Shown here piece after piece: positions 1 through 58,842 of a stretch of DNA of 58,842 nucleotides (within the stretch, counting starts at the first letter, position 1; each line of letters begins with the position of its first letter). The stretch comes from an uncultured Gammaproteobacteria bacterium (GTDB lineage: Bacteria; Pseudomonadota; Gammaproteobacteria; Steroidobacterales; Woeseiaceae): positions 1 to 58,842 of the forward strand of contig CAJXYT010000006.1 of assembly GCA_913063505.1 (NCBI GenBank), in the 5' to 3' direction. The notes under the pieces were generated by a model, which saw only the letters and a list, made by a program, of their open reading frames with translations, was not told where the DNA came from and made no database searches. A program made the position numbers and the translations under genes.

Positions 1-471
1 GACTGCGTTTCGATGCTGCGGATCCCAGCCTGTTCGAATCTTGAGGGTAACCGGCACTGAAACAGCAGCGACTACCTTCGTGAGGATCGACTCGACTAGT
101 TTCTCGTCCTGAAGCAACGCTGACCCTGCGAATTTCTTACAAACCTTCTTTGCCGGGCAACCCATATTGATATCGATGATTTGCGCGCCTCGAGCAACGC
201 AGGCGATCGCGGCTGAGGCCAGCTGGTAGGGGTCTGATCCTGCAATCTGCACAGCGACAGGCTCGGTATCTAGATCCAGGTCGAGGCGAAAGCGCGATTT
301 AGGGGTTTGCCAGAGACTGGTATCGGCGGTCGTCATCTCGGATGTGGTCATGCCAGCGCCAAAACGTCTGCAGATGCGCCGAAATGGCGCATCGGTCACT
401 CCTGTCATCGGCGCCAGCACGAACGGTTTGGTGATTGTATAGGGGCCGATCTTTAGCGGATCAAGATTCAC
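1..471 (-). CDS. dusB: tRNA-dihydrouridine synthase DusB (3' part cut by window edge)
   Basis: FMN enzyme that reduces uridine in the tRNA D-loop. The 157 visible codons include the N-terminal FMN-binding strand (VLAPMTGVTDAPFRR), the LDLDTEPVAVQIAGSDP segment and the family hallmark INMGCPAKKV, whose Cys is the catalytic residue of Dus enzymes. The GTG start overlaps the TGA stop of the upstream zinc-ribbon gene (GTGA), so translation is probably coupled. The order accB-accC-prmA-DUF3426-dusB is common in Gammaproteobacteria. The C-terminal half lies outside the window. DusB rather than DusA or DusC is inferred from this motif and context. Confidence 0.9.
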   Translation of the reverse strand, partial: MNLDPLKIGPYTITKPFVLAPMTGVTDAPFRRICRRFGAGMTTSEMTTADTSLWQTPKSRFRLDLDLDTEPVAVQIAGSDPYQLASAAIACVARGAQIIDINMGCPAKKVCKKFAGSALLQDEKLVESILTKVVAAVSVPVTLKIRTGWDPQHRNAV

Positions 472-1283
472 TTGAAATCGTCGATAGCGCAGCGCAACCG
501 GCGATCGGACAATCGGTAACAGACATTTAATTTGAATCCCGTTGCATCTTCAGTCGCCAATTTGATAGTTATCACGGCGTTGAAAGTGTTGCCAGGTTTA
601 ACCAGTTTTCGCGGGTCAAGATTGGTAGGTAAGTATTCGTTCGGATCCAGAATTTGGCTTCCGATGGGTTCCTTAAATCGGTCCGTCAATGAAATATTGA
701 TTAGAGGATACGGCAATGGACCGTCTGAATTATTGCCCAGCCGCGAATAGACAGTTAATGCTTCTTCATCTTCAATGTTGCCTTTTGTTATTTCAAATCG
801 CCATCCAGTAATGTCCCACGAGGGCTGAACAGGTCGGCCAAGGACTCGGTAGACTTGGCCGACTGTATTACTGAAAGCGGGAATAGTGGCAAGCGCTTCT
901 CTCGATTGGTGCATAAACTGCACGATAAGTATGAGCACCAGTGCGACGACGCCGGCAATGATGCTGATGCGATTGTTGTCGGACTCATCAGCATTCTGTG
1001 ATTTGTCGCCGCTGTCTTCCAGAGCTTTCTCCTCAGCGCCCTTTTCTGGAATAATGATCGTTGAGGTAAATCCGTCATCGGCATTGGTTATTTCCGGTCT
1101 GAGTTCCGACAGGTCTGCGCCGACTGTTTTCGGTGTTGGCTGTTTCGGCATTTGTTCAGTCAGATATAGAAGCGCGTTAAATACGTTTCCACAGCTACCA
1201 CAGCGGACCTTTCCAGCAGCCTGCTTCAGGACGTCAGCCGTAACTTTAAAAGCGATCTCACAATCAGGGCATTGGGTATACAT
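468..1283 (-). CDS. Zinc-ribbon and DUF3426 domain membrane protein
   Basis: A 271-residue protein. The N-terminus is an MJ0042-type zinc ribbon with two CxxC pairs (CPDCE near residue 5, CGSCG near residue 29). A charged, probably disordered linker follows, then one transmembrane helix at about residues 108-124 (IAGVVALVLILIVQFM) and a C-terminal DUF3426 domain that should lie in the periplasm. The function of this family is not established. It sits between prmA and dusB, and its stop overlaps the dusB start by 4 bases. The ATG start gives a complete zinc ribbon, which supports it. Confidence 0.85.
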   Translation of the reverse strand: MYTQCPDCEIAFKVTADVLKQAAGKVRCGSCGNVFNALLYLTEQMPKQPTPKTVGADLSELRPEITNADDGFTSTIIIPEKGAEEKALEDSGDKSQNADESDNNRISIIAGVVALVLILIVQFMHQSREALATIPAFSNTVGQVYRVLGRPVQPSWDITGWRFEITKGNIEDEEALTVYSRLGNNSDGPLPYPLINISLTDRFKEPIGSQILDPNEYLPTNLDPRKLVKPGNTFNAVITIKLATEDATGFKLNVCYRLSDRRLRCAIDDFK

Positions 1284-1298
1284 TTTAGTGCAGTGCGC

Positions 1299-2195
1299 TC
1301 AGCCCGCTCTCCGTTTTCCTGTCAATCGTGACCATATTTGGCCGTCCTGCTCCCTGAACACCGGAGGATCGAATTCGATCCAAGGTTCAAAGGCCGCCAT
1401 AACGTTATCGGCTTGTTCATATAATATGCCAGACAATGCAAGCATACCGAGCTCTCTGAGCGTTCGTGTGATGGATTCGGCAAACTGGATAAGTGGTCCG
1501 GCAAGGATATTGGCGACAACAACGTCAAATTCGCCAGTGATATCGATGGCGGCCCCAAGAACATTAAGATTTTTGCTAACTTCGTTGTCGCTGGCGTTCT
1601 GCCGGGTCGCCATCAGCGCCTGTGGATCAATATCTACGCCGGTTGCAGACGAACAACCGAGTTTTAATGCTGCGATCGCTAAAACGCCTGATCCACAGCC
1701 GTAATCGAGCACCGTCTTGCCGCCCAGTGACAAACGATCCAGCCACTCAAGACACAAAGCGGTTGTAGCATGGGTGCCGGTGCCGAACGCAAGTCCGGGG
1801 TCGAGATGAATAATGATTTCGTCGCCGCTCGGGGCGTCGTATCCCGTTGGGTATATCCAGAGTCGTTTGCCGAATTGCATCGGGCTAAAATCCTTGAGCC
1901 ACTCACGTTCCCACATGCGGTCTTCAAGAATTTCTGTTCGATGCGCAGGCAATTCAGACAAATGAAGTTCGCTGATGAGCGCGGCCTTGAGCGCTTGCAG
2001 ATCGATGTCCGGGGAGAACATTCCCGTAATCGTGGTGTTCGTCCACAGAGGCGTTTCACCGGGCCCAGGCTCGAGCACCGGATTGTCGCCGGCATCTGTC
2101 AACGTGACCGAGCTGGCACCGAAGCGTTCGAAAATCTCTTCGACAGCCTCAGCGTTCAGCGCGCCGAGGTTCATTACAAACTGGCGCCATGACAC
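1299..2195 (-). CDS. prmA: Ribosomal protein L11 methyltransferase PrmA
   Basis: SAM-dependent methyltransferase that trimethylates ribosomal protein L11. Its 298 residues match the usual family length. An N-terminal substrate-recognition domain is followed by a Rossmann methyltransferase domain with motif I (VLDYGCGSGVLAIAALKLG, about residues 164-182) and the catalytic-region motif VVANILAGPL. The HLDPGLAFGTGTHATT stretch is typical of PrmA. It is 17 bases downstream of accC and 15 bases upstream of the DUF3426 gene, all on the minus strand, consistent with one transcript. Confidence 0.95.
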   Translation of the reverse strand: MSWRQFVMNLGALNAEAVEEIFERFGASSVTLTDAGDNPVLEPGPGETPLWTNTTITGMFSPDIDLQALKAALISELHLSELPAHRTEILEDRMWEREWLKDFSPMQFGKRLWIYPTGYDAPSGDEIIIHLDPGLAFGTGTHATTALCLEWLDRLSLGGKTVLDYGCGSGVLAIAALKLGCSSATGVDIDPQALMATRQNASDNEVSKNLNVLGAAIDITGEFDVVVANILAGPLIQFAESITRTLRELGMLALSGILYEQADNVMAAFEPWIEFDPPVFREQDGQIWSRLTGKRRAG

Positions 2196-2212
2196 CGTGG
2201 TGGTACTCCGTG

Positions 2213-3556
2213 CTAGGTGAGACCGAGTCGTTTCTCGAGATAGTGGATGTCCGTACCACCCACCTGAAATGCGGCATGCTGAAATATTTCCTGATGCAGC
2301 GGCACATTTGTCTTGATTCCTTCAATGACGATTTCACTCAACGCGTTTTTCATTCGAGCAAATGCCGCTTCGCGCGACTCACCATGCACAACCAGTTTAC
2401 CGATCATCGAGTCGTAATACGGCGGTACTTTATAGCCGCTGTAAATGTGACTTTCCACACGTACGCCAGGTCCACCTGGAGGGTGCCACAGTGTGACCAG
2501 ACCAGGTGACGGCATGAAATTCTTCGGATCCTCAGCGTTAATGCGACACTCGATAGCGTGGCCCTGCATTTTCACATCGTCCTGGGTGTAGCTGAGCTTT
2601 TCTCCGCTGGCGATACGCAGCTGTTCACGGACAATATCGATTCCGGTAATCATCTCGGTAACAGGATGCTCTACCTGTAGACGCGTATTCATTTCGATGA
2701 AATAAAATTCATCGTTTTCATACAGAAACTCGAAGGTACCGGCGCTTCGATAACCAATGTCCTTACAGGCTTGTACGCATCGCTCGCCGATCCGGTTTCG
2801 CTGCTCCTCAGTAATGCCAGGTGCGGGTGCCTCTTCTATCACCTTCTGGTGGCGGCGCTGCATCGAGCAGTCGCGCTCACCAAGATGAATTACATTGCCA
2901 TGTGTGTCCGCCAGAATCTGAAACTCGACATGCCGCGGCGTTTCGAGAAACTTCTCCATGTACACGACATCATTATTGAATGCGGCGCGAGCTTCAGCTT
3001 TGGTTACAGTTATGGCGGCGATTAACGATGCCTCGGCGTGCACCACGCGCATACCGCGCCCGCCACCTCCACCAGAAGCTTTAATTATTATTGGATAGCC
3101 AATTTCCCTGGCGATACGCATATTTTCGTCAGGGTCTTCGCCCAGCTCACCATCTGACCCAGGAACGCAAGGGACGCCAGCTTTCTTCATTGCAGCGATA
3201 GCCGATACTTTGTCACCCATCAGGCGGATGGCATCTGCTTTTGGCCCGATGAACGTGAAGCCGCTGGATTCAACGCGCTCCGCGAAATCGGCGTTCTCGG
3301 ACAAGAAGCCGTAGCCGGGATGTATTCCAGTTGCATCAGTCACTTCAGCTGCACTTATTATGGCAGGCATATTCAGGTAGCTGTCGATCGCTTGCGGCGG
3401 TCCAATACAAACAGTTTCGTCAGCGCGCAGTACGTGCTTAAGATTATTGTCCGCTGTCGAGTGCACTGCGACGGTCTTGATTCCCATCTCGCGACAGGCA
3501 CGTAAAATACGGAGGGCGATTTCGCCACGATTGGCTATTACAATTTTTTCGAGCAT
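2213..3556 (-). CDS. accC: Acetyl-CoA carboxylase, biotin carboxylase subunit
   Basis: ATP-dependent carboxylation of biotin on AccB, the first half-reaction of acetyl-CoA carboxylase in fatty acid synthesis. Its 447 residues are the normal length. Visible features are the start [20 protein letters not shown], the glycine-rich ATP-grasp loop [12 protein letters not shown], the EAPAPG segment and the catalytic region [17 protein letters not shown] Shine-Dalgarno AAAAAGG precedes the ATG. It follows accB by 14 bases, the conserved accBC arrangement. Confidence 0.97.
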
Positions 3557-3570
3557 ACCTTTTTGCTCGC

Positions 3571-4035
3571 TTAGCCGTTTTGGCGCTGATCGATGACGAT
3601 CAGGGTTTGTCCGAATTCGACAGGCTCACCATTTTGCATGCGAATCGATTTGACCACGCCTGATACGTCGGCTTCGATCGGGTTCATCATTTTCATCGCT
3701 TCGATGATACACAGCGTGTCGCCATTATTGATGCGATCGCCGACCTGAACGAAGGGTGCGGAGTCAGGTGATGACGCGGCGTAGAACGTGCCGACCATCG
3801 GGGCTGTAACCTCATAGCCATCTTCTTCGACTTCAGTAGGGGCGGCTGGTGCGACGAGAGGCGCGGCAGCCGGTATTGCTGCGGGAGCGGCCGTAGCTAT
3901 TTGTGCAGGCGCCACTGCAATACCCGGCGCGTATCGGCTGATACGAACCGATTCTTCACCCTCAGTGATTTCGATCTCGGCGATTCCCGACTCGTCCAAT
4001 AATTCAATGAGTTTTTTTACTTTTCTTATGTCCAT
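3571..4035 (-). CDS. accB: Biotin carboxyl carrier protein of acetyl-CoA carboxylase
   Basis: Carries the biotin that AccC carboxylates and the carboxyltransferase uses. The start chosen gives 154 residues beginning [17 protein letters not shown], the family N-terminus, with GAGGGG just upstream; a longer frame to 4119 would run into aroQ. An Ala/Pro-rich hinge at about residues 50-75 separates the N-terminal part from the biotinyl domain. The biotin-accepting lysine is in EAMKMMN near residue 117. It is 8 bases downstream of aroQ and just upstream of accC. Confidence 0.96.
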
Positions 4036-4043
4036 TTTTCCCC

Positions 4044-4487
4044 TCAGTCCTTGCCGATGCTCTGACTGGCCGCTTGCAGGGCGAGTTCGTAACCGTACGC
4101 CCCGAAACCGAACAGACAACTGCTCGCGATGTCACTGAAATAACTGTTATGGCGAAACTCTTCACGAGCAAACGTATTGCTCAGGTGAATTTCGATAAAT
4201 GGAATCTGGACCGCCAAGAAGGCATCTCGTAAGGCAACGCTTGTATGTGTGAGGCCGCCGGGATTCAGAACGATGAATTCGACCCCATCGACCGCGGCCT
4301 GTTGGACCTTGTCGATAAGCTCGTGCTCGGCATTACTTTGAAAGCAATCCAACTCGTGTCCGAGCTCCTTTGCGAGATCAACACAGCGTTTCTCGATGCC
4401 TTCAAGGCGAGTTGCGCCATAGATATCGGGTTCACGTGAACCCAGTAGGTTCAGGTTGGGACCGTTGAGAAGTAATAAAGAGGACAT
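4044..4487 (-). CDS. aroQ: Type II 3-dehydroquinate dehydratase
   Basis: Dehydrates 3-dehydroquinate to 3-dehydroshikimate in the shikimate pathway. At 147 residues it has the compact type II length. Signatures are [19 protein letters not shown] at the N-terminus (with the catalytic Tyr), [16 protein letters not shown], and [18 protein letters not shown] with the active-site His. aroQ directly upstream of accB is a frequent gammaproteobacterial arrangement. Confidence 0.96.
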
Positions 4488-4568
4488 TTCGAGGGGTTCG
4501 CAGCCAGATAGCCGAAGATGGCCGCGATTCTAACCGTTTTCTCGGGATTTACTACAACTTTCGTACGC

Positions 4569-5177
4569 TCACAGTTGATTTAGTACTGAGCGGGCCTCTG
4601 CGCTTGTGATCTCAGTGCGATCGAGGCGAGTCATGACATCAACAATGGTGTCGAGATGAGACTGATGCAGCTCGCCAATGTAGGAGCTCAGCAATTCGCC
4701 ATTAGAGGAAACGAACATCGTAAATGGTAGTCCGACGAATTCAATGCCAGACGATTCCGCGATGGCCATAGCATCCTGTTGGCCGACGAGTATCGGGTAA
4801 TTAAATTCGGCAGTTTCTGCGTAGTTAGCCACTGGCTCAGGATAGTCTACTGCAATACCAATGACCTGAAACTCATTGCCACCTTGCTCGGCCTGAAATG
4901 CTTTTAAGAGCGGAATTTCGCGGCGGCAAGGCGCACACCATGTTGCCCAGAAATTCAAAATACGGTTTTTACCGCTCCATTCGGAAAAGTCGTGATCGAC
5001 TCCAGCCATGTCCGGCAACGTAAATGCTGGGTGCGTAAGCACTTTGAGCGCTTGCGGCTGTTCTATTGGTAGAGGCGCAGGCGCAGGCGCCTCAACCGAT
5101 ATTTGCGCGGCATAGAAAAGAACGCCTGCCATCAGCACGACGAACGCCGATGTGGAAATCAGAAACATGCGAGACAC
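4569..5177 (-). CDS. TlpA/ResA-like membrane-anchored thioredoxin
   Basis: A 202-residue thiol-disulfide oxidoreductase of the TlpA/AhpC-TSA group. One N-terminal hydrophobic segment (about residues 5-25) anchors or secretes the thioredoxin domain to the periplasm. The active site is WATWCAPC near residue 80, followed by the expected cis-Pro region (VGLPFTMFV). It follows dsbD by 12 bases, so it probably receives electrons from DsbD. Its target (cytochrome c maturation or general reduction) cannot be read from the sequence. Confidence 0.88.
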   Translation of the reverse strand: MSRMFLISTSAFVVLMAGVLFYAAQISVEAPAPAPLPIEQPQALKVLTHPAFTLPDMAGVDHDFSEWSGKNRILNFWATWCAPCRREIPLLKAFQAEQGGNEFQVIGIAVDYPEPVANYAETAEFNYPILVGQQDAMAIAESSGIEFVGLPFTMFVSSNGELLSSYIGELHQSHLDTIVDVMTRLDRTEITSAEARSVLNQL

Positions 5178-5189
5178 GTTGAGACCCTG

Positions 5190-7454
5190 CTAGTAAATGG
5201 TTTGAGCGGACATGCTATCCGATACCGAGAGTGCTTGCCTGACATGCATAGCAAAAGCGTCGGCCTTCATATACCCAACAACTTCATAGCCGTGCCGTTG
5301 TACGCCGTTTGTGTCGAAGAAAATAATTGTCGGCGGACCGAATACGCCAAAGCGCTCCAGCAGGACCTGATCAATTTCGTCGTTCGCTGTGACATCAGCC
5401 TGCAGCCAAACGGTGTTTGATAGCGCTGCCTGTACTGCCGCATCGGAGAACGTGTATTCCTCCATTTCTATGCACGACACACACCAGTCAGCGTAAAAAT
5501 CGAGCATGACGGTCTTGTCATTACTCGAGGCAGCTGCGATTTTTCGATCAAGATCGTCAACAGACTTAATGCGTTGGAAGGGCAGTTCATGGGCAGCCTC
5601 TACAAGCGCGCTTGTTCCACCAACATTGATACTCGCCAGCGGTTTCAGTGGATTACTACCGCCATTCAAGGAGCCCAGCAGCAAAATAATGCCGTAAATT
5701 ATCGTGAGAAAGCCGAATCCTTTGCCAAGTTTCTGTGATCCATTTGAATTGGCCGTTAGCGTCGTCATGCCACCCATAAAGACGCCAGCCATGAAAATGA
5801 GCACCGCCCATAGCATCATTGTTACGGGGCCAGGAAGAATTCTCGACAGCATCCAGATTGCGAGACCCAGCATCATGAAGCCAAATGCATTCTTGACAGC
5901 AACCATCCAGCCGCCAGCTTTTGGCAGTAACTTACCTTGAGCGGCCCCAACAGCCAGCAGTGGAGCACCCATGCCCAGGCTCATTGCGAACAGAGCACTG
6001 CCACCGCGCAGCATATCGCCGGTCTGAGCAATTACGGTCAATGCAGCGATCAACGCGGGCGCTACGCAGGCAGTGACGATCAACGAAGACAGGGCACCCA
6101 TCACAAATGCGCCAATCATCGTGCCACTCCTTTGGTTGCCGCTAATGCCCGATAACTTGCTCTGAATAACGCTTGGCATCTGCAAGTCATAAGTACCGAA
6201 CATACCGAGTGCGAGAACCACAAACAGTCCGGCAAATAAAATCAATATCCATGGCTGATTAAACGTAGCCTGTAGTTGAAGTCCGAGAGCCGCAGCAGCG
6301 ATTCCCGCGCCGGTGTACACAATCGCCATGCCCATCACATAACTAAGCGCCAACGTGAATCCACGCCTTGAGCTGACGTCATCACCTTCGCCAGCAATAA
6401 TGCCGGAGAGAATGGGCACCATCGGTAATACGCATGGCGTAAACGCCAGGCCAAGTCCCACAAGAAAAAACAGTCCCGCTGCAACCCAGATGCTGGATTC
6501 TGTAATGATATGCGCAAGTCGGGCTTGTTCGGAAACCGGCGCGTTGGAGGCGCTAATCTTCGAAAGGTCGATTGTCGCTGTCGCCTCTGGAAGGCTGACA
6601 GTCAGAACCTTTGATACCGGCAGGTAGCAAATACCGTCGACCTTGCAGCCCTGATAGTTGAGTTCAATCTCAAGGTCCATCGCTTCGGGCGTAGCGCGAG
6701 CGATAGCAACCCTGCCGAAAACTTCATCGAAATATACTTCTTGCTCACCCAGCCATTCGTCGGTTTTTACTTTGCCCTTAGGTAAGTCCAGCTGGCCTGC
6801 TTTCGCTTTGTTGCTTAACGACATGACCGAAATCTTGCTCTTGTACAGGTAATAGTCAGGCAGGAGATGAATGCCAAACTCGATGTTGTTGCCATCGACG
6901 GCAAAAGCGTCGGGAATGAAAACCTCGTCGGCCGGCAGCACAGCATCAATTGAGTTGCCTGACAGGCTCGCGAAACTTAGCCTCTTTGAGGCGCTGGAAC
7001 CCTTTAGTTTGATAGGCTCAACCCAGGATTGAGGCATGTAGCAATAGCCCGAATCGAGACAGCCTCGACTATCGATAGTCAAAGACAGGGTGGTTGGTGC
7101 ATCACCCTTAACGATATAAGGGATTCGCACGGAGAAGTTTCCACGGTAGACAACCTGCTCTCCAAAAAACTCGTCGTCATGTACTTCGCCGTCCGGCAGT
7201 TCTGGTTCACCGAGTACAATCTCCGCCTCGCTGACCCAGAATTTGAACTCGTCACGATACATATAGGCACCGTCTTCGACGGCCCAGTCGATCTCAAGGG
7301 CTACACCTTTATCATGAACGACATAGTGGAATACCTCTGCCGGCGGAGCAGGGCGGTCGTCAGCCACAATCGCTGCTGAGAAGAGGAGCAAGCTAGCGAA
7401 TGCCATAAAATGTTTGTTAGGCAATGTTATGGATATTTTTTGGGAGATACTCAT
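5190..7454 (-). CDS. dsbD: Thiol:disulfide interchange protein DsbD with duplicated N-terminal domain
   Basis: Moves reducing equivalents from cytoplasmic thioredoxin across the inner membrane to periplasmic thiol proteins. At 754 residues it is much longer than the roughly 565 of E. coli DsbD. After a signal segment (about residues 17-31) there are two successive DsbD-alpha type Ig-like domains, each with a Cx5C pair: C132/C138 in GCLDSGYCY and C270/C276 in GCKVDGICY. The membrane domain follows, with redox cysteines in AFTPCVLPMVP (C341) and TACVAPALIA. The C-terminal thioredoxin-like domain has WCVSC (C658, C661). The upstream region is shared with the divergent groES promoter. Confidence 0.93.
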   Translation of the reverse strand: MSISQKISITLPNKHFMAFASLLLFSAAIVADDRPAPPAEVFHYVVHDKGVALEIDWAVEDGAYMYRDEFKFWVSEAEIVLGEPELPDGEVHDDEFFGEQVVYRGNFSVRIPYIVKGDAPTTLSLTIDSRGCLDSGYCYMPQSWVEPIKLKGSSASKRLSFASLSGNSIDAVLPADEVFIPDAFAVDGNNIEFGIHLLPDYYLYKSKISVMSLSNKAKAGQLDLPKGKVKTDEWLGEQEVYFDEVFGRVAIARATPEAMDLEIELNYQGCKVDGICYLPVSKVLTVSLPEATATIDLSKISASNAPVSEQARLAHIITESSIWVAAGLFFLVGLGLAFTPCVLPMVPILSGIIAGEGDDVSSRRGFTLALSYVMGMAIVYTGAGIAAAALGLQLQATFNQPWILILFAGLFVVLALGMFGTYDLQMPSVIQSKLSGISGNQRSGTMIGAFVMGALSSLIVTACVAPALIAALTVIAQTGDMLRGGSALFAMSLGMGAPLLAVGAAQGKLLPKAGGWMVAVKNAFGFMMLGLAIWMLSRILPGPVTMMLWAVLIFMAGVFMGGMTTLTANSNGSQKLGKGFGFLTIIYGIILLLGSLNGGSNPLKPLASINVGGTSALVEAAHELPFQRIKSVDDLDRKIAAASSNDKTVMLDFYADWCVSCIEMEEYTFSDAAVQAALSNTVWLQADVTANDEIDQVLLERFGVFGPPTIIFFDTNGVQRHGYEVVGYMKADAFAMHVRQALSVSDSMSAQTIY

Positions 7455-7552
7455 AGTGCTTAGGGCCCTTTAAGGACGGTGATTGTTACGCCTATTTGAG
7501 CGTTTGTCACCGACTCATGCCCAGTTTCTTATCCTTTGTTAGAAAAAATGCA

Positions 7553-7580
7553 CTTGAAATCCTTCGTTCTAGGCCTATTA
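7553..7580 (+). promoter_or_regulatory. RpoH (sigma-32) type promoter of groES-groEL
   Basis: CTTGAAA at 7553-7559 matches the heat-shock -35 element. GCCTATTA at 7573-7580, after a 13-base spacer, partly matches the CCCCATNT -10 element (5 of 8). It lies about 95 bases upstream of groES and directly abuts the CIRCE operator. This is assigned by pattern only. Confidence 0.7.
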
Positions 7581-7607
7581 TTGGCACTCATTGCGACCGA
7601 GTGCTAA
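7581..7607 (+). promoter_or_regulatory. CIRCE operator (HrcA binding site)
   Basis: The arms TTGGCACTC (7581-7589) and GAGTGCTAA (7599-7607) are separated by 9 bases, the exact CIRCE geometry with one mismatch from the TTAGCACTC consensus. It begins right after the RpoH-like -10, so bound HrcA would cover the transcription start. The groE operon is therefore predicted to be both activated by RpoH and repressed by HrcA. Confidence 0.93.
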
Positions 7608-7673
7608 CAAGTGTCGGTAGGGAAGACCGCCATAAGTCGGTTATAAATCAATAATTTATAGGAGAAATGCACC

Positions 7674-7964
7674 ATGAAGATGCGTCCGCTTCATGATCGG
7701 GTAATAGTTAAGCGCATGGAAGAAGAGCGCACATCACCCGGCGGAATCGTCATTCCTGACGCTGCGACAGAAAAGCCTATCAAAGGTGAAGTTGTAGCTG
7801 CAGGTAACGGCAAGATCCTCGAGAACGGCGATGTTCGCGCTCTCGACGTCAAAGTTGGTGACCAAGTCCTCTTCGGCAAATACGCCGGTACAGAGGTCAA
7901 AGTTGAAGGTGAAGAGCTGCTCGTGATGAAGGAAGACGACATCATGGCGGTAATTGAAGCTTAA
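7674..7964 (+). CDS. groES: Co-chaperonin GroES
   Basis: Forms the heptameric lid of the GroEL folding chamber. Its 96 residues are the usual length. It begins [14 protein letters not shown] and contains the mobile-loop region [14 protein letters not shown] and the conserved [15 protein letters not shown] Shine-Dalgarno AGGAG lies at 7660-7664; the second in-frame ATG (7680) would shorten it by two residues. It is followed by groEL after 16 bases. Confidence 0.98.
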
Positions 7965-7968
7965 TTAA

Positions 7969-9633
<1,665 letters not shown>

Positions 9634-9662
9634 GCCGCTTGCTTTTCCAGCGAAATAAGAAG

Positions 9663-9688
9663 GCCCGGCATTCGCCGGGCTTTTTTTT
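9663..9688 (+). terminator. Intrinsic terminator of groES-groEL
   Basis: A perfect 7-bp stem GCCCGGC (9663-9669) / GCCGGGC (9674-9680) with an ATTC loop is followed by eight T residues (9681-9688). Confidence 0.95.
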
Positions 9689-9757
9689 GGCGGTGCAAAA
9701 TCTCTTCCGTGCTATCTTTCACAGTAGGTCGATCAGAAGAATAACAAGGTAAGCGCT

Positions 9758-9859
9758 ATGCATAACTCATACAGATTCAATGGCTCTTTCATCCTGCTTT
9801 GTACAGCTCTCGTCGCAGGCTGCGACTTCCTTGAAAGCAACGCAGGAATAATCAAATAA
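9758..9859 (+). CDS. Candidate 33-residue lipoprotein upstream of metA
   Basis: A 33-codon frame with a Shine-Dalgarno-like AAGGT about 8 bases before its ATG. The product has polar N-terminal residues, a hydrophobic core (SFILLCTALVAG) and a lipobox ending LVAGC with Cys22, leaving a mature peptide of about 12 residues. The TAA stop directly abuts the metA ATG. This resembles the tiny entericidin-like or leader lipoproteins often missed by annotation. No homologue is recognised; a leader with a purely regulatory role is the alternative. Confidence 0.55.
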   Translation: MHNSYRFNGSFILLCTALVAGCDFLESNAGIIK

Positions 9860-10927
9860 ATGCCACTGGTTGCACACAATAATCTGCCAGCATTCAAGCG
9901 TCTTCGAGATCGCGGCCAGCAGGTGTTATCCGCGGAGCGGGCCGAGCGGCAGGATATCCGAGAGTTGCATATCGGCTTTCTGAACATGATGCCGGACGCG
10001 GCGCTGACGGCAACGGAACATCAGTTTATTCGTCTTGTTGGCGCTAGCAACCAAATTGCTCAGTTCTATATTTACCCATTCACGATTCCTGAAATGAACC
10101 GTGGCGCTGATGCGATCAAACACATCGATCAACACTACTTTGAGTTTTCGGAGTTGCGTGAGCAAGGACTGGATGCGCTGATTATTACGGGGGCTAACCC
10201 TGCCAATCCTATCCTCGAGGATGAAGCATTCTGGGGTCCTCTCATGGAGATCTTCGATTGGGCCGCAGACAACGTTGCCTCGATGCTGTGCTCCTGTCTC
10301 GCGACTCATGCTCTGGTCCAGTCCAGACATGAGATAAAACGGCAGCGACTGCCGCGTAAGAAATGGGGTGTATACAGTCACACGATCACTGAGCCAAAGC
10401 ACCCACTAACCTGGGAGGTTAACACCCACTTTGACGCCCCACACTCCCGCTACAATGACGTGAGCAAAGAGCATATGGAGAAGGCCGGTTTAAAGGTGCT
10501 TGCCGAAAGCGAAGTCGCGGGTGTTCATCTTGCGGTCAGTCCAGATCAATTCCGTGTGGTCTATTTTCAGGGGCACCCAGAATACAATGCCGTGAGTCTG
10601 CTGAAAGAATACAAGCGCGAGGTGATGAGATTCATCAATGATGTGCGTGACACGGAGCCACCGCTACCGCGCAACTATTTTCCTGCTGAAGCACAAAAGA
10701 TCGCGTTCGAATTCCTGGCCGCCGCCCTATCAGCCAAAACTGCGGGTGCCGAAGTACCGCCGTTCCCGGACGCCGAATTGGAGGCGCTGGTCTACAATAC
10801 TTGGGGCGACACGGGCAAGGCGATAGTTAATAACTGGCTCGGCCTAGTTTATCAATTGACCAATCTGGACCGGCGCTTGCAGTTCATGGACGGCGTCGAT
10901 CCCGACGATCCCTTAGGCCTGAAATAG
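9860..10927 (+). CDS. metA: Homoserine O-succinyltransferase family protein (MetA)
   Basis: MetA/HTS family acyltransferase that activates homoserine for methionine synthesis. Its 355 residues exceed the roughly 309 of E. coli MetA, mainly at the C-terminus. Family features are the ELHIGFLNMMPDAAL segment, LIITGANP, the nucleophile region MLCSCLATHALVQ (probable catalytic Cys146), GVYSHTI, APHSRY and the GHPEYN segment near residue 238 with the active-site His. Acyl donor choice (succinyl- or acetyl-CoA) cannot be decided from family membership. The next intact gene is a gamma-synthase type PLP enzyme, matching the pathway. Confidence 0.88.
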   Translation: MPLVAHNNLPAFKRLRDRGQQVLSAERAERQDIRELHIGFLNMMPDAALTATEHQFIRLVGASNQIAQFYIYPFTIPEMNRGADAIKHIDQHYFEFSELREQGLDALIITGANPANPILEDEAFWGPLMEIFDWAADNVASMLCSCLATHALVQSRHEIKRQRLPRKKWGVYSHTITEPKHPLTWEVNTHFDAPHSRYNDVSKEHMEKAGLKVLAESEVAGVHLAVSPDQFRVVYFQGHPEYNAVSLLKEYKREVMRFINDVRDTEPPLPRNYFPAEAQKIAFEFLAAALSAKTAGAEVPPFPDAELEALVYNTWGDTGKAIVNNWLGLVYQLTNLDRRLQFMDGVDPDDPLGLK

Positions 10928-10947
10928 GAAGTTATTTCACATATTTC

Positions 10948-11028
10948 ATGACTGCACGAGACGTTATTTCCTATGTAGTATCGGTGCTCTTCGGCGAGCC
11001 GGTCGCCACCCCAAAAGAAAAGGAGTAA
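10948..11028 (+). CDS. Weak 26-codon ORF between metA and the PLP enzyme
   Basis: An ATG-initiated frame of 26 codons fills the spacer between metA and the downstream PLP enzyme, and its TAA overlaps the end of that gene's Shine-Dalgarno (AGGAG, 11021-11025). No clear ribosome binding site precedes it and no family is recognised. It could be a leader peptide or chance. Confidence 0.15.
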   Translation: MTARDVISYVVSVLFGEPVATPKEKE

Positions 11029-11031
11029 TCC

Positions 11032-12183
11032 ATGGGTTTTAAGACCAGACAGATTCATGCGGGCGTAACGCCTGATCCGCTGACTGGGTCGATTCTGACA
11101 CCGATCTATCAGACGACCACGTATGTACAAGATTCAGTCGATGAATACCTGGCGAAGGGGTACTCCTACTCACGGTCGGGTAATCCAACGGTTCGTGCGC
11201 TTGAACTCAAAATGACAGATCTGGAAGACGCGACAGATTCAATCTGCTTCGGTACCGGAATAGCAGCTGTCCAGGGTGTGATGTTGGCGTTTCTTAACGC
11301 AGGCGATCATGCCATTATTTCCGATGTAGCATACGGCGGCACGTACCGTTTGTGCACGAAAATCCTGAGTCGATTTGGTGTTGAGTTCACGTTTGTCGAT
11401 GGCTCCAATCTCGAGGCGGTTGCTGCAGCGCTCAAAGACAACACAACACTGTTCCTGACAGAAACGCCCGCTAACCCGACGATGAAGTGCACCGACATCG
11501 CTGGTGTATCGAAAATCGCTCAGAAGGCCGGCGCAGTGCATGCAGTGGACAACACGTTCCTGACGCCATATTTCCAACGGCCACTGGAACTCGGCGCCGA
11601 TATATCGATATACAGCACGACGAAATACATGGATGGTCACAATGCGACAATCGGTGGCGCTGCTGTCTGTGCGACGCAGGAGCATGCTGATGCAGTGCGC
11701 TTCATACAGGGCAGCACTGGTAGCATCATGTCACCGCAGGTTGCCTGGTTGACGTCGCAGGGCTGCAAGACGATGTCGCTTCGATTAGATGCTCAGTCGG
11801 CCAATGCGATGGCCATCGCAGAGTATCTCGAAGGCCACGACAAGGTCGAGCAAGTCAGCTATCCGGGCCTGAAGTCATTTCCACAGTACGAGCTGGCAAG
11901 TAGCCAGGCCACGGGCTATGGGGCAATGCTTTGGTTCGAGGTAAAAGGCGGATTGACGGCAGGCAAGAAACTCATGGACAACATTGATGTCTTTAGCCTC
12001 GCCGAGAATCTCGGTTCAGTTGAGTCTCTTATTACACATCCGGTCACGATGACGCACGCAGCTGTTGAGGAGGCGGAGCGAATTCGAGTCGGGATCATTG
12101 ATGGACTTGTTCGCGTATCCGTCGGTCTTGAAGACGTTGAGGACTTGATCGAAGCGTTGGACAAGGCGCTCGCACAGGTCTGA
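11032..12183 (+). CDS. metB: Cystathionine gamma-synthase type PLP enzyme (MetB/MetZ family)
   Basis: Cys/Met metabolism PLP enzyme of 383 residues, a normal length. The PLP lysine is K198 in the YSTTKYMDGH motif, with D173 in VHAVDNTFLTP contacting the cofactor and the YSRSGNPT phosphate-binding region near residue 45. Context after metA suggests it condenses the activated homoserine with cysteine (gamma-synthase) or sulfide (sulfhydrylase). Gamma-lyase activity cannot be excluded, since sequence rarely separates these. AGGAG precedes the ATG by 6 bases. Confidence 0.85.
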   Translation: MGFKTRQIHAGVTPDPLTGSILTPIYQTTTYVQDSVDEYLAKGYSYSRSGNPTVRALELKMTDLEDATDSICFGTGIAAVQGVMLAFLNAGDHAIISDVAYGGTYRLCTKILSRFGVEFTFVDGSNLEAVAAALKDNTTLFLTETPANPTMKCTDIAGVSKIAQKAGAVHAVDNTFLTPYFQRPLELGADISIYSTTKYMDGHNATIGGAAVCATQEHADAVRFIQGSTGSIMSPQVAWLTSQGCKTMSLRLDAQSANAMAIAEYLEGHDKVEQVSYPGLKSFPQYELASSQATGYGAMLWFEVKGGLTAGKKLMDNIDVFSLAENLGSVESLITHPVTMTHAAVEEAERIRVGIIDGLVRVSVGLEDVEDLIEALDKALAQV

Positions 12184-12187
12184 TTCT

Positions 12188-12340
12188 ATGTCGCACTTTA
12201 ATTATTGCGATACGCTTTCACTGCGTGCCGGCCAGACAGTTTATGATGAGTCTGGTGCGTGCGTGACACGGATCTATCAAACGACTTCATTTGTATTTCC
12301 GGATACGGATACCGCAGCGCTGAGCCGATGCGCGCAGTGA
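12188..12340 (+). pseudogene. N-terminal remnant of a second Cys/Met PLP enzyme (MetY-like)
   Basis: Starting 5 bases after the metB-type gene, an ATG frame of 50 codons contains TLSLRAGQTVYDESG and TRIYQTTSFVFPDTDTAAL. This is the characteristic N-terminus of O-acetylhomoserine sulfhydrylase and related enzymes. The homology stops near 12322 and the frame ends at TGA 12338-12340; the catalytic domain is absent. The 3' end overlaps the tail of msrQ on the opposite strand, so a deletion probably joined the two. MetY rather than MetB is inferred from the DTD segment. Confidence 0.75.
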
Positions 12341-12937
12341 GCGCTGCTTCCAGCGCCATGTAATACGAGCGGTTAGCAGCACGCAAAGAATTCCCGCATA
12401 AATCAGTGGCTCGGTAATATCTTTCTTAACCTGCCACCAGTAATGCCAGACACCGAGAATACCGACCACATAGGCCATGTTGTGCAGTAATTGCCAGCGT
12501 TTGCCCATACGTCGGCGAATCGCCATGAATGACGTCATCGCTAGTGCAGTCAATAGAACCACAGCCATGAATCCCAACGTGATGAAAGGTCTCTCTGTAA
12601 GGTCTTCGAGAATGTCGCTAAGGCGCAATTCTTGATCCAGCACCAACCATGTAAGAAAGTGCATAAACGCGTAAAAGAAAGTGAACAGACCGAGCATACG
12701 TCTGAAGCGCGACAACCAATTCCAGTCGGTCAATCGTCGAAGCGGTGTGACCGCGAGCACAATCATGATGAACCGCAGGGCCCAGTTGCCGAAGCGATCG
12801 AGTATTGCTTCGATCTGATTGGCACCTAGGCTGCCTGTGACGCCATAGGCGTCGCCGATTAGTAGCAGCAAAGGCAGCAGACACACTAGGAAGACGATCG
12901 GTTTCCAGATGAACCGAATTTGCTGCAATGCATTCAT
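12287..12937 (-). CDS. msrQ: MsrQ, heme membrane subunit of methionine sulfoxide reductase system
   Basis: Membrane b-type cytochrome of the YedZ/MsrQ family that passes quinol electrons to periplasmic MsrP. Its 216 residues contain about six predicted helices and heme-ligand histidines in the GNWALRFIMIVLAVTPLRRL, FYAFMHFLTW and WHYWWQVKKD regions. It follows msrP by 6 bases. The last dozen or so residues (after about SLRAS) are read from the antisense strand of the MetY-like remnant, so the original C-terminus was probably lost in a deletion. Confidence 0.92.
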   Translation of the reverse strand: MNALQQIRFIWKPIVFLVCLLPLLLLIGDAYGVTGSLGANQIEAILDRFGNWALRFIMIVLAVTPLRRLTDWNWLSRFRRMLGLFTFFYAFMHFLTWLVLDQELRLSDILEDLTERPFITLGFMAVVLLTALAMTSFMAIRRRMGKRWQLLHNMAYVVGILGVWHYWWQVKKDITEPLIYAGILCVLLTARITWRWKQRSLRASAQRCGIRIRKYK

Positions 12938-12943
12938 AAGTAC

Positions 12944-13903
12944 TTAGAAATTGCGTCGAAGATTGAGGTCTTTGTAGAGGTGTGCAACCTGCTCGCCGTA
13001 TCCATTGAACATTAGTGTTTCGCGTTTCTTATCGAAAATTCCACCACCGATGCGGCGCTCGCGAGCCTGACTCCAGCGTGGGTGGTCGACTTCTGGATTT
13101 ACGTTGGCATAGAAGCCATATTCGCTCGGGTTCGCCATGTTCCAGCTCGTCTTCGGTTGGTTCGACATGAACTTGATACCAACGATGCTCTTGATGCCCT
13201 TGAAACCATACTTCCAAGGCACTACCAATCGTATGGGTGCGCCATTCTGGTTCGGAATGGCATTACCATAAAGACCAACCGCTAAGATTGCCAGCGGGTT
13301 GGTTGCTTCTGCAATAGTGAGTCCTTCTCGATACGGCCAATCCAGCGACCGACCTTTTTGACCTGGCATTCGCTCACGATCTTCGAGCGTCTCAAACGCA
13401 ACGTATTGTGCTTTCGACGCAGGTTGGAAGTACTTCACGACATCAGCGAGAGAAATGCCCACCCAGGGGATAACCATGGACCAGGCTTCGACGCATCGCA
13501 TACGGTATATCCGCTCCTCGAGATCGAAAGGCTTCATAAAGTCGTCGAAGTCGAACGCGCCAGTTTTTTCCGCATGGCCTGATACTTTGATCGACCAGGG
13601 ACGAGGTTTGAATTCTTTCGCGTTGGCGACGGGGTCGCCCTTCTGTAAACCGAACTCGTAAAAGTTGTTGTATGTGGAGATGTCCTCGAAGCTATTTAGT
13701 GTCTCGCTGGTGCTGAGGGGGCTTTTGGCGATGTTTGCGAGCGGTGCCAGTTGAGAGTCGGACACGATGGCGCCAATGGCGCCTGACGAAATGATGGATC
13801 CTCCGGCGATCGCACCGGCTCGAATGAAGTCACGACGATTGAGGTAATTGGCTTCACTTGTGATCTCGGACGGCCGAATATCATTTGGTTTTCTAATTAG
13901 CAC
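12944..13903 (-). CDS. msrP: MsrP, periplasmic molybdopterin methionine sulfoxide reductase
   Basis: Molybdenum-cofactor catalytic subunit that repairs oxidised methionine in periplasmic proteins. Its 319 residues begin with a Tat signal ([15 protein letters not shown], residues 22-36), fitting export with a folded cofactor. The Mo-ligand cysteine is in [15 protein letters not shown] near residue 137, and [14 protein letters not shown] is a family signature. It is transcribed with msrQ just downstream. Confidence 0.95.
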
Positions 13904-14299
13904 AAATTGTCTCCACGAGGTAATGCCTAGTAGATCAGATCTAAAGTCGTTTTATTGCAACGATCGTAGTTCCGGGTAATGCTGTCCGGATGGCTAGGCC
14001 ATTCAGTCTTGCATGTGTTGTCCATTGTATCCATCACCGCGCGATAATGACGGTAAAAGACGCTAAAATCGTCTAAACTGTATTCAAGTCCTTGCTGACG
14101 CTGCGCATGACTTCATCGTCGTTACGGTATTTTCGATGGTATTTCGACGAATTTTTGAGATAATAGGCATAATTATGATGATTATCACTATATCAGCCAA
14201 TCAATTATCAGGTGATTGACGTTCTCGGGGCGTTCCTACTGTGTCCAATGACCGCAAGGCTCCAGTATTTCGATCGTGAGATCTCGAAACAGCGGTTTC
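13904..14299. other. 396-base intergenic region between msrP and the phnA remnant
   Basis: No convincing gene. It must hold the msrP promoter (leftward). A palindrome AGATCAGATCT lies near 13933-13943. A short stretch near 14047-14075 could be read as TVKDAKIV, vaguely like the middle of PhnA, but this is too weak to claim. Confidence 0.5.
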
Positions 14300-14446
14300 A
14301 TGGTATGGACGTACATTGTAAAGGCTGGTATCAAAGTGAAGAACATTCGCCGCGTGGATGGTTATCATGGCATCGACTCCAAGGTGCCCGGTATCGGCAC
14401 GCTTAAGCTCAAATCCAAATTCGTCAAAAAGGTTCAGGCATCATGA
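14300..14446 (+). pseudogene. C-terminal remnant of PhnA (YjdM) zinc-ribbon protein
   Basis: A 48-codon frame reads YIVKAGIKVKNIRRVDGYHG then IDSKVPGIGTLKLKSKFVKK. This matches the conserved C-terminus of the PhnA family (E. coli: [20 protein letters not shown], then MKLKSEFVKK). The N-terminal zinc ribbon and the DGDSVTVIKDLKVKG segment are not found in frame upstream; a stop near 14217 and frame changes interrupt the region. The TGA stop overlaps the ATG of the MAPEG gene (ATGA), so the fragment may still serve as a coupled leader. Confidence 0.75.
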
Positions 14447-14856
14447 ATTTAGAACTTATTTACCCCATGGCTGCAATGGTGTTGCTAACGTTTATTGTAT
14501 TGATGGCGTTGTTTCGAAGTCGTGTGGCGGCCGTCAAGTCAGGTAAGGTCAATGCTGGCTTCTACAAGACGTATCAGGAAGGTAGTGAGCCCCGACAGAT
14601 CGCTCAATTCTCACGGCATCTCGTCAATATGTTTGAATCACCGACCTTGTTTTATGCTGCCTGCGTGGTCGGAATTGTTACCGGACAAAACGCGACCGTA
14701 TTGATTGTATTGGCCTGGATTTACGTCGCACTACGCGCACTGCACGCATATATCCATACCGGCAAGAACAGCATTTCGCCAAGAATGTGGGCGTATTTTT
14801 CAAGCTGGCTGGTATTGCTGGGTATGTGGGGAATGCTGGTTGCGGGCGTCGCTTGA
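14443..14856 (+). CDS. MAPEG family membrane protein
   Basis: A 137-residue integral membrane protein of the MAPEG family (membrane-associated proteins in eicosanoid and glutathione metabolism). Four hydrophobic helices are seen at about residues 6-26, 63-82, 84-102 and 112-135. The family signature region is NMFESPTLFYAACVV, with RALHAYIHT following. Bacterial members' substrates are mostly unknown, and glutathione dependence cannot be read from this sequence. Its start overlaps the phnA remnant's stop, and its own Shine-Dalgarno is weak. Confidence 0.85.
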   Translation: MNLELIYPMAAMVLLTFIVLMALFRSRVAAVKSGKVNAGFYKTYQEGSEPRQIAQFSRHLVNMFESPTLFYAACVVGIVTGQNATVLIVLAWIYVALRALHAYIHTGKNSISPRMWAYFSSWLVLLGMWGMLVAGVA

Positions 14857-14920
14857 TCAATTGGCGATCGTATTCACGAACACTAACGGGGCGATACCGA
14901 CTAACTTTGGCAAGGAAATC

Positions 14921-14948
14921 TTGCGAGAGAGTCTTGCGGCACTATAAT
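14921..14948 (+). promoter_or_regulatory. Sigma-70 type promoter candidate for ileS
   Basis: TTGCGA (14921-14926) and a perfect TATAAT (14943-14948) are separated by 16 bases. Transcription would start near 14955, about 57 bases before the first helix of the T-box leader. Confidence 0.65.
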
Positions 14949-15011
14949 TGTCCCGATAGATTCATATTTTCGCTTGTGTTTCAGCCCATTGGACGCTAAT
15001 TTGCCCAGCAA

Positions 15012-15263
15012 GACGTTGATGGGGACGAGTAGGCTGCCTGATCAGGCCAAAGCGACCGGAGGAAGGTGAGAGCTCCGGGTCTGTAGTTGCTGAATATCAC
15101 CCCGAAGTCGCCACCTGAAACGATGTTTTGAGTAAGGTCGGCCGAGTGGCTCGCGATACGAGTGACGGATCGCTAAATCGATCCAGAGGCGGCACTTATT
15201 GCCGTGAAACCGGGTGGTACCGCGAATAATTTTCGCCCCGGGTGCTTTAATGCGCCCGGGGCG
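15012..15263 (+). ncRNA. T-box riboswitch (isoleucine specifier) upstream of ileS
   Basis: Stem I has GAC (15012-15014)/GTC (15107-15109), a GA-containing asymmetric loop like a K-turn, then GGGG (15021-15024)/CCCC (15100-15103). The specifier loop has AGTA (15028-15031) on its 5' strand and ATC followed by A (15096-15099) on its 3' strand, an isoleucine codon. The distal arm GACCGGAG/CTCCGGGTC has a GGTGAGAG loop. Stem II pairs GCCAC (15110-15114) with GTGGC (15146-15150); a Stem III-like hairpin is at 15190-15204. The antiterminator is CCGGG (15210-15214), bulge TGGTACC (15215-15221), GCGAA/TTCGC, CCCGG (15237-15241). It excludes a 9-bp hairpin (15234-15242/15255-15263). The TGGT bulge fits a tRNA with A73, as tRNA-Ile has. 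No T-run follows the hairpin, so the control mode is open. Confidence 0.92.
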
Positions 15264-15286
15264 CTGTCGTATTTGGAGAGTAGGTT

Positions 15287-18200
15287 TTGTCGTTTAAAGA
15301 AATTAAAGGTCGTTATGATGGCCCAGCCCTCGAAATCGAGGTGCTGGAGTTTTGGCGTGAGCGTGATGTCTTCCAGAAGACACTGGACCAGACTGAAGGG
15401 AAACCACAGTTTAGTTTTAACGAGGGTCCGCCAACGGCCAACGGTAAGCCGGGCATTCACCATGTGTTGGCGCGCAGCTTCAAAGATATTTTTCCACGCT
15501 ACAAAACGATGCAGGGTTATCACGTTCCACGTAAAGCGGGTTGGGATACCCATGGCCTTCCTGTCGAGCACGAAGTGGAGAAGGAGCTCGGTATCTTTGA
15601 CAAAAAAGAAATTGAGGAAAAAGTTGGTATAGCCGAGTTTACGAAGCGCTGCCGCGACTCCGTTATGCGTTACATCGGTGATTGGGAAAAAATGACGGAA
15701 CGCATGGGCTTCTGGGTCAATCTTGACGAAGCCTATTATACGCTCAACAATACCTACATCGAGTCTGTCTGGAATCTTCTGCAAAAGATTTGGGACAAGG
15801 ACCTGATCTATCGCGGTTACAAGGTTGTGCCTTATGACCCACGCATCGGTGCAACACTGTCATCGCATGAGCTGGCGCTTGGCTATAAGGACGTCGAAGA
15901 TCCGTCGATTATCGTGCGCTTCAAAATGCAGGGTCAGAACAACACCTATTTTCTCGTCTGGACGACAACACCCTGGACGCTGCCATCAAACTTGGCTCTC
16001 GCTGTTGGTGACGACATTAACTACAGCTTTTGCGAATCGGAAGGGCAGACACTGATTGTCGCCGAAGCACTTCATGAATCTGTGTTCCGCGATATCGAGT
16101 ATTCAGTGGTTAAGACGGTAAAGGGTGCTGAGCTCGTTGGGAAACGCTATGAGCAATTGTTCAGTTATCTCGCAGTCGATGCACCGAACGCATTTCAGGT
16201 TTTCTCTGCCGACTTTGTCAGCACCGAAAGCGGCACCGGCATCGTTCACATAGCTCCTGCCTACGGTGTTGACGATCTGGCTTTGGGTCAGGCAAATGAT
16301 CTGCCGGTTGTTCATGGTGTCGGGCTCGACGGGCACTTCATTGATGAAGTGGAACCGGTCAAGGGTCTGTTCTTCAAGGACGCCGACAAACCATTGATTC
16401 GTATTCTGAAAGAGCGCGACATGATGTTCCGGTCGGAGCGCTACTTACACAGCTATCCATTTGGCTGGCGCACCGGAGACCCGATTTTGTACTACGCGAA
16501 GAACGCCTGGTACATCCGAACGTCAAAATTCCGCGACCGTATGACGGAGCTCAATCAGACGATCAACTGGGTACCTGAGCATATCAAGGACGGCCGTTTC
16601 GGTAACTGGCTTGAGAACAATGTTGACTGGGCTTTATCGCGCGAGCGCTTCTGGGGAACGCCATTACCGGTCTGGACGGATGGCTGCGGTGAGTATCACT
16701 GCATCGGTTCTGTTGGCGAGCTGGAAGAGTTGACCGGCAGAGAGCTCAGCGAGCTCGACTTACACCGTCCTGCAGTCGATGAGATCACGTTCGAGAAAGA
16801 TGGCAATACCTGGCAACGAGTTCCAGAAGTTATTGATTGTTGGTTTGATTCAGGCGCGATGTCATATGCGCAGTGGCATTATCCGTTTGAGAACGAAGAT
16901 AAATTCGAAAAGCACTTTCCTGCGGACTACATTTGCGAGGCCATTGATCAAACGCGCGGTTGGTTCTACACGTTGCATGCGATATCAACGCTTGTGTCCG
17001 ATAGCGTCGCGTACAAAAATTGCATCTGTCTGAATCTTATCGTCGATAAGGACGGTAAGAAGATGTCGAAGTCCGTCGGTAATATTATTAATCCCTACGA
17101 TGTTTTCGATACGGTGGGTGCGGATGCTCTGCGTTGGTATTTCCTTGCACGTTTGTCGCCAGACGTACTGAAGCGCGTGTCTGTCGACATCGTTGCCGAC
17201 GTCGCGAGTTCGTTTATCAATACATTTTGGAATACCTATGGGTTTTTTGTTCTGTATGCGCGTCTTGATAATGTTGATCTGAGCAGGCAAATCGATCCCG
17301 AGGACCGACCTGAAATCGACCGCTGGGCTTTGGCTTTGTTGCACAAGACCATAACAACCGTCACGGAGTCGCTCGATCACTTCGACGCAAAGACTGCTGG
17401 CGAATCCATCGAGTCTTTTGTTGATCAATTGAGTAACTGGTACGTGCGTCGCAACAGACGTCGTTTCTGGAAATCGACCGATCCCGAAGATACACAGGCG
17501 GCGTACCTGACTTTGTATGAATGTCTCGACGCAGCACACAAGCTTATGGCGCCATTTGTACCGTTCCTGTCGGAAAATGTTTATCAAAACCTCGTGAGAA
17601 GCGTGAATCCTGACGCACCGGAGTCCGTGCATATGACGGACTGGCCGGTTGCTGACGCGTCGTGGAAAAACGACGAGCTGTTGTTCGATATTGACGTTGT
17701 GCAGAAGGTTGTAGGACTCGCTCGAGCCGCACGCGGCCAATCCGGTGTTCGCACTCGACAGCCGCTGGCGCGGTTATTGATTCGTGCGCCGAGTGACGCC
17801 GCCGCGAAGGCGCTGGACAATCATCAGGATCAAATTCTTGAGGAACTTAACGTTAAGGCTATTGAATTCATCGCGCGTGATGCAGGCCTTGTGAGTTATC
17901 GGATTAAGCCAAATTTGCCGAGAATTGGTAAGCAATACGGCAAGCTCATACCGGTCATCCGCAAAGCACTTGAAAAAGCCGACGGTGGAGCGATCGCAAG
18001 CGCGGCCGCAAGTGGAGAGACTTTCGATATTGTGGTCGGCGATCAAACGATCACATTTGAAGGCGAGGATGTATTGATTGAAACGAGTTCAGCAGAGGGC
18101 TACGCTTGTGCGGAGGACTTGGGTTACCTGACAGCTTTGGATACGACGCTCAATGACGAACTTATCAGTGAAGGATTTGCTAGAGAACTAGTGCGCTCCA

Positions 18201-18418
18201 TTCAGGATGCTCGCAAACAGGCGGGACTTGAAGTGTCCGATCGCATCACTTTGGGTGTATCTGGTTCGGCGGCTGTCGAGACCGCGCTGGCGACGCATCG
18301 CGATTACATCATGAGTGAGACGCTGGCTACAAAATGGGAAGTCGGTCACTCGAGTCCCTTATACACTGACGTGAAAGAGCTTGGCGTGGACAGTTGGACT
18401 ATAGAAATTAATCATTAG
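15287..18418 (+). CDS. ileS: Isoleucyl-tRNA synthetase, long type (IleS2-like)
   Basis: Charges tRNA-Ile. At 1043 residues it is longer than the roughly 940 of typical gammaproteobacterial IleS. The class I HIGH motif is a GIHH variant (PGIHHVLARSFKDI, residues 55-68) and KMSKS is at residues 592-596. The editing domain includes TTTPWTLPSN. GPPTANGKPGIHH followed by RKAGWDTHGLPVE is typical of the IleS type found in Actinobacteria, Chloroflexi and Bacteroidetes, a group that includes mupirocin-tolerant enzymes. The start is TTG at 15287 with GGAG 8 bases upstream. It is not next to ribF or lspA. Acquisition together with its T-box leader is inferred. Confidence 0.96.
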   Translation: MSFKEIKGRYDGPALEIEVLEFWRERDVFQKTLDQTEGKPQFSFNEGPPTANGKPGIHHVLARSFKDIFPRYKTMQGYHVPRKAGWDTHGLPVEHEVEKELGIFDKKEIEEKVGIAEFTKRCRDSVMRYIGDWEKMTERMGFWVNLDEAYYTLNNTYIESVWNLLQKIWDKDLIYRGYKVVPYDPRIGATLSSHELALGYKDVEDPSIIVRFKMQGQNNTYFLVWTTTPWTLPSNLALAVGDDINYSFCESEGQTLIVAEALHESVFRDIEYSVVKTVKGAELVGKRYEQLFSYLAVDAPNAFQVFSADFVSTESGTGIVHIAPAYGVDDLALGQANDLPVVHGVGLDGHFIDEVEPVKGLFFKDADKPLIRILKERDMMFRSERYLHSYPFGWRTGDPILYYAKNAWYIRTSKFRDRMTELNQTINWVPEHIKDGRFGNWLENNVDWALSRERFWGTPLPVWTDGCGEYHCIGSVGELEELTGRELSELDLHRPAVDEITFEKDGNTWQRVPEVIDCWFDSGAMSYAQWHYPFENEDKFEKHFPADYICEAIDQTRGWFYTLHAISTLVSDSVAYKNCICLNLIVDKDGKKMSKSVGNIINPYDVFDTVGADALRWYFLARLSPDVLKRVSVDIVADVASSFINTFWNTYGFFVLYARLDNVDLSRQIDPEDRPEIDRWALALLHKTITTVTESLDHFDAKTAGESIESFVDQLSNWYVRRNRRRFWKSTDPEDTQAAYLTLYECLDAAHKLMAPFVPFLSENVYQNLVRSVNPDAPESVHMTDWPVADASWKNDELLFDIDVVQKVVGLARAARGQSGVRTRQPLARLLIRAPSDAAAKALDNHQDQILEELNVKAIEFIARDAGLVSYRIKPNLPRIGKQYGKLIPVIRKALEKADGGAIASAAASGETFDIVVGDQTITFEGEDVLIETSSAEGYACAEDLGYLTALDTTLNDELISEGFARELVRSIQDARKQAGLEVSDRITLGVSGSAAVETALATHRDYIMSETLATKWEVGHSSPLYTDVKELGVDSWTIEINH

Positions 18419-18438
18419 GTCAGTGATCTGTTGGCCTG

Positions 18439-18771
18439 CTAGTTGGCATCGTAGAAATACCCGTTTCGCCGCAGAATGCGAGCGGACTCGTCTATACGCT
18501 GCTGTGATTAAATCGAGCTATTCTGAAACAGCAAGTGCTGTTCTATTAATCCGTCTTTGGTAATGATGTGCAGCTTATTGGCGAGCCGAAACAAGGCTTT
18601 GTCTTCGTCCGGATTGAAAAAATCAAAAACGTCCGATTTCTCGAGTATTACCCGACCAATGACCAGGCCATCGTTATCCAAAGAGCTAGAGTGGGGAATC
18701 ACCTGCTCGGCCACAACGTCACCGCCAGCCAACAGTAGGACCGGAGTCATTAGCCAATGGTTCTTATTCAT
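18439..18771 (-). pseudogene. N-terminal remnant of a BamA/TamA-like outer membrane protein with in-frame stop
   Basis: An 87-codon frame (18508-18771) starts with a signal-like segment (HWLMTPVLLLAGGDVVAE) and contains VIGRVILEKSDVFDFFNPDE and ALFRLANKLHIITKDGLIEQ. I recognise this as the N-terminus of a surface-antigen (BamA/TamA superfamily) type outer membrane protein. After LLFQNSSI comes a TAA. The same frame then continues with SQQRIDESARILRRNGYFYD before a second stop at 18439-18441. The barrel domain is absent, so the gene is broken and truncated. The family call rests on memory of motif style. Confidence 0.6.
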
Positions 18772-18857
18772 TATTTGGGGTCTTCGTGTGTGATTTCATC
18801 ATACCGTCCAATCGTCCGCTTGGTTCACTGGGTTATTTTGGGCGAAAAATTTTCCAC

Positions 18858-19041
18858 TTGCATGAGCTTCCTAAACTCTGTTATAAAAAACATGCGCAAG
18901 AACTTGATAATTAGGGAGTACATAAGGAACTGCGGCTCTGCAGGGGGCCGGACTACAGGAGGTAGTCAACTCCAAGAAAAGAGCGTACAAGCCGCCGAGA
19001 GGGCATGAGCGGCAATACAAGAATGAAACGCTGGAGTGACA
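18858..19041 (+). promoter_or_regulatory. Promoter candidate and structured 5' leader
   Basis: TTGCAT (18858-18863) and TATAAA (18882-18887) with an 18-base spacer could start a leader of about 150 bases. The leader holds GACTAC/GTAGTC with an AGGAG loop at about 18950-18967 and a GCCGC/GCGGC hairpin at about 18991-19013, plus several GGA trinucleotides. This looks like RNA-level control (for example by a CsrA-type protein), but no known RNA family is recognised. Confidence 0.3.
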
Positions 19042-19431
19042 ATGATGAATCACGTCGATCGCTTTCACACCGCACTTACGGTGTTGGCTGGGCATGGACA
19101 TATAAAACAACGACTTATTAAGGCTTACGAAGATAATCTCGTTGCCATAAACGAAGATGAGTTGCCTATTTTACTGCGGCAGCCGTTTGCCGATCTCAGG
19201 CGCCAGATGCATGGCGTAACGCCGCTAAACGGCGAAGGGCCTATCTGCGCCTCGGTTCGAAAGATGTCGTTTGACGACGCCAGTGATTGTGCGGCGTTGG
19301 TTGTGAGTATGTACGGCGCAATATCCCAAATTGAGGATTACGCTCCGACGACGTGCGCAACCAAAGAACTCGTCTCCGAGCAGAAGCTCGCCGAGCGATT
19401 ATTCTGGGCGCAGAATCAACTCGGGGTCTAG
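19042..19431 (+). CDS. Hypothetical protein, 129 aa
   Basis: An unrecognised, probably cytoplasmic protein with no signal peptide or membrane segment. Two adjacent ATG codons (19042 and 19045) follow GGAG (19033-19036), and a GTG at 19036 is less likely. The composition is balanced and helical with three Cys residues (in GPICASVR, SDCAALV and TTCATKE). Its end overlaps the next gene tail to tail by 4 bases. It is preceded by a long structured leader, and codon use resembles its neighbours, so it is likely real. Confidence 0.65.
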   Translation: MMNHVDRFHTALTVLAGHGHIKQRLIKAYEDNLVAINEDELPILLRQPFADLRRQMHGVTPLNGEGPICASVRKMSFDDASDCAALVVSMYGAISQIEDYAPTTCATKELVSEQKLAERLFWAQNQLGV

Positions 19432-20441
19432 TTCGATTTAATTGGGTAGTAGACGTCGGTTAATAGTTCGGATTCAGGGACTTTTCCGGGATCACTCACA
19501 TAAGACTCCCACGCAGCGCCATTCTGCTTCATGCCCGCTGCGGCGAGATACGCCGTAATCTTACGGTGGGTCGCATTTAATGGCCGATAAGAACCAACGT
19601 GCCGTACTCGAACGACTGCACCAGCATAGGTTTGACCGATTCTCACCCCACCGTCGTTCGGCGGATTGGCGTGATTAACGCCGCGAATCGGAATGGCAGC
19701 ATCGAAGCGCAACTCGGATCCATTGAAATTATGCGTGATCGACAATGGTGCACCAGCATCCGATAAGTCATTTATATCAATGAACGTCAGAATTTGAAAA
19801 TAGGCTCGCCCCAAAGCTTCGGAAATGGCCAGAGGCTCGGGTCGCGATATTACCGGTAGATAGGCGATATCTGTTGCCTCGACGACAATGTGTTCAATGT
19901 CAGCGTCGCCGAAGTCAGCTGTCGGTAGGCTCTCTGCAAGTTCTTTGAGTGATGCCAGCCCTTCGGCATAATCGCGCATGACGACCCCACCGAGCATGGA
20001 AGCAAAGTAGCGCCCAACGATATTGAGGCCATAGTCGGCCTTGAAGCCCCAAACCACGGTTGTTGTCCCGACGCCGGGCTGGAGATGAAACCATGACTCC
20101 GCTGCACCAGGCTCGCCTGGGTTCATTGCAATTTCAACGCGTTCGTACGGATGGCTTTCGGCAATGATCTGATTGCCGCTGCCAATAATGGCGCCATCCC
20201 AGGTCATAGTTGCACCTTCGCCGCGATTTGGCCCTGAATACAGAAATCGCGCATTAGGGTCAGTTTTTGCCCAAGGGGACCAGATCGAAAATCGCCGAAA
20301 GTCGTTAACAAGTGCAAATACGGTCGCCGGATGAGCGTCGATCTCTGTTCTTACTTCAATCTGATGGGTTCGCGGCAAAGCGAAACCGATTATGATGAGT
20401 AGCGCCAGAAAAGCGCCGATTCCGTAAATCAGTTTTTGCAC
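19428..20441 (-). CDS. SRPBCC domain fused to a GyrI-like effector-binding domain
   Basis: A 337-residue protein with an N-terminal membrane anchor or signal (about residues 4-22). An SRPBCC/START-like domain (VRTEIDAHPATVFALVNDFR, FSIWSPWAKTDPN) covers roughly residues 28-180. The C-terminal part (about 190-335) resembles GyrI/AraC effector-binding folds (GVRIGQTYAGAVVRVRHVGS, DVYYPI). Both halves bind small hydrophobic molecules in known families, but this protein's ligand is unknown. It is convergent with the hypothetical gene and divergent from murI. Confidence 0.75.
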   Translation of the reverse strand: MQKLIYGIGAFLALLIIIGFALPRTHQIEVRTEIDAHPATVFALVNDFRRFSIWSPWAKTDPNARFLYSGPNRGEGATMTWDGAIIGSGNQIIAESHPYERVEIAMNPGEPGAAESWFHLQPGVGTTTVVWGFKADYGLNIVGRYFASMLGGVVMRDYAEGLASLKELAESLPTADFGDADIEHIVVEATDIAYLPVISRPEPLAISEALGRAYFQILTFIDINDLSDAGAPLSITHNFNGSELRFDAAIPIRGVNHANPPNDGGVRIGQTYAGAVVRVRHVGSYRPLNATHRKITAYLAAAGMKQNGAAWESYVSDPGKVPESELLTDVYYPIKSN

Positions 20442-20515
20442 AACGTAAGCATTCCGTAACGAGTTTGTCGGGCCGGATTATTCCACAGAAAGGCGACATT
20501 GGGCACAATGCGAGA

Positions 20516-21340
20516 ATGACTATTCATATTGATACCTCATTGCCCATCGGTGTGTTCGACTCCGGTGTAGGTGGTTTGACTGTTCTCAAGGCCATTCGTG
20601 AGACCTTACCCAACGAAAACCTCGTTTACCTCGGTGATACCGCAAGACTGCCGTATGGCACCAAGAGCCCGGCATCCATTGAGCGCTATGCGATCCAAGC
20701 AACGACAAAGCTTCGCGAATACAATATAAAAATGCTGGTGGTGGCCTGTAACACCGCGTCGGCGGTAGCGATCGACGCCTTACAGCAGCATATGGCTCCG
20801 ATTCCGGTTATAGGCGTCGTAGACCCAGGCGCCGAGGCGGCGGTAGCAGCGAGTGCTGGTGACTCCTACCTCGTGCTGGCGACCGAAGCGACTGTGCGTC
20901 TTGGTGCTTATAGTAGGGCGATAAAAATGCGCGACTTGGGCGCTAAGGTCCGCGAGCAATCGTGTGAAATGTTGGTTTGCCTGGCCGAGGAAGGCTGGAC
21001 CAGCGGGCACATCGCCGATTCGATCGTCAGGCGATATCTGGCGGAGGCAGAAGACAATACGTTCAAAGCTGATTCGATTATCTTGGGGTGCACACATTTT
21101 CCGCTATTACGAGACACGATATCGAGCATCGCTGGTGACGTCGTCGTCGTCGATTCAGCGATTACAACGGCAGCCGTAGTGCGCAAGACCCTGACGTCGC
21201 ATGGCGGACTGACAGTGAGCAAGCAACCCGGGATACTCAAATTGCTGGCAACCGATGGTATTCAGCGATTCGCTCGTGTTGGCGGACAATTTCTCGGCCA
21301 ACCTTTGACCGCGCAAAACGTTCAGCTCGTCGATCTTTGA
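20516..21340 (+). CDS. murI: Glutamate racemase
   Basis: Makes D-glutamate for peptidoglycan. From the ATG at 20516 the protein is 274 residues and begins MTIHIDTSLPIGVFDSGVGG, the family N-terminus; an in-frame extension to 20465 looks unrelated. The two catalytic cysteines are in VACNTASA and LGCTHFPLL. YLGDTARLPYG is also conserved. It stands alone between a divergent SRPBCC gene and a secreted peptidase. Confidence 0.96.
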   Translation: MTIHIDTSLPIGVFDSGVGGLTVLKAIRETLPNENLVYLGDTARLPYGTKSPASIERYAIQATTKLREYNIKMLVVACNTASAVAIDALQQHMAPIPVIGVVDPGAEAAVAASAGDSYLVLATEATVRLGAYSRAIKMRDLGAKVREQSCEMLVCLAEEGWTSGHIADSIVRRYLAEAEDNTFKADSIILGCTHFPLLRDTISSIAGDVVVVDSAITTAAVVRKTLTSHGGLTVSKQPGILKLLATDGIQRFARVGGQFLGQPLTAQNVQLVDL

Positions 21341-21409
21341 CGTCTACCAACCTACGATTCGCGCCACGCTATGCAATAATGTTTGATTGATTTAGCTTCA
21401 GGGGAAGCC

Positions 21410-23071
21410 GTGATTTTCAAATCTATATTGCGCCAGTCAGGCGCCGTAGCTCTATGCATCGTGCTAGCGTCCTGCGCACCGGAAGCAGAGCCAGACTTAA
21501 ATATTCAGCCGCTCGAAGTCGTCGCACCTCGGCCGGATATATACGCGGACTTTACCTTAACCGCAGACCTTAGTGACCTTACGGACGATCAAAAGCAGAT
21601 GATTGGTCTGCTGATCGACGCGTCGCAAATTATGGATGACCTTTATTGGCGTCAGAGTTACGGCGACGATTATGAAGCGTGGCTGGAGTCGATCACCGAT
21701 GCCGATGCCCGGCGATTCGCGGAGTTAAACTACGGTCCATGGGATCATCTGGAAGGCAACAAACCGTTCATGGAGGGTGTTGGTGCCAAGCCACTCGGCG
21801 CCAACTTCTATCCGACGGATATGAGCAAAGAAGAGTTCGAGGGGGCTTATCTGCCCGGCAAGCATGGTCATTATTCGCTTATTCGTCGCGATGAAGAGGG
21901 CAGGCTAAAACTAATTCCATATCACGTTGCCTACGCTGGTGAGCTCAAGGCTGTAGCCGATTTGCTTCGCGAAGCTGCAAAGCTTGCTGACAGTAACGAT
22001 TTTGGCAACTACATGAAGCTGCGCGCTGCGGCATTGATTAGCGACGAGTATCAGGTTAGCGATATGTTCTGGATGGACGTCTGGGACAATGACATTGATG
22101 TCATTATTGGCCCAATAGAAACCTACGAAGACGACCTATTTGGTTATCGCGCGTCATACGAGTCCTATGTACTCGTGAAGGATCTCGAATGGAGTGATCG
22201 CCTCAGTCGATTTGTAAGCTTTCTGCCAGCATTACAAGAAAGCTTGCCGGTTCCCGACGAGTACAAGTGGGAGACGCCGGGTATGGACTCAGATCTGAAC
22301 GCTTACGATGTTGTCTATTACGCAGGCGCTAGCAATGCCGCTGGTAAAACCATCGCGATAAACCTGCCTAATGATGAGGCTGTGCAGCTCGCGCGCGGTA
22401 CACGTCGTTTGCAGCTGAAGAACGCGATGCGTGCCAAGTTCGATAAGATCGTCGAACCGATCGCGGACGTGCTGATTGATGAGTTGCAGCGCTCTCATGT
22501 ATCCTTCGATGCGTTCTTCGCCAATACCATGTTCCACGAGGTGGCGCACAGTCTTGGTATTAAGAATACGATCGACGGTCGTGGAACGGTGCGCGAAGCA
22601 TTGCTCGATATGTCGTCGAGCATAGAGGAAGGCAAGGCTGATGTTCTGGGGCTCTACATGACCACCGAGCTTCACAAGGCTGGTGAGCTTGGTGGCGTCG
22701 ATCTGCGGGACTATTACGTGACATTCATGACGGGCGTATTCCACTCAATTCGGTTTGATGCAGCGAGCGCACACGGCAAAGCGAATATGCTGCGGTTTAA
22801 TTTCTTCCAGGATCAGGGTGCTTTTGTGCGTGATGCGGATAGTGGCCGGTATCGCATCGATTTTGACCGGATGGAGACCGCGATGACGAATCTGTCGCGG
22901 CTACTATTAACGCTGCAAGGCGATGGCGATTACGAGGGTGTTGTCGAATTGATAGAGTCACGCGGAATCATTAAACCGCAGTTGCAGGGCGACCTCGACC
23001 GGCTGACTCAAGCAAATATCCCGGTCGACATCACCTTCCAGCAAGGTAAGTCAGAACTTGGTATCGAATAA
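21410..23071 (+). CDS. M49-like (dipeptidyl peptidase III type) lipoprotein peptidase
   Basis: A zinc metallopeptidase-like protein of 553 residues from GTG 21410, which follows AGGGGAAG; an in-frame TTG at 21383 would extend it by 9 residues. The N-terminus is a lipoprotein signal ending VLASC. The zinc site appears as HEVAHSLG (two His, general-base Glu) followed about 50 residues later by EEGKAD, an arrangement close to the HELLGH/EExxAE pattern of family M49. M49 is peptidase family knowledge; outer-membrane attachment is inferred. It converges on folE. Confidence 0.75.
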   Translation: MIFKSILRQSGAVALCIVLASCAPEAEPDLNIQPLEVVAPRPDIYADFTLTADLSDLTDDQKQMIGLLIDASQIMDDLYWRQSYGDDYEAWLESITDADARRFAELNYGPWDHLEGNKPFMEGVGAKPLGANFYPTDMSKEEFEGAYLPGKHGHYSLIRRDEEGRLKLIPYHVAYAGELKAVADLLREAAKLADSNDFGNYMKLRAAALISDEYQVSDMFWMDVWDNDIDVIIGPIETYEDDLFGYRASYESYVLVKDLEWSDRLSRFVSFLPALQESLPVPDEYKWETPGMDSDLNAYDVVYYAGASNAAGKTIAINLPNDEAVQLARGTRRLQLKNAMRAKFDKIVEPIADVLIDELQRSHVSFDAFFANTMFHEVAHSLGIKNTIDGRGTVREALLDMSSSIEEGKADVLGLYMTTELHKAGELGGVDLRDYYVTFMTGVFHSIRFDAASAHGKANMLRFNFFQDQGAFVRDADSGRYRIDFDRMETAMTNLSRLLLTLQGDGDYEGVVELIESRGIIKPQLQGDLDRLTQANIPVDITFQQGKSELGIE

Positions 23072-23101
23072 ATTGCCTTGAGAGCAACGCAACGTCAGGT
23101 G

Positions 23102-23707
23102 TTAGCGGTTGGCGTCTATCATGCGAAGGAACTCAACACGGGTTCGTGCATCTTTTCGGAAGGAGCCAACCATCTGGCTCGTTACCATCGACACATCGGA
23201 TTTGTGAATACCGCGTGTCGTCATGCACTGGTGTTTTGCTTCAATGACAACGCCGACGCCCTTTGGCTGCAGAACATCTTGGATGCAATTGGCGATCTGC
23301 GCGGTCATTTTTTCCTGAACCTGAAAACGCCGGGCGAAAGCTTCTACGACACGCGCTAGTTTACTGATACCGACAACTTTGTTGCTTGGTAAATAGCCGA
23401 CGTGGGCTTTGCCGATAATCGGTGCCATGTGATGTTCGCAGTGCGATTCGAAGGCGATGTCGCGCAGTACGATCATTTCGTCATAGCCTTCAACTTCCTC
23501 AAAGGTGCGCTCGAGGTACTTGACAGGGTTTTGCCCGTATCCGCTAAACCAATCTTCATAAGCTCGCGCTACACGCTTAGGTGTATCGAGAAGACCTTCC
23601 CGGCGAGTATCCTCACCTGCCCACAGCAATAAAGTTCGGATTGCCTCCTCAGCTTGCTTACGACTGGGCTTGCGCGGTTTGGGTTGTTTCTTCTTTTGGA
23701 TGGCCAC
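23102..23707 (-). CDS. folE: GTP cyclohydrolase I
   Basis: First enzyme of tetrahydrofolate synthesis, GTP to dihydroneopterin triphosphate. Its 201 residues include the zinc- and GTP-binding segment [38 protein letters not shown] and [11 protein letters not shown]. Lysine-rich extensions precede the core at the N-terminus. folB, folK and a pteridine reductase are elsewhere in the window, so folate genes are scattered rather than in one operon. Confidence 0.97.
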
Positions 23708-23750
23708 GTGTGAATTCTACAGAGCGTCGAGGGTCTTTGGCCAGTACAAC

Positions 23751-24335
23751 CTAAACAGCGCAGCTGACGCCGGTGCCATGGAGACCGCAGTAACCGCCGG
23801 GATTCTTGGCAAGATACTGTTGATGATAGTCCTCGGCATAGTGAAAAGTTTCCAATGGAGTGACTTCAGTCGTTATTTGACCCAATCCCGCTTTCTTCAA
23901 TTCACTCTGGTACACAGCGAGTGACTCTTCGGCGGTGACAGACTGGTCATCGTCAGTCGTGTAGATGGCAGAACGATATTGAGTGCCGAGATCATTTCCC
24001 TGCCGAGCGCCTTGAGTCGGATTGTGGCTTTCCCAGAAAACCTTGAGCAATTCGGCGTAGCTAACGGCGGCCGGGTCGAAAATGACCATTACGACTTCGG
24101 CGTACCCCGTCGTTCCAGTGCAAACCTGTTTGTAATCTGGGTCCGGAGATTGGCCGCCGGCGTAACCCACAGCTGTTGAAAAGACATAGTCAGTTTCCCA
24201 AAAGCGTCTCTCCGCTCCCCAAAAACACCCGAGCCCAAATACAGCTTGTCGCAAGTGCGCCGCGAAGGGTTCCTGAATTGGGTTGCCGTTAACGAAGTGA
24301 CTGTTGGAGATTTCGACCTGCCTATTACTCATCAT
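23751..24335 (-). CDS. msrA: Peptide methionine sulfoxide reductase MsrA
   Basis: Reduces methionine-S-sulfoxide in proteins. Its 194 residues carry the catalytic [11 protein letters not shown] near residue 35, [12 protein letters not shown] and the AIYTTDDDQ region. C-terminal Cys residues ([15 protein letters not shown]) can act as resolving cysteines. Its ATG overlaps the stop of a short upstream frame (ATGA). With msrPQ in the same window, both cytoplasmic and periplasmic repair systems are present. Confidence 0.97.
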
Positions 24336-24493
24336 TTTCTCGCTGTTTGTGAGTTTAATTGGGCTTGATAGCGCACGACGCGACGCGGGTGTTCGATAAT
24401 ACCGTCTACGGCCTCAAAGCACACTGCGGTTGATTGGGTTCGACCCCAGCCAAACGCTCGATACACTGCTCGAATCGTCTTTATATTCGGCAT
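24332..24493 (-). CDS. Candidate 53-residue basic protein overlapping msrA start
   Basis: An ATG frame of 53 codons encoding an Arg-rich peptide ([28 protein letters not shown]). Its TGA overlaps the msrA ATG (ATGA), suggesting translational coupling. It overlaps the other short frame (24414-24557) in a different reading frame, so at most one is likely to be the main product unless a frameshift joins them. No homologue is recognised. Confidence 0.35.
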
Positions 24494-24557
24494 TGGCGAC
24501 GGCTGAGAGTGCCATGAGCACCAGAATCGTAATGATTGTCAGGATAGTCCAGGACAT
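24414..24557 (-). CDS. Candidate 47-residue secreted peptide
   Basis: An ATG frame of 47 codons begins 11 bases after the TPR gene's stop with GGCGGA upstream as a weak ribosome site. The product has a hydrophobic signal (WTILTIITILVLMALSAVA) and a likely signal-peptidase site ANA-EY, leaving about 23 mature residues. It could be a small exported protein. Overlap with the 24332-24493 frame leaves the true coding frame open. Confidence 0.4.
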   Translation of the reverse strand: MSWTILTIITILVLMALSAVANAEYKDDSSSVSSVWLGSNPINRSVL

Positions 24558-24568
24558 CAATCCGCCGC

Positions 24569-26065
24569 TTATTCGTTTTTCGGTTTTTTCTTCAGAGCCA
24601 GAGCTGTTCGAAGCGCCTCGAGATCCGTCAATCGATAGGAGAACGGGTGCTCGAAAATAATACCAAGAGTTTCTACAGGTTCGCCATCGACGATTCTTGG
24701 GCGATAGATTCGGCTGTGCATCTCTCTGTGAACCATGCGCTGCATATCATTGAACTCGAAAGGAAAAACCTCAGATTGCAGATTTCGAACTCGACCGCGC
24801 GCCGATACATTGTATTGAACTACGACTCGTCCAGTGCCGATGTCATCAGATGATAGACCCTCATTTGATGAGCCGCCGGCGTATATCGGCAGTCGGTGCG
24901 TCTTTATTGGTGCAGCTTCAGACAATAATTCACTGCGCAGCGACAAGCGCTCCTCGTCGACGGACAAATACTGCCAGACACTCGCATAGATTCTTCGCGC
25001 GCGGTTAAAGAGTAATGTTGAACGGTTTGAATCCGAGTAGATATAGTAGTCAGCTAGCGCCAGCTTCGCGGCAGCATATTCGCGCCTATCAATATCGTCT
25101 GACTTCTCTGCGATTCGTACGCTTCGTTTGAAGTATATTTCGCCGTTTAACATTACTCTGTTGCTCTGATCGAGCGTCGTGTCGATGAAATAGAATGACT
25201 CACCAAGTTTGCGCAGCGGTTCAACCAGCAACTTATTATTCTTACCGGAGTTCGACTCAATGATGCGAATCACTCGTCTGTACGTTGCTCGCTCCCCTTT
25301 GTAATTGCCTGCACGCCGTTGCCAGGTCGCGCGATTCATTAACGATGGCAGCAGGCCCATGGGGTCTTTCTCGAAATGCTTAACGTTCAGGATATGTATC
25401 CTGTCGAGAGCGTCGCGGGCTGCTTTCGTATTTCCCATACGAATGCAGATATCCGCAATTGATTCGAAAATTTCTATTTGGTCGAGGTTGTGTGGCCCCT
25501 TATTGACATGCGTTATGTGTGCGGCTCGATAAAATGTTTTTCGCGCTTGATCAAGCTGCCCGCTCGCCAACTGTGATGCGCCCAATCCTTTCAGCGGGTT
25601 GATCAACGCTCCATTGAGTCGATCCTCGACCACTTCGATGATCTCTACAGCCGATGTGAAGTTTTGGATAGCTGCATTGTACTGACCGGTTGAATGCTGC
25701 ACTACACTGAGATTATTCAGTGCGCTGGCCATTTCTCTGGACCCCGATCCGTAGATTCGAATGGCCATTTCGACGATTTTCTTGGCGGCATTGTCTGCTT
25801 CGTCAAGTGTGCCTGCTTGTACAAGTCTTCTGTAGCGAGCGAATTCCTTGCGCAGCTGCTCCTCAGTCGCGGTAGTTAATCCATCGTCTGGGACTGCCGA
25901 AGGTGTTTCCTCGGCGGTAGCAACTGTTCGCTCTGATGAGCTGATGATTTCATCAATACTGGACCCCTGCGCTTCTGCCGCTGCCACGAGGGACGGTAAT
26001 AGCAGTGCAGTCAGCACGGCATGCGCTATGATTTTAATCATACGTATTTGAATTTTCGTATCCAA
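24569..26065 (-). CDS. TPR-repeat protein with TonB-like C-terminal domain
   Basis: A 498-residue exported protein. A signal peptide ends near VAAAEAQG, with M9 an equally good start. Tetratricopeptide-like helical repeats run over about residues 80-370 (for example EMASALNNLSVVQHSTGQYN, NPLKGLGASQLASGQLDQAR). The C-terminal 80 residues (GRVVVQYNVSARGRVRN, HREMHSRIYRPRIVDGEPVE) match the TonB energy-transducer C-terminal fold. This type of TPR-TonB protein recurs in Gammaproteobacteria; no specific function is known to me. Confidence 0.75.
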   Translation of the reverse strand: MDTKIQIRMIKIIAHAVLTALLLPSLVAAAEAQGSSIDEIISSSERTVATAEETPSAVPDDGLTTATEEQLRKEFARYRRLVQAGTLDEADNAAKKIVEMAIRIYGSGSREMASALNNLSVVQHSTGQYNAAIQNFTSAVEIIEVVEDRLNGALINPLKGLGASQLASGQLDQARKTFYRAAHITHVNKGPHNLDQIEIFESIADICIRMGNTKAARDALDRIHILNVKHFEKDPMGLLPSLMNRATWQRRAGNYKGERATYRRVIRIIESNSGKNNKLLVEPLRKLGESFYFIDTTLDQSNRVMLNGEIYFKRSVRIAEKSDDIDRREYAAAKLALADYYIYSDSNRSTLLFNRARRIYASVWQYLSVDEERLSLRSELLSEAAPIKTHRLPIYAGGSSNEGLSSDDIGTGRVVVQYNVSARGRVRNLQSEVFPFEFNDMQRMVHREMHSRIYRPRIVDGEPVETLGIIFEHPFSYRLTDLEALRTALALKKKPKNE

Positions 26066-26224
26066 GCGTTGAAGTTGTTTGATGAGTCGTCAGATCGGTC
26101 GCTCTTTATGTTATTCCAGTAGCATTAAGACCGAATGTGACTGCATCAGTTCTCAATTTCACTATACCCATTGGTGTCGATTGAAGGTAGTTACTTTTCC
26201 CAATCAATGCTTAGAAATTGGATG

Positions 26225-27103
26225 TCAGAGCGCTAGCGCAATTATCCAGCTGAAGAAGATCAGCCCGAAGGCTGTTGAACCGGCAATTATCTGTGTGCGC
26301 GTATCCCGGGGTAGGGTGCCGAGTCGAATCAAGATTATGCCAGCAGAAAAACCGCAGATGAATCCGAAGAAATGTGCGCCGATATCGGTATTTTCGCCAC
26401 CGGTTCCGGTGTACATGAGCAATGCCAGACCGCCAACTATGGGACCATAACGAGTTGACCAGCGCTCCTGAGACATGAGTTTTCCCGACCAGACGTAGCC
26501 GGCGACGACTCCTAGCGCCGCGAAAACAGCGGTCGACGCGCCGATCGAGCGATGGCTGGCCTCGAGCATAAGCGTATTGAGCCCGTTGCCTAGAGCTGCC
26601 GCCAATACGATCGCTAACCAGGCTATTCCGGAGCCGAGTAAACGCCCGGCAAATAAGCCGAAGAAAACGCCAAAGACCACATTGCTCAGTAGGTGTTTAA
26701 CGCTCGAGTGCAGAGTCAGCGCTGTAAAAAGACGCCATAACTGGCCATCACGGATGAGTTCACCATCGACGCGCCCTGCGACGAACCAGTTACTTTGAAA
26801 AAATGAGTAGCCTGCCATACCCGCGACGATGAAAACTATGAGTACATAGATAATGAGACCCGGCACCGTGTTCTGGTAATCGATCTTTGGCATGGACTTG
26901 GGGACAACAGGAGGATTTTCTTCGTCGTAGAGCTGGAGTTCGCTGAATGCTCTGGACGAGAAGGCCGCTGGCACGACCAGGGCACAAGAGCCACCGTCAT
27001 CAACCACCTGGTAGGGGATTTCCAGCGACATAAGGACCAATGCGCGATCAGCGCAGCTTTGCCGGTTGCGGCTCTCAAATACAACTCGAAGATCTTCATT
27101 CAT
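26225..27103 (-). CDS. Rhomboid family intramembrane serine protease
   Basis: A 292-residue protein from the ATG at 27103 (MNEDLRVVFESRNRQSC). A longer in-frame start at 27211 would overlap the divergent gene and is less likely. The N-terminal cytoplasmic domain of about 100 residues precedes six or so transmembrane helices. The catalytic serine is in SIGASTAVFAALG and the histidine in GAHFFGFICGFSAG, as expected for rhomboids. Its substrate is unknown. A second rhomboid is at 29610. Confidence 0.88.
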   Translation of the reverse strand: MNEDLRVVFESRNRQSCADRALVLMSLEIPYQVVDDGGSCALVVPAAFSSRAFSELQLYDEENPPVVPKSMPKIDYQNTVPGLIIYVLIVFIVAGMAGYSFFQSNWFVAGRVDGELIRDGQLWRLFTALTLHSSVKHLLSNVVFGVFFGLFAGRLLGSGIAWLAIVLAAALGNGLNTLMLEASHRSIGASTAVFAALGVVAGYVWSGKLMSQERWSTRYGPIVGGLALLMYTGTGGENTDIGAHFFGFICGFSAGIILIRLGTLPRDTRTQIIAGSTAFGLIFFSWIIALAL

Positions 27104-27195
27104 CTTATCGTCAACATTACAGACATTTCTATATAAGGGCCGCACTTCTGGATTTAAAATTTGCGGTAAGCTAGTGCGGATCGATTGGAGCATCA

Positions 27196-27744
27196 ATGAA
27201 TATATTGCCACGTTGTTTTTTTCTATTCCTCATACTCATCACGACCGCTTCCGCTGAGGTCATAAGTTCTGCGGCCGGTGGCTTTGTTACGGCCCATGCA
27301 GTGACTGTCGAAGCCGACCGTGACACGGTGTGGCGGAAAATGCTTCATGAAATTGGGGGCTGGTGGAGTTCCGATCATACGATTTCAGGCGATGCCAGTC
27401 GCCTTAGTATCATCGCGATACCGCAGGGCTGCTTTTGCGAAGACTTTGGTGCCGGGGCAGGGGTCGCTCACCTGATAGTGACGATGGTGAATCCTGGCGT
27501 GGTGATTCGATTGACTGGCGGTCTTGGCCCACTGGGTCTTATGGGTGTCAACGGTAATATGACCTGGGAACTCGAAGATGTTGAAGGTGGTACTAAAGTG
27601 AAGTTTACCTACGCTGTGGGTGGCTACATGCCGGGTGGACTCGACACGATTGCAGGGCCCGTTGATTGGGCGATTGGCGATGCATTGGAGCGGCTGAAGG
27701 GATACGTGGAGACTAGAGATTCCCCGAGTGCATCGATTGAGTGA
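27196..27744 (+). CDS. Secreted SRPBCC-domain protein
   Basis: A 182-residue protein with a signal peptide (FFLFLILITTASA) and an SRPBCC/START-like domain (VEADRDTVWRKMLHEIGGWW, GTKVKFTYAVGGYMPGG). Such domains bind lipids or other hydrophobic ligands; the ligand here is unknown. TTGGAG precedes the ATG. The end overlaps the start of the NUDIX remnant in another frame. Confidence 0.75.
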   Translation: MNILPRCFFLFLILITTASAEVISSAAGGFVTAHAVTVEADRDTVWRKMLHEIGGWWSSDHTISGDASRLSIIAIPQGCFCEDFGAGAGVAHLIVTMVNPGVVIRLTGGLGPLGLMGVNGNMTWELEDVEGGTKVKFTYAVGGYMPGGLDTIAGPVDWAIGDALERLKGYVETRDSPSASIE

Positions 27745-27877
27745 GCCGACGCTGGTAAGGCCTTCGTCTACTGTCGTGCTTGCCAGAGAAGGCGAGTATG
27801 AGCCAGAAATATTCATGTTGATCAAAGAGCCAACTTCGCTTAGCGTACGCGCTCTGAAAACTGAGTTAGCAAAATGA
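27737..27877 (+). pseudogene. N-terminal remnant of a NUDIX hydrolase
   Basis: A 46-codon frame from TTG 27737 reads LVRPSSTVVLAREGEYEPEI then FML, the opening strand of CoA-pyrophosphatase-like NUDIX proteins. After about residue 26 the homology ends ([17 protein letters not shown]) and no NUDIX box follows. The TGA overlaps the ferredoxin ATG (ATGA). The gene appears deleted internally, with its tail kept in coupling position. Confidence 0.55.
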
Positions 27878-28197
27878 CATTCGTTGTCACAGAAGCCTGT
27901 ATCAAGTGTAAATTGACCGATTGCGTCGAAGTTTGCCCCGTGGATTGCTTTCACGAAGGCCCGAATTTTCTTGTGATCGATCCTGACGAGTGCATCGACT
28001 GCACTTTGTGTGAACCTGAGTGTCCAGTAGAGGCTATTTATTCCGAAGATGAGTTACCAGCGGGTCAGGAGCAGTACCTCAAAATCAACGAAGAACTTTC
28101 CCAGGGTTGGCCCGTCATCACGGAGATGAAGGATCCACCCGAAGATGCTGATGAATGGCGTGAAGTGAAAGACAAACTGCAATATCTCGAGCGCTAG
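27874..28197 (+). CDS. fdxA: Seven-iron ferredoxin FdxA
   Basis: A 107-residue ferredoxin of the Azotobacter FdI/FdxA type with a [3Fe-4S] and a [4Fe-4S] cluster. Cysteines lie in [18 protein letters not shown] and [17 protein letters not shown]. The C-terminal extension ([21 protein letters not shown]) is characteristic. It has no strong Shine-Dalgarno and its start overlaps the NUDIX remnant's stop. Confidence 0.95.
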
Positions 28198-28410
28198 CTC
28201 TCCCGGGTAAAGCGAATTATCGCGTCGGCCAGTTCGATCCTTGTGCCGAGCCCGAGTCCATGTAATGCATTTGTTGGCTATTAATTTCCACGCAGTTCGG
28301 GGGAGAATTTGTATTCCGGCAGATTCGCAAAACGGGTATTTGGCGTGCGCAGTGCTTTCATGAGTCGTGTACTCTCGGTTCCTAATTAACAGTAGCCATA
28401 ATAGACCTTC

Positions 28411-29307
28411 ATGAGCAGTACTCGCGCCAAAATTGCACGTTCACTGTCGAGCGCTTATGTGCGACGTGTCGACGTTGCTGCTCTGGACATCAATAAGTTC
28501 CGACGATTGTGGGAGCGGCTTGGCGTATTGTTAATTCCGGCGTTTGGGGTGCGTATTGAGACCGATGAGATAAGCGGTCTACACGTCGAGTGGCTGACGC
28601 CCAAAGACTGCATGGACGGCAAGTTGTTGCTCTATCTGCACGGGGGCGGTTATATCGTTGGTGGTTGCGATATGTACCGGCAAATGGTCAGCCACATCGC
28701 CAGAGCAGGGCGGATTCGAGCGTTACTACCGGAGTATCGTTTGTCGCCGGAGCATAAATATCCAGCGGCGATAGATGATGTCGTTACGGTCTATCGCTCG
28801 TTGCTCGATATGGGAATGAGGGCAGAGGATATTATTTTTGCTGGCGATTCGGCTGGCGGTGGTTTGGCGGTGGCGACCATGCTGGCGCTTCGCGATGCTA
28901 ACGAACCCATGCCAGCGGCAGCGGTGCTCTTGTCGCCGTTTCTTGATGTCACCGGAAGCGGTGATTCAATGCGCACGCGTCGGGACCAAGATCCGTGGTT
29001 TCGCGCAGAAGATCTAGTAATAATTGCTGATCACTACTGCGAGCCGCATCAGTGTAGCTTCCCAATGGTTTCACCGGTGCTCGCCAATGTCGAAGGCTTG
29101 CCGCCAATGTTTATTCAGGTTGGTGATCATGAAATTCTGCTGAGCGATTCAGAGCGAATTGCTGATGCATGTATTGCAGCAGGAATTAATGTTGAACTCG
29201 AAGTATGGTCGGAAATGTGGCACGTGTTTCAAATGTTCATCGGTAAAATGCCGGAGGCACGCCGGGCGATCGATAAGATAGGCCTCTACATACAGAGTCG
29301 ATTCTAA
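28411..29307 (+). CDS. Alpha/beta hydrolase, hormone-sensitive lipase type
   Basis: A 298-residue esterase-like protein. The oxyanion-hole motif HGGGYIVGG is near residue 76. The nucleophile elbow GDSAGGG is near 146, the acid residue is probably in QVGDHEILLSDSE, and the catalytic His is in EMWHVFQMF. This is the HSL (family IV) arrangement. No signal peptide is seen, so it is probably cytoplasmic. Substrate unknown. Confidence 0.9.
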   Translation: MSSTRAKIARSLSSAYVRRVDVAALDINKFRRLWERLGVLLIPAFGVRIETDEISGLHVEWLTPKDCMDGKLLLYLHGGGYIVGGCDMYRQMVSHIARAGRIRALLPEYRLSPEHKYPAAIDDVVTVYRSLLDMGMRAEDIIFAGDSAGGGLAVATMLALRDANEPMPAAAVLLSPFLDVTGSGDSMRTRRDQDPWFRAEDLVIIADHYCEPHQCSFPMVSPVLANVEGLPPMFIQVGDHEILLSDSERIADACIAAGINVELEVWSEMWHVFQMFIGKMPEARRAIDKIGLYIQSRF

Positions 29308-29446
29308 AAGTCAGACTGTTGCTTCGAGTCGTCGTACATTTTCATCATAAACGAACGAATGGCGAGCTCCGCTTCTTCTTTGGTCATCAGCTTCTAGTTC
29401 TCGAGTACTGCAACCATCAGCGCTATCATGAGAGCTTGAAAAGCTG
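29304..29446 (-). pseudogene. Broken small gene with in-frame TAG
   Basis: The minus-strand frame reads LESAFQALMIALMVAVLEN, then TAG, then KLMTKEEAELAIRSFMMKMY and a short tail ending at 29304. It looks like one short protein interrupted by a nonsense codon, although the segment after TAG has its own ATG (27 codons). The family is not recognised. It overlaps the last bases of the esterase and the amidohydrolase remnant. Confidence 0.4.
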
Positions 29447-29599
29447 ACTCCAGGCGATGTCTATTTTGGACGCGGGCAGCCAATATTGAATGTGGATGAA
29501 AGCGTTGGTCTTGCGTCGATGATTACAGCCTATACAATCAATGGTGCTTACCAGATGAAGCATCGATGGACGCTCCGCCTACCAATAAGAAGATACTGA
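29432..29599 (+). pseudogene. C-terminal fragment of an amidohydrolase (YtcJ-like)
   Basis: An open stretch reads PGDVYFGRGQPILNVDES then SMITAYTINGAYQMKH. This resembles the AYTINGA helix near the C-terminus of amidohydrolase-3 (YtcJ/AepA-like) enzymes, normally followed by a GSIEVGKxADLIVL segment. That segment and the whole catalytic barrel are absent, and no start codon context is present. It ends 10 bases before the rhomboid gene. Confidence 0.55.
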
Positions 29600-29609
29600 A
29601 AACTAGACA

Positions 29610-30248
29610 ATGACTCAGCATATTTACAGTCGGCGACCAACCGGCAACAGCGCGATTCCCGATACTATTTTTATTATCTTGATCATTAATGCTCTGGTCT
29701 TCGGATTGCAGCAATTCGCCCCCCAATTCACTTTCAAGTTTCTGGCCTTACAGCCGCTCGTCAGTCCGCCGGGTTACATCACACCTTCGTTCATACCATG
29801 GCAATTGGTGACGTATGGATTTGTGCACAGCACCAGTTCGTTGATGCATATCATTTTCAACATGTTGATGCTCTGGATGTTCGGCCGCGATATTGAAGGG
29901 ATCATGGGCGCGCGCCGATTCCTTATCTACTATATAACCTGCGTTGTTGGTGCTGGAATCATTCAACTGCTGGTGGGCGTTCTGCAGGGTGGCGGTGCAC
30001 CTACGGTTGGCGCGTCAGGCGGTGTATTTGGCATATTGCTGGCATATGGTATGGCATTCCCCGATCGTCGCATTATGTTGATGTTTCCACCGATCCCGAT
30101 GAAGGCAAAATACTTCGTCATCATGCTTGGTCTATTCGAGCTGTCTCTTGGCTTTAGTGGAGTTAACAACGGCGTTGCAAACTTCGCGCATCTCGGTGGG
30201 ATGCTATTCGGTTTCTGGCTCATAAAATACTGGGGTAAACGGCGCTAG
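29610..30248 (+). CDS. Rhomboid family intramembrane serine protease (GlpG-like core)
   Basis: A 212-residue rhomboid with six predicted helices and almost no extra domains. The catalytic serine is in VGASGGVFGILLAYG near residue 135 and the histidine in FAHLGGMLFGF near 196. The HSTSSLMHIIFNMLMLWMF segment with the conserved HxxxN oxyanion residues is clear. ATG start; a C-terminal basic tail. Confidence 0.94.
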   Translation: MTQHIYSRRPTGNSAIPDTIFIILIINALVFGLQQFAPQFTFKFLALQPLVSPPGYITPSFIPWQLVTYGFVHSTSSLMHIIFNMLMLWMFGRDIEGIMGARRFLIYYITCVVGAGIIQLLVGVLQGGGAPTVGASGGVFGILLAYGMAFPDRRIMLMFPPIPMKAKYFVIMLGLFELSLGFSGVNNGVANFAHLGGMLFGFWLIKYWGKRR

Positions 30249-30372
30249 CGTTAACTGAAGAGACCTTCTCGGCAATCTGGCCGCGGGAAGCGTAGCTGTT
30301 ACCTTGCCGGGATTCTTCTTATTTTATGCTCTTCGCCTTTTTCGAAACTAGTAGGTATGGCCTAGTTTAGAT

Positions 30373-31575
30373 TTATTCCTGTGAACGCAGTACCTCGTAA
30401 CAGGCCCCCATAGTGTGATAATCGGTTTTCCCGGCTGGAGATTTTTTATCGTCGTATTTCTGGTTATCGCGCGTGAGTATTCGATACCAGGCCCCATACT
30501 GATGATCGATCATATGTTCCCAGTTGTATTCCCAGATTCGCCGGTACCAGTCATGGTAAACCTGCTCACCCGTAGCTCTTGCCAATAGTGCAGCTGCGGC
30601 AAAACTTTCGGCCTGCACCCAGAAATATTTGTCATCATCACAGACTTTTCCCTCAGGGGCGAAGCCGTAACAAATACCACCATATTCATCATCCCAAGCT
30701 TGATTCAGAGCGGTATCGAACAGTTCTCGCGCTCGCTCAAGATGCCAGGCGGCTGGCTGGTGGCGATGTAGGATCAGCAGTAACTTGGCCCACTCGGTTT
30801 GATGACCAGGTTGGAATCCCCAAGGGCGGAACAAGTGTTTAGGGTCATTTTTATTGTATTCCCAGTCAATCTCCCAGTCGCTCTTGTAATGTTCCCAGAT
30901 CAGTCCATCCGTCTTTGCGGCCTGTCTACGCGTAATATTATCTGCCAGCTTAGCTGCGCGTTCCAGATAACGTGATTCCTGCGTTGCCTCAAAGGCCCAT
31001 AACATTGCCTCACAAGCATGCATGTTGGCATTCTGACCGCGATAAGAGTCAATAACACTGAAATCTGCATTGGCCTCATCTGCATAAAGCCCGAATTCGC
31101 TATCCCAAAAATGCGCCTCCATTGAATCCCACGCTTTTTCTAAAGTTCTGCGTCCTTCCTCGGCACCAGCTAGCACTGCGGTTGAACCCGCAATGATGAC
31201 AAATGCAAGACCGTAACAATGATTGGTTGCGTCGAGGATCGTATCCTTATCTCGTAACCAGGCGTAGCCACCCGTTGTGTGCTGGTAATGCCATTGTTCT
31301 AGGTAATTTAGCCCATGACGGACCCAGTCTTTATATTCGGGATGGTTAAAATGGCGTGCAGCCATCGCATAATTGAAAACGAAGCGAGTGCTACTCACGA
31401 GGTGGCGTGTAGATGCATCGTAGACTGTTCCGTCGTCGCGGAAATGCTGAAAAAAACCACCGGCTTTATCGTAGGCCCGAGGCTCATAGAAGGCGAGGGT
31501 ATTGCGGATATGTTTTTCGAGAAAACTACTACTCAAGAAATCCGGTTTTTGATTCACGTCATAACCTGTAGTCAT
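30373..31575 (-). CDS. AGE family epimerase/isomerase (N-acylglucosamine 2-epimerase type)
   Basis: A 400-residue (alpha/alpha)6-barrel sugar isomerase. Recognisable segments are GFFQHFRDDGT, NMHACEAMLWAFEAT, LFRPWGFQPGHQTEWAKLLL and WVQAESFAAAALL, with the active-site His residues in the second and third. Members isomerise free hexoses (mannose/fructose/glucose) or epimerise N-acyl sugars or cellobiose; the substrate cannot be fixed here. It lies 12 bases downstream of a Gfo/Idh dehydrogenase, suggesting a shared sugar pathway. Confidence 0.85.
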   Translation of the reverse strand: MTTGYDVNQKPDFLSSSFLEKHIRNTLAFYEPRAYDKAGGFFQHFRDDGTVYDASTRHLVSSTRFVFNYAMAARHFNHPEYKDWVRHGLNYLEQWHYQHTTGGYAWLRDKDTILDATNHCYGLAFVIIAGSTAVLAGAEEGRRTLEKAWDSMEAHFWDSEFGLYADEANADFSVIDSYRGQNANMHACEAMLWAFEATQESRYLERAAKLADNITRRQAAKTDGLIWEHYKSDWEIDWEYNKNDPKHLFRPWGFQPGHQTEWAKLLLILHRHQPAAWHLERARELFDTALNQAWDDEYGGICYGFAPEGKVCDDDKYFWVQAESFAAAALLARATGEQVYHDWYRRIWEYNWEHMIDHQYGAWYRILTRDNQKYDDKKSPAGKTDYHTMGACYEVLRSQE

Positions 31576-31587
31576 GTGCTGAAATAT

Positions 31588-32586
31588 CTAGATCTCGATC
31601 CGGCTTCCTGTCCGTGCCGACTCAAGGCAGGCCAGAGCTGCGGCCAACGATCGCTCGCCATCTTCACCAGTAGCACCTGGTTTACCTTGTCCCTGAATTG
31701 CATCGACAAACAGATCAATGGTTTTATCGTCGATCGGATGCTGTGTCAGTTCAAACTGTTGCGTACCTTCTGTATTTTTCAGAATAACCGGACTACTGAG
31801 TTCTCGCCCCAGTACATTATCGATCTTTAGGGAGCCTTCACTGCCATGCACTTCAATACCGTCACCGGCATATTTAATCGTGAACGCGGTATGCACCTGC
31901 GCGATGAGGTCATTGTCAAAACGAAAGACCGCCATATTGCCGTCTTCAACCGCGTCGTCGGTCGCCATCCCGGCATGCTGTGACAGACTCACTACTTCGG
32001 TTGGTTCGGCGTTCAGCACGAATCGCAATGTGTCGATGTCGTGCACGACGATATCCAATACTACGCCGGCACCGGCGCCCGGATTATTGAGCCGCCAGCC
32101 CTGTAAATGATCGGGTAGATAGACTGCGTGGAAGACGCGTGCTGCAAGTGGTTTTCCGATTGCACCTTCGACGATCAGTTCACGCATTTTGCGAATACCG
32201 GCCCCCATGCGTAAGTGATGATTGGTAGCTAGTATCACGCCCGCCTCGCGACATGCAGCAATCATTTCCTGGGCTTCATTCAGACTCATCGCCAACGGTT
32301 TTTCACACAGTATGTGTTTACCCGCCTTTGCCGCTGCCAGCACCTGTTGGTGATGTAATTCGTTGGTGGTACTGACGTAAACTGCATGAACATCGGTATC
32401 TGCCAATAATTTAGCCACCGAGTTCGCTGCACGAGGGATATTATTTTCCGCTGCGTAACTCTTACCGCGTTCGGGATTGCTGCTGAATACGCTGACAACT
32501 TCACATTCTGGATGATTTCGCATTGCTGGTATCATCGTATCTCGCGCAATGCTGCTCGCGCCTATCAGGCCAATACCAATAGTCAT
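31588..32586 (-). CDS. Gfo/Idh/MocA family NAD(P)-dependent oxidoreductase
   Basis: A 332-residue sugar dehydrogenase-like protein. The N-terminal Rossmann fold begins IGLIGASSIARDTMIPAMR and carries the diagnostic CEKPLAMSLNEAQEMI. The second domain has the catalytic-region VVHDIDTLRFVL (Asp and His). It is transcribed leftward with the AGE epimerase and divergently from the DUF1479 gene. The natural substrate is unknown. Confidence 0.92.
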   Translation of the reverse strand: MTIGIGLIGASSIARDTMIPAMRNHPECEVVSVFSSNPERGKSYAAENNIPRAANSVAKLLADTDVHAVYVSTTNELHHQQVLAAAKAGKHILCEKPLAMSLNEAQEMIAACREAGVILATNHHLRMGAGIRKMRELIVEGAIGKPLAARVFHAVYLPDHLQGWRLNNPGAGAGVVLDIVVHDIDTLRFVLNAEPTEVVSLSQHAGMATDDAVEDGNMAVFRFDNDLIAQVHTAFTIKYAGDGIEVHGSEGSLKIDNVLGRELSSPVILKNTEGTQQFELTQHPIDDKTIDLFVDAIQGQGKPGATGEDGERSLAAALACLESARTGSRIEI

Positions 32587-32703
32587 GAGGAGGTCCTTTT
32601 TTTAGATTCTGCATCAAATAATAACGCATGCTACATATTAAAGCCGACATTCGTTTTTTAGGTATTACAATGTTCAGCATTATTTTTAATGGAGGCGCCC
32701 AAA

Positions 32704-33960
32704 ATGGGGTTGAAGATAAACGATATAAAAGCCGAGATAATTTATTCAAAAAGACGACTCAGACAACGTGGTGTCGACTATGCGGCAGTATTCAAGGACA
32801 TGAGCGCCTCCGTGAAACAGGAAATCGAAGAGATCAGGACCCTGAGAAATAACGGGTTATCAGTGATACCCGAAATCGATTTTAAATCATTGGGCGAGAA
32901 GGGGCTTAGCGACGACGATAGGGCCCTGGTTAAAAAACGCGGTTGTGTGATTATTCGGAATACATTTGAATCTTCCCTGGCGCAGGGCTGGAATGAAGAG
33001 CTAGGACGGTATATCGAGGAGGTTGGTTACTACGAGAATCCCGATAAAGGTCTCGACAAGTACTTTTCCTCTCTTCAGGAAGGTAAATATCATCATCCGC
33101 AGATTTTCAGTGTGTACTGGTCGCGGCCACAGGTTCAGGCGCGTCAGCACGCAAATCTGGCTACAGTAAGACGATTCTTGAATGGCCTATGGAAATACCA
33201 TGTTGATGGTAAACCGATATTTGATCCGGACCAGGAATGTACTTACGCGGACCGAACCCGCAGACGCCAACCGGGTGACGATTCACTGGGAATAAAGCCG
33301 CATATCGACGGTGGTTCGGTCGAACGCTGGCTGGAAAATTCCGGTTATCAATCGGTATATCGGCACCTGCTGGACGGTAATTGGGAAAACTATGACCCGT
33401 TCGATGCTGCTTATCGCACCGAAACCAGCCAGATTTCATCTCCAGCGGTTTGCAGCATGTTTCGCACCTTTCAGGGCTGGACGGCTTTGAGTTCGCAGGG
33501 GCCGGGCGATGGAACCTTGCAGTTAATACCCAGTGCACGCGTCCTAGGTTGGATGATTTTACGCGCCTTGCAAGATGATGTGCCGGACGATGAATTATGC
33601 GGCGCGCAGCCGGGACGCGCTTTGTCCTGTGAACCCGAGTGGCACGATCTGGTGCTGGAAGGTTTATGCACCATCCCGGAAATGCAGGTGGGCGACAGCA
33701 TCTGGTGGCATGGGGATTTGGTTCACGCGGTCGAAGACGAGCACAACGGAAAGGAATCTAGCAATGTTATCTATATTGGTGCAGCACCCTATTGCGAGAA
33801 AAACGTGAGTTTTCTGGATGCACAGGCGAAGTGTTTTATGGTGGGTAAAAGTTCACCGGATTTTGCCGCCGAAGACTACGAGTTGGATTTCGAGGGTCGG
33901 TCGCGGATTAGCGATCTTAGCGAACTTGGCAAGAAGCAGATGGGCATCGAGGCCTGGTAA
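32704..33960 (+). CDS. DUF1479 (YbiU-like) putative Fe(II) dioxygenase
   Basis: A 418-residue protein of the DUF1479/YbiU family from ATG 32704, which has GGAGG 8 bases upstream; an in-frame ATG at 32689 lacks a ribosome site. KPHIDGGS (HxD) and SIWWHGDLVHAVEDEH supply the iron-ligand pattern of cupin-like 2-oxoglutarate dioxygenases. The N-terminal RGCVIIRNTF segment also fits. The activity has not been shown for this family to my knowledge. Divergent placement from the sugar genes suggests a joint pathway. Confidence 0.85.
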   Translation: MGLKINDIKAEIIYSKRRLRQRGVDYAAVFKDMSASVKQEIEEIRTLRNNGLSVIPEIDFKSLGEKGLSDDDRALVKKRGCVIIRNTFESSLAQGWNEELGRYIEEVGYYENPDKGLDKYFSSLQEGKYHHPQIFSVYWSRPQVQARQHANLATVRRFLNGLWKYHVDGKPIFDPDQECTYADRTRRRQPGDDSLGIKPHIDGGSVERWLENSGYQSVYRHLLDGNWENYDPFDAAYRTETSQISSPAVCSMFRTFQGWTALSSQGPGDGTLQLIPSARVLGWMILRALQDDVPDDELCGAQPGRALSCEPEWHDLVLEGLCTIPEMQVGDSIWWHGDLVHAVEDEHNGKESSNVIYIGAAPYCEKNVSFLDAQAKCFMVGKSSPDFAAEDYELDFEGRSRISDLSELGKKQMGIEAW

Positions 33961-34048
33961 GTTATTGTCATATAGACGCCCTCATTTGAAGTCAGACGCG
34001 CACACCGACACCAAGCGCTGAAAGCGTTGGTATCAGTATATTTGAAGG

Positions 34049-34125
<77 letters not shown>

Positions 34126-34134
34126 TTTAGTTCT

Positions 34135-35946
34135 TTAGTCTTCGAGTAGGAAGCTTCGCAGCTGATCCGAACGTGTCGGATGGCGTAATTTACGCAGCGC
34201 TTTCGCCTCAATCTGACGAATACGCTCGCGCGTCACGTCAAACTGCTTACCGACTTCTTCCAGCGTGTGATCGGTATTCATATCGATACCGAAACGCATG
34301 CGAAGTACTTTTGCTTCACGAGGCGTAAGACCAGCAAGAACCGAATGAGTGGTTTCTTTAAGACCTGAAGTCGTCGCAGAATCGACCGGTGAGTGCACCG
34401 TCTGATCCTCGATGAAGTCGCCAAGATGAGAATCTTCGTCGTCGCCAATTGGTGTTTCCATTGAAATCGGCTCTTTTGCGATTTTCAATACCTTGCGAAC
34501 CTTGTCTTCCGGCATTTCCATTCGTTCTGCCAGTTCGTCCGGTAGCGGCTCACGCCCCATCTCCTGCAGCATTTGCCGTGAGATGCGATTTAGTTTGTTG
34601 ATCGTTTCGATCATATGCACTGGAATTCGAATGGTGCGAGCCTGATCTGCGATCGAACGCGTGATCGCCTGGCGAATCCACCAGGTTGCATATGTCGAAA
34701 ATTTGTAGCCGCGTCGGTATTCAAACTTGTCGACGGCTTTCATCAAACCGATGTTGCCTTCCTGAATCAAGTCTAGGAACTGCAGGCCACGGTTCGTGTA
34801 TTTCTTCGCGATGGAAATAACGAGGCGTAAGTTAGCTTCGACCATTTCTTTCTTGGCGCGACGAGCCTTGGCTTCACCAATCGACATTTGTCGATTGATC
34901 TCTTTGATTTCGGCAATGCTAATTTGCGTAGCAATTTCGACGGCGATGAGTTTTCGTTGGCAACGGATTACATCGCCTCTCAGTTTCGCCAGAATCGATG
35001 AGTGTTTGCGCTTGGCACGAATGTGTTTCTCTATCCACGAATAGTCGGTTTCACTCTTCGGAAAGCTAGACAGGAAGTCTTTGCGCGGCATGCCGGCGTC
35101 GCGAACGCAGATCTGCATCACCATACGTTCCTGGCTACGAATGATTGACACGACGTCTCGCAGATTGCGTACTAGAGCCTCGAACAGTTTCGGTGCGAGC
35201 TTAAGCTCCATGATCTGGTCAGCCATTTCGGATAGCGCTTTGATGGTGCGCTTGTCCTTGAAGCCATACTTTTCGAGGTACTTCATGCCACGGTTGTAGT
35301 GGCGGCGAATGACCTTAACGCGTGCCTTCACTTCGTCTGGATCAGGGCCAGTATCAATAACTTCATCATCATCATCTGACTTCGGTGCCGGCGGCTTAAT
35401 CTCTTCAGGCTCGTTCGGGTCAATAAATCCAACGACGAAATCCTGCATACGAGTCTCGCCACCGATAACCCTGTCGGCGACTTCAAGCAGCGCTTGAACG
35501 GTCGGCGGGAAATGCACCATGTTGTACTTGACCTGATTTAGGCCGGCTTCAATGCGCTTGGCGATTTCGATCTCGCCCTGACGCGTCAGGAGTTCGACTG
35601 TGCCCATTTCGCGCATGTACATGCGAACCGGGTCAGTCGTCCGTCCGAATTCGGCATCGACACTGGCGAGGGCGGCCTCCGCTTCCTCGGCGCCGTCGTC
35701 GTCAGTCGCTGTAGCATCCGATAAGGTAATGGATTGGACATCAGGCGCCTTCTCGTGCACGGCGATACCCATATCGTTGATCATATTAACGATGTCTTCG
35801 ATTTGCTCCGGGTCGACGATGTCATTCGGCAAGTGATCATTGACTTCTGCGTATGTCAGATAACCTTGTTCCTTGCCGCGGGCAATTAATTCTCTTAGTT
35901 GCTGTGCTTGCTTACCGCCGACAGCTACTGCACTTTTTTCGGTCAA
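34135..35946 (-). CDS. rpoD: RNA polymerase primary sigma factor RpoD (sigma-70)
   Basis: Housekeeping sigma factor, 603 residues, the usual proteobacterial length. Region 1.1 (residues about 10-75), region 1.2 ([17 protein letters not shown]), a non-conserved insert with an acidic stretch near residue 185, region 2 ([36 protein letters not shown]) and region 4 ([20 protein letters not shown]) are all present. It is the last protein gene of the rpsU-dnaG-rpoD unit. Confidence 0.99.
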
Positions 35947-35987
35947 GATGAAACCCCTACGGGTAAAAGATACAAACGATTAATATT

Positions 35988-36005
35988 ACTCTCTTCAAAG
36001 AGAGT
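35988..36005 (-). promoter_or_regulatory. Perfect 8-bp inverted repeat between dnaG and rpoD
   Basis: ACTCTCTT (35988-35995) and AAGAGAGT (35998-36005) flank two bases. In the operon's mRNA this forms a hairpin in the dnaG-rpoD spacer. In E. coli this spacer is an RNA processing site that separates the low dnaG and high rpoD messages; a similar role here is inference. Confidence 0.45.
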
Positions 36006-36034
36006 GATCTACTATTTTTCATATGCGTAGCGCG

Positions 36035-37780
36035 TTAGTGCTGTTGCCTTAGCTCCGACTTTTCGTCGTCGCTCAGGCCCGTAACTCGTTGTTTTTCAAT
36101 AAGGAATTCAATTCTTTCCTTGCGCCCAGCCAGCGCCAACTGCTGCAGGCATTCGTCCAGTTCCGCCGCAGCGTCAAATTCTTCGTCAACCGGGACATCT
36201 GCAGCGGCCAGTTTGCCCAGATGTCCGCCCTTTTCGTCGTGCCGCCAACGCTCCAGCAAACCAGCGGTCGTTATAGTGGGCTCAGATTGTGCAGTTTCAA
36301 TGAGCGCGGACAATAAATCGACCCCCGCCCGCTGTACGCCAGCCAGTTTCTCGATATCCAGCTTCGCCCCAGCCTCTGGGTGATTCAAAATCAGCGTTAT
36401 CGCTCGTCGAACGACTGAAAGGCCGCCACTGGTATTCGGTTGTTGCCGGATCCTTACACGGTTAACCCCTGCCATCGGCGATGAATCATTTCTTTTCTGA
36501 CCTACCGTCATCATCATCTCGAGTTTTTGCCCCGTTAACCCGACGGCTGCAGCAAGACCTTCAGTCAATAATTCTCGGTAAACCCCAGTCGGTATTTTAC
36601 TAACGAGTGGGCGAGCCATTTCCGCTAGTTTAGCTCGACCGTCTATCGAATCCATGTCTACCTGAGTGCTGAGTTCGTGGATCAGAAACTCGGACAGCGG
36701 CATTCCAGCATCCATCAGTTTCACAAACGCGTCGGCGCCATTTTCATTGACGAAAGAGTCCGGGTCATGGCCGTCCGGGAGGAAAACGAATCGAACTTGC
36801 CGCCCATCGCGGATGTGTGGCAAGGCATTCTCAAGCGCTCGCCAGGCGGCCTTCTTCCCGGCGCGATCACCATCAAACGAAAAGTAGGCGTTGTCCGTCA
36901 GCCGAAACAATCGATTCAGGTGCTCATCAGTGGTTGCGGTACCTAAGGTTGCGACGGCGAAATCGATGCCATGTCTGGCCAGCGCCACCGTGTCCATGTA
37001 GCCCTCGACTACGACCAGACGCTCGATGTGTCTGAGTGCCTGACGAGCCTCATAAAGGCCGTAGAGTTCACGGCCCTTGTGAAACAGAACCGTTTCAGGG
37101 GAGTTCAGATACTTCGGCTCGCCCTCTCCCATTGTCCGACCACCGAAGCCGATTGTGCGGCCACGAGCATCTCGAATTGGAAACATTACACGGTCTCGAA
37201 AGCGGTCGTAATGCTTGCCGTTATCTTTGCGAATAATGAGTCCAGTCGCTAGCAGCCTTTCTATTGCTTCTTCAGACTTACCGAACTTGTCCAGCACGTT
37301 GCTCCAGCCATCGGGGGCAAAGCCAATGCCAAAGCGCTTCGCGGTCGGGCCATCAATCCCTCTGTTCTTTAAGTATTCAACTGCTGCCTGTGTTCCCTTA
37401 AGGCGGGACTGCCAGTGACGTGCCACGGTATCCATGAGCGAAAACAGCTCGTCATAGCGTCGCGTGGGCTGGTTGTTTTCACTCCGCGGAACCTCCACCC
37501 CCATAGAGCTCGCGAGAGATTCGATCGCATCGACAAAGCTCATGTGGTCGAACTCCATCAGGAATCCGACCACCGTCCCATGGGCGCCGCAGCCAAAGCA
37601 GTGGTAAAAGCCTTTTCCGGGGCTGACGGTGAACGACGGAGTTTTCTCATCGTGGAATGGGCAGCAGGCTTTGAACTCGCGCCCGGCCTTTTTCAGTTGG
37701 GTACGGCGACCCACAACCTCGACAATATCTGCTCTTGCGATTAGATCATCGATGAAGTCCTGAGGGATTAATCCAGTCAT
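36035..37780 (-). CDS. dnaG: DNA primase DnaG
   Basis: Makes RNA primers at the replication fork. Its 581 residues hold the N-terminal CHC2 zinc finger (CCPFHDEKTPSF, FYHCFGCGAHG, residues about 39-65), the TOPRIM core (VVEGYMDTVALARHG near 262, then YFSFDGDRAGKKAAWRALE near 302) and the C-terminal DnaB-interacting region. It lies between yqeY and rpoD in the macromolecular synthesis cluster. Confidence 0.98.
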   Translation of the reverse strand: MTGLIPQDFIDDLIARADIVEVVGRRTQLKKAGREFKACCPFHDEKTPSFTVSPGKGFYHCFGCGAHGTVVGFLMEFDHMSFVDAIESLASSMGVEVPRSENNQPTRRYDELFSLMDTVARHWQSRLKGTQAAVEYLKNRGIDGPTAKRFGIGFAPDGWSNVLDKFGKSEEAIERLLATGLIIRKDNGKHYDRFRDRVMFPIRDARGRTIGFGGRTMGEGEPKYLNSPETVLFHKGRELYGLYEARQALRHIERLVVVEGYMDTVALARHGIDFAVATLGTATTDEHLNRLFRLTDNAYFSFDGDRAGKKAAWRALENALPHIRDGRQVRFVFLPDGHDPDSFVNENGADAFVKLMDAGMPLSEFLIHELSTQVDMDSIDGRAKLAEMARPLVSKIPTGVYRELLTEGLAAAVGLTGQKLEMMMTVGQKRNDSSPMAGVNRVRIRQQPNTSGGLSVVRRAITLILNHPEAGAKLDIEKLAGVQRAGVDLLSALIETAQSEPTITTAGLLERWRHDEKGGHLGKLAAADVPVDEEFDAAAELDECLQQLALAGRKERIEFLIEKQRVTGLSDDEKSELRQQH

Positions 37781-37903
37781 ATGAATTCAAACGTCACCCG
37801 GTCAATTGTGGGCCTTGGAGTTTTTATTATTTTGTGAAGCATAGCCTAATGTTGAGGCTTTACTAGAGCGCAAAAAACGCGCCAGTTTTCGGGGGAGGGT
37901 GCT

Positions 37904-38353
37904 TTAATCGGCGTTTAATCGCTCTTTGATTAAAGCGCTGACAGCGCCCATGTCGGCTCGGCCAGATGCCTTCACCTTGATCTGGCCCATGACCTTACCC
38001 ATGTCACGAATGCCACTCGCACCTGTTGCCTGAATGACCTTGTCGATCATGACGGCCAGCTCATCGGCCGACAATTGTTCTGGAAGATAGGTATCAAGAA
38101 TCACGATTTCGGCGCGCTCAATAGCAGCGAGATCTTCACGATTTCCTTGCTCGAACTGCTCAACAGAATCTCGTCGCTGTTTGACCATTTTGGTCAGTAC
38201 GGTAAGCACAGCGGCCTCGTCGAGATCTTCTCGCGTGTCCACCTCAATCTGTTTGATCGCAGCGAGCATGAGGCGTACCACTTTCAACCGGTCTTTTTCA
38301 CCGGCCTTCATGGCAGACTTCATGTCTTCTGTGATTTGGCCTTTAAGGGACAT
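37904..38353 (-). CDS. GatB/YqeY domain protein
   Basis: A 149-residue YqeY-type protein starting MSLKGQITEDMKSAMKAGEK. The family resembles the C-terminal tRNA-binding region of GatB amidotransferase, but its own function is unproven. AVMIDKVIQATGASGIRDMG and MGQIKVKASGRADMGAVSAL are typical signatures. It is inserted between rpsU and dnaG, a common variation in Proteobacteria. Confidence 0.93.
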   Translation of the reverse strand: MSLKGQITEDMKSAMKAGEKDRLKVVRLMLAAIKQIEVDTREDLDEAAVLTVLTKMVKQRRDSVEQFEQGNREDLAAIERAEIVILDTYLPEQLSADELAVMIDKVIQATGASGIRDMGKVMGQIKVKASGRADMGAVSALIKERLNAD

Positions 38354-38374
38354 CGCGATGCAATGAACCTCTGA

Positions 38375-38590
38375 TCAATAAAGGCGCGTGCGCTTGGCAT
38401 CGTCGCGAGATATTTTCTTCAGATGTCGCTTGACGGCTGCGGCTTTCTTGCGCTTCCGCTCTTGAGTTGGCTTTTCGTAGAATTCACGACGACGCAACTC
38501 AGTAAGGATTCCCGCCTTTTCACAGGCGCGTTTGAAGCGACGCAGTGCAGCGTCAAAATACTCGTTCTCTTTTAATCGAACGCTTGGCAT
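38375..38590 (-). CDS. rpsU: 30S ribosomal protein S21
   Basis: A 71-residue, highly basic ribosomal protein ([40 protein letters not shown]). The length and sequence are standard for Gammaproteobacteria. It is the first gene of the rpsU-yqeY-dnaG-rpoD unit, 21 bases upstream of yqeY, and divergent from tsaD. Confidence 0.98.
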
Positions 38591-38613
38591 TGTTCAGGTA
38601 TTCCGTCCAGACG

Positions 38614-38638
38614 TAAATAAACCCGGCACATGGCCGGG
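38614..38638 (-). promoter_or_regulatory. Terminator-like hairpin in the rpsU leader
   Basis: On the minus strand CCCGGC and GCCGGG (38622-38638) pair over a 5-base loop and are followed by TTTATTTA (38621-38614), about 25 bases upstream of the rpsU ATG. It lies inside the likely leader of the operon, so it may act as an attenuator, or the real promoter may lie downstream of it. Confidence 0.45.
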
Positions 38639-38705
38639 ACTCAGCCGAGCATACTAACCCCACATTTGGCGGTTTGCAAAGGGTTCGGGTTATCATTCGC
38701 TCCCT

Positions 38706-39728
38706 ATGGTAAGTCAAACTATAACCCTTGGAATTGAATCCAGCTGCGACGAGACCGGAGTTGCCCTTTATAGCCCCCAAAGAGGACTGATTGCGCACGC
38801 CCTGCATAGTCAGGTGGACCTGCATGCAGCCTACGGCGGCGTTGTCCCGGAGATCGCCTCTCGGGACCATGTTCGGATGCTTTTACCTTTAATTCAAAAA
38901 GTTATGGATGAGGCTGGCATCACGAAACCGGATGCAATCGCGTATACGGCGGGCCCGGGCCTAGTCGGCGCTCTCATGGTGGGCGGCGGCATGGCAAACG
39001 GATTGGGACTGGCGTGGGGCTGTCCGGTTATCCCTGTGCACCATATGGAAGGGCATTTGCTGGCGCCGATGTTGGAGGAAAATTCGCCCGAATTTCCGTT
39101 TCTGGCGCTTTTGGTATCGGGTGGACACACCATGCTCATCTCTGTTCGCGGGCTTGGTGAGTACAAATTATTGGGCACGACACTCGATGATGCGGCGGGA
39201 GAGGCTTTTGATAAGACCGCGAAATTATTGGGCCTTGGCTATCCTGGTGGTCCATTGCTGGCTGCTCTGGCGGACGAGGGTGACGATAAAGCATACGCTT
39301 TTCCGCGACCGATGCTGAACAAGCCCAATCTGGATTTTAGTTTTAGCGGGCTCAAGACAGCGGTAATGCTGCAGGTCCGAAGGTCCGAGGCCGACGATGA
39401 GCTCGATGCCAGTCGCGCGAATATTGCGGCCTCTTTTCAGCGTGCCGCTGTTGATACTCTCGTCGGAAAATCCTTAAAAGCAGCCGCAGCCGAAGGCCTG
39501 GGTAGAATCGTAATTGCAGGTGGGGTGGGGGCGAATCGATTGCTACGCAGTGCAATGGCGGAGCGATTTTCCGGTGATGTTTTTTATCCGCGATTCGAGT
39601 TTTGCACCGACAACGGCGCGATGATCGCGGTCGCGGGTGCACTACGACACTCGGAAGCAACGGACCCGACAGAAATTCAGGCACAGGCAAGATGGTCACT
39701 GGACTCGCTGGGTATCCCAGCGGCCTAA
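38706..39728 (+). CDS. tsaD: tRNA N6-threonylcarbamoyladenosine transferase TsaD
   Basis: Catalytic subunit of the t6A37 tRNA modification complex. Its 340 residues show the ASKHA-type N-terminus ([15 protein letters not shown]), the metal-binding HHMEGHL near residue 115, [11 protein letters not shown] and the C-terminal [12 protein letters not shown] and TDNGAMIA motifs. It is divergent from rpsU, the classic arrangement, and leads into folB-folK. Confidence 0.98.
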
Positions 39729-39743
39729 TTCACGGAAGGAACT

Positions 39744-40103
39744 ATGGACAAAATTTTTCTTAGCGAGCTTAAAATCGATACCGTCATTGGTATTTTTGAA
39801 TGGGAGCGTCGCATTCGTCAGACTGTCGTCATTGACCTCGAAATGAGCGCAGACATTGCGAAGGCTGCTGCGACAGATGATGTTGCCGACACATTAAATT
39901 ACAAATCCATTGCGAAGCGGGTTCAAGATTTTGTAGCCAAGTCGAGTTTCCAGCTTGTCGAGACTCTAGCGGAGCACATTGCGGCGATAATTCGCGACGA
40001 GTTTTCAGTAGCCTGGGTCAAAGTTCGAGTGAATAAGCCTGGTGCAATTCGCGGATCAAAGTCGGTCGGGGTTGAGATCGAGCGGGGAGAGCAGTCAAAC
40101 TGA
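39744..40103 (+). CDS. folB: Dihydroneopterin aldolase
   Basis: Folate pathway enzyme, dihydroneopterin to 6-hydroxymethyl-dihydropterin. Its 119 residues match the family, with IFLSELKIDTVIGIFEWER at the start, DTLNYKSIAKRV in the middle and the VKVRVNKPGAIRGSKSVGVE region. It overlaps folK by one base (40103), so the two are translationally coupled. Confidence 0.95.
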   Translation: MDKIFLSELKIDTVIGIFEWERRIRQTVVIDLEMSADIAKAAATDDVADTLNYKSIAKRVQDFVAKSSFQLVETLAEHIAAIIRDEFSVAWVKVRVNKPGAIRGSKSVGVEIERGEQSN

Positions 40104-40591
40104 TGGCAAGCGTTTATCTCGGATTGGGTAGCAATGAATCGCCGGACATAAATCTTTCGATAGCGATTCGAGAGCTTACAGCCCGTTATGGCGAGCTTAA
40201 GCGATCGGCAGTATACCGAGGCGCTGCTGTCGGTTTTGATGGCGCGGATTTCCTGAACCTTGTCGTGAGCCTGCAATCAAATCAATCACCGCTGGATATT
40301 TGCGGTGAGATCGAGCTGATACATAATCTGGCCGGTCGCGTACGCGAAGGCAATAAATGGGAATCACGTCCTTTGGATATTGATCTGTTGCTTTACGATG
40401 ATCTTGTCAGTGACGAGCGACCGGTGCGGGTGCCGCGTGATGATATTTTGCAGTACAGCTTCGTATTGCGACCGATCGCGGAGCTGGCACCAGCTCTACT
40501 TCATCCTTTGACTGGCAGCACTGTATTAGAGCATTGGCAGAATTTTGACAGCAAAAGTCAGCCTTTAGAGAAAGTAAACGTTGATTGGTAA
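40103..40591 (+). CDS. folK: HPPK, 6-hydroxymethyl-dihydropterin pyrophosphokinase
   Basis: Transfers pyrophosphate from ATP to the pterin, the step after FolB. Its 162 residues include the start VYLGLGSNES, FLNLVVSLQSNQSP, the diagnostic KWESRPLDIDLLLYDD and VPRDDILQYSFVLRPIAEL. It shares one base with folB. Confidence 0.97.
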   Translation: MASVYLGLGSNESPDINLSIAIRELTARYGELKRSAVYRGAAVGFDGADFLNLVVSLQSNQSPLDICGEIELIHNLAGRVREGNKWESRPLDIDLLLYDDLVSDERPVRVPRDDILQYSFVLRPIAELAPALLHPLTGSTVLEHWQNFDSKSQPLEKVNVDW

Positions 40592-40601
40592 TGGAGCTGG
40601 T

Positions 40602-40727
40602 ATGCGCAAGCTGTTTTGTATACTCACTTTCGCCGGCCAGATGGCATGTAAAGTTGCTAACGCGGTTGGCGTTGCAGAGTCTGCGCGGCAGAAGCGGCGG
40701 CATCGCGGCCTGTTTGACGCGCTTTAG
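40602..40727 (+). CDS. Candidate 41-residue peptide downstream of folK
   Basis: An ATG frame of 41 codons preceded by GGAG at 6 bases. The N-terminus is signal-like (RKLFCILTFAGQMACKVANA) and the C-terminus strongly basic (ARQKRRHRGLFDAL). It lies 10 bases after folK in the same direction. No family is recognised; it may be a small exported peptide or a chance frame. Confidence 0.3.
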   Translation: MRKLFCILTFAGQMACKVANAVGVAESARQKRRHRGLFDAL

Positions 40728-40751
40728 TTAGCAGCGCTTCTACCAGCACTC

Positions 40752-41513
40752 TTACCAGCCAGTCGAGCGGCCGCCGTCGACTGCTATGATCTGACCCGTT
40801 ACATAGGTCGCGTCGCGCATCAGATAAAGTACGCACCCGGCAATGTCTGCGGGCTCTCCCGCACGACTCAACGGTATCTGCCGCAGAATGCTCTGCTGAT
40901 TCATCTCTGTCATCTCATTCTCCGGCCAGATGATTGCACCCGGTGAAACCCCGTTCACTCGAACGTCCGGGGCGAGGTCTTTAGCCAGCGACCGGGTCAG
41001 CATCGCAAGTCCTGCTTTCGCAGAGCCATACAAAACGTGATCACGCAGCGGCCGATCCGCGTGAATATCCACAATATTGACTATCGCGCCGCCACACTCA
41101 CGCAAATGGGGCGCAGCGGCTTGCGTCAAGAACAGTGGCGCTTTCAAGTTACTACCCAAGATGTCGTCCCACTGCTGCTCGGAGATGCTGCCGATAGGCG
41201 TGGGGTAGAAGGTCGATGCATTGTTGACCAGACCATTAAGGCCGCCGCCCCAACTGACGACCGCGTCGATCAGCGGCGACAGACCGTCCACTTTCCTAAG
41301 GTCCGCCTGAAAAACTGCAGCAGAATCGGGACGCAAGTTATTGAAGTCGCCCGCAAGTGATTTCGCCTCATCCGCTGAACCGCGGTAATGAATCGCAACT
41401 CGTGCGCCGTTGTCGTGTAAGCGTGTCACAATGGCAGCGCCTATTCGGCGGGCGGCACCGGTGACGAGAATAACTTTGTCGTTGAGTGTTTTTTCTGACA
41501 TGCCATCATTCAT
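40752..41513 (-). CDS. Pteridine reductase-like short-chain dehydrogenase
   Basis: An SDR of about 253 residues. The cofactor motif TGAARRIGAAI has the arginine pair typical of NADPH-dependent pteridine reductases (PTR1/FolM type). LVNNASTFYPTPIG, YGSAKAGLAMLTRSLAKDL (YxxxK) and NGVSPGAIIWPE also fit. The longest frame (41537) would overlap the divergent MidA gene, so ATG 41513 was chosen; 41501 is equally possible as no Shine-Dalgarno is clear. Proximity to folB-folK supports a pterin substrate. Confidence 0.82.
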   Translation of the reverse strand: MNDGMSEKTLNDKVILVTGAARRIGAAIVTRLHDNGARVAIHYRGSADEAKSLAGDFNNLRPDSAAVFQADLRKVDGLSPLIDAVVSWGGGLNGLVNNASTFYPTPIGSISEQQWDDILGSNLKAPLFLTQAAAPHLRECGGAIVNIVDIHADRPLRDHVLYGSAKAGLAMLTRSLAKDLAPDVRVNGVSPGAIIWPENEMTEMNQQSILRQIPLSRAGEPADIAGCVLYLMRDATYVTGQIIAVDGGRSTGW

Positions 41514-41531
41514 AAAGACATTATCGCGTAT

Positions 41532-42716
41532 ATGCAATACGAACAGCCAGCATCCCTACCGCAACCCGACCAGATTAGCGCAACACACAGCGCACGGGTC
41601 GCTCGTCACATCAGCACAAAGATTCGAGAAGCAGGTGGCCAAATCAGTTTCGCCGAGTTCATGCATGAGGCGCTTTACTCACAGGGTCTGGGTTATTACA
41701 GCGCGGGTTCGATAAAATTCGGCAGGGACGGCGACTTCGTTACGGCGCCAGAAGTGTCGGCCGTCTTCGGCAGAGTGTTAGCGCGCCAATGCGCCGAGGT
41801 CTTAGCTCAGGTCGATGGCGGCGAAGTCCTAGAGTTCGGCGCAGGTAGTGGCAAACTCGCTGTTGATATTTTGTCGACTCTTGCAGAGCAAGGTGCGCTG
41901 CCTGCTACTTACAATATTCTTGAGGTCTCGCCGGATCTTGTCGAAAGGCAAAAAAACAGGCTGCAGGACGAGTTACCGCATTTAGTAGAACGGGTTCGCT
42001 GGCTTTCAGCAATACCCAGTAATTTCGAAGGAGTAATCATTGCCAATGAGGTTCTTGATGCGCTGCCTGTAGAGCGATTCGTGCGGCGAGAATCAGGAGT
42101 GTTCCAGATGCTCGTCTCGCTTAGCGGTGACGCATTCGTTTGGGCTGAGGCCGAGGCTCCGGAACAGCTAGCCGCAGCGGTAGCTAGTATCGAAGGGGAG
42201 ATTGCCGCACCTTTTCCGACGGGTTACCAGTCAGAGATTTGTCTCGCGGCATCAACGTGGATAGCTGAGTTGGCTGATTGCCTACGTTACGGTGTTGTAT
42301 TCCTGTTCGACTATGGCGTATCGCAGCGTGAATACTATGCGCTCGATCGTGATGATGGTTGGTTACGCTGTCACTATCGTCATTATGCGCACAATGATCC
42401 GCTGATACTGCCCGGTATTCAGGATCTGACTGCTTGGGTCGATTTTTCGTCCGTTGCGGGTGCGGCAGTCGCCAGCGGCCTGGATATCCTGGGGTACCAA
42501 ACACAGTCCCAATTCCTGCTGGGAGGAGGGCTGGAAATCGAAATGCAGGGATTTTCTGATTTGCCCGTCGTGAAACAATTCGAATTGTCCGGTCAGATCA
42601 AAACACTTACTCTTCCCGGCGAAATGGGTGAAAACTTTAAATGCATGGCGTTGGGACGTGGCGATATCGCTTCGCCAACGGCATTTAAGTTCGCTGACAG
42701 GACACAGACTCTTTGA
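41532..42716 (+). CDS. MidA/NDUFAF7-like SAM-dependent methyltransferase
   Basis: A 394-residue protein of the DUF185/MidA family. ISFAEFMHEALYSQGLGYYS, DFVTAPEVSAVFGRVLARQ and LEFGAGSGKLAVDIL (SAM motif I) are family hallmarks, with VIIANEVLDALPVERFV following. Mitochondrial relatives methylate an arginine in complex I; the bacterial substrate is not established. Its stop overlaps the uppP start (TTGA). Confidence 0.92.
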   Translation: MQYEQPASLPQPDQISATHSARVARHISTKIREAGGQISFAEFMHEALYSQGLGYYSAGSIKFGRDGDFVTAPEVSAVFGRVLARQCAEVLAQVDGGEVLEFGAGSGKLAVDILSTLAEQGALPATYNILEVSPDLVERQKNRLQDELPHLVERVRWLSAIPSNFEGVIIANEVLDALPVERFVRRESGVFQMLVSLSGDAFVWAEAEAPEQLAAAVASIEGEIAAPFPTGYQSEICLAASTWIAELADCLRYGVVFLFDYGVSQREYYALDRDDGWLRCHYRHYAHNDPLILPGIQDLTAWVDFSSVAGAAVASGLDILGYQTQSQFLLGGGLEIEMQGFSDLPVVKQFELSGQIKTLTLPGEMGENFKCMALGRGDIASPTAFKFADRTQTL

Positions 42717-43510
42717 CCACACTACAGATCATCATACTTGCCATTGTGCAGGGTATTACTGAATTTCTACCGATTTCAAGCTCGGGTCACCTCGTGCTGG
42801 TGCCGTTCTTGTTCGATTGGGTTGATCAGGGTTTAGCGTTCGACGTTTCAGTGCATGTTGGATCCCTTGCGGCTGTGTGTATTTTCTTTCGGAGAGACAT
42901 CGCCTCATTGTTATCAGGAGGCGCACAGATACTCGGTGGTAATATCAAGACGCCCGAGTCACGAATGGCGTTGGCGATAGTGCTCGGTACCATTCCGGCT
43001 GCAATGGCGGGTCTCTTGCTTGCTTCCTGGATAGAAAGCAATCTTCGCGATCCGGCCGTTATCGCCTATACCTTGTCGGGTTACGGAATCGTGATGGCAT
43101 TGGCCGACCGCTTTGGCAGCCGTGAAAGAAGTATATCGACCGTCGGATTGAAGGATGCACTCATTATTGGCTGTGCCCAAGCGCTTGCACTAGTGCCTGG
43201 TACGTCACGCTCGGGCATCACAATCACAGCAGCACGACTACTGGGCTTCGAGCGGCAGGATGCAGCCCGCTTTTCTTTTCTATTGTCAGCGCCAGTCATC
43301 TTGCTGGCTGCCGGCTACAAGTTTGTGCAAATGCTAATGAGCGGCGTGACGGTTGCTTGGGGCCAACTGGGCCTGGCCGCTTTGATTGCCTGTATTGTCG
43401 CTTACCTTAGTATAGGATTTTTTATGCGCGTAGTTACTCGTGTGGGGCTCGCACCATTTGCGATTTATCGATTATTACTGGCCGCTTGTATTCTTTATGC
43501 ACTGATTTAG
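42713..43510 (+). CDS. uppP: Undecaprenyl-diphosphatase UppP/BacA
   Basis: Dephosphorylates undecaprenyl pyrophosphate so that the carrier lipid of cell-wall synthesis is recycled. Its 265 residues form a multi-helix membrane protein with ITEFLPISSSGHLVLVP near the N-terminus (catalytic Glu and Ser) and the second motif LVPGTSRSGITITAARLLGF near residue 158. The TTG start overlaps the upstream stop by 3 bases. Confidence 0.97.
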   Translation: MTTLQIIILAIVQGITEFLPISSSGHLVLVPFLFDWVDQGLAFDVSVHVGSLAAVCIFFRRDIASLLSGGAQILGGNIKTPESRMALAIVLGTIPAAMAGLLLASWIESNLRDPAVIAYTLSGYGIVMALADRFGSRERSISTVGLKDALIIGCAQALALVPGTSRSGITITAARLLGFERQDAARFSFLLSAPVILLAAGYKFVQMLMSGVTVAWGQLGLAALIACIVAYLSIGFFMRVVTRVGLAPFAIYRLLLAACILYALI

Positions 43511-43691
43511 ACTCTTTGTTCTGCTTCTGATTACCAGCCTGGCGTGGGCTGTGGAAAATTTTATTATTGGCGGCGGCGCCGAGTCTGATTCGGTCGACGG
43601 CTTGTCAGGCGTCGTGATAGCAGACGTTGGTATTATGGAAAAGATTCATCTTTCTCGGTGTTCTTTTATTTCTACGGTGGCAGTTAAGTAG
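43506..43691 (+). pseudogene. Signal-peptide remnant of a possible outer-membrane barrel protein
   Basis: A stretch open for 61 codons but with no usable ATG/GTG/TTG near its start reads RLFVLLLITSLAWAVENFII then GGGAESDSVDGLSGVVIADV. A signal peptide followed by a glycine-rich repeat-like strand suggests the first part of a beta-barrel or porin-like protein. It overlaps the uppP stop and ends at TAG 43689. The start codon and the rest of the gene appear lost. The family call is tentative. Confidence 0.4.
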
Positions 43692-43696
43692 GCCCC

Positions 43697-44914
43697 TCAA
43701 AGCTCCTCAAAACTTCTTATGGCTTTCGCCCTGGCTTCTCGTATAGCGATCGGAATTTTCGCGCCCTGATGTTTTTCGGCAATAGCGCCCGCGTCGACTG
43801 AAGACGCTGCGGCGAACGCCCCGCGCAAGAAGTTGGCCTGCGGGTAGGCACAATTTTCGAGACCCGTACGACCTTTTGCGTCGGCCTCACAAGCAATCAG
43901 GAAATGTTCGAATCTTTCGGGGCGACGAAACGCGTCGGTCTTTTCAAGTAAATCAAGGATCGTCTTGTTGCGTAGCTCCAATGCTCGATGACAATGAGTG
44001 TGAAATTGCGCGACCATGACACCCAAATCACGGCAGGACTTCGGAATGGGTAGGCGATTGGCCAGCTCACGGACGAGTCTGGCGCCGCGTGCTTCGTGTC
44101 CAGGGTGACTGGGCAGTGCATCCTTTGGCGTCGTGCCCTTACCAAGGTCGTGGGTAAGCGCGGCAAAGCGCACCGCCAATTCGGGGCTCCGCTGTTCGGC
44201 TTGATCCAGAACCAGCATTGTGTGCAGGCCAGTATCAATTTCCGGGTGCCATTTGGCCGGCTGGGGAACACCAAAGAGTGCTTCGAGCTCAGGAAACAGA
44301 CGTTCCAGTGCTCCGCAGTTGCGTAACACTTCAAAAAAGACGCGTGAGTTATTGCCGCGTAGCGCCTCTTCAGTTTCCTTCCATACGCGATCTGCTACCA
44401 AGGCATCTATTTCACCTGCGTCGACCATCGATCGCATAAGCATCATGGTCTCGCCAGAGATTCGAAATCCAAGCGCCGAAAACCTAGCCGCAAATTTAGC
44501 GACTCGAAGTATTCGTACCGGATCTTCGTTGAAGGCATCGGAGACATGGCGCAGCACACGCTTCTCGATATCCTTCAAACCGCCGTGCGGGTCGATCAGC
44601 TTGCCTTTGTCGTCTTTTGCGATCGCATTGATCGTCAAATCACGGCGCGAAAGGTCGTCTTCTATAGAAACGTCCGCCGAAAAATCAAACGCGAAACCGT
44701 GATAGCCGGGGCCTGTTTTGCGCTCCGTTCGTGCAAGCGCATACTCTTCGTTGGTAGTCGGATGTAAGAAAACCGGAAAATCCTTACCCACTTGCTTGTA
44801 GCCGTCAGCGATCAATATTTCGGGTGTTGCGCCCACGACGCACCAGTCCCGCTCTCTCAGCGAGATACCCAACTGCTCATCACGAACAGCACCACCAACG
44901 AGAAAAACTTGCAT
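43697..44914 (-). CDS. cca: tRNA nucleotidyltransferase (CCA-adding) with HD domain
   Basis: Adds or repairs the 3' CCA of tRNAs. From ATG 44914 the protein is 405 residues and begins MQVFLVGGAVRDEQLG, the conserved nucleotidyltransferase start; the longer frame to 45106 has no family similarity. RRDLTINAIAKDDKG supplies the catalytic acidic region, RVAKFAARF is conserved, and a C-terminal HD phosphohydrolase domain (FAALTHDLGKG, HPGHEARGARL) marks the E. coli-like class. Confidence 0.96.
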   Translation of the reverse strand: MQVFLVGGAVRDEQLGISLRERDWCVVGATPEILIADGYKQVGKDFPVFLHPTTNEEYALARTERKTGPGYHGFAFDFSADVSIEDDLSRRDLTINAIAKDDKGKLIDPHGGLKDIEKRVLRHVSDAFNEDPVRILRVAKFAARFSALGFRISGETMMLMRSMVDAGEIDALVADRVWKETEEALRGNNSRVFFEVLRNCGALERLFPELEALFGVPQPAKWHPEIDTGLHTMLVLDQAEQRSPELAVRFAALTHDLGKGTTPKDALPSHPGHEARGARLVRELANRLPIPKSCRDLGVMVAQFHTHCHRALELRNKTILDLLEKTDAFRRPERFEHFLIACEADAKGRTGLENCAYPQANFLRGAFAAASSVDAGAIAEKHQGAKIPIAIREARAKAIRSFEEL

Positions 44915-45065
44915 GTCGGAATTGTAACCGACATTTTGGGTTGACGTTTCGACCGTTGAGCTAGAATTGCCGCCTGCATTTTTTCGCCGTCTAATAAATT
45001 CTTGGTAGCCGCACCCCAATCGGAGCGGCCGCGCGCATTCTAACTGACAAAATATAGTTCTTGGG

Positions 45066-45120
45066 CTCGAGTGAATTGAGGTTCCTGGGTCAGGTGGATA
45101 CCTCAATAACGAAACTCGAG
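45066..45120 (-). repeat. Two-tier inverted repeat after the degQ stop codon
   Basis: CTCGAG (45066-45071) pairs with CTCGAG (45115-45120), and inside it TTGAGGT (45076-45082) pairs with ACCTCAA (45100-45106). It starts one base beyond the degQ stop. No T-run follows, so it is a hairpin of the 3' region, perhaps for mRNA stability or Rho-assisted ending. Confidence 0.5.
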
Positions 45121-45121
45121 T

Positions 45122-46477
45122 CTAGCGAATTTGAAACATCAACGCTCTGTCACCGCGACGGATATTCAGGAATAAAATATTGTAGCGAGAAGCGATTTCT
45201 CGCAGGTCGTCCAGGTCTTCAACCGGCGCTCGGTTGACATGCGTAATCAAGTCGCCAGTACGAAGTCCCCGTTGTGCGGCTGGAGTGCCTTCCTGAACTT
45301 CGCCAATTTCGATGCCGCTATCACTTGACGTTGAGGCTAGAGAGAAGCTGGAGCCCGCCAGCCCAGGATGAATTTCTTCGCCCAAAACGACCTGACTCTG
45401 CTTCCGACCGAGTTCCGCCTTGGTTGAATGCGATTTGTTATCGCGCAGGTATCTGATTTCGATTTGCTCGCCGGACCTTAGTAGACCGATGCGGTTTCTA
45501 AGCTGAGGTGCACCGTCGACCTTCTTGTCGTTGACATCGATAATGATGTCACCGACTTGCAGTCCGGCGTGCTCCGCCGCGGAATCGGCCTGTATGCCGG
45601 TGATCAGAGCGCCACTATCGATATCATTGCCCAACGCCTCTGCATCTTCGGCATCAATCGTCTGAATATTGACACCCAGAAGTCCGCGTCTGATTTCACC
45701 GAAGTCCAGAATTTGCCTCATTATAGAACCAGCGATTTCCGTAGGTACCGCGAATCCGATTCCAACATTGCCACCCGATCGACTGATGATGGCTGAGTTG
45801 ATGCCGATCAATTCGCCGCTCATATTAACCAGCGCGCCACCGGAGTTACCGGGGTTAATTGATGCGTCGGTCTGGATGAAATCCTCGTAGCCATCTCTGC
45901 TAATGCCCGAGCGTCCGAGTGCACTGATAATACCGGAGGTCACTGTATGGCCGAGACCGAACGGATTGCCGATCGCAATGACGAAATCGCCCACCCTGGC
46001 TCCTGTGGAGTCACCGATGGCCATTTCGGTTAGGCCATCCGCGTCGACCTTGATAACGGCAATGTCCGTTGCCGGATCAGAGCCGACGATCTCAGCATCG
46101 TGGACGGTGCCATCCATCAACGAGATCTTAATGGCATCCGCGTCGCCGACGACATGATGATTCGTCAGGATATATCCTCGTTCGGCATCGACTATGACAC
46201 CGGAACCGGCGCTAGCAACTTCCTGCGCACCGCCACTGCCACCACCATCAGGAAGTCCGAAAAAGCGTCGAAAAGCGTCATTCTCAAACGAATTACGGCG
46301 TGTCACGGTTTGACTGACGCGAATATTAACGACTGCGGGTGAGACTTCCTCGACTAATGGGGCAAGGCTGATCACTGGCTGACCCTTGGCGCCTTGCGGC
46401 AGGGCCGCGGTGGCAAGTGATGTGCAGATCAGCGCAATAAGCAATGCGGGAAGAAAAAATCGTGTTTTGGACGTCAT
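45122..46477 (-). CDS. degQ: Do family periplasmic serine protease (DegQ/DegP type)
   Basis: Periplasmic protease and chaperone of envelope quality control, 451 residues. After a signal peptide (FFLPALLIALICTSLATA) comes a trypsin-like domain with the triad His in TNHHVVGDADAI, Asp in ATDIAVIKVD and Ser in PGNSGGALVN. Two PDZ domains follow (GLLGVNIQTIDAEDAE; SGIEIGEVQEGTPAAQRGL). The short Q-linker favours DegQ over DegP, but the distinction is soft. Confidence 0.93.
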   Translation of the reverse strand: MTSKTRFFLPALLIALICTSLATAALPQGAKGQPVISLAPLVEEVSPAVVNIRVSQTVTRRNSFENDAFRRFFGLPDGGGSGGAQEVASAGSGVIVDAERGYILTNHHVVGDADAIKISLMDGTVHDAEIVGSDPATDIAVIKVDADGLTEMAIGDSTGARVGDFVIAIGNPFGLGHTVTSGIISALGRSGISRDGYEDFIQTDASINPGNSGGALVNMSGELIGINSAIISRSGGNVGIGFAVPTEIAGSIMRQILDFGEIRRGLLGVNIQTIDAEDAEALGNDIDSGALITGIQADSAAEHAGLQVGDIIIDVNDKKVDGAPQLRNRIGLLRSGEQIEIRYLRDNKSHSTKAELGRKQSQVVLGEEIHPGLAGSSFSLASTSSDSGIEIGEVQEGTPAAQRGLRTGDLITHVNRAPVEDLDDLREIASRYNILFLNIRRGDRALMFQIR

Positions 46478-46949
46478 ATTTAATCTCTATCCATGCTGTG
46501 GGTCATGTCCAGATTAGAGTCAGATAGCTGAATCAATCGTAAACAAACGGGCTAAATGAAATTATAAGCTTAAATAAAGATGACTGACCGCGCTTATCCG
46601 TCGCGATTGGATATATTTTTTTGCTCCTCTCATGTGGCCTTGACGGCACTCTGCCGGGCCTGAGGCTACGTAAGCGTGGGGGGTGTTCTCCTAAAAATAT
46701 TACGATACTGAACGCAGATTTCGGGGCTCTGAAATGTATTTCAAGGGGGTAATTTTGTGAAAAATGCAGCCATTTGCGCGATATGGGTGCTAAAATTTGA
46801 TCCTGAACATTGCCACTATATCTAGTGGCGGTGAAATTCAATGAAAGTACTATTTTTTTTGCCCTATTTTTAAAGAACTTACTCGCGATATTATCGTAAG
46901 TCATTGATTTTTTATAAAAAAGGCACTAACAATTAAATACGTAAAATGC
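46478..46949. other. AT-rich intergenic region upstream of the nrdJ promoter
   Basis: About 470 bases without a convincing gene. It carries the leftward degQ promoter near 46500-46540, the palindrome at 46812-46829 and several A/T runs. A leftward 123-codon frame (46533-46904) has no recognisable features and poor composition. Confidence 0.5.
46813..46828 (+). promoter_or_regulatory. Distal NrdR-like palindrome
   Basis: CCACTATATCTAGTGG agrees with the NrdR box consensus ACACWATATATWGTGT at 13 of 16 positions and sits in a perfect 7-bp inverted repeat (46812-46829). Its centre is 179 bases upstream of the centre of the promoter-proximal box, close to 17 helical turns. The long distance is unusual for an NrdR pair, which is normally about 3 turns apart. 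Confidence 0.45.
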
Positions 46950-46978
46950 TTGACAGAAGTCCCATTCGGGCATAATCT
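46950..46978 (+). promoter_or_regulatory. Sigma-70 promoter of nrdJab
   Basis: TTGACA (46950-46955) is a perfect -35 and TAATCT (46973-46978) a fair -10, with a 17-base spacer. Transcription would start near 46985, directly before the NrdR-like box, leaving a leader of about 157 bases. Confidence 0.75.
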
Positions 46979-46991
46979 TATCTGCGTTCAG

Positions 46992-47007
46992 ACACAACAT
47001 CTTGTGT
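46992..47007 (+). promoter_or_regulatory. NrdR-like operator at the nrdJ transcription start
   Basis: ACACAACATCTTGTGT fits the NrdR box consensus at 14 of 16 positions and is part of a perfect 7-bp inverted repeat (46991-47008). It covers about +7 to +23 of the predicted transcript, a position suited to repression. NrdR is the nucleotide-sensing repressor of ribonucleotide reductase genes, so the target makes sense. Confidence 0.65.
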
Positions 47008-47027
47008 CTACTCTAAAGAGGGAAGAG

Positions 47028-47070
47028 GCCGTTTACGGCTCTCGCCGCACGTTTTCTGGCCGTCGGCGAG
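47028..47070 (+). promoter_or_regulatory. Paired hairpins in the nrdJ leader
   Basis: GCCG/CGGC with a TTTA loop (47028-47039) is followed by a perfect 7-bp stem CTCGCCG (47041-47047) / CGGCGAG (47064-47070). TCTTTT occurs 6 bases later, so an attenuator is possible. No cobalamin riboswitch core is seen. Confidence 0.4.
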
Positions 47071-47141
47071 CGGGGATCTTTTGTTAAAAAAAAGCTAGTC
47101 ATAATGTATTTGGGGGTCTCCGAAGGGGGGTAAGAGGACAG

Positions 47142-49298
47142 ATGAAGTCAGCTGTGAATTTGGATACGCACACGGTTACCGACATGCAATTTCAACCCGC
47201 ATCCCTGGATATATGGGATGTGAAGTATCGTCTGACAGCCAAAGACGGCTCGAAGATTGATGAGAATATTGACGATACCTACAAGCGAGTTGCTGCGGCG
47301 CTGGCTGATGTAGAGACCGAATCAAAGCGTGAACACTATTTTAAAGAATTCGTCTGGGCACTTCGATCTGGTGCAATTCCGGCTGGCCGTATTATTTCCA
47401 ATGCGGGTGCTCTCGAGCACAAGCCAGCAACTTCCACGATCAACTGTACGGTGTCCGGCACCGTTGGTGATTCGATGGACAATATTCTCAACAAGGTTCA
47501 TGAGGCAGGACTAACTCTAAAGGCCGGTTGTGGGATCGGCTATGAGTTCTCGACATTGCGCCCGAAAGGGGCCTATGTGACAGGAGCCGGCGCGTACACA
47601 TCGGGTCCGCTGTCATTCATGGATATCTACGACAAGATGTGTTTTACCGTGTCGTCGGCCGGTGGTCGCCGTGGCGCGCAAATGGGTACATTCGACGTCG
47701 GCCATCCAGATGTCATGGAGTTCATTCGCGCCAAGCGCGAAAACGGTCGTTTGCGGCAGTTCAATCTGTCCTTACTTATAACCGATGAATTCATGCAGGC
47801 GGTCATCAATGAAGGCGAATGGAAGCTTGCGTTTCCGGTTACGCCGAAAGAAGTTGAAATTGACGGGCTCGATACTTCTGATGAATCACAGTTTGTATGG
47901 CGAGAATGGCCTGAGGCTGGCAACTACGTAACGAGCAGTGAAGGTTTGGCGGCGTGTAAAATTTACAAAGTACTGCCGGCTCGCCGAGTCTGGGACATCA
48001 TCATGGCATTGACTTACGATTTCGCGGAGCCCGGCTTCGTGCTCATCGATAAAGTTAATGAAATGAACAACAATTGGTTCTGCGAGAACATTCGCGCCAC
48101 CAATCCGTGTGGCGAACAGCCATTGCCACCATACGGTTCCTGCTTGTTGGGCTCGGTGAATCTAACGCGCTTTGTTAGCAAGCCGTTTACCGAGGAAGCC
48201 GCGTTCGATTGGGACAACTTCCGCAAGGTAGTAAAAGTCTTTACGCGAATGCTCGACAATGTTGTTGAAATTAACGGGTTACCGTTGCCTCAGCAACGTA
48301 ATGAAATTGAGCGTAAACGTCGCCATGGCATGGGCTTTTTAGGTCTTGGTTCGTCGATCACAATGATGCGTATGAAATACGGCGAGCCGGCGGCCGTTGA
48401 GTTCACAGAAGAGGTTTCGCGCCAGTTGGCGATTGCTGGTTGGGAGGAAGCTCTTGAGCTGGCCAAAGAAAAAGGCCCGGCGCCGATAATGAACGAGAAC
48501 TTTGAAGTGACCGATGCAATGCTGCGTAAGCGCCCCGAAATGCGTGATGATGGTTACCAGACTGGCGACAAAGTACCAGGACGTGTATTGCACGCGCGCT
48601 ACAGTCGCTACATGCAGCAGGTGGCTGCCGAGGCGCCAGAGCTGGTTGAAAAGCTCGCCGAAACAGGTGCACGCTTCACGCATCACAGTTCAATTGCACC
48701 GACGGGCACGATTTCTCTGTCGCTGGCGAATAATGCCAGTAATGGTATTGAGCCGAGCTTCGCGCATCACTATTTTCGCAACGTGATTCGTCAGGGCAAA
48801 AAGACCAAGGAAAAAGTCGACGTCTTCTCATTCGAGCTGCTCGCTTACCGCGAGGCAATTGACGCCGGGGCAATGCCGGGCGGGATGGGCGACGACGCAG
48901 GTCCTGGCAATCTGCCGGAATACTTCATCACAACTGATGAGGTATCGCCAAAACAGCACGTGGATATTCAGGCGGCGGCACAAAAATGGATCGATTCTTC
49001 GATTTCCAAGACAGCGAACGTACCGACCGATTACAACTACGATGACTTCAAAGACATCTATTTGTATGCGTATCAGCAAGGCTTGAAGGGCTGTACAACG
49101 TTCCGATTTAATCCGGAAGCGTTCCAAGGCGTTCTCGTGAAAGAGAAAGACCTCAAGAATACGAAGTACACGTTTACGCTTGACGACGGCTCAACGGTTG
49201 ACCTTAAGGGCGACGAAGAAATTGAGTACGATGGTGAAGTGCATACGGCTGCTAATTTGTTTGATGCCTTGAAAGAAGGCTATTACGGTAAGTTTTGA
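47142..49298 (+). CDS. nrdJa: Adenosylcobalamin-dependent ribonucleotide reductase, large part NrdJa
   Basis: Class II reductase that makes deoxyribonucleotides using a B12 radical, working with or without oxygen. Its 718 residues contain the substrate and radical-site segments STINCTVSGTVGDSMDNI, KAGCGIGYEFSTLRPKG, NPCGEQPLPPYGSCLLGSVN and APTGTISLSLANNASNGIEP. The terminal redox-cysteine domain is missing and is encoded by the next gene, as in the Pseudomonas aeruginosa NrdJa/NrdJb split. Ribosome site AAGAGG precedes ATG. Confidence 0.95.
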   Translation: MKSAVNLDTHTVTDMQFQPASLDIWDVKYRLTAKDGSKIDENIDDTYKRVAAALADVETESKREHYFKEFVWALRSGAIPAGRIISNAGALEHKPATSTINCTVSGTVGDSMDNILNKVHEAGLTLKAGCGIGYEFSTLRPKGAYVTGAGAYTSGPLSFMDIYDKMCFTVSSAGGRRGAQMGTFDVGHPDVMEFIRAKRENGRLRQFNLSLLITDEFMQAVINEGEWKLAFPVTPKEVEIDGLDTSDESQFVWREWPEAGNYVTSSEGLAACKIYKVLPARRVWDIIMALTYDFAEPGFVLIDKVNEMNNNWFCENIRATNPCGEQPLPPYGSCLLGSVNLTRFVSKPFTEEAAFDWDNFRKVVKVFTRMLDNVVEINGLPLPQQRNEIERKRRHGMGFLGLGSSITMMRMKYGEPAAVEFTEEVSRQLAIAGWEEALELAKEKGPAPIMNENFEVTDAMLRKRPEMRDDGYQTGDKVPGRVLHARYSRYMQQVAAEAPELVEKLAETGARFTHHSSIAPTGTISLSLANNASNGIEPSFAHHYFRNVIRQGKKTKEKVDVFSFELLAYREAIDAGAMPGGMGDDAGPGNLPEYFITTDEVSPKQHVDIQAAAQKWIDSSISKTANVPTDYNYDDFKDIYLYAYQQGLKGCTTFRFNPEAFQGVLVKEKDLKNTKYTFTLDDGSTVDLKGDEEIEYDGEVHTAANLFDALKEGYYGKF

Positions 49299-49312
49299 AC
49301 GGTAAGTAATTA

Positions 49313-50017
49313 ATGATCAAAGTAGACAAGAAAATTGTGGGCTATGCGGTAAATCAGCCGGAGGCCGAAAAGAAAGAGACTAGGAAAGACTTCCCTCGCG
49401 AAGGTGGCGGTGATCGTGCCGAAGTGATTCGCATGCACGAAAAACTTGAGCGTCCCGAGATGCTAATCGGCTCCACCTACAAAGTGAAGACGCCGGTTTC
49501 CGACCATGCGATGTACGTGACGATTAATGACATTATTCTTAATGAAGGTACGGAATACGAGAAACGTCGACCCTTCGAGGTCTTCATCAATTCCAAGAAT
49601 CTTGATCACTATCAATGGATAGTGGCGCTGACCCGAATTATTTCAGCGGTATTTCGTAAAGGTGGCGACGTGACATTCTTGGTGGAGGAACTGAAGGCTG
49701 TATTCGATCCGCGTGGCGGCTATTGGCAGCCGGGTGGTAAATTCATGCCATCAATTATTGCTGAACTCGGTCACGTTGTTGAAAAACACCTAATCATGAT
49801 CGGTATGCTGGCTTCGCCAGAATTGGATGCAGGCCAGCAACAGTTGATCGCCGAGAAACGCGTGGAGTTTGAAGAATCTAAAAAGCAGCAAGATGCGTTT
49901 GCGGACAGCACGTATCCTGAAGGCGCACTGCTTTGCAGTAAATGCAGCACCGCCGCTGTGATTATGATGGACGGCTGCCAGACCTGCCTGTCGTGCGGCG
50001 ACAGCAAATGCGGTTAG
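49313..50017 (+). CDS. nrdJb: Ribonucleotide reductase, C-terminal part NrdJb
   Basis: The second polypeptide of the split class II reductase, 234 residues. RPFEVFINSKNLDHYQWIVA is the conserved start of the C-terminal TSCPD-like module, and the protein ends with a cysteine-rich tail (LLCSKCSTA, CQTCLSCGDSKCG) that re-reduces the active site. It follows nrdJa by 14 bases. No fusion or frameshift joins them in this sequence: the first frame ends at TGA. Confidence 0.93.
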   Translation: MIKVDKKIVGYAVNQPEAEKKETRKDFPREGGGDRAEVIRMHEKLERPEMLIGSTYKVKTPVSDHAMYVTINDIILNEGTEYEKRRPFEVFINSKNLDHYQWIVALTRIISAVFRKGGDVTFLVEELKAVFDPRGGYWQPGGKFMPSIIAELGHVVEKHLIMIGMLASPELDAGQQQLIAEKRVEFEESKKQQDAFADSTYPEGALLCSKCSTAAVIMMDGCQTCLSCGDSKCG

Positions 50018-50085
50018 GCTAAGGGTAGCGAGCCAGCGGCGTCAGGCCAGCGGCCAACGCTGGGCGATCGTGGTAAAGTCCGCGC

Positions 50086-51504
50086 GTGGCTATAACTATT
50101 CCTGATTTTTCAAAGACACACGTGGTCGTAGCCGGCGACGTGATGCTCGATCGTTATCTGTTTGGCTCAACCGGTCGCATCTCTCCAGAGGCACCTGTTC
50201 CCGTTGTTCATATCCAAGAAACGGACGACCGACCCGGCGGCGCTGCCAACGTCGCAGTCAATCTTGCGAGCCTCGGCGGCAGTACGTGTCTTGTTGGCGT
50301 AGTTGGCGAGGATGACGCGGGAAGCGTGTTGCAGGATATTTTGGTGAAGCGTGGCATCGAGTGCCACTTTCACCGCGTCAGCGATCGACCAACCATTACC
50401 AAAACGCGAGTCCAGAGTCGTGGTCAGCAACTCATTCGTCTCGACGAAGAACATGCGGCAGTGATGCATGGCGACGAGGTTGCCGCTGTCTTGAAGAAAT
50501 TGATATTGGGTGCTGGTGCTGTGGTTTTGTCTGATTACGGTAAGGGTGCCTTGAGTAATATCGAGGCGATGATCTCAGCCTGCCGGGAAGCTCAGGTGCC
50601 AGCACTGGTTGACCCCAAGGGCAGCGATTTTGAACGCTATCGTGGAGCATCTTTGATCACGCCGAATCAGGCGGAATTTGAAGCGGTCGCGGGCGTTTGT
50701 GAGTCAGATGAAGAACTGGTCAGTCGAGCGTATGAAATGATCGACGATCTTGATCTCGATGCGATATTGGTCACTCGCAGCGAAAAAGGAATGTTATTAA
50801 TCGAGGCCGACATGGAGCCGGTATTCCTTTCGACGCAGGCTCGCGAGGTCTATGACGTAACGGGTGCCGGCGATACGGTTATCGCGACACTAGCTGGCGC
50901 GTTGGCCAGTGGCCATAATATGGCGTCTTCCGCCGCTCTGGCAAACGTTGCGGCTGGCCTTGTTGTCCGTAAGATCGGTGTAGCAACCGTTACGCCAGGT
51001 GAGATCAGTATTGCCTTACATCAACGCGGCGAAGGCGGGCGCGGGGTTGTCGGGCTCGACGAGCTCAAGTTAATGGTGTCGGAAGCGCGCGAGCGAGACG
51101 AGACGATCATTATGACTAACGGCTGCTTTGATATATTGCACGCCGGTCACGTCTCCTATTTGGAAGAGGCAAAAGGGCTAGGCGATCGTTTGATCGTCGC
51201 TGTAAACGACGACGCGTCAGTCAAACGACTGAAAGGCGAATCGAGACCCATTAATTCGATTGAGGATCGATTGCTGGTTCTTGCTGGATTGGCCGCAGTC
51301 GATTGGGCCGTGCCTTTTTCCGACGATACGCCAGCATCATTGATCGTGGATGTCCTTCCTGATGTGCTTGTCAAAGGTGGTGATTACAAGCCAGACGATA
51401 TTGCAGGAGCGAAAGACGTTCTTAATAATGGCGGCAAGGTACAAGTGCTGGCTTTTCGTGACGGGCATTCATCTAGTCGTATCATCGACAAGCTCCGAGA
51501 CTAG
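50086..51504 (+). CDS. hldE: Bifunctional heptose-7-phosphate kinase / heptose-1-phosphate adenylyltransferase HldE
   Basis: Makes ADP-heptose for the LPS inner core. Its 472 residues have an N-terminal ribokinase-like kinase (PGGAANVAVNLASLGG near residue 50; DVTGAGDTVIATLAG near 262) and a C-terminal cytidylyltransferase-like domain (NGCFDILHAGHVSYLEEAKG near 345 with HAGH). The start codon is GTG. It shares one base with waaA, so both LPS genes are coupled. Confidence 0.96.
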   Translation: MAITIPDFSKTHVVVAGDVMLDRYLFGSTGRISPEAPVPVVHIQETDDRPGGAANVAVNLASLGGSTCLVGVVGEDDAGSVLQDILVKRGIECHFHRVSDRPTITKTRVQSRGQQLIRLDEEHAAVMHGDEVAAVLKKLILGAGAVVLSDYGKGALSNIEAMISACREAQVPALVDPKGSDFERYRGASLITPNQAEFEAVAGVCESDEELVSRAYEMIDDLDLDAILVTRSEKGMLLIEADMEPVFLSTQAREVYDVTGAGDTVIATLAGALASGHNMASSAALANVAAGLVVRKIGVATVTPGEISIALHQRGEGGRGVVGLDELKLMVSEARERDETIIMTNGCFDILHAGHVSYLEEAKGLGDRLIVAVNDDASVKRLKGESRPINSIEDRLLVLAGLAAVDWAVPFSDDTPASLIVDVLPDVLVKGGDYKPDDIAGAKDVLNNGGKVQVLAFRDGHSSSRIIDKLRD

Positions 51505-52778
51505 TGCGCTTTCTTTATAACTTTCTTACGTATCTATTACTGATCCCATTAGCCGTTTACTGGATCAGTGGAGGCATTGTCAACCGCTCGTATCGGGACA
51601 GATTGATGCAGCGATTCGGATTTGGCTTTCCGAAACTCCAAGACAGTATTTGGATCCACGCGGTTTCAGTTGGCGAAGTGCAAGCAGCGGTGCCACTTAT
51701 TCATGTACTGATGCAGCGCTTTCCTCTACAAAAAATTATTGTTACTACCGTGACGCCGACAGGCGCATCTCGAGTTGTCGAGTTGTTCGGTGAAGCAGTA
51801 GTGCATTGCTATATGCCGTTCGAGTTTCCGAATGCTATTCGCAGCTTTTTCACATCGGTCAAACCACGAGTAGCCATGATAATGGAGACCGAGATCTGGC
51901 CGAACCTCTACCGCGGTTGCGGTGTTCGCAGTATCCCATTGATTCTTGTCAGCGCACGCATATCTCCCAAATCAATTCCCGGTTACCGGCGATTGGTGCC
52001 ACTCATTCGAGAGACCTTGTCGCACGGTATTATTATTGCAGCGCAATCCCAGGCAGATGCCAGTCGTTTTCTTGAGTTGGGCGCAGACCCCGAGCGTACG
52101 CACGTAACAGGTAACATCAAATTTGATATCGAGTTTGATCAAGCCATTGTTAGTCGAGGCAAGCAGTTACGGAGTGCACTTTTCGCGTGCCGACCTGTCT
52201 GGATTGCTGTGAGTACTCACAGAGGTGAGGAGCAACAGGTTCTTGAAGCGCACCGTATTTTACTCAAGGCACACCCAGATCTGTTGTTGGTACTGGTCCC
52301 ACGTCATCCGGAGCGATTTCCCGAGGTGAGAGAGCTGATTGAAAAGTCTTCATTCACAGTTGTGTCCAGAACTAGCGACCAACCTGCTACTGCATCCACT
52401 GAAGTTTTTCTCGTGAACACCATGGGCGAAGTTCCGCTTTTCTTTGCGGCCAGCGATATTTCATTTATCGGCGGAAGCTTAGTGCCGATCGGTGGTCACA
52501 ATTTACTCGAGCCGGCGATACAAGAATTACCGATCATTACAGGACTGTATCTTTTTAATACTGAGGAGATCGCTGAAAATTTCGTCAAACACGATGCATG
52601 CGTCGTCGTCGCGAATGGAGTTGAGCTGGCCGCTGCCGTTTTGGTGTTATTGGACGATCCGGATGAAGCGACCAAGATGGGCAAAAGAGGATTGAAGGTA
52701 GTCGAGCAAAACAGCGGTTCACTGCAGCGACTCTTGGTATTGCTGGAGCCGCTTCTCAATAGTCAGGCTATAGACTAA
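51504..52778 (+). CDS. waaA: 3-deoxy-D-manno-octulosonic acid transferase (Kdo transferase)
   Basis: Adds Kdo to lipid IVA in LPS assembly. Its 424 residues start with one membrane anchor (YNFLTYLLLIPLAVYW), then the GT-30 N-terminal domain (WIHAVSVGEVQAAVPLIHVL, METEIWPNLYRGC) and the C-terminal GT-B half (VLVPRHPERFPEV, FIGGSLVPIGGHNLLEPAI). Its stop region overlaps the convergent tolC gene by 4 bases. Confidence 0.96.
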   Translation: MRFLYNFLTYLLLIPLAVYWISGGIVNRSYRDRLMQRFGFGFPKLQDSIWIHAVSVGEVQAAVPLIHVLMQRFPLQKIIVTTVTPTGASRVVELFGEAVVHCYMPFEFPNAIRSFFTSVKPRVAMIMETEIWPNLYRGCGVRSIPLILVSARISPKSIPGYRRLVPLIRETLSHGIIIAAQSQADASRFLELGADPERTHVTGNIKFDIEFDQAIVSRGKQLRSALFACRPVWIAVSTHRGEEQQVLEAHRILLKAHPDLLLVLVPRHPERFPEVRELIEKSSFTVVSRTSDQPATASTEVFLVNTMGEVPLFFAASDISFIGGSLVPIGGHNLLEPAIQELPIITGLYLFNTEEIAENFVKHDACVVVANGVELAAAVLVLLDDPDEATKMGKRGLKVVEQNSGSLQRLLVLLEPLLNSQAID

Positions 52779-54190
52779 GAGCTTTCCACTCTTTGGGCCT
52801 GAGCTTCTTCAGGGGACGCGCGATCTCTAAGCCATTTGTTGATTAGTTCCAGATCCTGCACCCGCAATGTACCTGCAGACTGCTTTAGTCGTAGAGCGTT
52901 CATGATGTAGTCGTAACGGCTTTGGTAGAAATTTGTGATCGCGACGTACAAGGAAAATTGTGAGTTGAGCACTTCAACAATCGTTCTTGTACCTACTTCG
53001 TAACCGGCCTGTGTTGCCTGCAACGCTGTTTGACTGGATGTCACCGCTTGGTCAAGCGCTCTTACGCGACTCATCTCAGAATTGACGCCGAGATACGCAT
53101 CACGCGCCTGACGTTCCGTTTCACGCGTTACGCGTTGCAATTGCTCACGGCTGGCGCGGTGCAGGTAGACAGCTTCCCTCACCCGCGATGAATTATACCC
53201 ACCAGTAAATAACGGTACAGTGAGTTGCAGTGATATTTGATCACGCGTATTGGTGTCATCAAAAAAGCTCATGCCAGTGCCGGGGGTTACGAACGCGTCA
53301 CCTTCCGATGTTGACTTGCTGGTGCTGACGATCAGGTCGAGTGACGGATAATAGCCGTTTCGACGGAACGATATTTCGTCCCGGGCGAGTTTCTCGTCGA
53401 GTCGGCTGGCAATAAGATTAAGGTTTTGCCCCAATGACAGGTTGACCCAGCTCTCCTCATTGTTCGGTATTGGATTGAGTAATGGAAAGTCTTCGCCCGG
53501 GGCATCGAGTTTCGCGACGTATTGCCCAGTAATCTCACGCATGAACTCGCGTGCGGTGGCGAGGGCTCGCTTCGAGCTAATTACATCGGCTGCTGATTGA
53601 TCGTACGCAGCCTGGGACTCCTGCACGTCTGTAATTGCGATCAAACCAACGTCGAATCGTTGCTTTGCTTGCTCTAATTGTCGCGCGATAGCTTCGCCGT
53701 TGGCTTGTCTGGACGTCAGCCGGTCTTCGGCAGCAAGGACGTCGAAATAGCGCTGCGCTACTCGGACAATGAGGTCTTGTTGCGCCGCTTCGCGAACGGC
53801 CTCCGCTTTCGCTACCGTTTTGTCAGCACGTCTAAGGTTGACGATCTGGTCCCAGCGAAACACGGACTGTCTGAGGCTGACACCCCAGTTCGTGTTGGTG
53901 GAGTCCTGATCGAACGTCCGCTTCGCTTGATCGATAATTGAGAAACTCGATCCCGAGATGTTCGTGTCATCCCAACTTCCTGTTGCCCGAATCTGGGGCA
54001 TCAGAACACCGCGAGCCTGTGGCATGGCCTCAAGTGAAGCGAGTCGCCTAGCCTCTGCCTCGTGAATCTGCGGGTCTCCCTGCAAAGCTTGCTGATAAAT
54101 TTCCAGCAATGAGGCTGTGTGAGCTGGACCCGCAAGCATGAAAATGCCAAAGGTCAATAGTAATATTTTGATTTTATTAACTTTTTTCAT
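52775..54190 (-). CDS. tolC: TolC family outer membrane efflux/secretion channel
   Basis: Trimeric outer-membrane channel for type I secretion or multidrug export. Its 471 residues have a signal peptide (ILLLTFGIFMLAGPAHT) and two outer membrane efflux protein (OEP) repeats rich in coiled-coil heptads (EARRLASLEAMPQARGVLMP, SQTALQATQAGYEVGTRTIV, EVLNSQFSLYVAITNFYQSR). It stands alone on the minus strand, and no partner pump is in the window. Confidence 0.92.
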   Translation of the reverse strand: MKKVNKIKILLLTFGIFMLAGPAHTASLLEIYQQALQGDPQIHEAEARRLASLEAMPQARGVLMPQIRATGSWDDTNISGSSFSIIDQAKRTFDQDSTNTNWGVSLRQSVFRWDQIVNLRRADKTVAKAEAVREAAQQDLIVRVAQRYFDVLAAEDRLTSRQANGEAIARQLEQAKQRFDVGLIAITDVQESQAAYDQSAADVISSKRALATAREFMREITGQYVAKLDAPGEDFPLLNPIPNNEESWVNLSLGQNLNLIASRLDEKLARDEISFRRNGYYPSLDLIVSTSKSTSEGDAFVTPGTGMSFFDDTNTRDQISLQLTVPLFTGGYNSSRVREAVYLHRASREQLQRVTRETERQARDAYLGVNSEMSRVRALDQAVTSSQTALQATQAGYEVGTRTIVEVLNSQFSLYVAITNFYQSRYDYIMNALRLKQSAGTLRVQDLELINKWLRDRASPEEAQAQRVESS

Positions 54191-54331
54191 CTTTGCCCGT
54201 TTCGGAATTGAACTGCCAGATGGCCTAAGTCTTATAGTCTATTACATCAATACTCTAGTTAGAATGCTTTCCTATCGCAGCTTGGATGCAACAAGTGCGT
54301 AACTAGTTTCGCCTAATGTTGAATTATCTTC

Positions 54332-54982
54332 TTAGAATGAAAACTGCGGCAGTAAAGCGCCGTTCGTTAATGGCGCGAGATCGATTTCAAACATAGTATC
54401 GTTTTGCAGCTTATCCTCGTCAATTCGTGTCACGCGCGTAGCGGCCATCGCAGGTGAATCACCAACGATGACGAACAAGCGTCCGCCGGGCGCCAAGGCG
54501 TTCGCGAATCGCGGATCAAGAGTCTGAATTGAGCCCGTAACCGCGATTGCGTCAAACGTCCCTTCGGGAAGCTCTCGCATGGCATTCATTCTCAGCAGAT
54601 GCACGTTTTCGATATCGCAATCGTCGAGGCGTTGTCGTGCTGCGTCCAGAAAGTCGTCGTGAATATCAATACTCGTTACATGCGTTGATAATCTCGCGAG
54701 ACACGCCGTTAGGAAGCCACTTCCTGTTCCGATCTCAAGTACGTTTTCGCCACCAGCTAGGGCGAGTGTTTGCAGCACCCGACCTTCAATCGTCGGTGTC
54801 ATCATGACTTCGCCATGGCCTATCGGAATCCCGGCATCAGCAAATGCGAGTGTCTCGAACCCAGCGGGGACAAACAGCTCTCTTCGCACTTCTCTCAATC
54901 CGTCAAGCACGTTCGTGTCGAGGACATCCCAAGCGCGAATTTGCTGTTCAATCATTTGCTGTCGGGCGAAATCTGTATTCAT
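54332..54982 (-). CDS. Protein-L-isoaspartate O-methyltransferase family protein
   Basis: A 216-residue methyltransferase of the PCMT fold. MIEQQIRAWDVLDTNVLDGL at the start, MTPTIEGRVLQTLAL and VLEIGTGSGFLTACLARL (SAM motif I) identify the family. The usual isoaspartyl motif at the catalytic Ser (SQP) is replaced by MTP, so it may belong to the subgroup often found next to tolC whose activity is unproven. It precedes tolC in the same direction. Confidence 0.85.
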   Translation of the reverse strand: MNTDFARQQMIEQQIRAWDVLDTNVLDGLREVRRELFVPAGFETLAFADAGIPIGHGEVMMTPTIEGRVLQTLALAGGENVLEIGTGSGFLTACLARLSTHVTSIDIHDDFLDAARQRLDDCDIENVHLLRMNAMRELPEGTFDAIAVTGSIQTLDPRFANALAPGGRLFVIVGDSPAMAATRVTRIDEDKLQNDTMFEIDLAPLTNGALLPQFSF

Positions 54983-55236
54983 ACTTGGATTACCTGTAGA
55001 TCGTTAAAAAAATAACCAAAGCTGAAAATCGGGCACTTTAATGCCGAACAATCAGCGTCATTGATAAGGAGTTCTTCCTTAGAGTGCATTCAGCCGGTAG
55101 GGTTCGGCAATGATTCAAGTCTCAATTTTGCGCCATAGAGTAGTGCATGTACACCGTTCTGCGCATGCCGACACTGAGCTTTTAGGGCGATGAAGCGATA
55201 CGATGTGCTTGTCTATATTAAAGCGAGGAAGTTCTT

Positions 55237-56187
55237 TTGGCCGGATCCAGTCTCTTAGCACTGCTCGATGACATAGCGACACTGCTGGATGATGTGTCCC
55301 TTCTAACCAAAGTTGCAGCGAAAAAAACGGCCGGTGTCCTCGGTGACGATCTGGCACTCAATGCAGAGCAAGTGACTGGCGTTCGTGCGGAACGTGAGCT
55401 ACCCGTTGTATGGGCAGTATTTAAAGGCTCGGCATTCAATAAGCTGATCATGGTGCCTATAGCCTTGGTACTAAGCGCCTTCATACCGTGGGTTATTACG
55501 CCGTTGCTCATGCTTGGAGGCGCGTTCCTGTGCTACGAAGGTTTCGAAAAAGTTGCTCACCACTCATCGCATCCAGCGTCGGAAGATGAGCATGAGGAGC
55601 GCCTGCAGGCCGTCAGCGACGAAAGCGTGGATATGGTTGCCTTCGAGAAAAAACGTATTCGAGGCGCGATACGTACTGACGCAATTTTATCGGCCGAGAT
55701 CATTGTTATCGTCCTTGGTACGGTGCAAGACGCGGATCTCATTACACGCATCGCGGTGTTGTCCATCATTGCAACGCTGATAACGATAGGGGTTTATGGT
55801 CTGGTCGCAGCCATCGTGAAACTCGATGACATCGGCATGCATCTTCTCGACAAGCAAGGCGATTCCCAATGGACTCGATTCCAGCATTGGCTCGGTGAAT
55901 GGATATTGCGCTTCGCGCCGAAGTTCATGAGGACCTTGTCATTTGTCGGTACGGTCGCGATGTTCCTGGTGGGCGGCGGCATCCTTGTGCACGGTATACC
56001 GCCCGTTGCCGAGGCATTGCATCATGTTGTGGAGCTTGCTCACGGGTTTGACGCTACCGGTAGTGCCGTCGCTGCACTCGCGCCAATAGGATTTAACGGT
56101 TTTTTCGGTTTTCTCGCTGGCGGATTGTTGGTGGGTATCGGTATCGGTGCTAAACGATTACTTCCTAGCAAAACCTCCGGCACATAA
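55237..56187 (+). CDS. DUF808 (YedI-like) inner membrane protein
   Basis: A 316-residue membrane protein of the DUF808 family. It starts with the family's [20 protein letters not shown] segment from TTG 55237, preceded by AGGAAG. About six helices follow (for example [40 protein letters not shown]), with a charged loop near residue 110. Its function is unknown. A bidirectional terminator separates it from hppA. Confidence 0.88.
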
Positions 56188-56219
56188 AAAAATCCGCTGA
56201 ACGAATTCAGCGGATTTTT
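56188..56219. terminator. Bidirectional intrinsic terminator
   Basis: TCCGCTGAA (56193-56201) pairs with TTCAGCGGA (56206-56214) over a CGAA loop, flanked by A5 on the left and T5 on the right. It can stop both the DUF808 gene (plus) and hppA (minus). Confidence 0.95.
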
Positions 56220-56243
56220 ATGATCGAATTTTGCTAGTGCAGC

Positions 56244-58283
56244 TTACAGAAGCGGAACCATCAGTAATGCAACGATGTTGATGATCTTGATCAATGGGTT
56301 GATTGCAGGGCCAGCCGTATCCTTATACGGATCACCCACAGTGTCGCCCGTGATTGCGGCTTTGTGAGCATCAGAGCCCTTGCCGCCGCAGTTACCGTCT
56401 TCAATGTACTTCTTGGCGTTATCCCATGCACCACCACCGGCGGTCATTGAGATAGCAAGGAAGAGTCCCGTAATGATTGTACCGAGCAGCAAGCCGCCCA
56501 GCGCTTTCGGTCCAAGCAACAAACCAACGATCAACGGTACGAGGATCGGCAGCAACGAAGGAACAATCATTTCCTTGATCGCAGATTTGGTCAGTAGGTC
56601 GACCGCACGACTGTAGTCGGGCTTGCCAGTACCTTCCATGATGCCTGGAATTTCTCTGAACTGACGACGAACTTCGGTAACAACTGAAGCCGCGGCACGT
56701 CCGACAGCTTCCATCGCCATGGCGCCAAACAGGAACGGCACCATGCCGCCGATGAATAGGCCAATAATAACCATATAATCATTCAGCATGAACACCGAAT
56801 CAATGCCAGCTTTATCCAATGCGTTCGTGTAATCAGCAAATAGAATCAGAGCCGCAAGACCAGCGGAGCCAATTGCGTAACCCTTGGTGACGGCTTTGGT
56901 CGTGTTACCAACGGCATCGAGCTGGTCTGTAATGGTGCGAACTTCTGCTGGGAGCTCTGCCATTTCAGCAATACCACCGGCGTTATCTGTGATTGGACCG
57001 AAAGCATCAAGAGCAACAATCATACCCGTCATCGACAACATTGCGGTTGCTGCAATAGCAACGTTGTAGAGGCCAGCAAGATTGTCACCAGCGGGTGCCA
57101 GTTGAAATGCGCCCCAGATGCTGGCACAAACAGCGAGTACCGGCAGTGCTGTTGCTTTCATTGAGATACCAAGGCCCGCAATGATATTGGTCGCGTCACC
57201 GGTCAAAGACGCGTTAGCGATCGTCTTCACAGGTCCGTACTCAGTACTGGTGTAGTACTCTGTGATAACAACCAAAGCGGCTGTCAGCGCTAACCCGATA
57301 AGCGATGAATAGTAAATGCCCATCGCATTGCCACTGCCAGTCATCATTTTGTTGGTGATGAAGTAGAACGCTATCACCGCGAGAATGGCTGCCACGATCA
57401 TGCCTTTGTACAAAGCACCCATGACCTTGCCACCATCTGAGGTTTTAACAAAGAAGGTGCCGACAATTGAAGCGACGATCGAAACCGCGCCAAGTACCAA
57501 TGGGTAAACAATCGCTTCAGAGCCGTAGGTCGCTGCAACAAGGCCGCCGAGCAGCATGGTAGCGATGATGGTTACCGCGTAAGTCTCGAACAAGTCGGCT
57601 GCCATACCCGCACAATCGCCGACGTTATCGCCGACATTGTCTGCGATAACACCTGGATTGCGCGCATCGTCTTCTGGAATACCGGCTTCAACTTTACCCA
57701 CCAGATCAGCACCAACATCTGCACCCTTGGTGAAGATGCCGCCGCCGAGGCGAGCGAAGATTGAAATCAGAGAGCCACCGAATGCGAGGCCAATCAACGC
57801 ATGAATCGCGTCGTCCGTGCTGTATCCCATGTTCAACAGAACCATGTAGTAACCAGCAACACCCAGCAGACCAAGACCGACAACGAGCATGCCCGTAATA
57901 GCACCGCCGCGGAACGCGACTTTCAGCGCAGGATTCACGCCTAAAGTTGCAGCCTGGGCTGTACGCGCATTGGCTCGAACCGAAACAAACATTCCGATAT
58001 AGCCAGCCAGAGCGGAGAGGAGCGCGCCGATCGCGAATCCGATCGCGATGGTCCAGCCAAGCACGAAGGTCAAAGCGATGAATAGAACGACGCCAACGAC
58101 ACCGATCGTCATGTACTGACGATTCATATACGCATTAGCGCCTTCTTGAATGGCTTGTGCTATTTCTTGCATACGCTCATTTCCAGCAGGCTGTTTAACT
58201 ATCCATCGTGCCGATATAGCGCCATAGATTACTGCTAATGCGCCAGCTGATATAGCTAACCACAGGGCAAAATCGTCAGTCAT
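56244..58283 (-). CDS. hppA: Membrane-bound proton-pumping pyrophosphatase, K+-independent type
   Basis: Hydrolyses PPi and pumps protons out of the cytoplasm. Its 679 residues span about 16 helices. The substrate-binding motifs are [20 protein letters not shown] and [30 protein letters not shown] near residue 461 has lysine where K+-dependent enzymes have alanine, so it should not need potassium. [15 protein letters not shown] is near the C-terminus. It is 105 bases downstream of a PPi-dependent phosphofructokinase on the same strand, a functional pair. Confidence 0.96.
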
Positions 58284-58388
58284 TATTGTTCTCCCAGTAT
58301 TTTTTTATAGAATATGTAATATTGTTTCAGAATATTTACAATTAAAGTTTGATTGTAAAATATATAGTTATTGATTTTTCGAACGCAA

Positions 58389-58841
58389 TCATACCACAAA
58401 ATTATTACTTAAAAGCTTTGGAACAGAGATATTCTTAAGCTTTGTTACTTTTGGTAACCCTTTATCATAGGGAGGGTAATCTTCACCTTGAATAAGAGGT
58501 AACAAATAACGTCTGCATGCCGGTGTTATTGAGTAATTATCTTTTGCTATAAATCTTTTAGGTAGCATCTTTTCTTTATTTGCTACTTTGGATAAAGCAG
58601 CTTGATCAATCTTCCATTTATACGGTTTATCCGATATTCGTTTAATTACTGGCATCATTGCAGTTTGACCTTTTATGGCCATTTCTACTGCCGCTTTTCC
58701 AACCGCATAAGCCTGTTTAACATCAACCCCAGAGGCGATATGTCTTGCTGAGCGCTGAAGGTAATCGGCAATAGCATAATGATATTTGAATCCAAGATTT
58801 TGTGAGACCATTTCAGCCAAAATAGAAGCAACACCTCCTAA
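58389..58841 (-). CDS. pfp: PPi-dependent 6-phosphofructokinase, C-terminal part (5' end beyond window)
   Basis: The visible 150 residues, beginning in mid-gene (LGGVASILAEMVSQNLGFKY), include YHYAIADYLQRSARHIASGV and the VKQAYAVGKAAVEMAIKGQT segment of ATP/PPi-dependent phosphofructokinases. LLPLIQGEDYPPYDKGLPKV at the C-terminus is typical of the PPi-using group. Glycolytic phosphorylation by PPi fits the neighbouring pyrophosphatase. The gene is clearly AT-rich (about 35% G+C in the 120 bases counted at 58381-58500) compared with hppA, suggesting a different origin. Confidence 0.85.
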   Translation of the reverse strand, partial: LGGVASILAEMVSQNLGFKYHYAIADYLQRSARHIASGVDVKQAYAVGKAAVEMAIKGQTAMMPVIKRISDKPYKWKIDQAALSKVANKEKMLPKRFIAKDNYSITPACRRYLLPLIQGEDYPPYDKGLPKVTKLKNISVPKLLSNNFVV

Positions 58842-58842
58842 C

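Follow-up and report, generated by a model that had tools for sequence, protein, structure and literature searches.

The metA-metB-msrQ locus

The window, meaning the whole stretch of 58,842 nucleotides that was analysed, is the entire contig C6 of a 75-contig draft genome (G000; 1.45 Mb, 90.2% complete) of an uncultured member of the Woeseiaceae. On its plus strand metA is followed by a gene for a metB-like PLP enzyme and by a 50-codon open frame at 12188-12340, after which msrQ and msrP run in on the minus strand. The features of the locus are as follows.

9860-10927, plus strand: metA family homoserine O-succinyl/acetyltransferase gene, the upstream partner (PF04204, 280.8 bits; NCBIfam NF003776, 464.4 bits, cut-off 358)
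11032-12183, plus strand: gene for an intact metB-like PLP enzyme of 383 aa, left border of the putative deletion (PF01053, 464.8 bits)
12188-12319, plus strand: metY remnant that keeps its start codon and comprises codons 1-44 out of about 432 (tblastn and MetY N-terminal profile)
12320-12337, no strand: junction that holds the breakpoint, not clearly assignable to metY or to msrQ
12338-12340, plus strand: TGA that closes the remnant frame, inside msrQ-homologous DNA; the same TGA is found in the relative G010
12287-12937, minus strand: msrQ, 216 aa, with its conserved body at 12338-12937 (NCBIfam NF003831, 180.3 bits, cut-off 130)
12320-12322, minus strand: CAG codon, Gln206 of MsrQ (codon listing of three MsrQ ends and a column alignment)
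12290-12322, minus strand: 11-residue MsrQ tail QRCGIRIRKYK, antisense to metY codons 35-45 and followed by TGA at 12289-12287
12944-13903, minus strand: msrP, catalytic subunit of MsrPQ and intact partner of msrQ (79% identity to the gene adjoining msrQ in the relative G013)

Only 4 bases separate the metB stop from the start of metY behind it. The metB label for 11032-12183 is itself unsure: the gene stays under every NCBIfam equivalog cut-off shown (best 434.9 versus 513), so the exact reaction of its predicted enzyme is not fixed. The cut-off for cystathionine gamma-synthase is exceeded (577.3 versus 504.55) by another gene of the same genome, C11:28768-29889. MsrQ exceeds the threshold of its curated family and is 72.5% identical to the G013 MsrQ over residues 1-200. 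The neighbouring gene we take to be msrP from its position beside msrQ and from general features of the family. Upstream of metA, the genomes G051, G052 and G013 carry a gene read from its sequence as an S9-type peptidase between groEL and metA. In the window, as in G010, only about 226 bases (9634-9859) are left in that place, and the other side of the metA-metB pair has therefore been compacted too.

Identity of the metY stub

Within the 50-codon frame, residues 6-44 are recognised by the NCBIfam O-acetylhomoserine sulfhydrylase models with a best E value of 2.6e-7. A tblastn search with the intact 432-residue MetY of G013 aligns residues 1-44 of that protein to 12188-12319 at 70% identity (E 8e-13), and the corresponding stub of G010 aligns to it at 64% identity (E 3.5e-10). 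PF01053 reaches 14.5 bits on the frame, which is under its cut-off of 27, and Pfam alone would have missed the stub. A profile was also built from 28 intact MetY proteins, each represented by its first 60 residues, and against it the window frame scores 64.6 bits and the G010 stub 54.7 bits. The best of 5000 control pieces reaches 6.7 bits; these were random 320-nt pieces drawn from 49 loci with the PLP-enzyme genes masked and with L169, L170, L172 and L174 left out. The first-pass annotation, which had recognised the N-terminus of a MetY directly after metB and had asked whether the 50-codon frame would find a sulfhydrylase match at all, is borne out by these searches. It had also placed the loss of homology near 12322, in agreement with intact metY matches that stop at 12315-12319 and MsrQ homology that starts at 12338.

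The likeness to the MetY family is thus one of sequence, and extends over residues 1-44 only. A full PLP fold is marked by the PLP-binding lysine motif, and no such fold is present in the frame. Since the frame ends after 50 codons and its homology covers 44 of the 432 residues, it is better regarded as a remnant than as a member of MetY.

A junction common to three genomes

The DNA of 12100-12420 was searched against 107 genomes of the family, 22 of which match. One match runs across the junction only in the window genome and in G010, and a third genome, G065, is found there as two pieces that flank it. Among the 22, the matches of intact genomes that continue through the metY start end at 12315 or 12319. 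In direct comparison G010 aligns across the junction over 1000 bases with no gap and G065 as one 790-base match at 75%. The G065 stub is not recognised by the MetY profile (2.0 bits), but its alignment to the window scores 79 against a shuffle mean of 30 (sd 8), a value that none of 1000 shuffles reaches. Because of this alignment and of its place in the same clade, G065 is taken to carry the same scar. The window genome, G010 and G065 come out as monophyletic, with a support of 100/100, in a 62-row metB tree, and this trio is sister to G043, which has an intact metY, together with G051; G052 pairs with G013. Within the trio the window genome and G010 form a pair with a support of 99/48, a grouping with which DNA identity agrees (92% versus 75%). 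The trio genomes measure 1.4-1.5 Mb and most other listed members of the genus 2.0-5.4 Mb.

Since the draft is split into 75 contigs, of which the window is a single one, metB and the metY start could in principle have been joined artificially to msrQ during assembly. The first-pass annotation had recommended a check of 12300-12340 for such an error. The same junction, diverged in sequence, is carried by G010 and G065, for which reason an assembly error was rejected as its source and the probability of a chimera is practically nil. The exact 36-base junction sequence gave no match in a contig collection from which near records may be left out, and no paper on the metY-msrQ junction was found among the listed publications on overlapping genes and on Woeseiaceae.

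Ancestral gene order and the extent of the deletion

Among the loci probed, msrQ lies within reach of metB only in the trio, G043, G051, G052 and G013. G043 and G013 have the order metA-metB followed by a full metY, with msrQ-msrP further on, so that the intact gene stands at the same place in relatives, as would be expected for a deletion pseudogene. In G013 the genes are metA, metB, metY (432 residues), an alpha/beta hydrolase, a 167-residue protein, a 1050-residue protein that is kinase-like from a reading of its sequence, a 147-residue protein, a DMSP-demethylase-like aminomethyltransferase (361.8 bits, under the cut-off of 410), a 166-residue protein, msrQ and msrP. The same probes detect metY, the hydrolase, the aminomethyltransferase, msrQ and msrP in G043, and did not find the other genes of the G013 interval there. 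In G043 about 7.1 kb separate metY codon 44 from the end of msrQ, and in G013 about 8.5 kb.

Because these two relatives keep a full metY with msrQ 7-8.5 kb further on, the deletion appears to have taken nearly all of metY together with the genes up to msrQ. Taken as a whole, the locus is very probably a deletion scar that consists of a metY stub and a later loss of the MsrQ stop, a product of ordinary reductive evolution as judged from comparative sequence analysis. The ancestor of the trio would have lost the DNA from metY codon 44 to the last few msrQ codons, some 7-8.5 kb by the measure of the relatives, in one step or in several. The limits of the loss fall at the 3' ends of metB and, on the opposite strand, msrQ, both of which were retained, and may have been set by selection for those genes. 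A single deletion had been proposed in the first-pass annotation; a deletion holds as the cause, but its extent was underestimated, as several genes went with metY, and the event is old enough to be common to the window genome, G010 and G065. A repeat-mediated deletion was also considered and rejected, as none of the 17 direct-repeat families in the G043 interval pairs the two breakpoint positions, G043 being a relative only and not the ancestor itself.

The DNA that is missing from the trio holds, in G013 and G043, a gene most similar to DMSP demethylase (L064 9796-10959), which in these two genomes thus lies close to the methionine and MsrPQ genes.

The C-terminal tail of MsrQ

Read from 12322 down to 12290, the tail QRCGIRIRKYK is codon for codon the antisense of remnant codons 35-45; the first-pass annotation had likewise read the end of MsrQ as antisense to the remnant. 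MsrQ matches were obtained in 33 of the 40 genomes searched, with loci given for 30. From 28 relative loci, one (L057) was dropped as it is cut by a contig end, and the remaining 27 MsrQ proteins are 191-222 aa long, with widely varying tails; the G043 protein has 208 residues. The comparison of MsrQ C-termini that had been recommended finds QRCGIRIRKYK in none of these 27 aligned relatives, an outcome that favours the first-pass annotation. The MsrQ proteins of G010 and G065 are both 205 residues in length and end in LRAAA-TAG and LRISE-TAA, respectively, while the window reads LRASA-CAG and then continues through the tail to TGA. The codon at 12320-12322, which is where metY homology ends, is therefore a stop in both sister lineages, as is typical of a convergent overlap that arises through stop loss.

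The tail is most simply explained as a later stop-loss point mutation in the lineage of the window, since G010 and G065 both stop at this codon and one loss is then needed instead of two gains. By parsimony from these two genomes the ancestral MsrQ would have ended at a stop right at the junction, and a change from TAG or TAA to CAG in the window lineage would have extended MsrQ, up to the next stop, by 11 codons that are antisense to the stub, creating a convergent overlap. The body of MsrQ, MsrP and metB would stay functional.

It had been claimed instead that the deletion itself removed the natural msrQ stop, in which case the ancestor would have been long-tailed and G010 and G065 would each have gained a stop later. 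The last residues of MsrQ in relatives (KKPGRR in G013) are unrecognisable in the trio beyond residue 200, and the original stop may for this reason indeed have gone with the deletion. As the sole cause of the tail such a removal is nonetheless unlikely, for it requires two independent gains at one codon, TAG in G010 and TAA in G065, and the 205-aa proteins of these genomes fall within the 191-222 aa of the 27 relatives. The two accounts may also be combined: the native stop would have disappeared with the deleted DNA, and its immediate replacement would have come from the antisense of metY codon 45. On the stop-loss reading, which is preferred here, the stub and the MsrQ tail most likely do nothing.

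Decay of the stub

Over the 33 stub codons that lie outside the msrQ overlap, the window and G010 differ by 3 synonymous and 9 non-synonymous changes, which corresponds to a dN/dS of 0.89 from small counts (0.76 for the whole stub). Between the same two genomes the values are 0.06 for metB, 0.12 for metA, 0.12 for msrP and 0.25 for the msrQ body. In G065 the start codon has been lost and stops are present in all frames. The relaxed selection that marks a deletion pseudogene is thus seen in the stub, and the pattern fits a sequence that is drifting near-neutrally; after the deletion the stub would have changed with little constraint on the way to the window and G010 and have been ruined in G065.

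Both the window and G010 keep the frame open over its 50 codons, from an identical start to an identical TGA, as might be expected of a functional short protein or a regulatory leader peptide kept from MetY. Its dN/dS of 0.89, the lost start and closed frames of G065, and the lack of residues 45-432 including the region of the PLP-binding lysine all speak against a working micropeptide, which was rejected on the near-neutral change and the broken G065 copy and is highly improbable. A role of the scar as a transcription terminator between the convergent metB and msrQ genes was likewise considered. As RNA, 12184-12345 has a more stable predicted fold than its shuffled versions (z -2.74, a value reached by 2 of 200), but the signal is absent from G010 (z -0.29, 75 of 200) and G065 (z -0.95, 30 of 200), and a consensus scan of 12000-12600 detected neither a terminator-like site nor a promoter. 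With the low folding energy of the window unrepeated in its sisters, a terminator or other structured RNA was set aside, and is scarcely to be credited.

Apparent repeated loss of metY

The window and L169-L233 make up 66 loci, of which 28 have an intact metY directly after metB. In three more the metY start is cut by a contig end and another three end too soon to tell; the remainder have no metY after metB, and many of these belong to distant relatives that perhaps never had one. The genus is represented by 24 genomes with a metB of the window type (22 whole, 2 in pieces). A metY that is 82-100% identical to that of G013 is present in 17 of them, and seven have no close metY, namely the trio, G051, G052, G069 and G071, the metB of which runs off its contig.

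Because the metB tree implies them within a metY-bearing group, separate losses have apparently occurred in the trio, G051, G052, G069 (L196) and L177, that is, four besides that of the trio; L226, with only 369 bases after metB, may be another. Directly after metB, G051 keeps a metY stub of about 20 codons (12.3 bits, L172 11150-11230); the stub of G052 in that position is shorter and frame-shifted (10.7 bits, L174 11150-11220), and none of the 5000 control pieces reaches either score. No stub is detectable with the MetY N-terminal profile in G069 and L177. A more ambitious interpretation, in which the 11-residue tail is translated and is now a part of MsrQ born from the antisense of a dead enzyme gene, and in which the repeated losses reflect selection against the direct sulfhydrylation route, is very unlikely.

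A second full-length sulfhydrylase is encoded by G010 (632.7 bits) and G065 (630.2 bits, both versus 495.1). It was not found in the draft of the window genome, where its expected place falls in a contig gap: the flanks of the second metY of G010 match the very end of C56 and the very start of C38. This absence is thus uninformative, a loss of all O-acetylhomoserine sulfhydrylase in the window genome is not supported, and the predicted gene content need not lack sulfhydrylase function. A tRNA-Arg (tcg) lies downstream of the second metY in G010 (L166 4733-4809) and accounts for short repeated matches in the flank search.

Significance and comparison with known systems

The scar is, with high certainty, a real but ordinary piece of genome decay in a small-genome marine bacterium. 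It offers a clear and dated example of how, within a shrinking genome, a gene is lost, its stub decays and an overlap then arises through stop loss, and it serves as a warning that a short frame next to a retained gene may be a scar. Should metY be lost here as frequently as it seems, with five events inferred, the group would be suited to the study of why the direct sulfhydrylation enzyme is dispensable next to metB; otherwise the metY-msrQ scar is ordinary.

Three known systems bear comparison with the locus. The stub resembles MetY (NCBIfam TIGR01326, PRK08134) in its first 44 residues and in its position directly after metB, but differs in that residues 45-432 are missing and no enzyme can be made. 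In the parts of the account consulted, metagenome-assembled genomes of Woeseiaceae average 3.1 Mbp in sediment and 1.7 Mbp in the water column (PMC12175321). The trio is alike in its small genomes, from which a planktonic life may be inferred, and the metY-msrQ locus is not treated in those passages. Stop loss with 3' elongation to the next stop is a well-described kind of event (PMC3887535; PMC2174442), and the convergent overlaps of Mycoplasma appear, according to one of these sources, to come from mutation of a stop (PMC2174442). The msrQ of the window is similar in that translation, once the stop is lost, would carry on to another stop within the neighbouring gene, but here that neighbour is a pseudogene stub and the overlap is with dead sequence.
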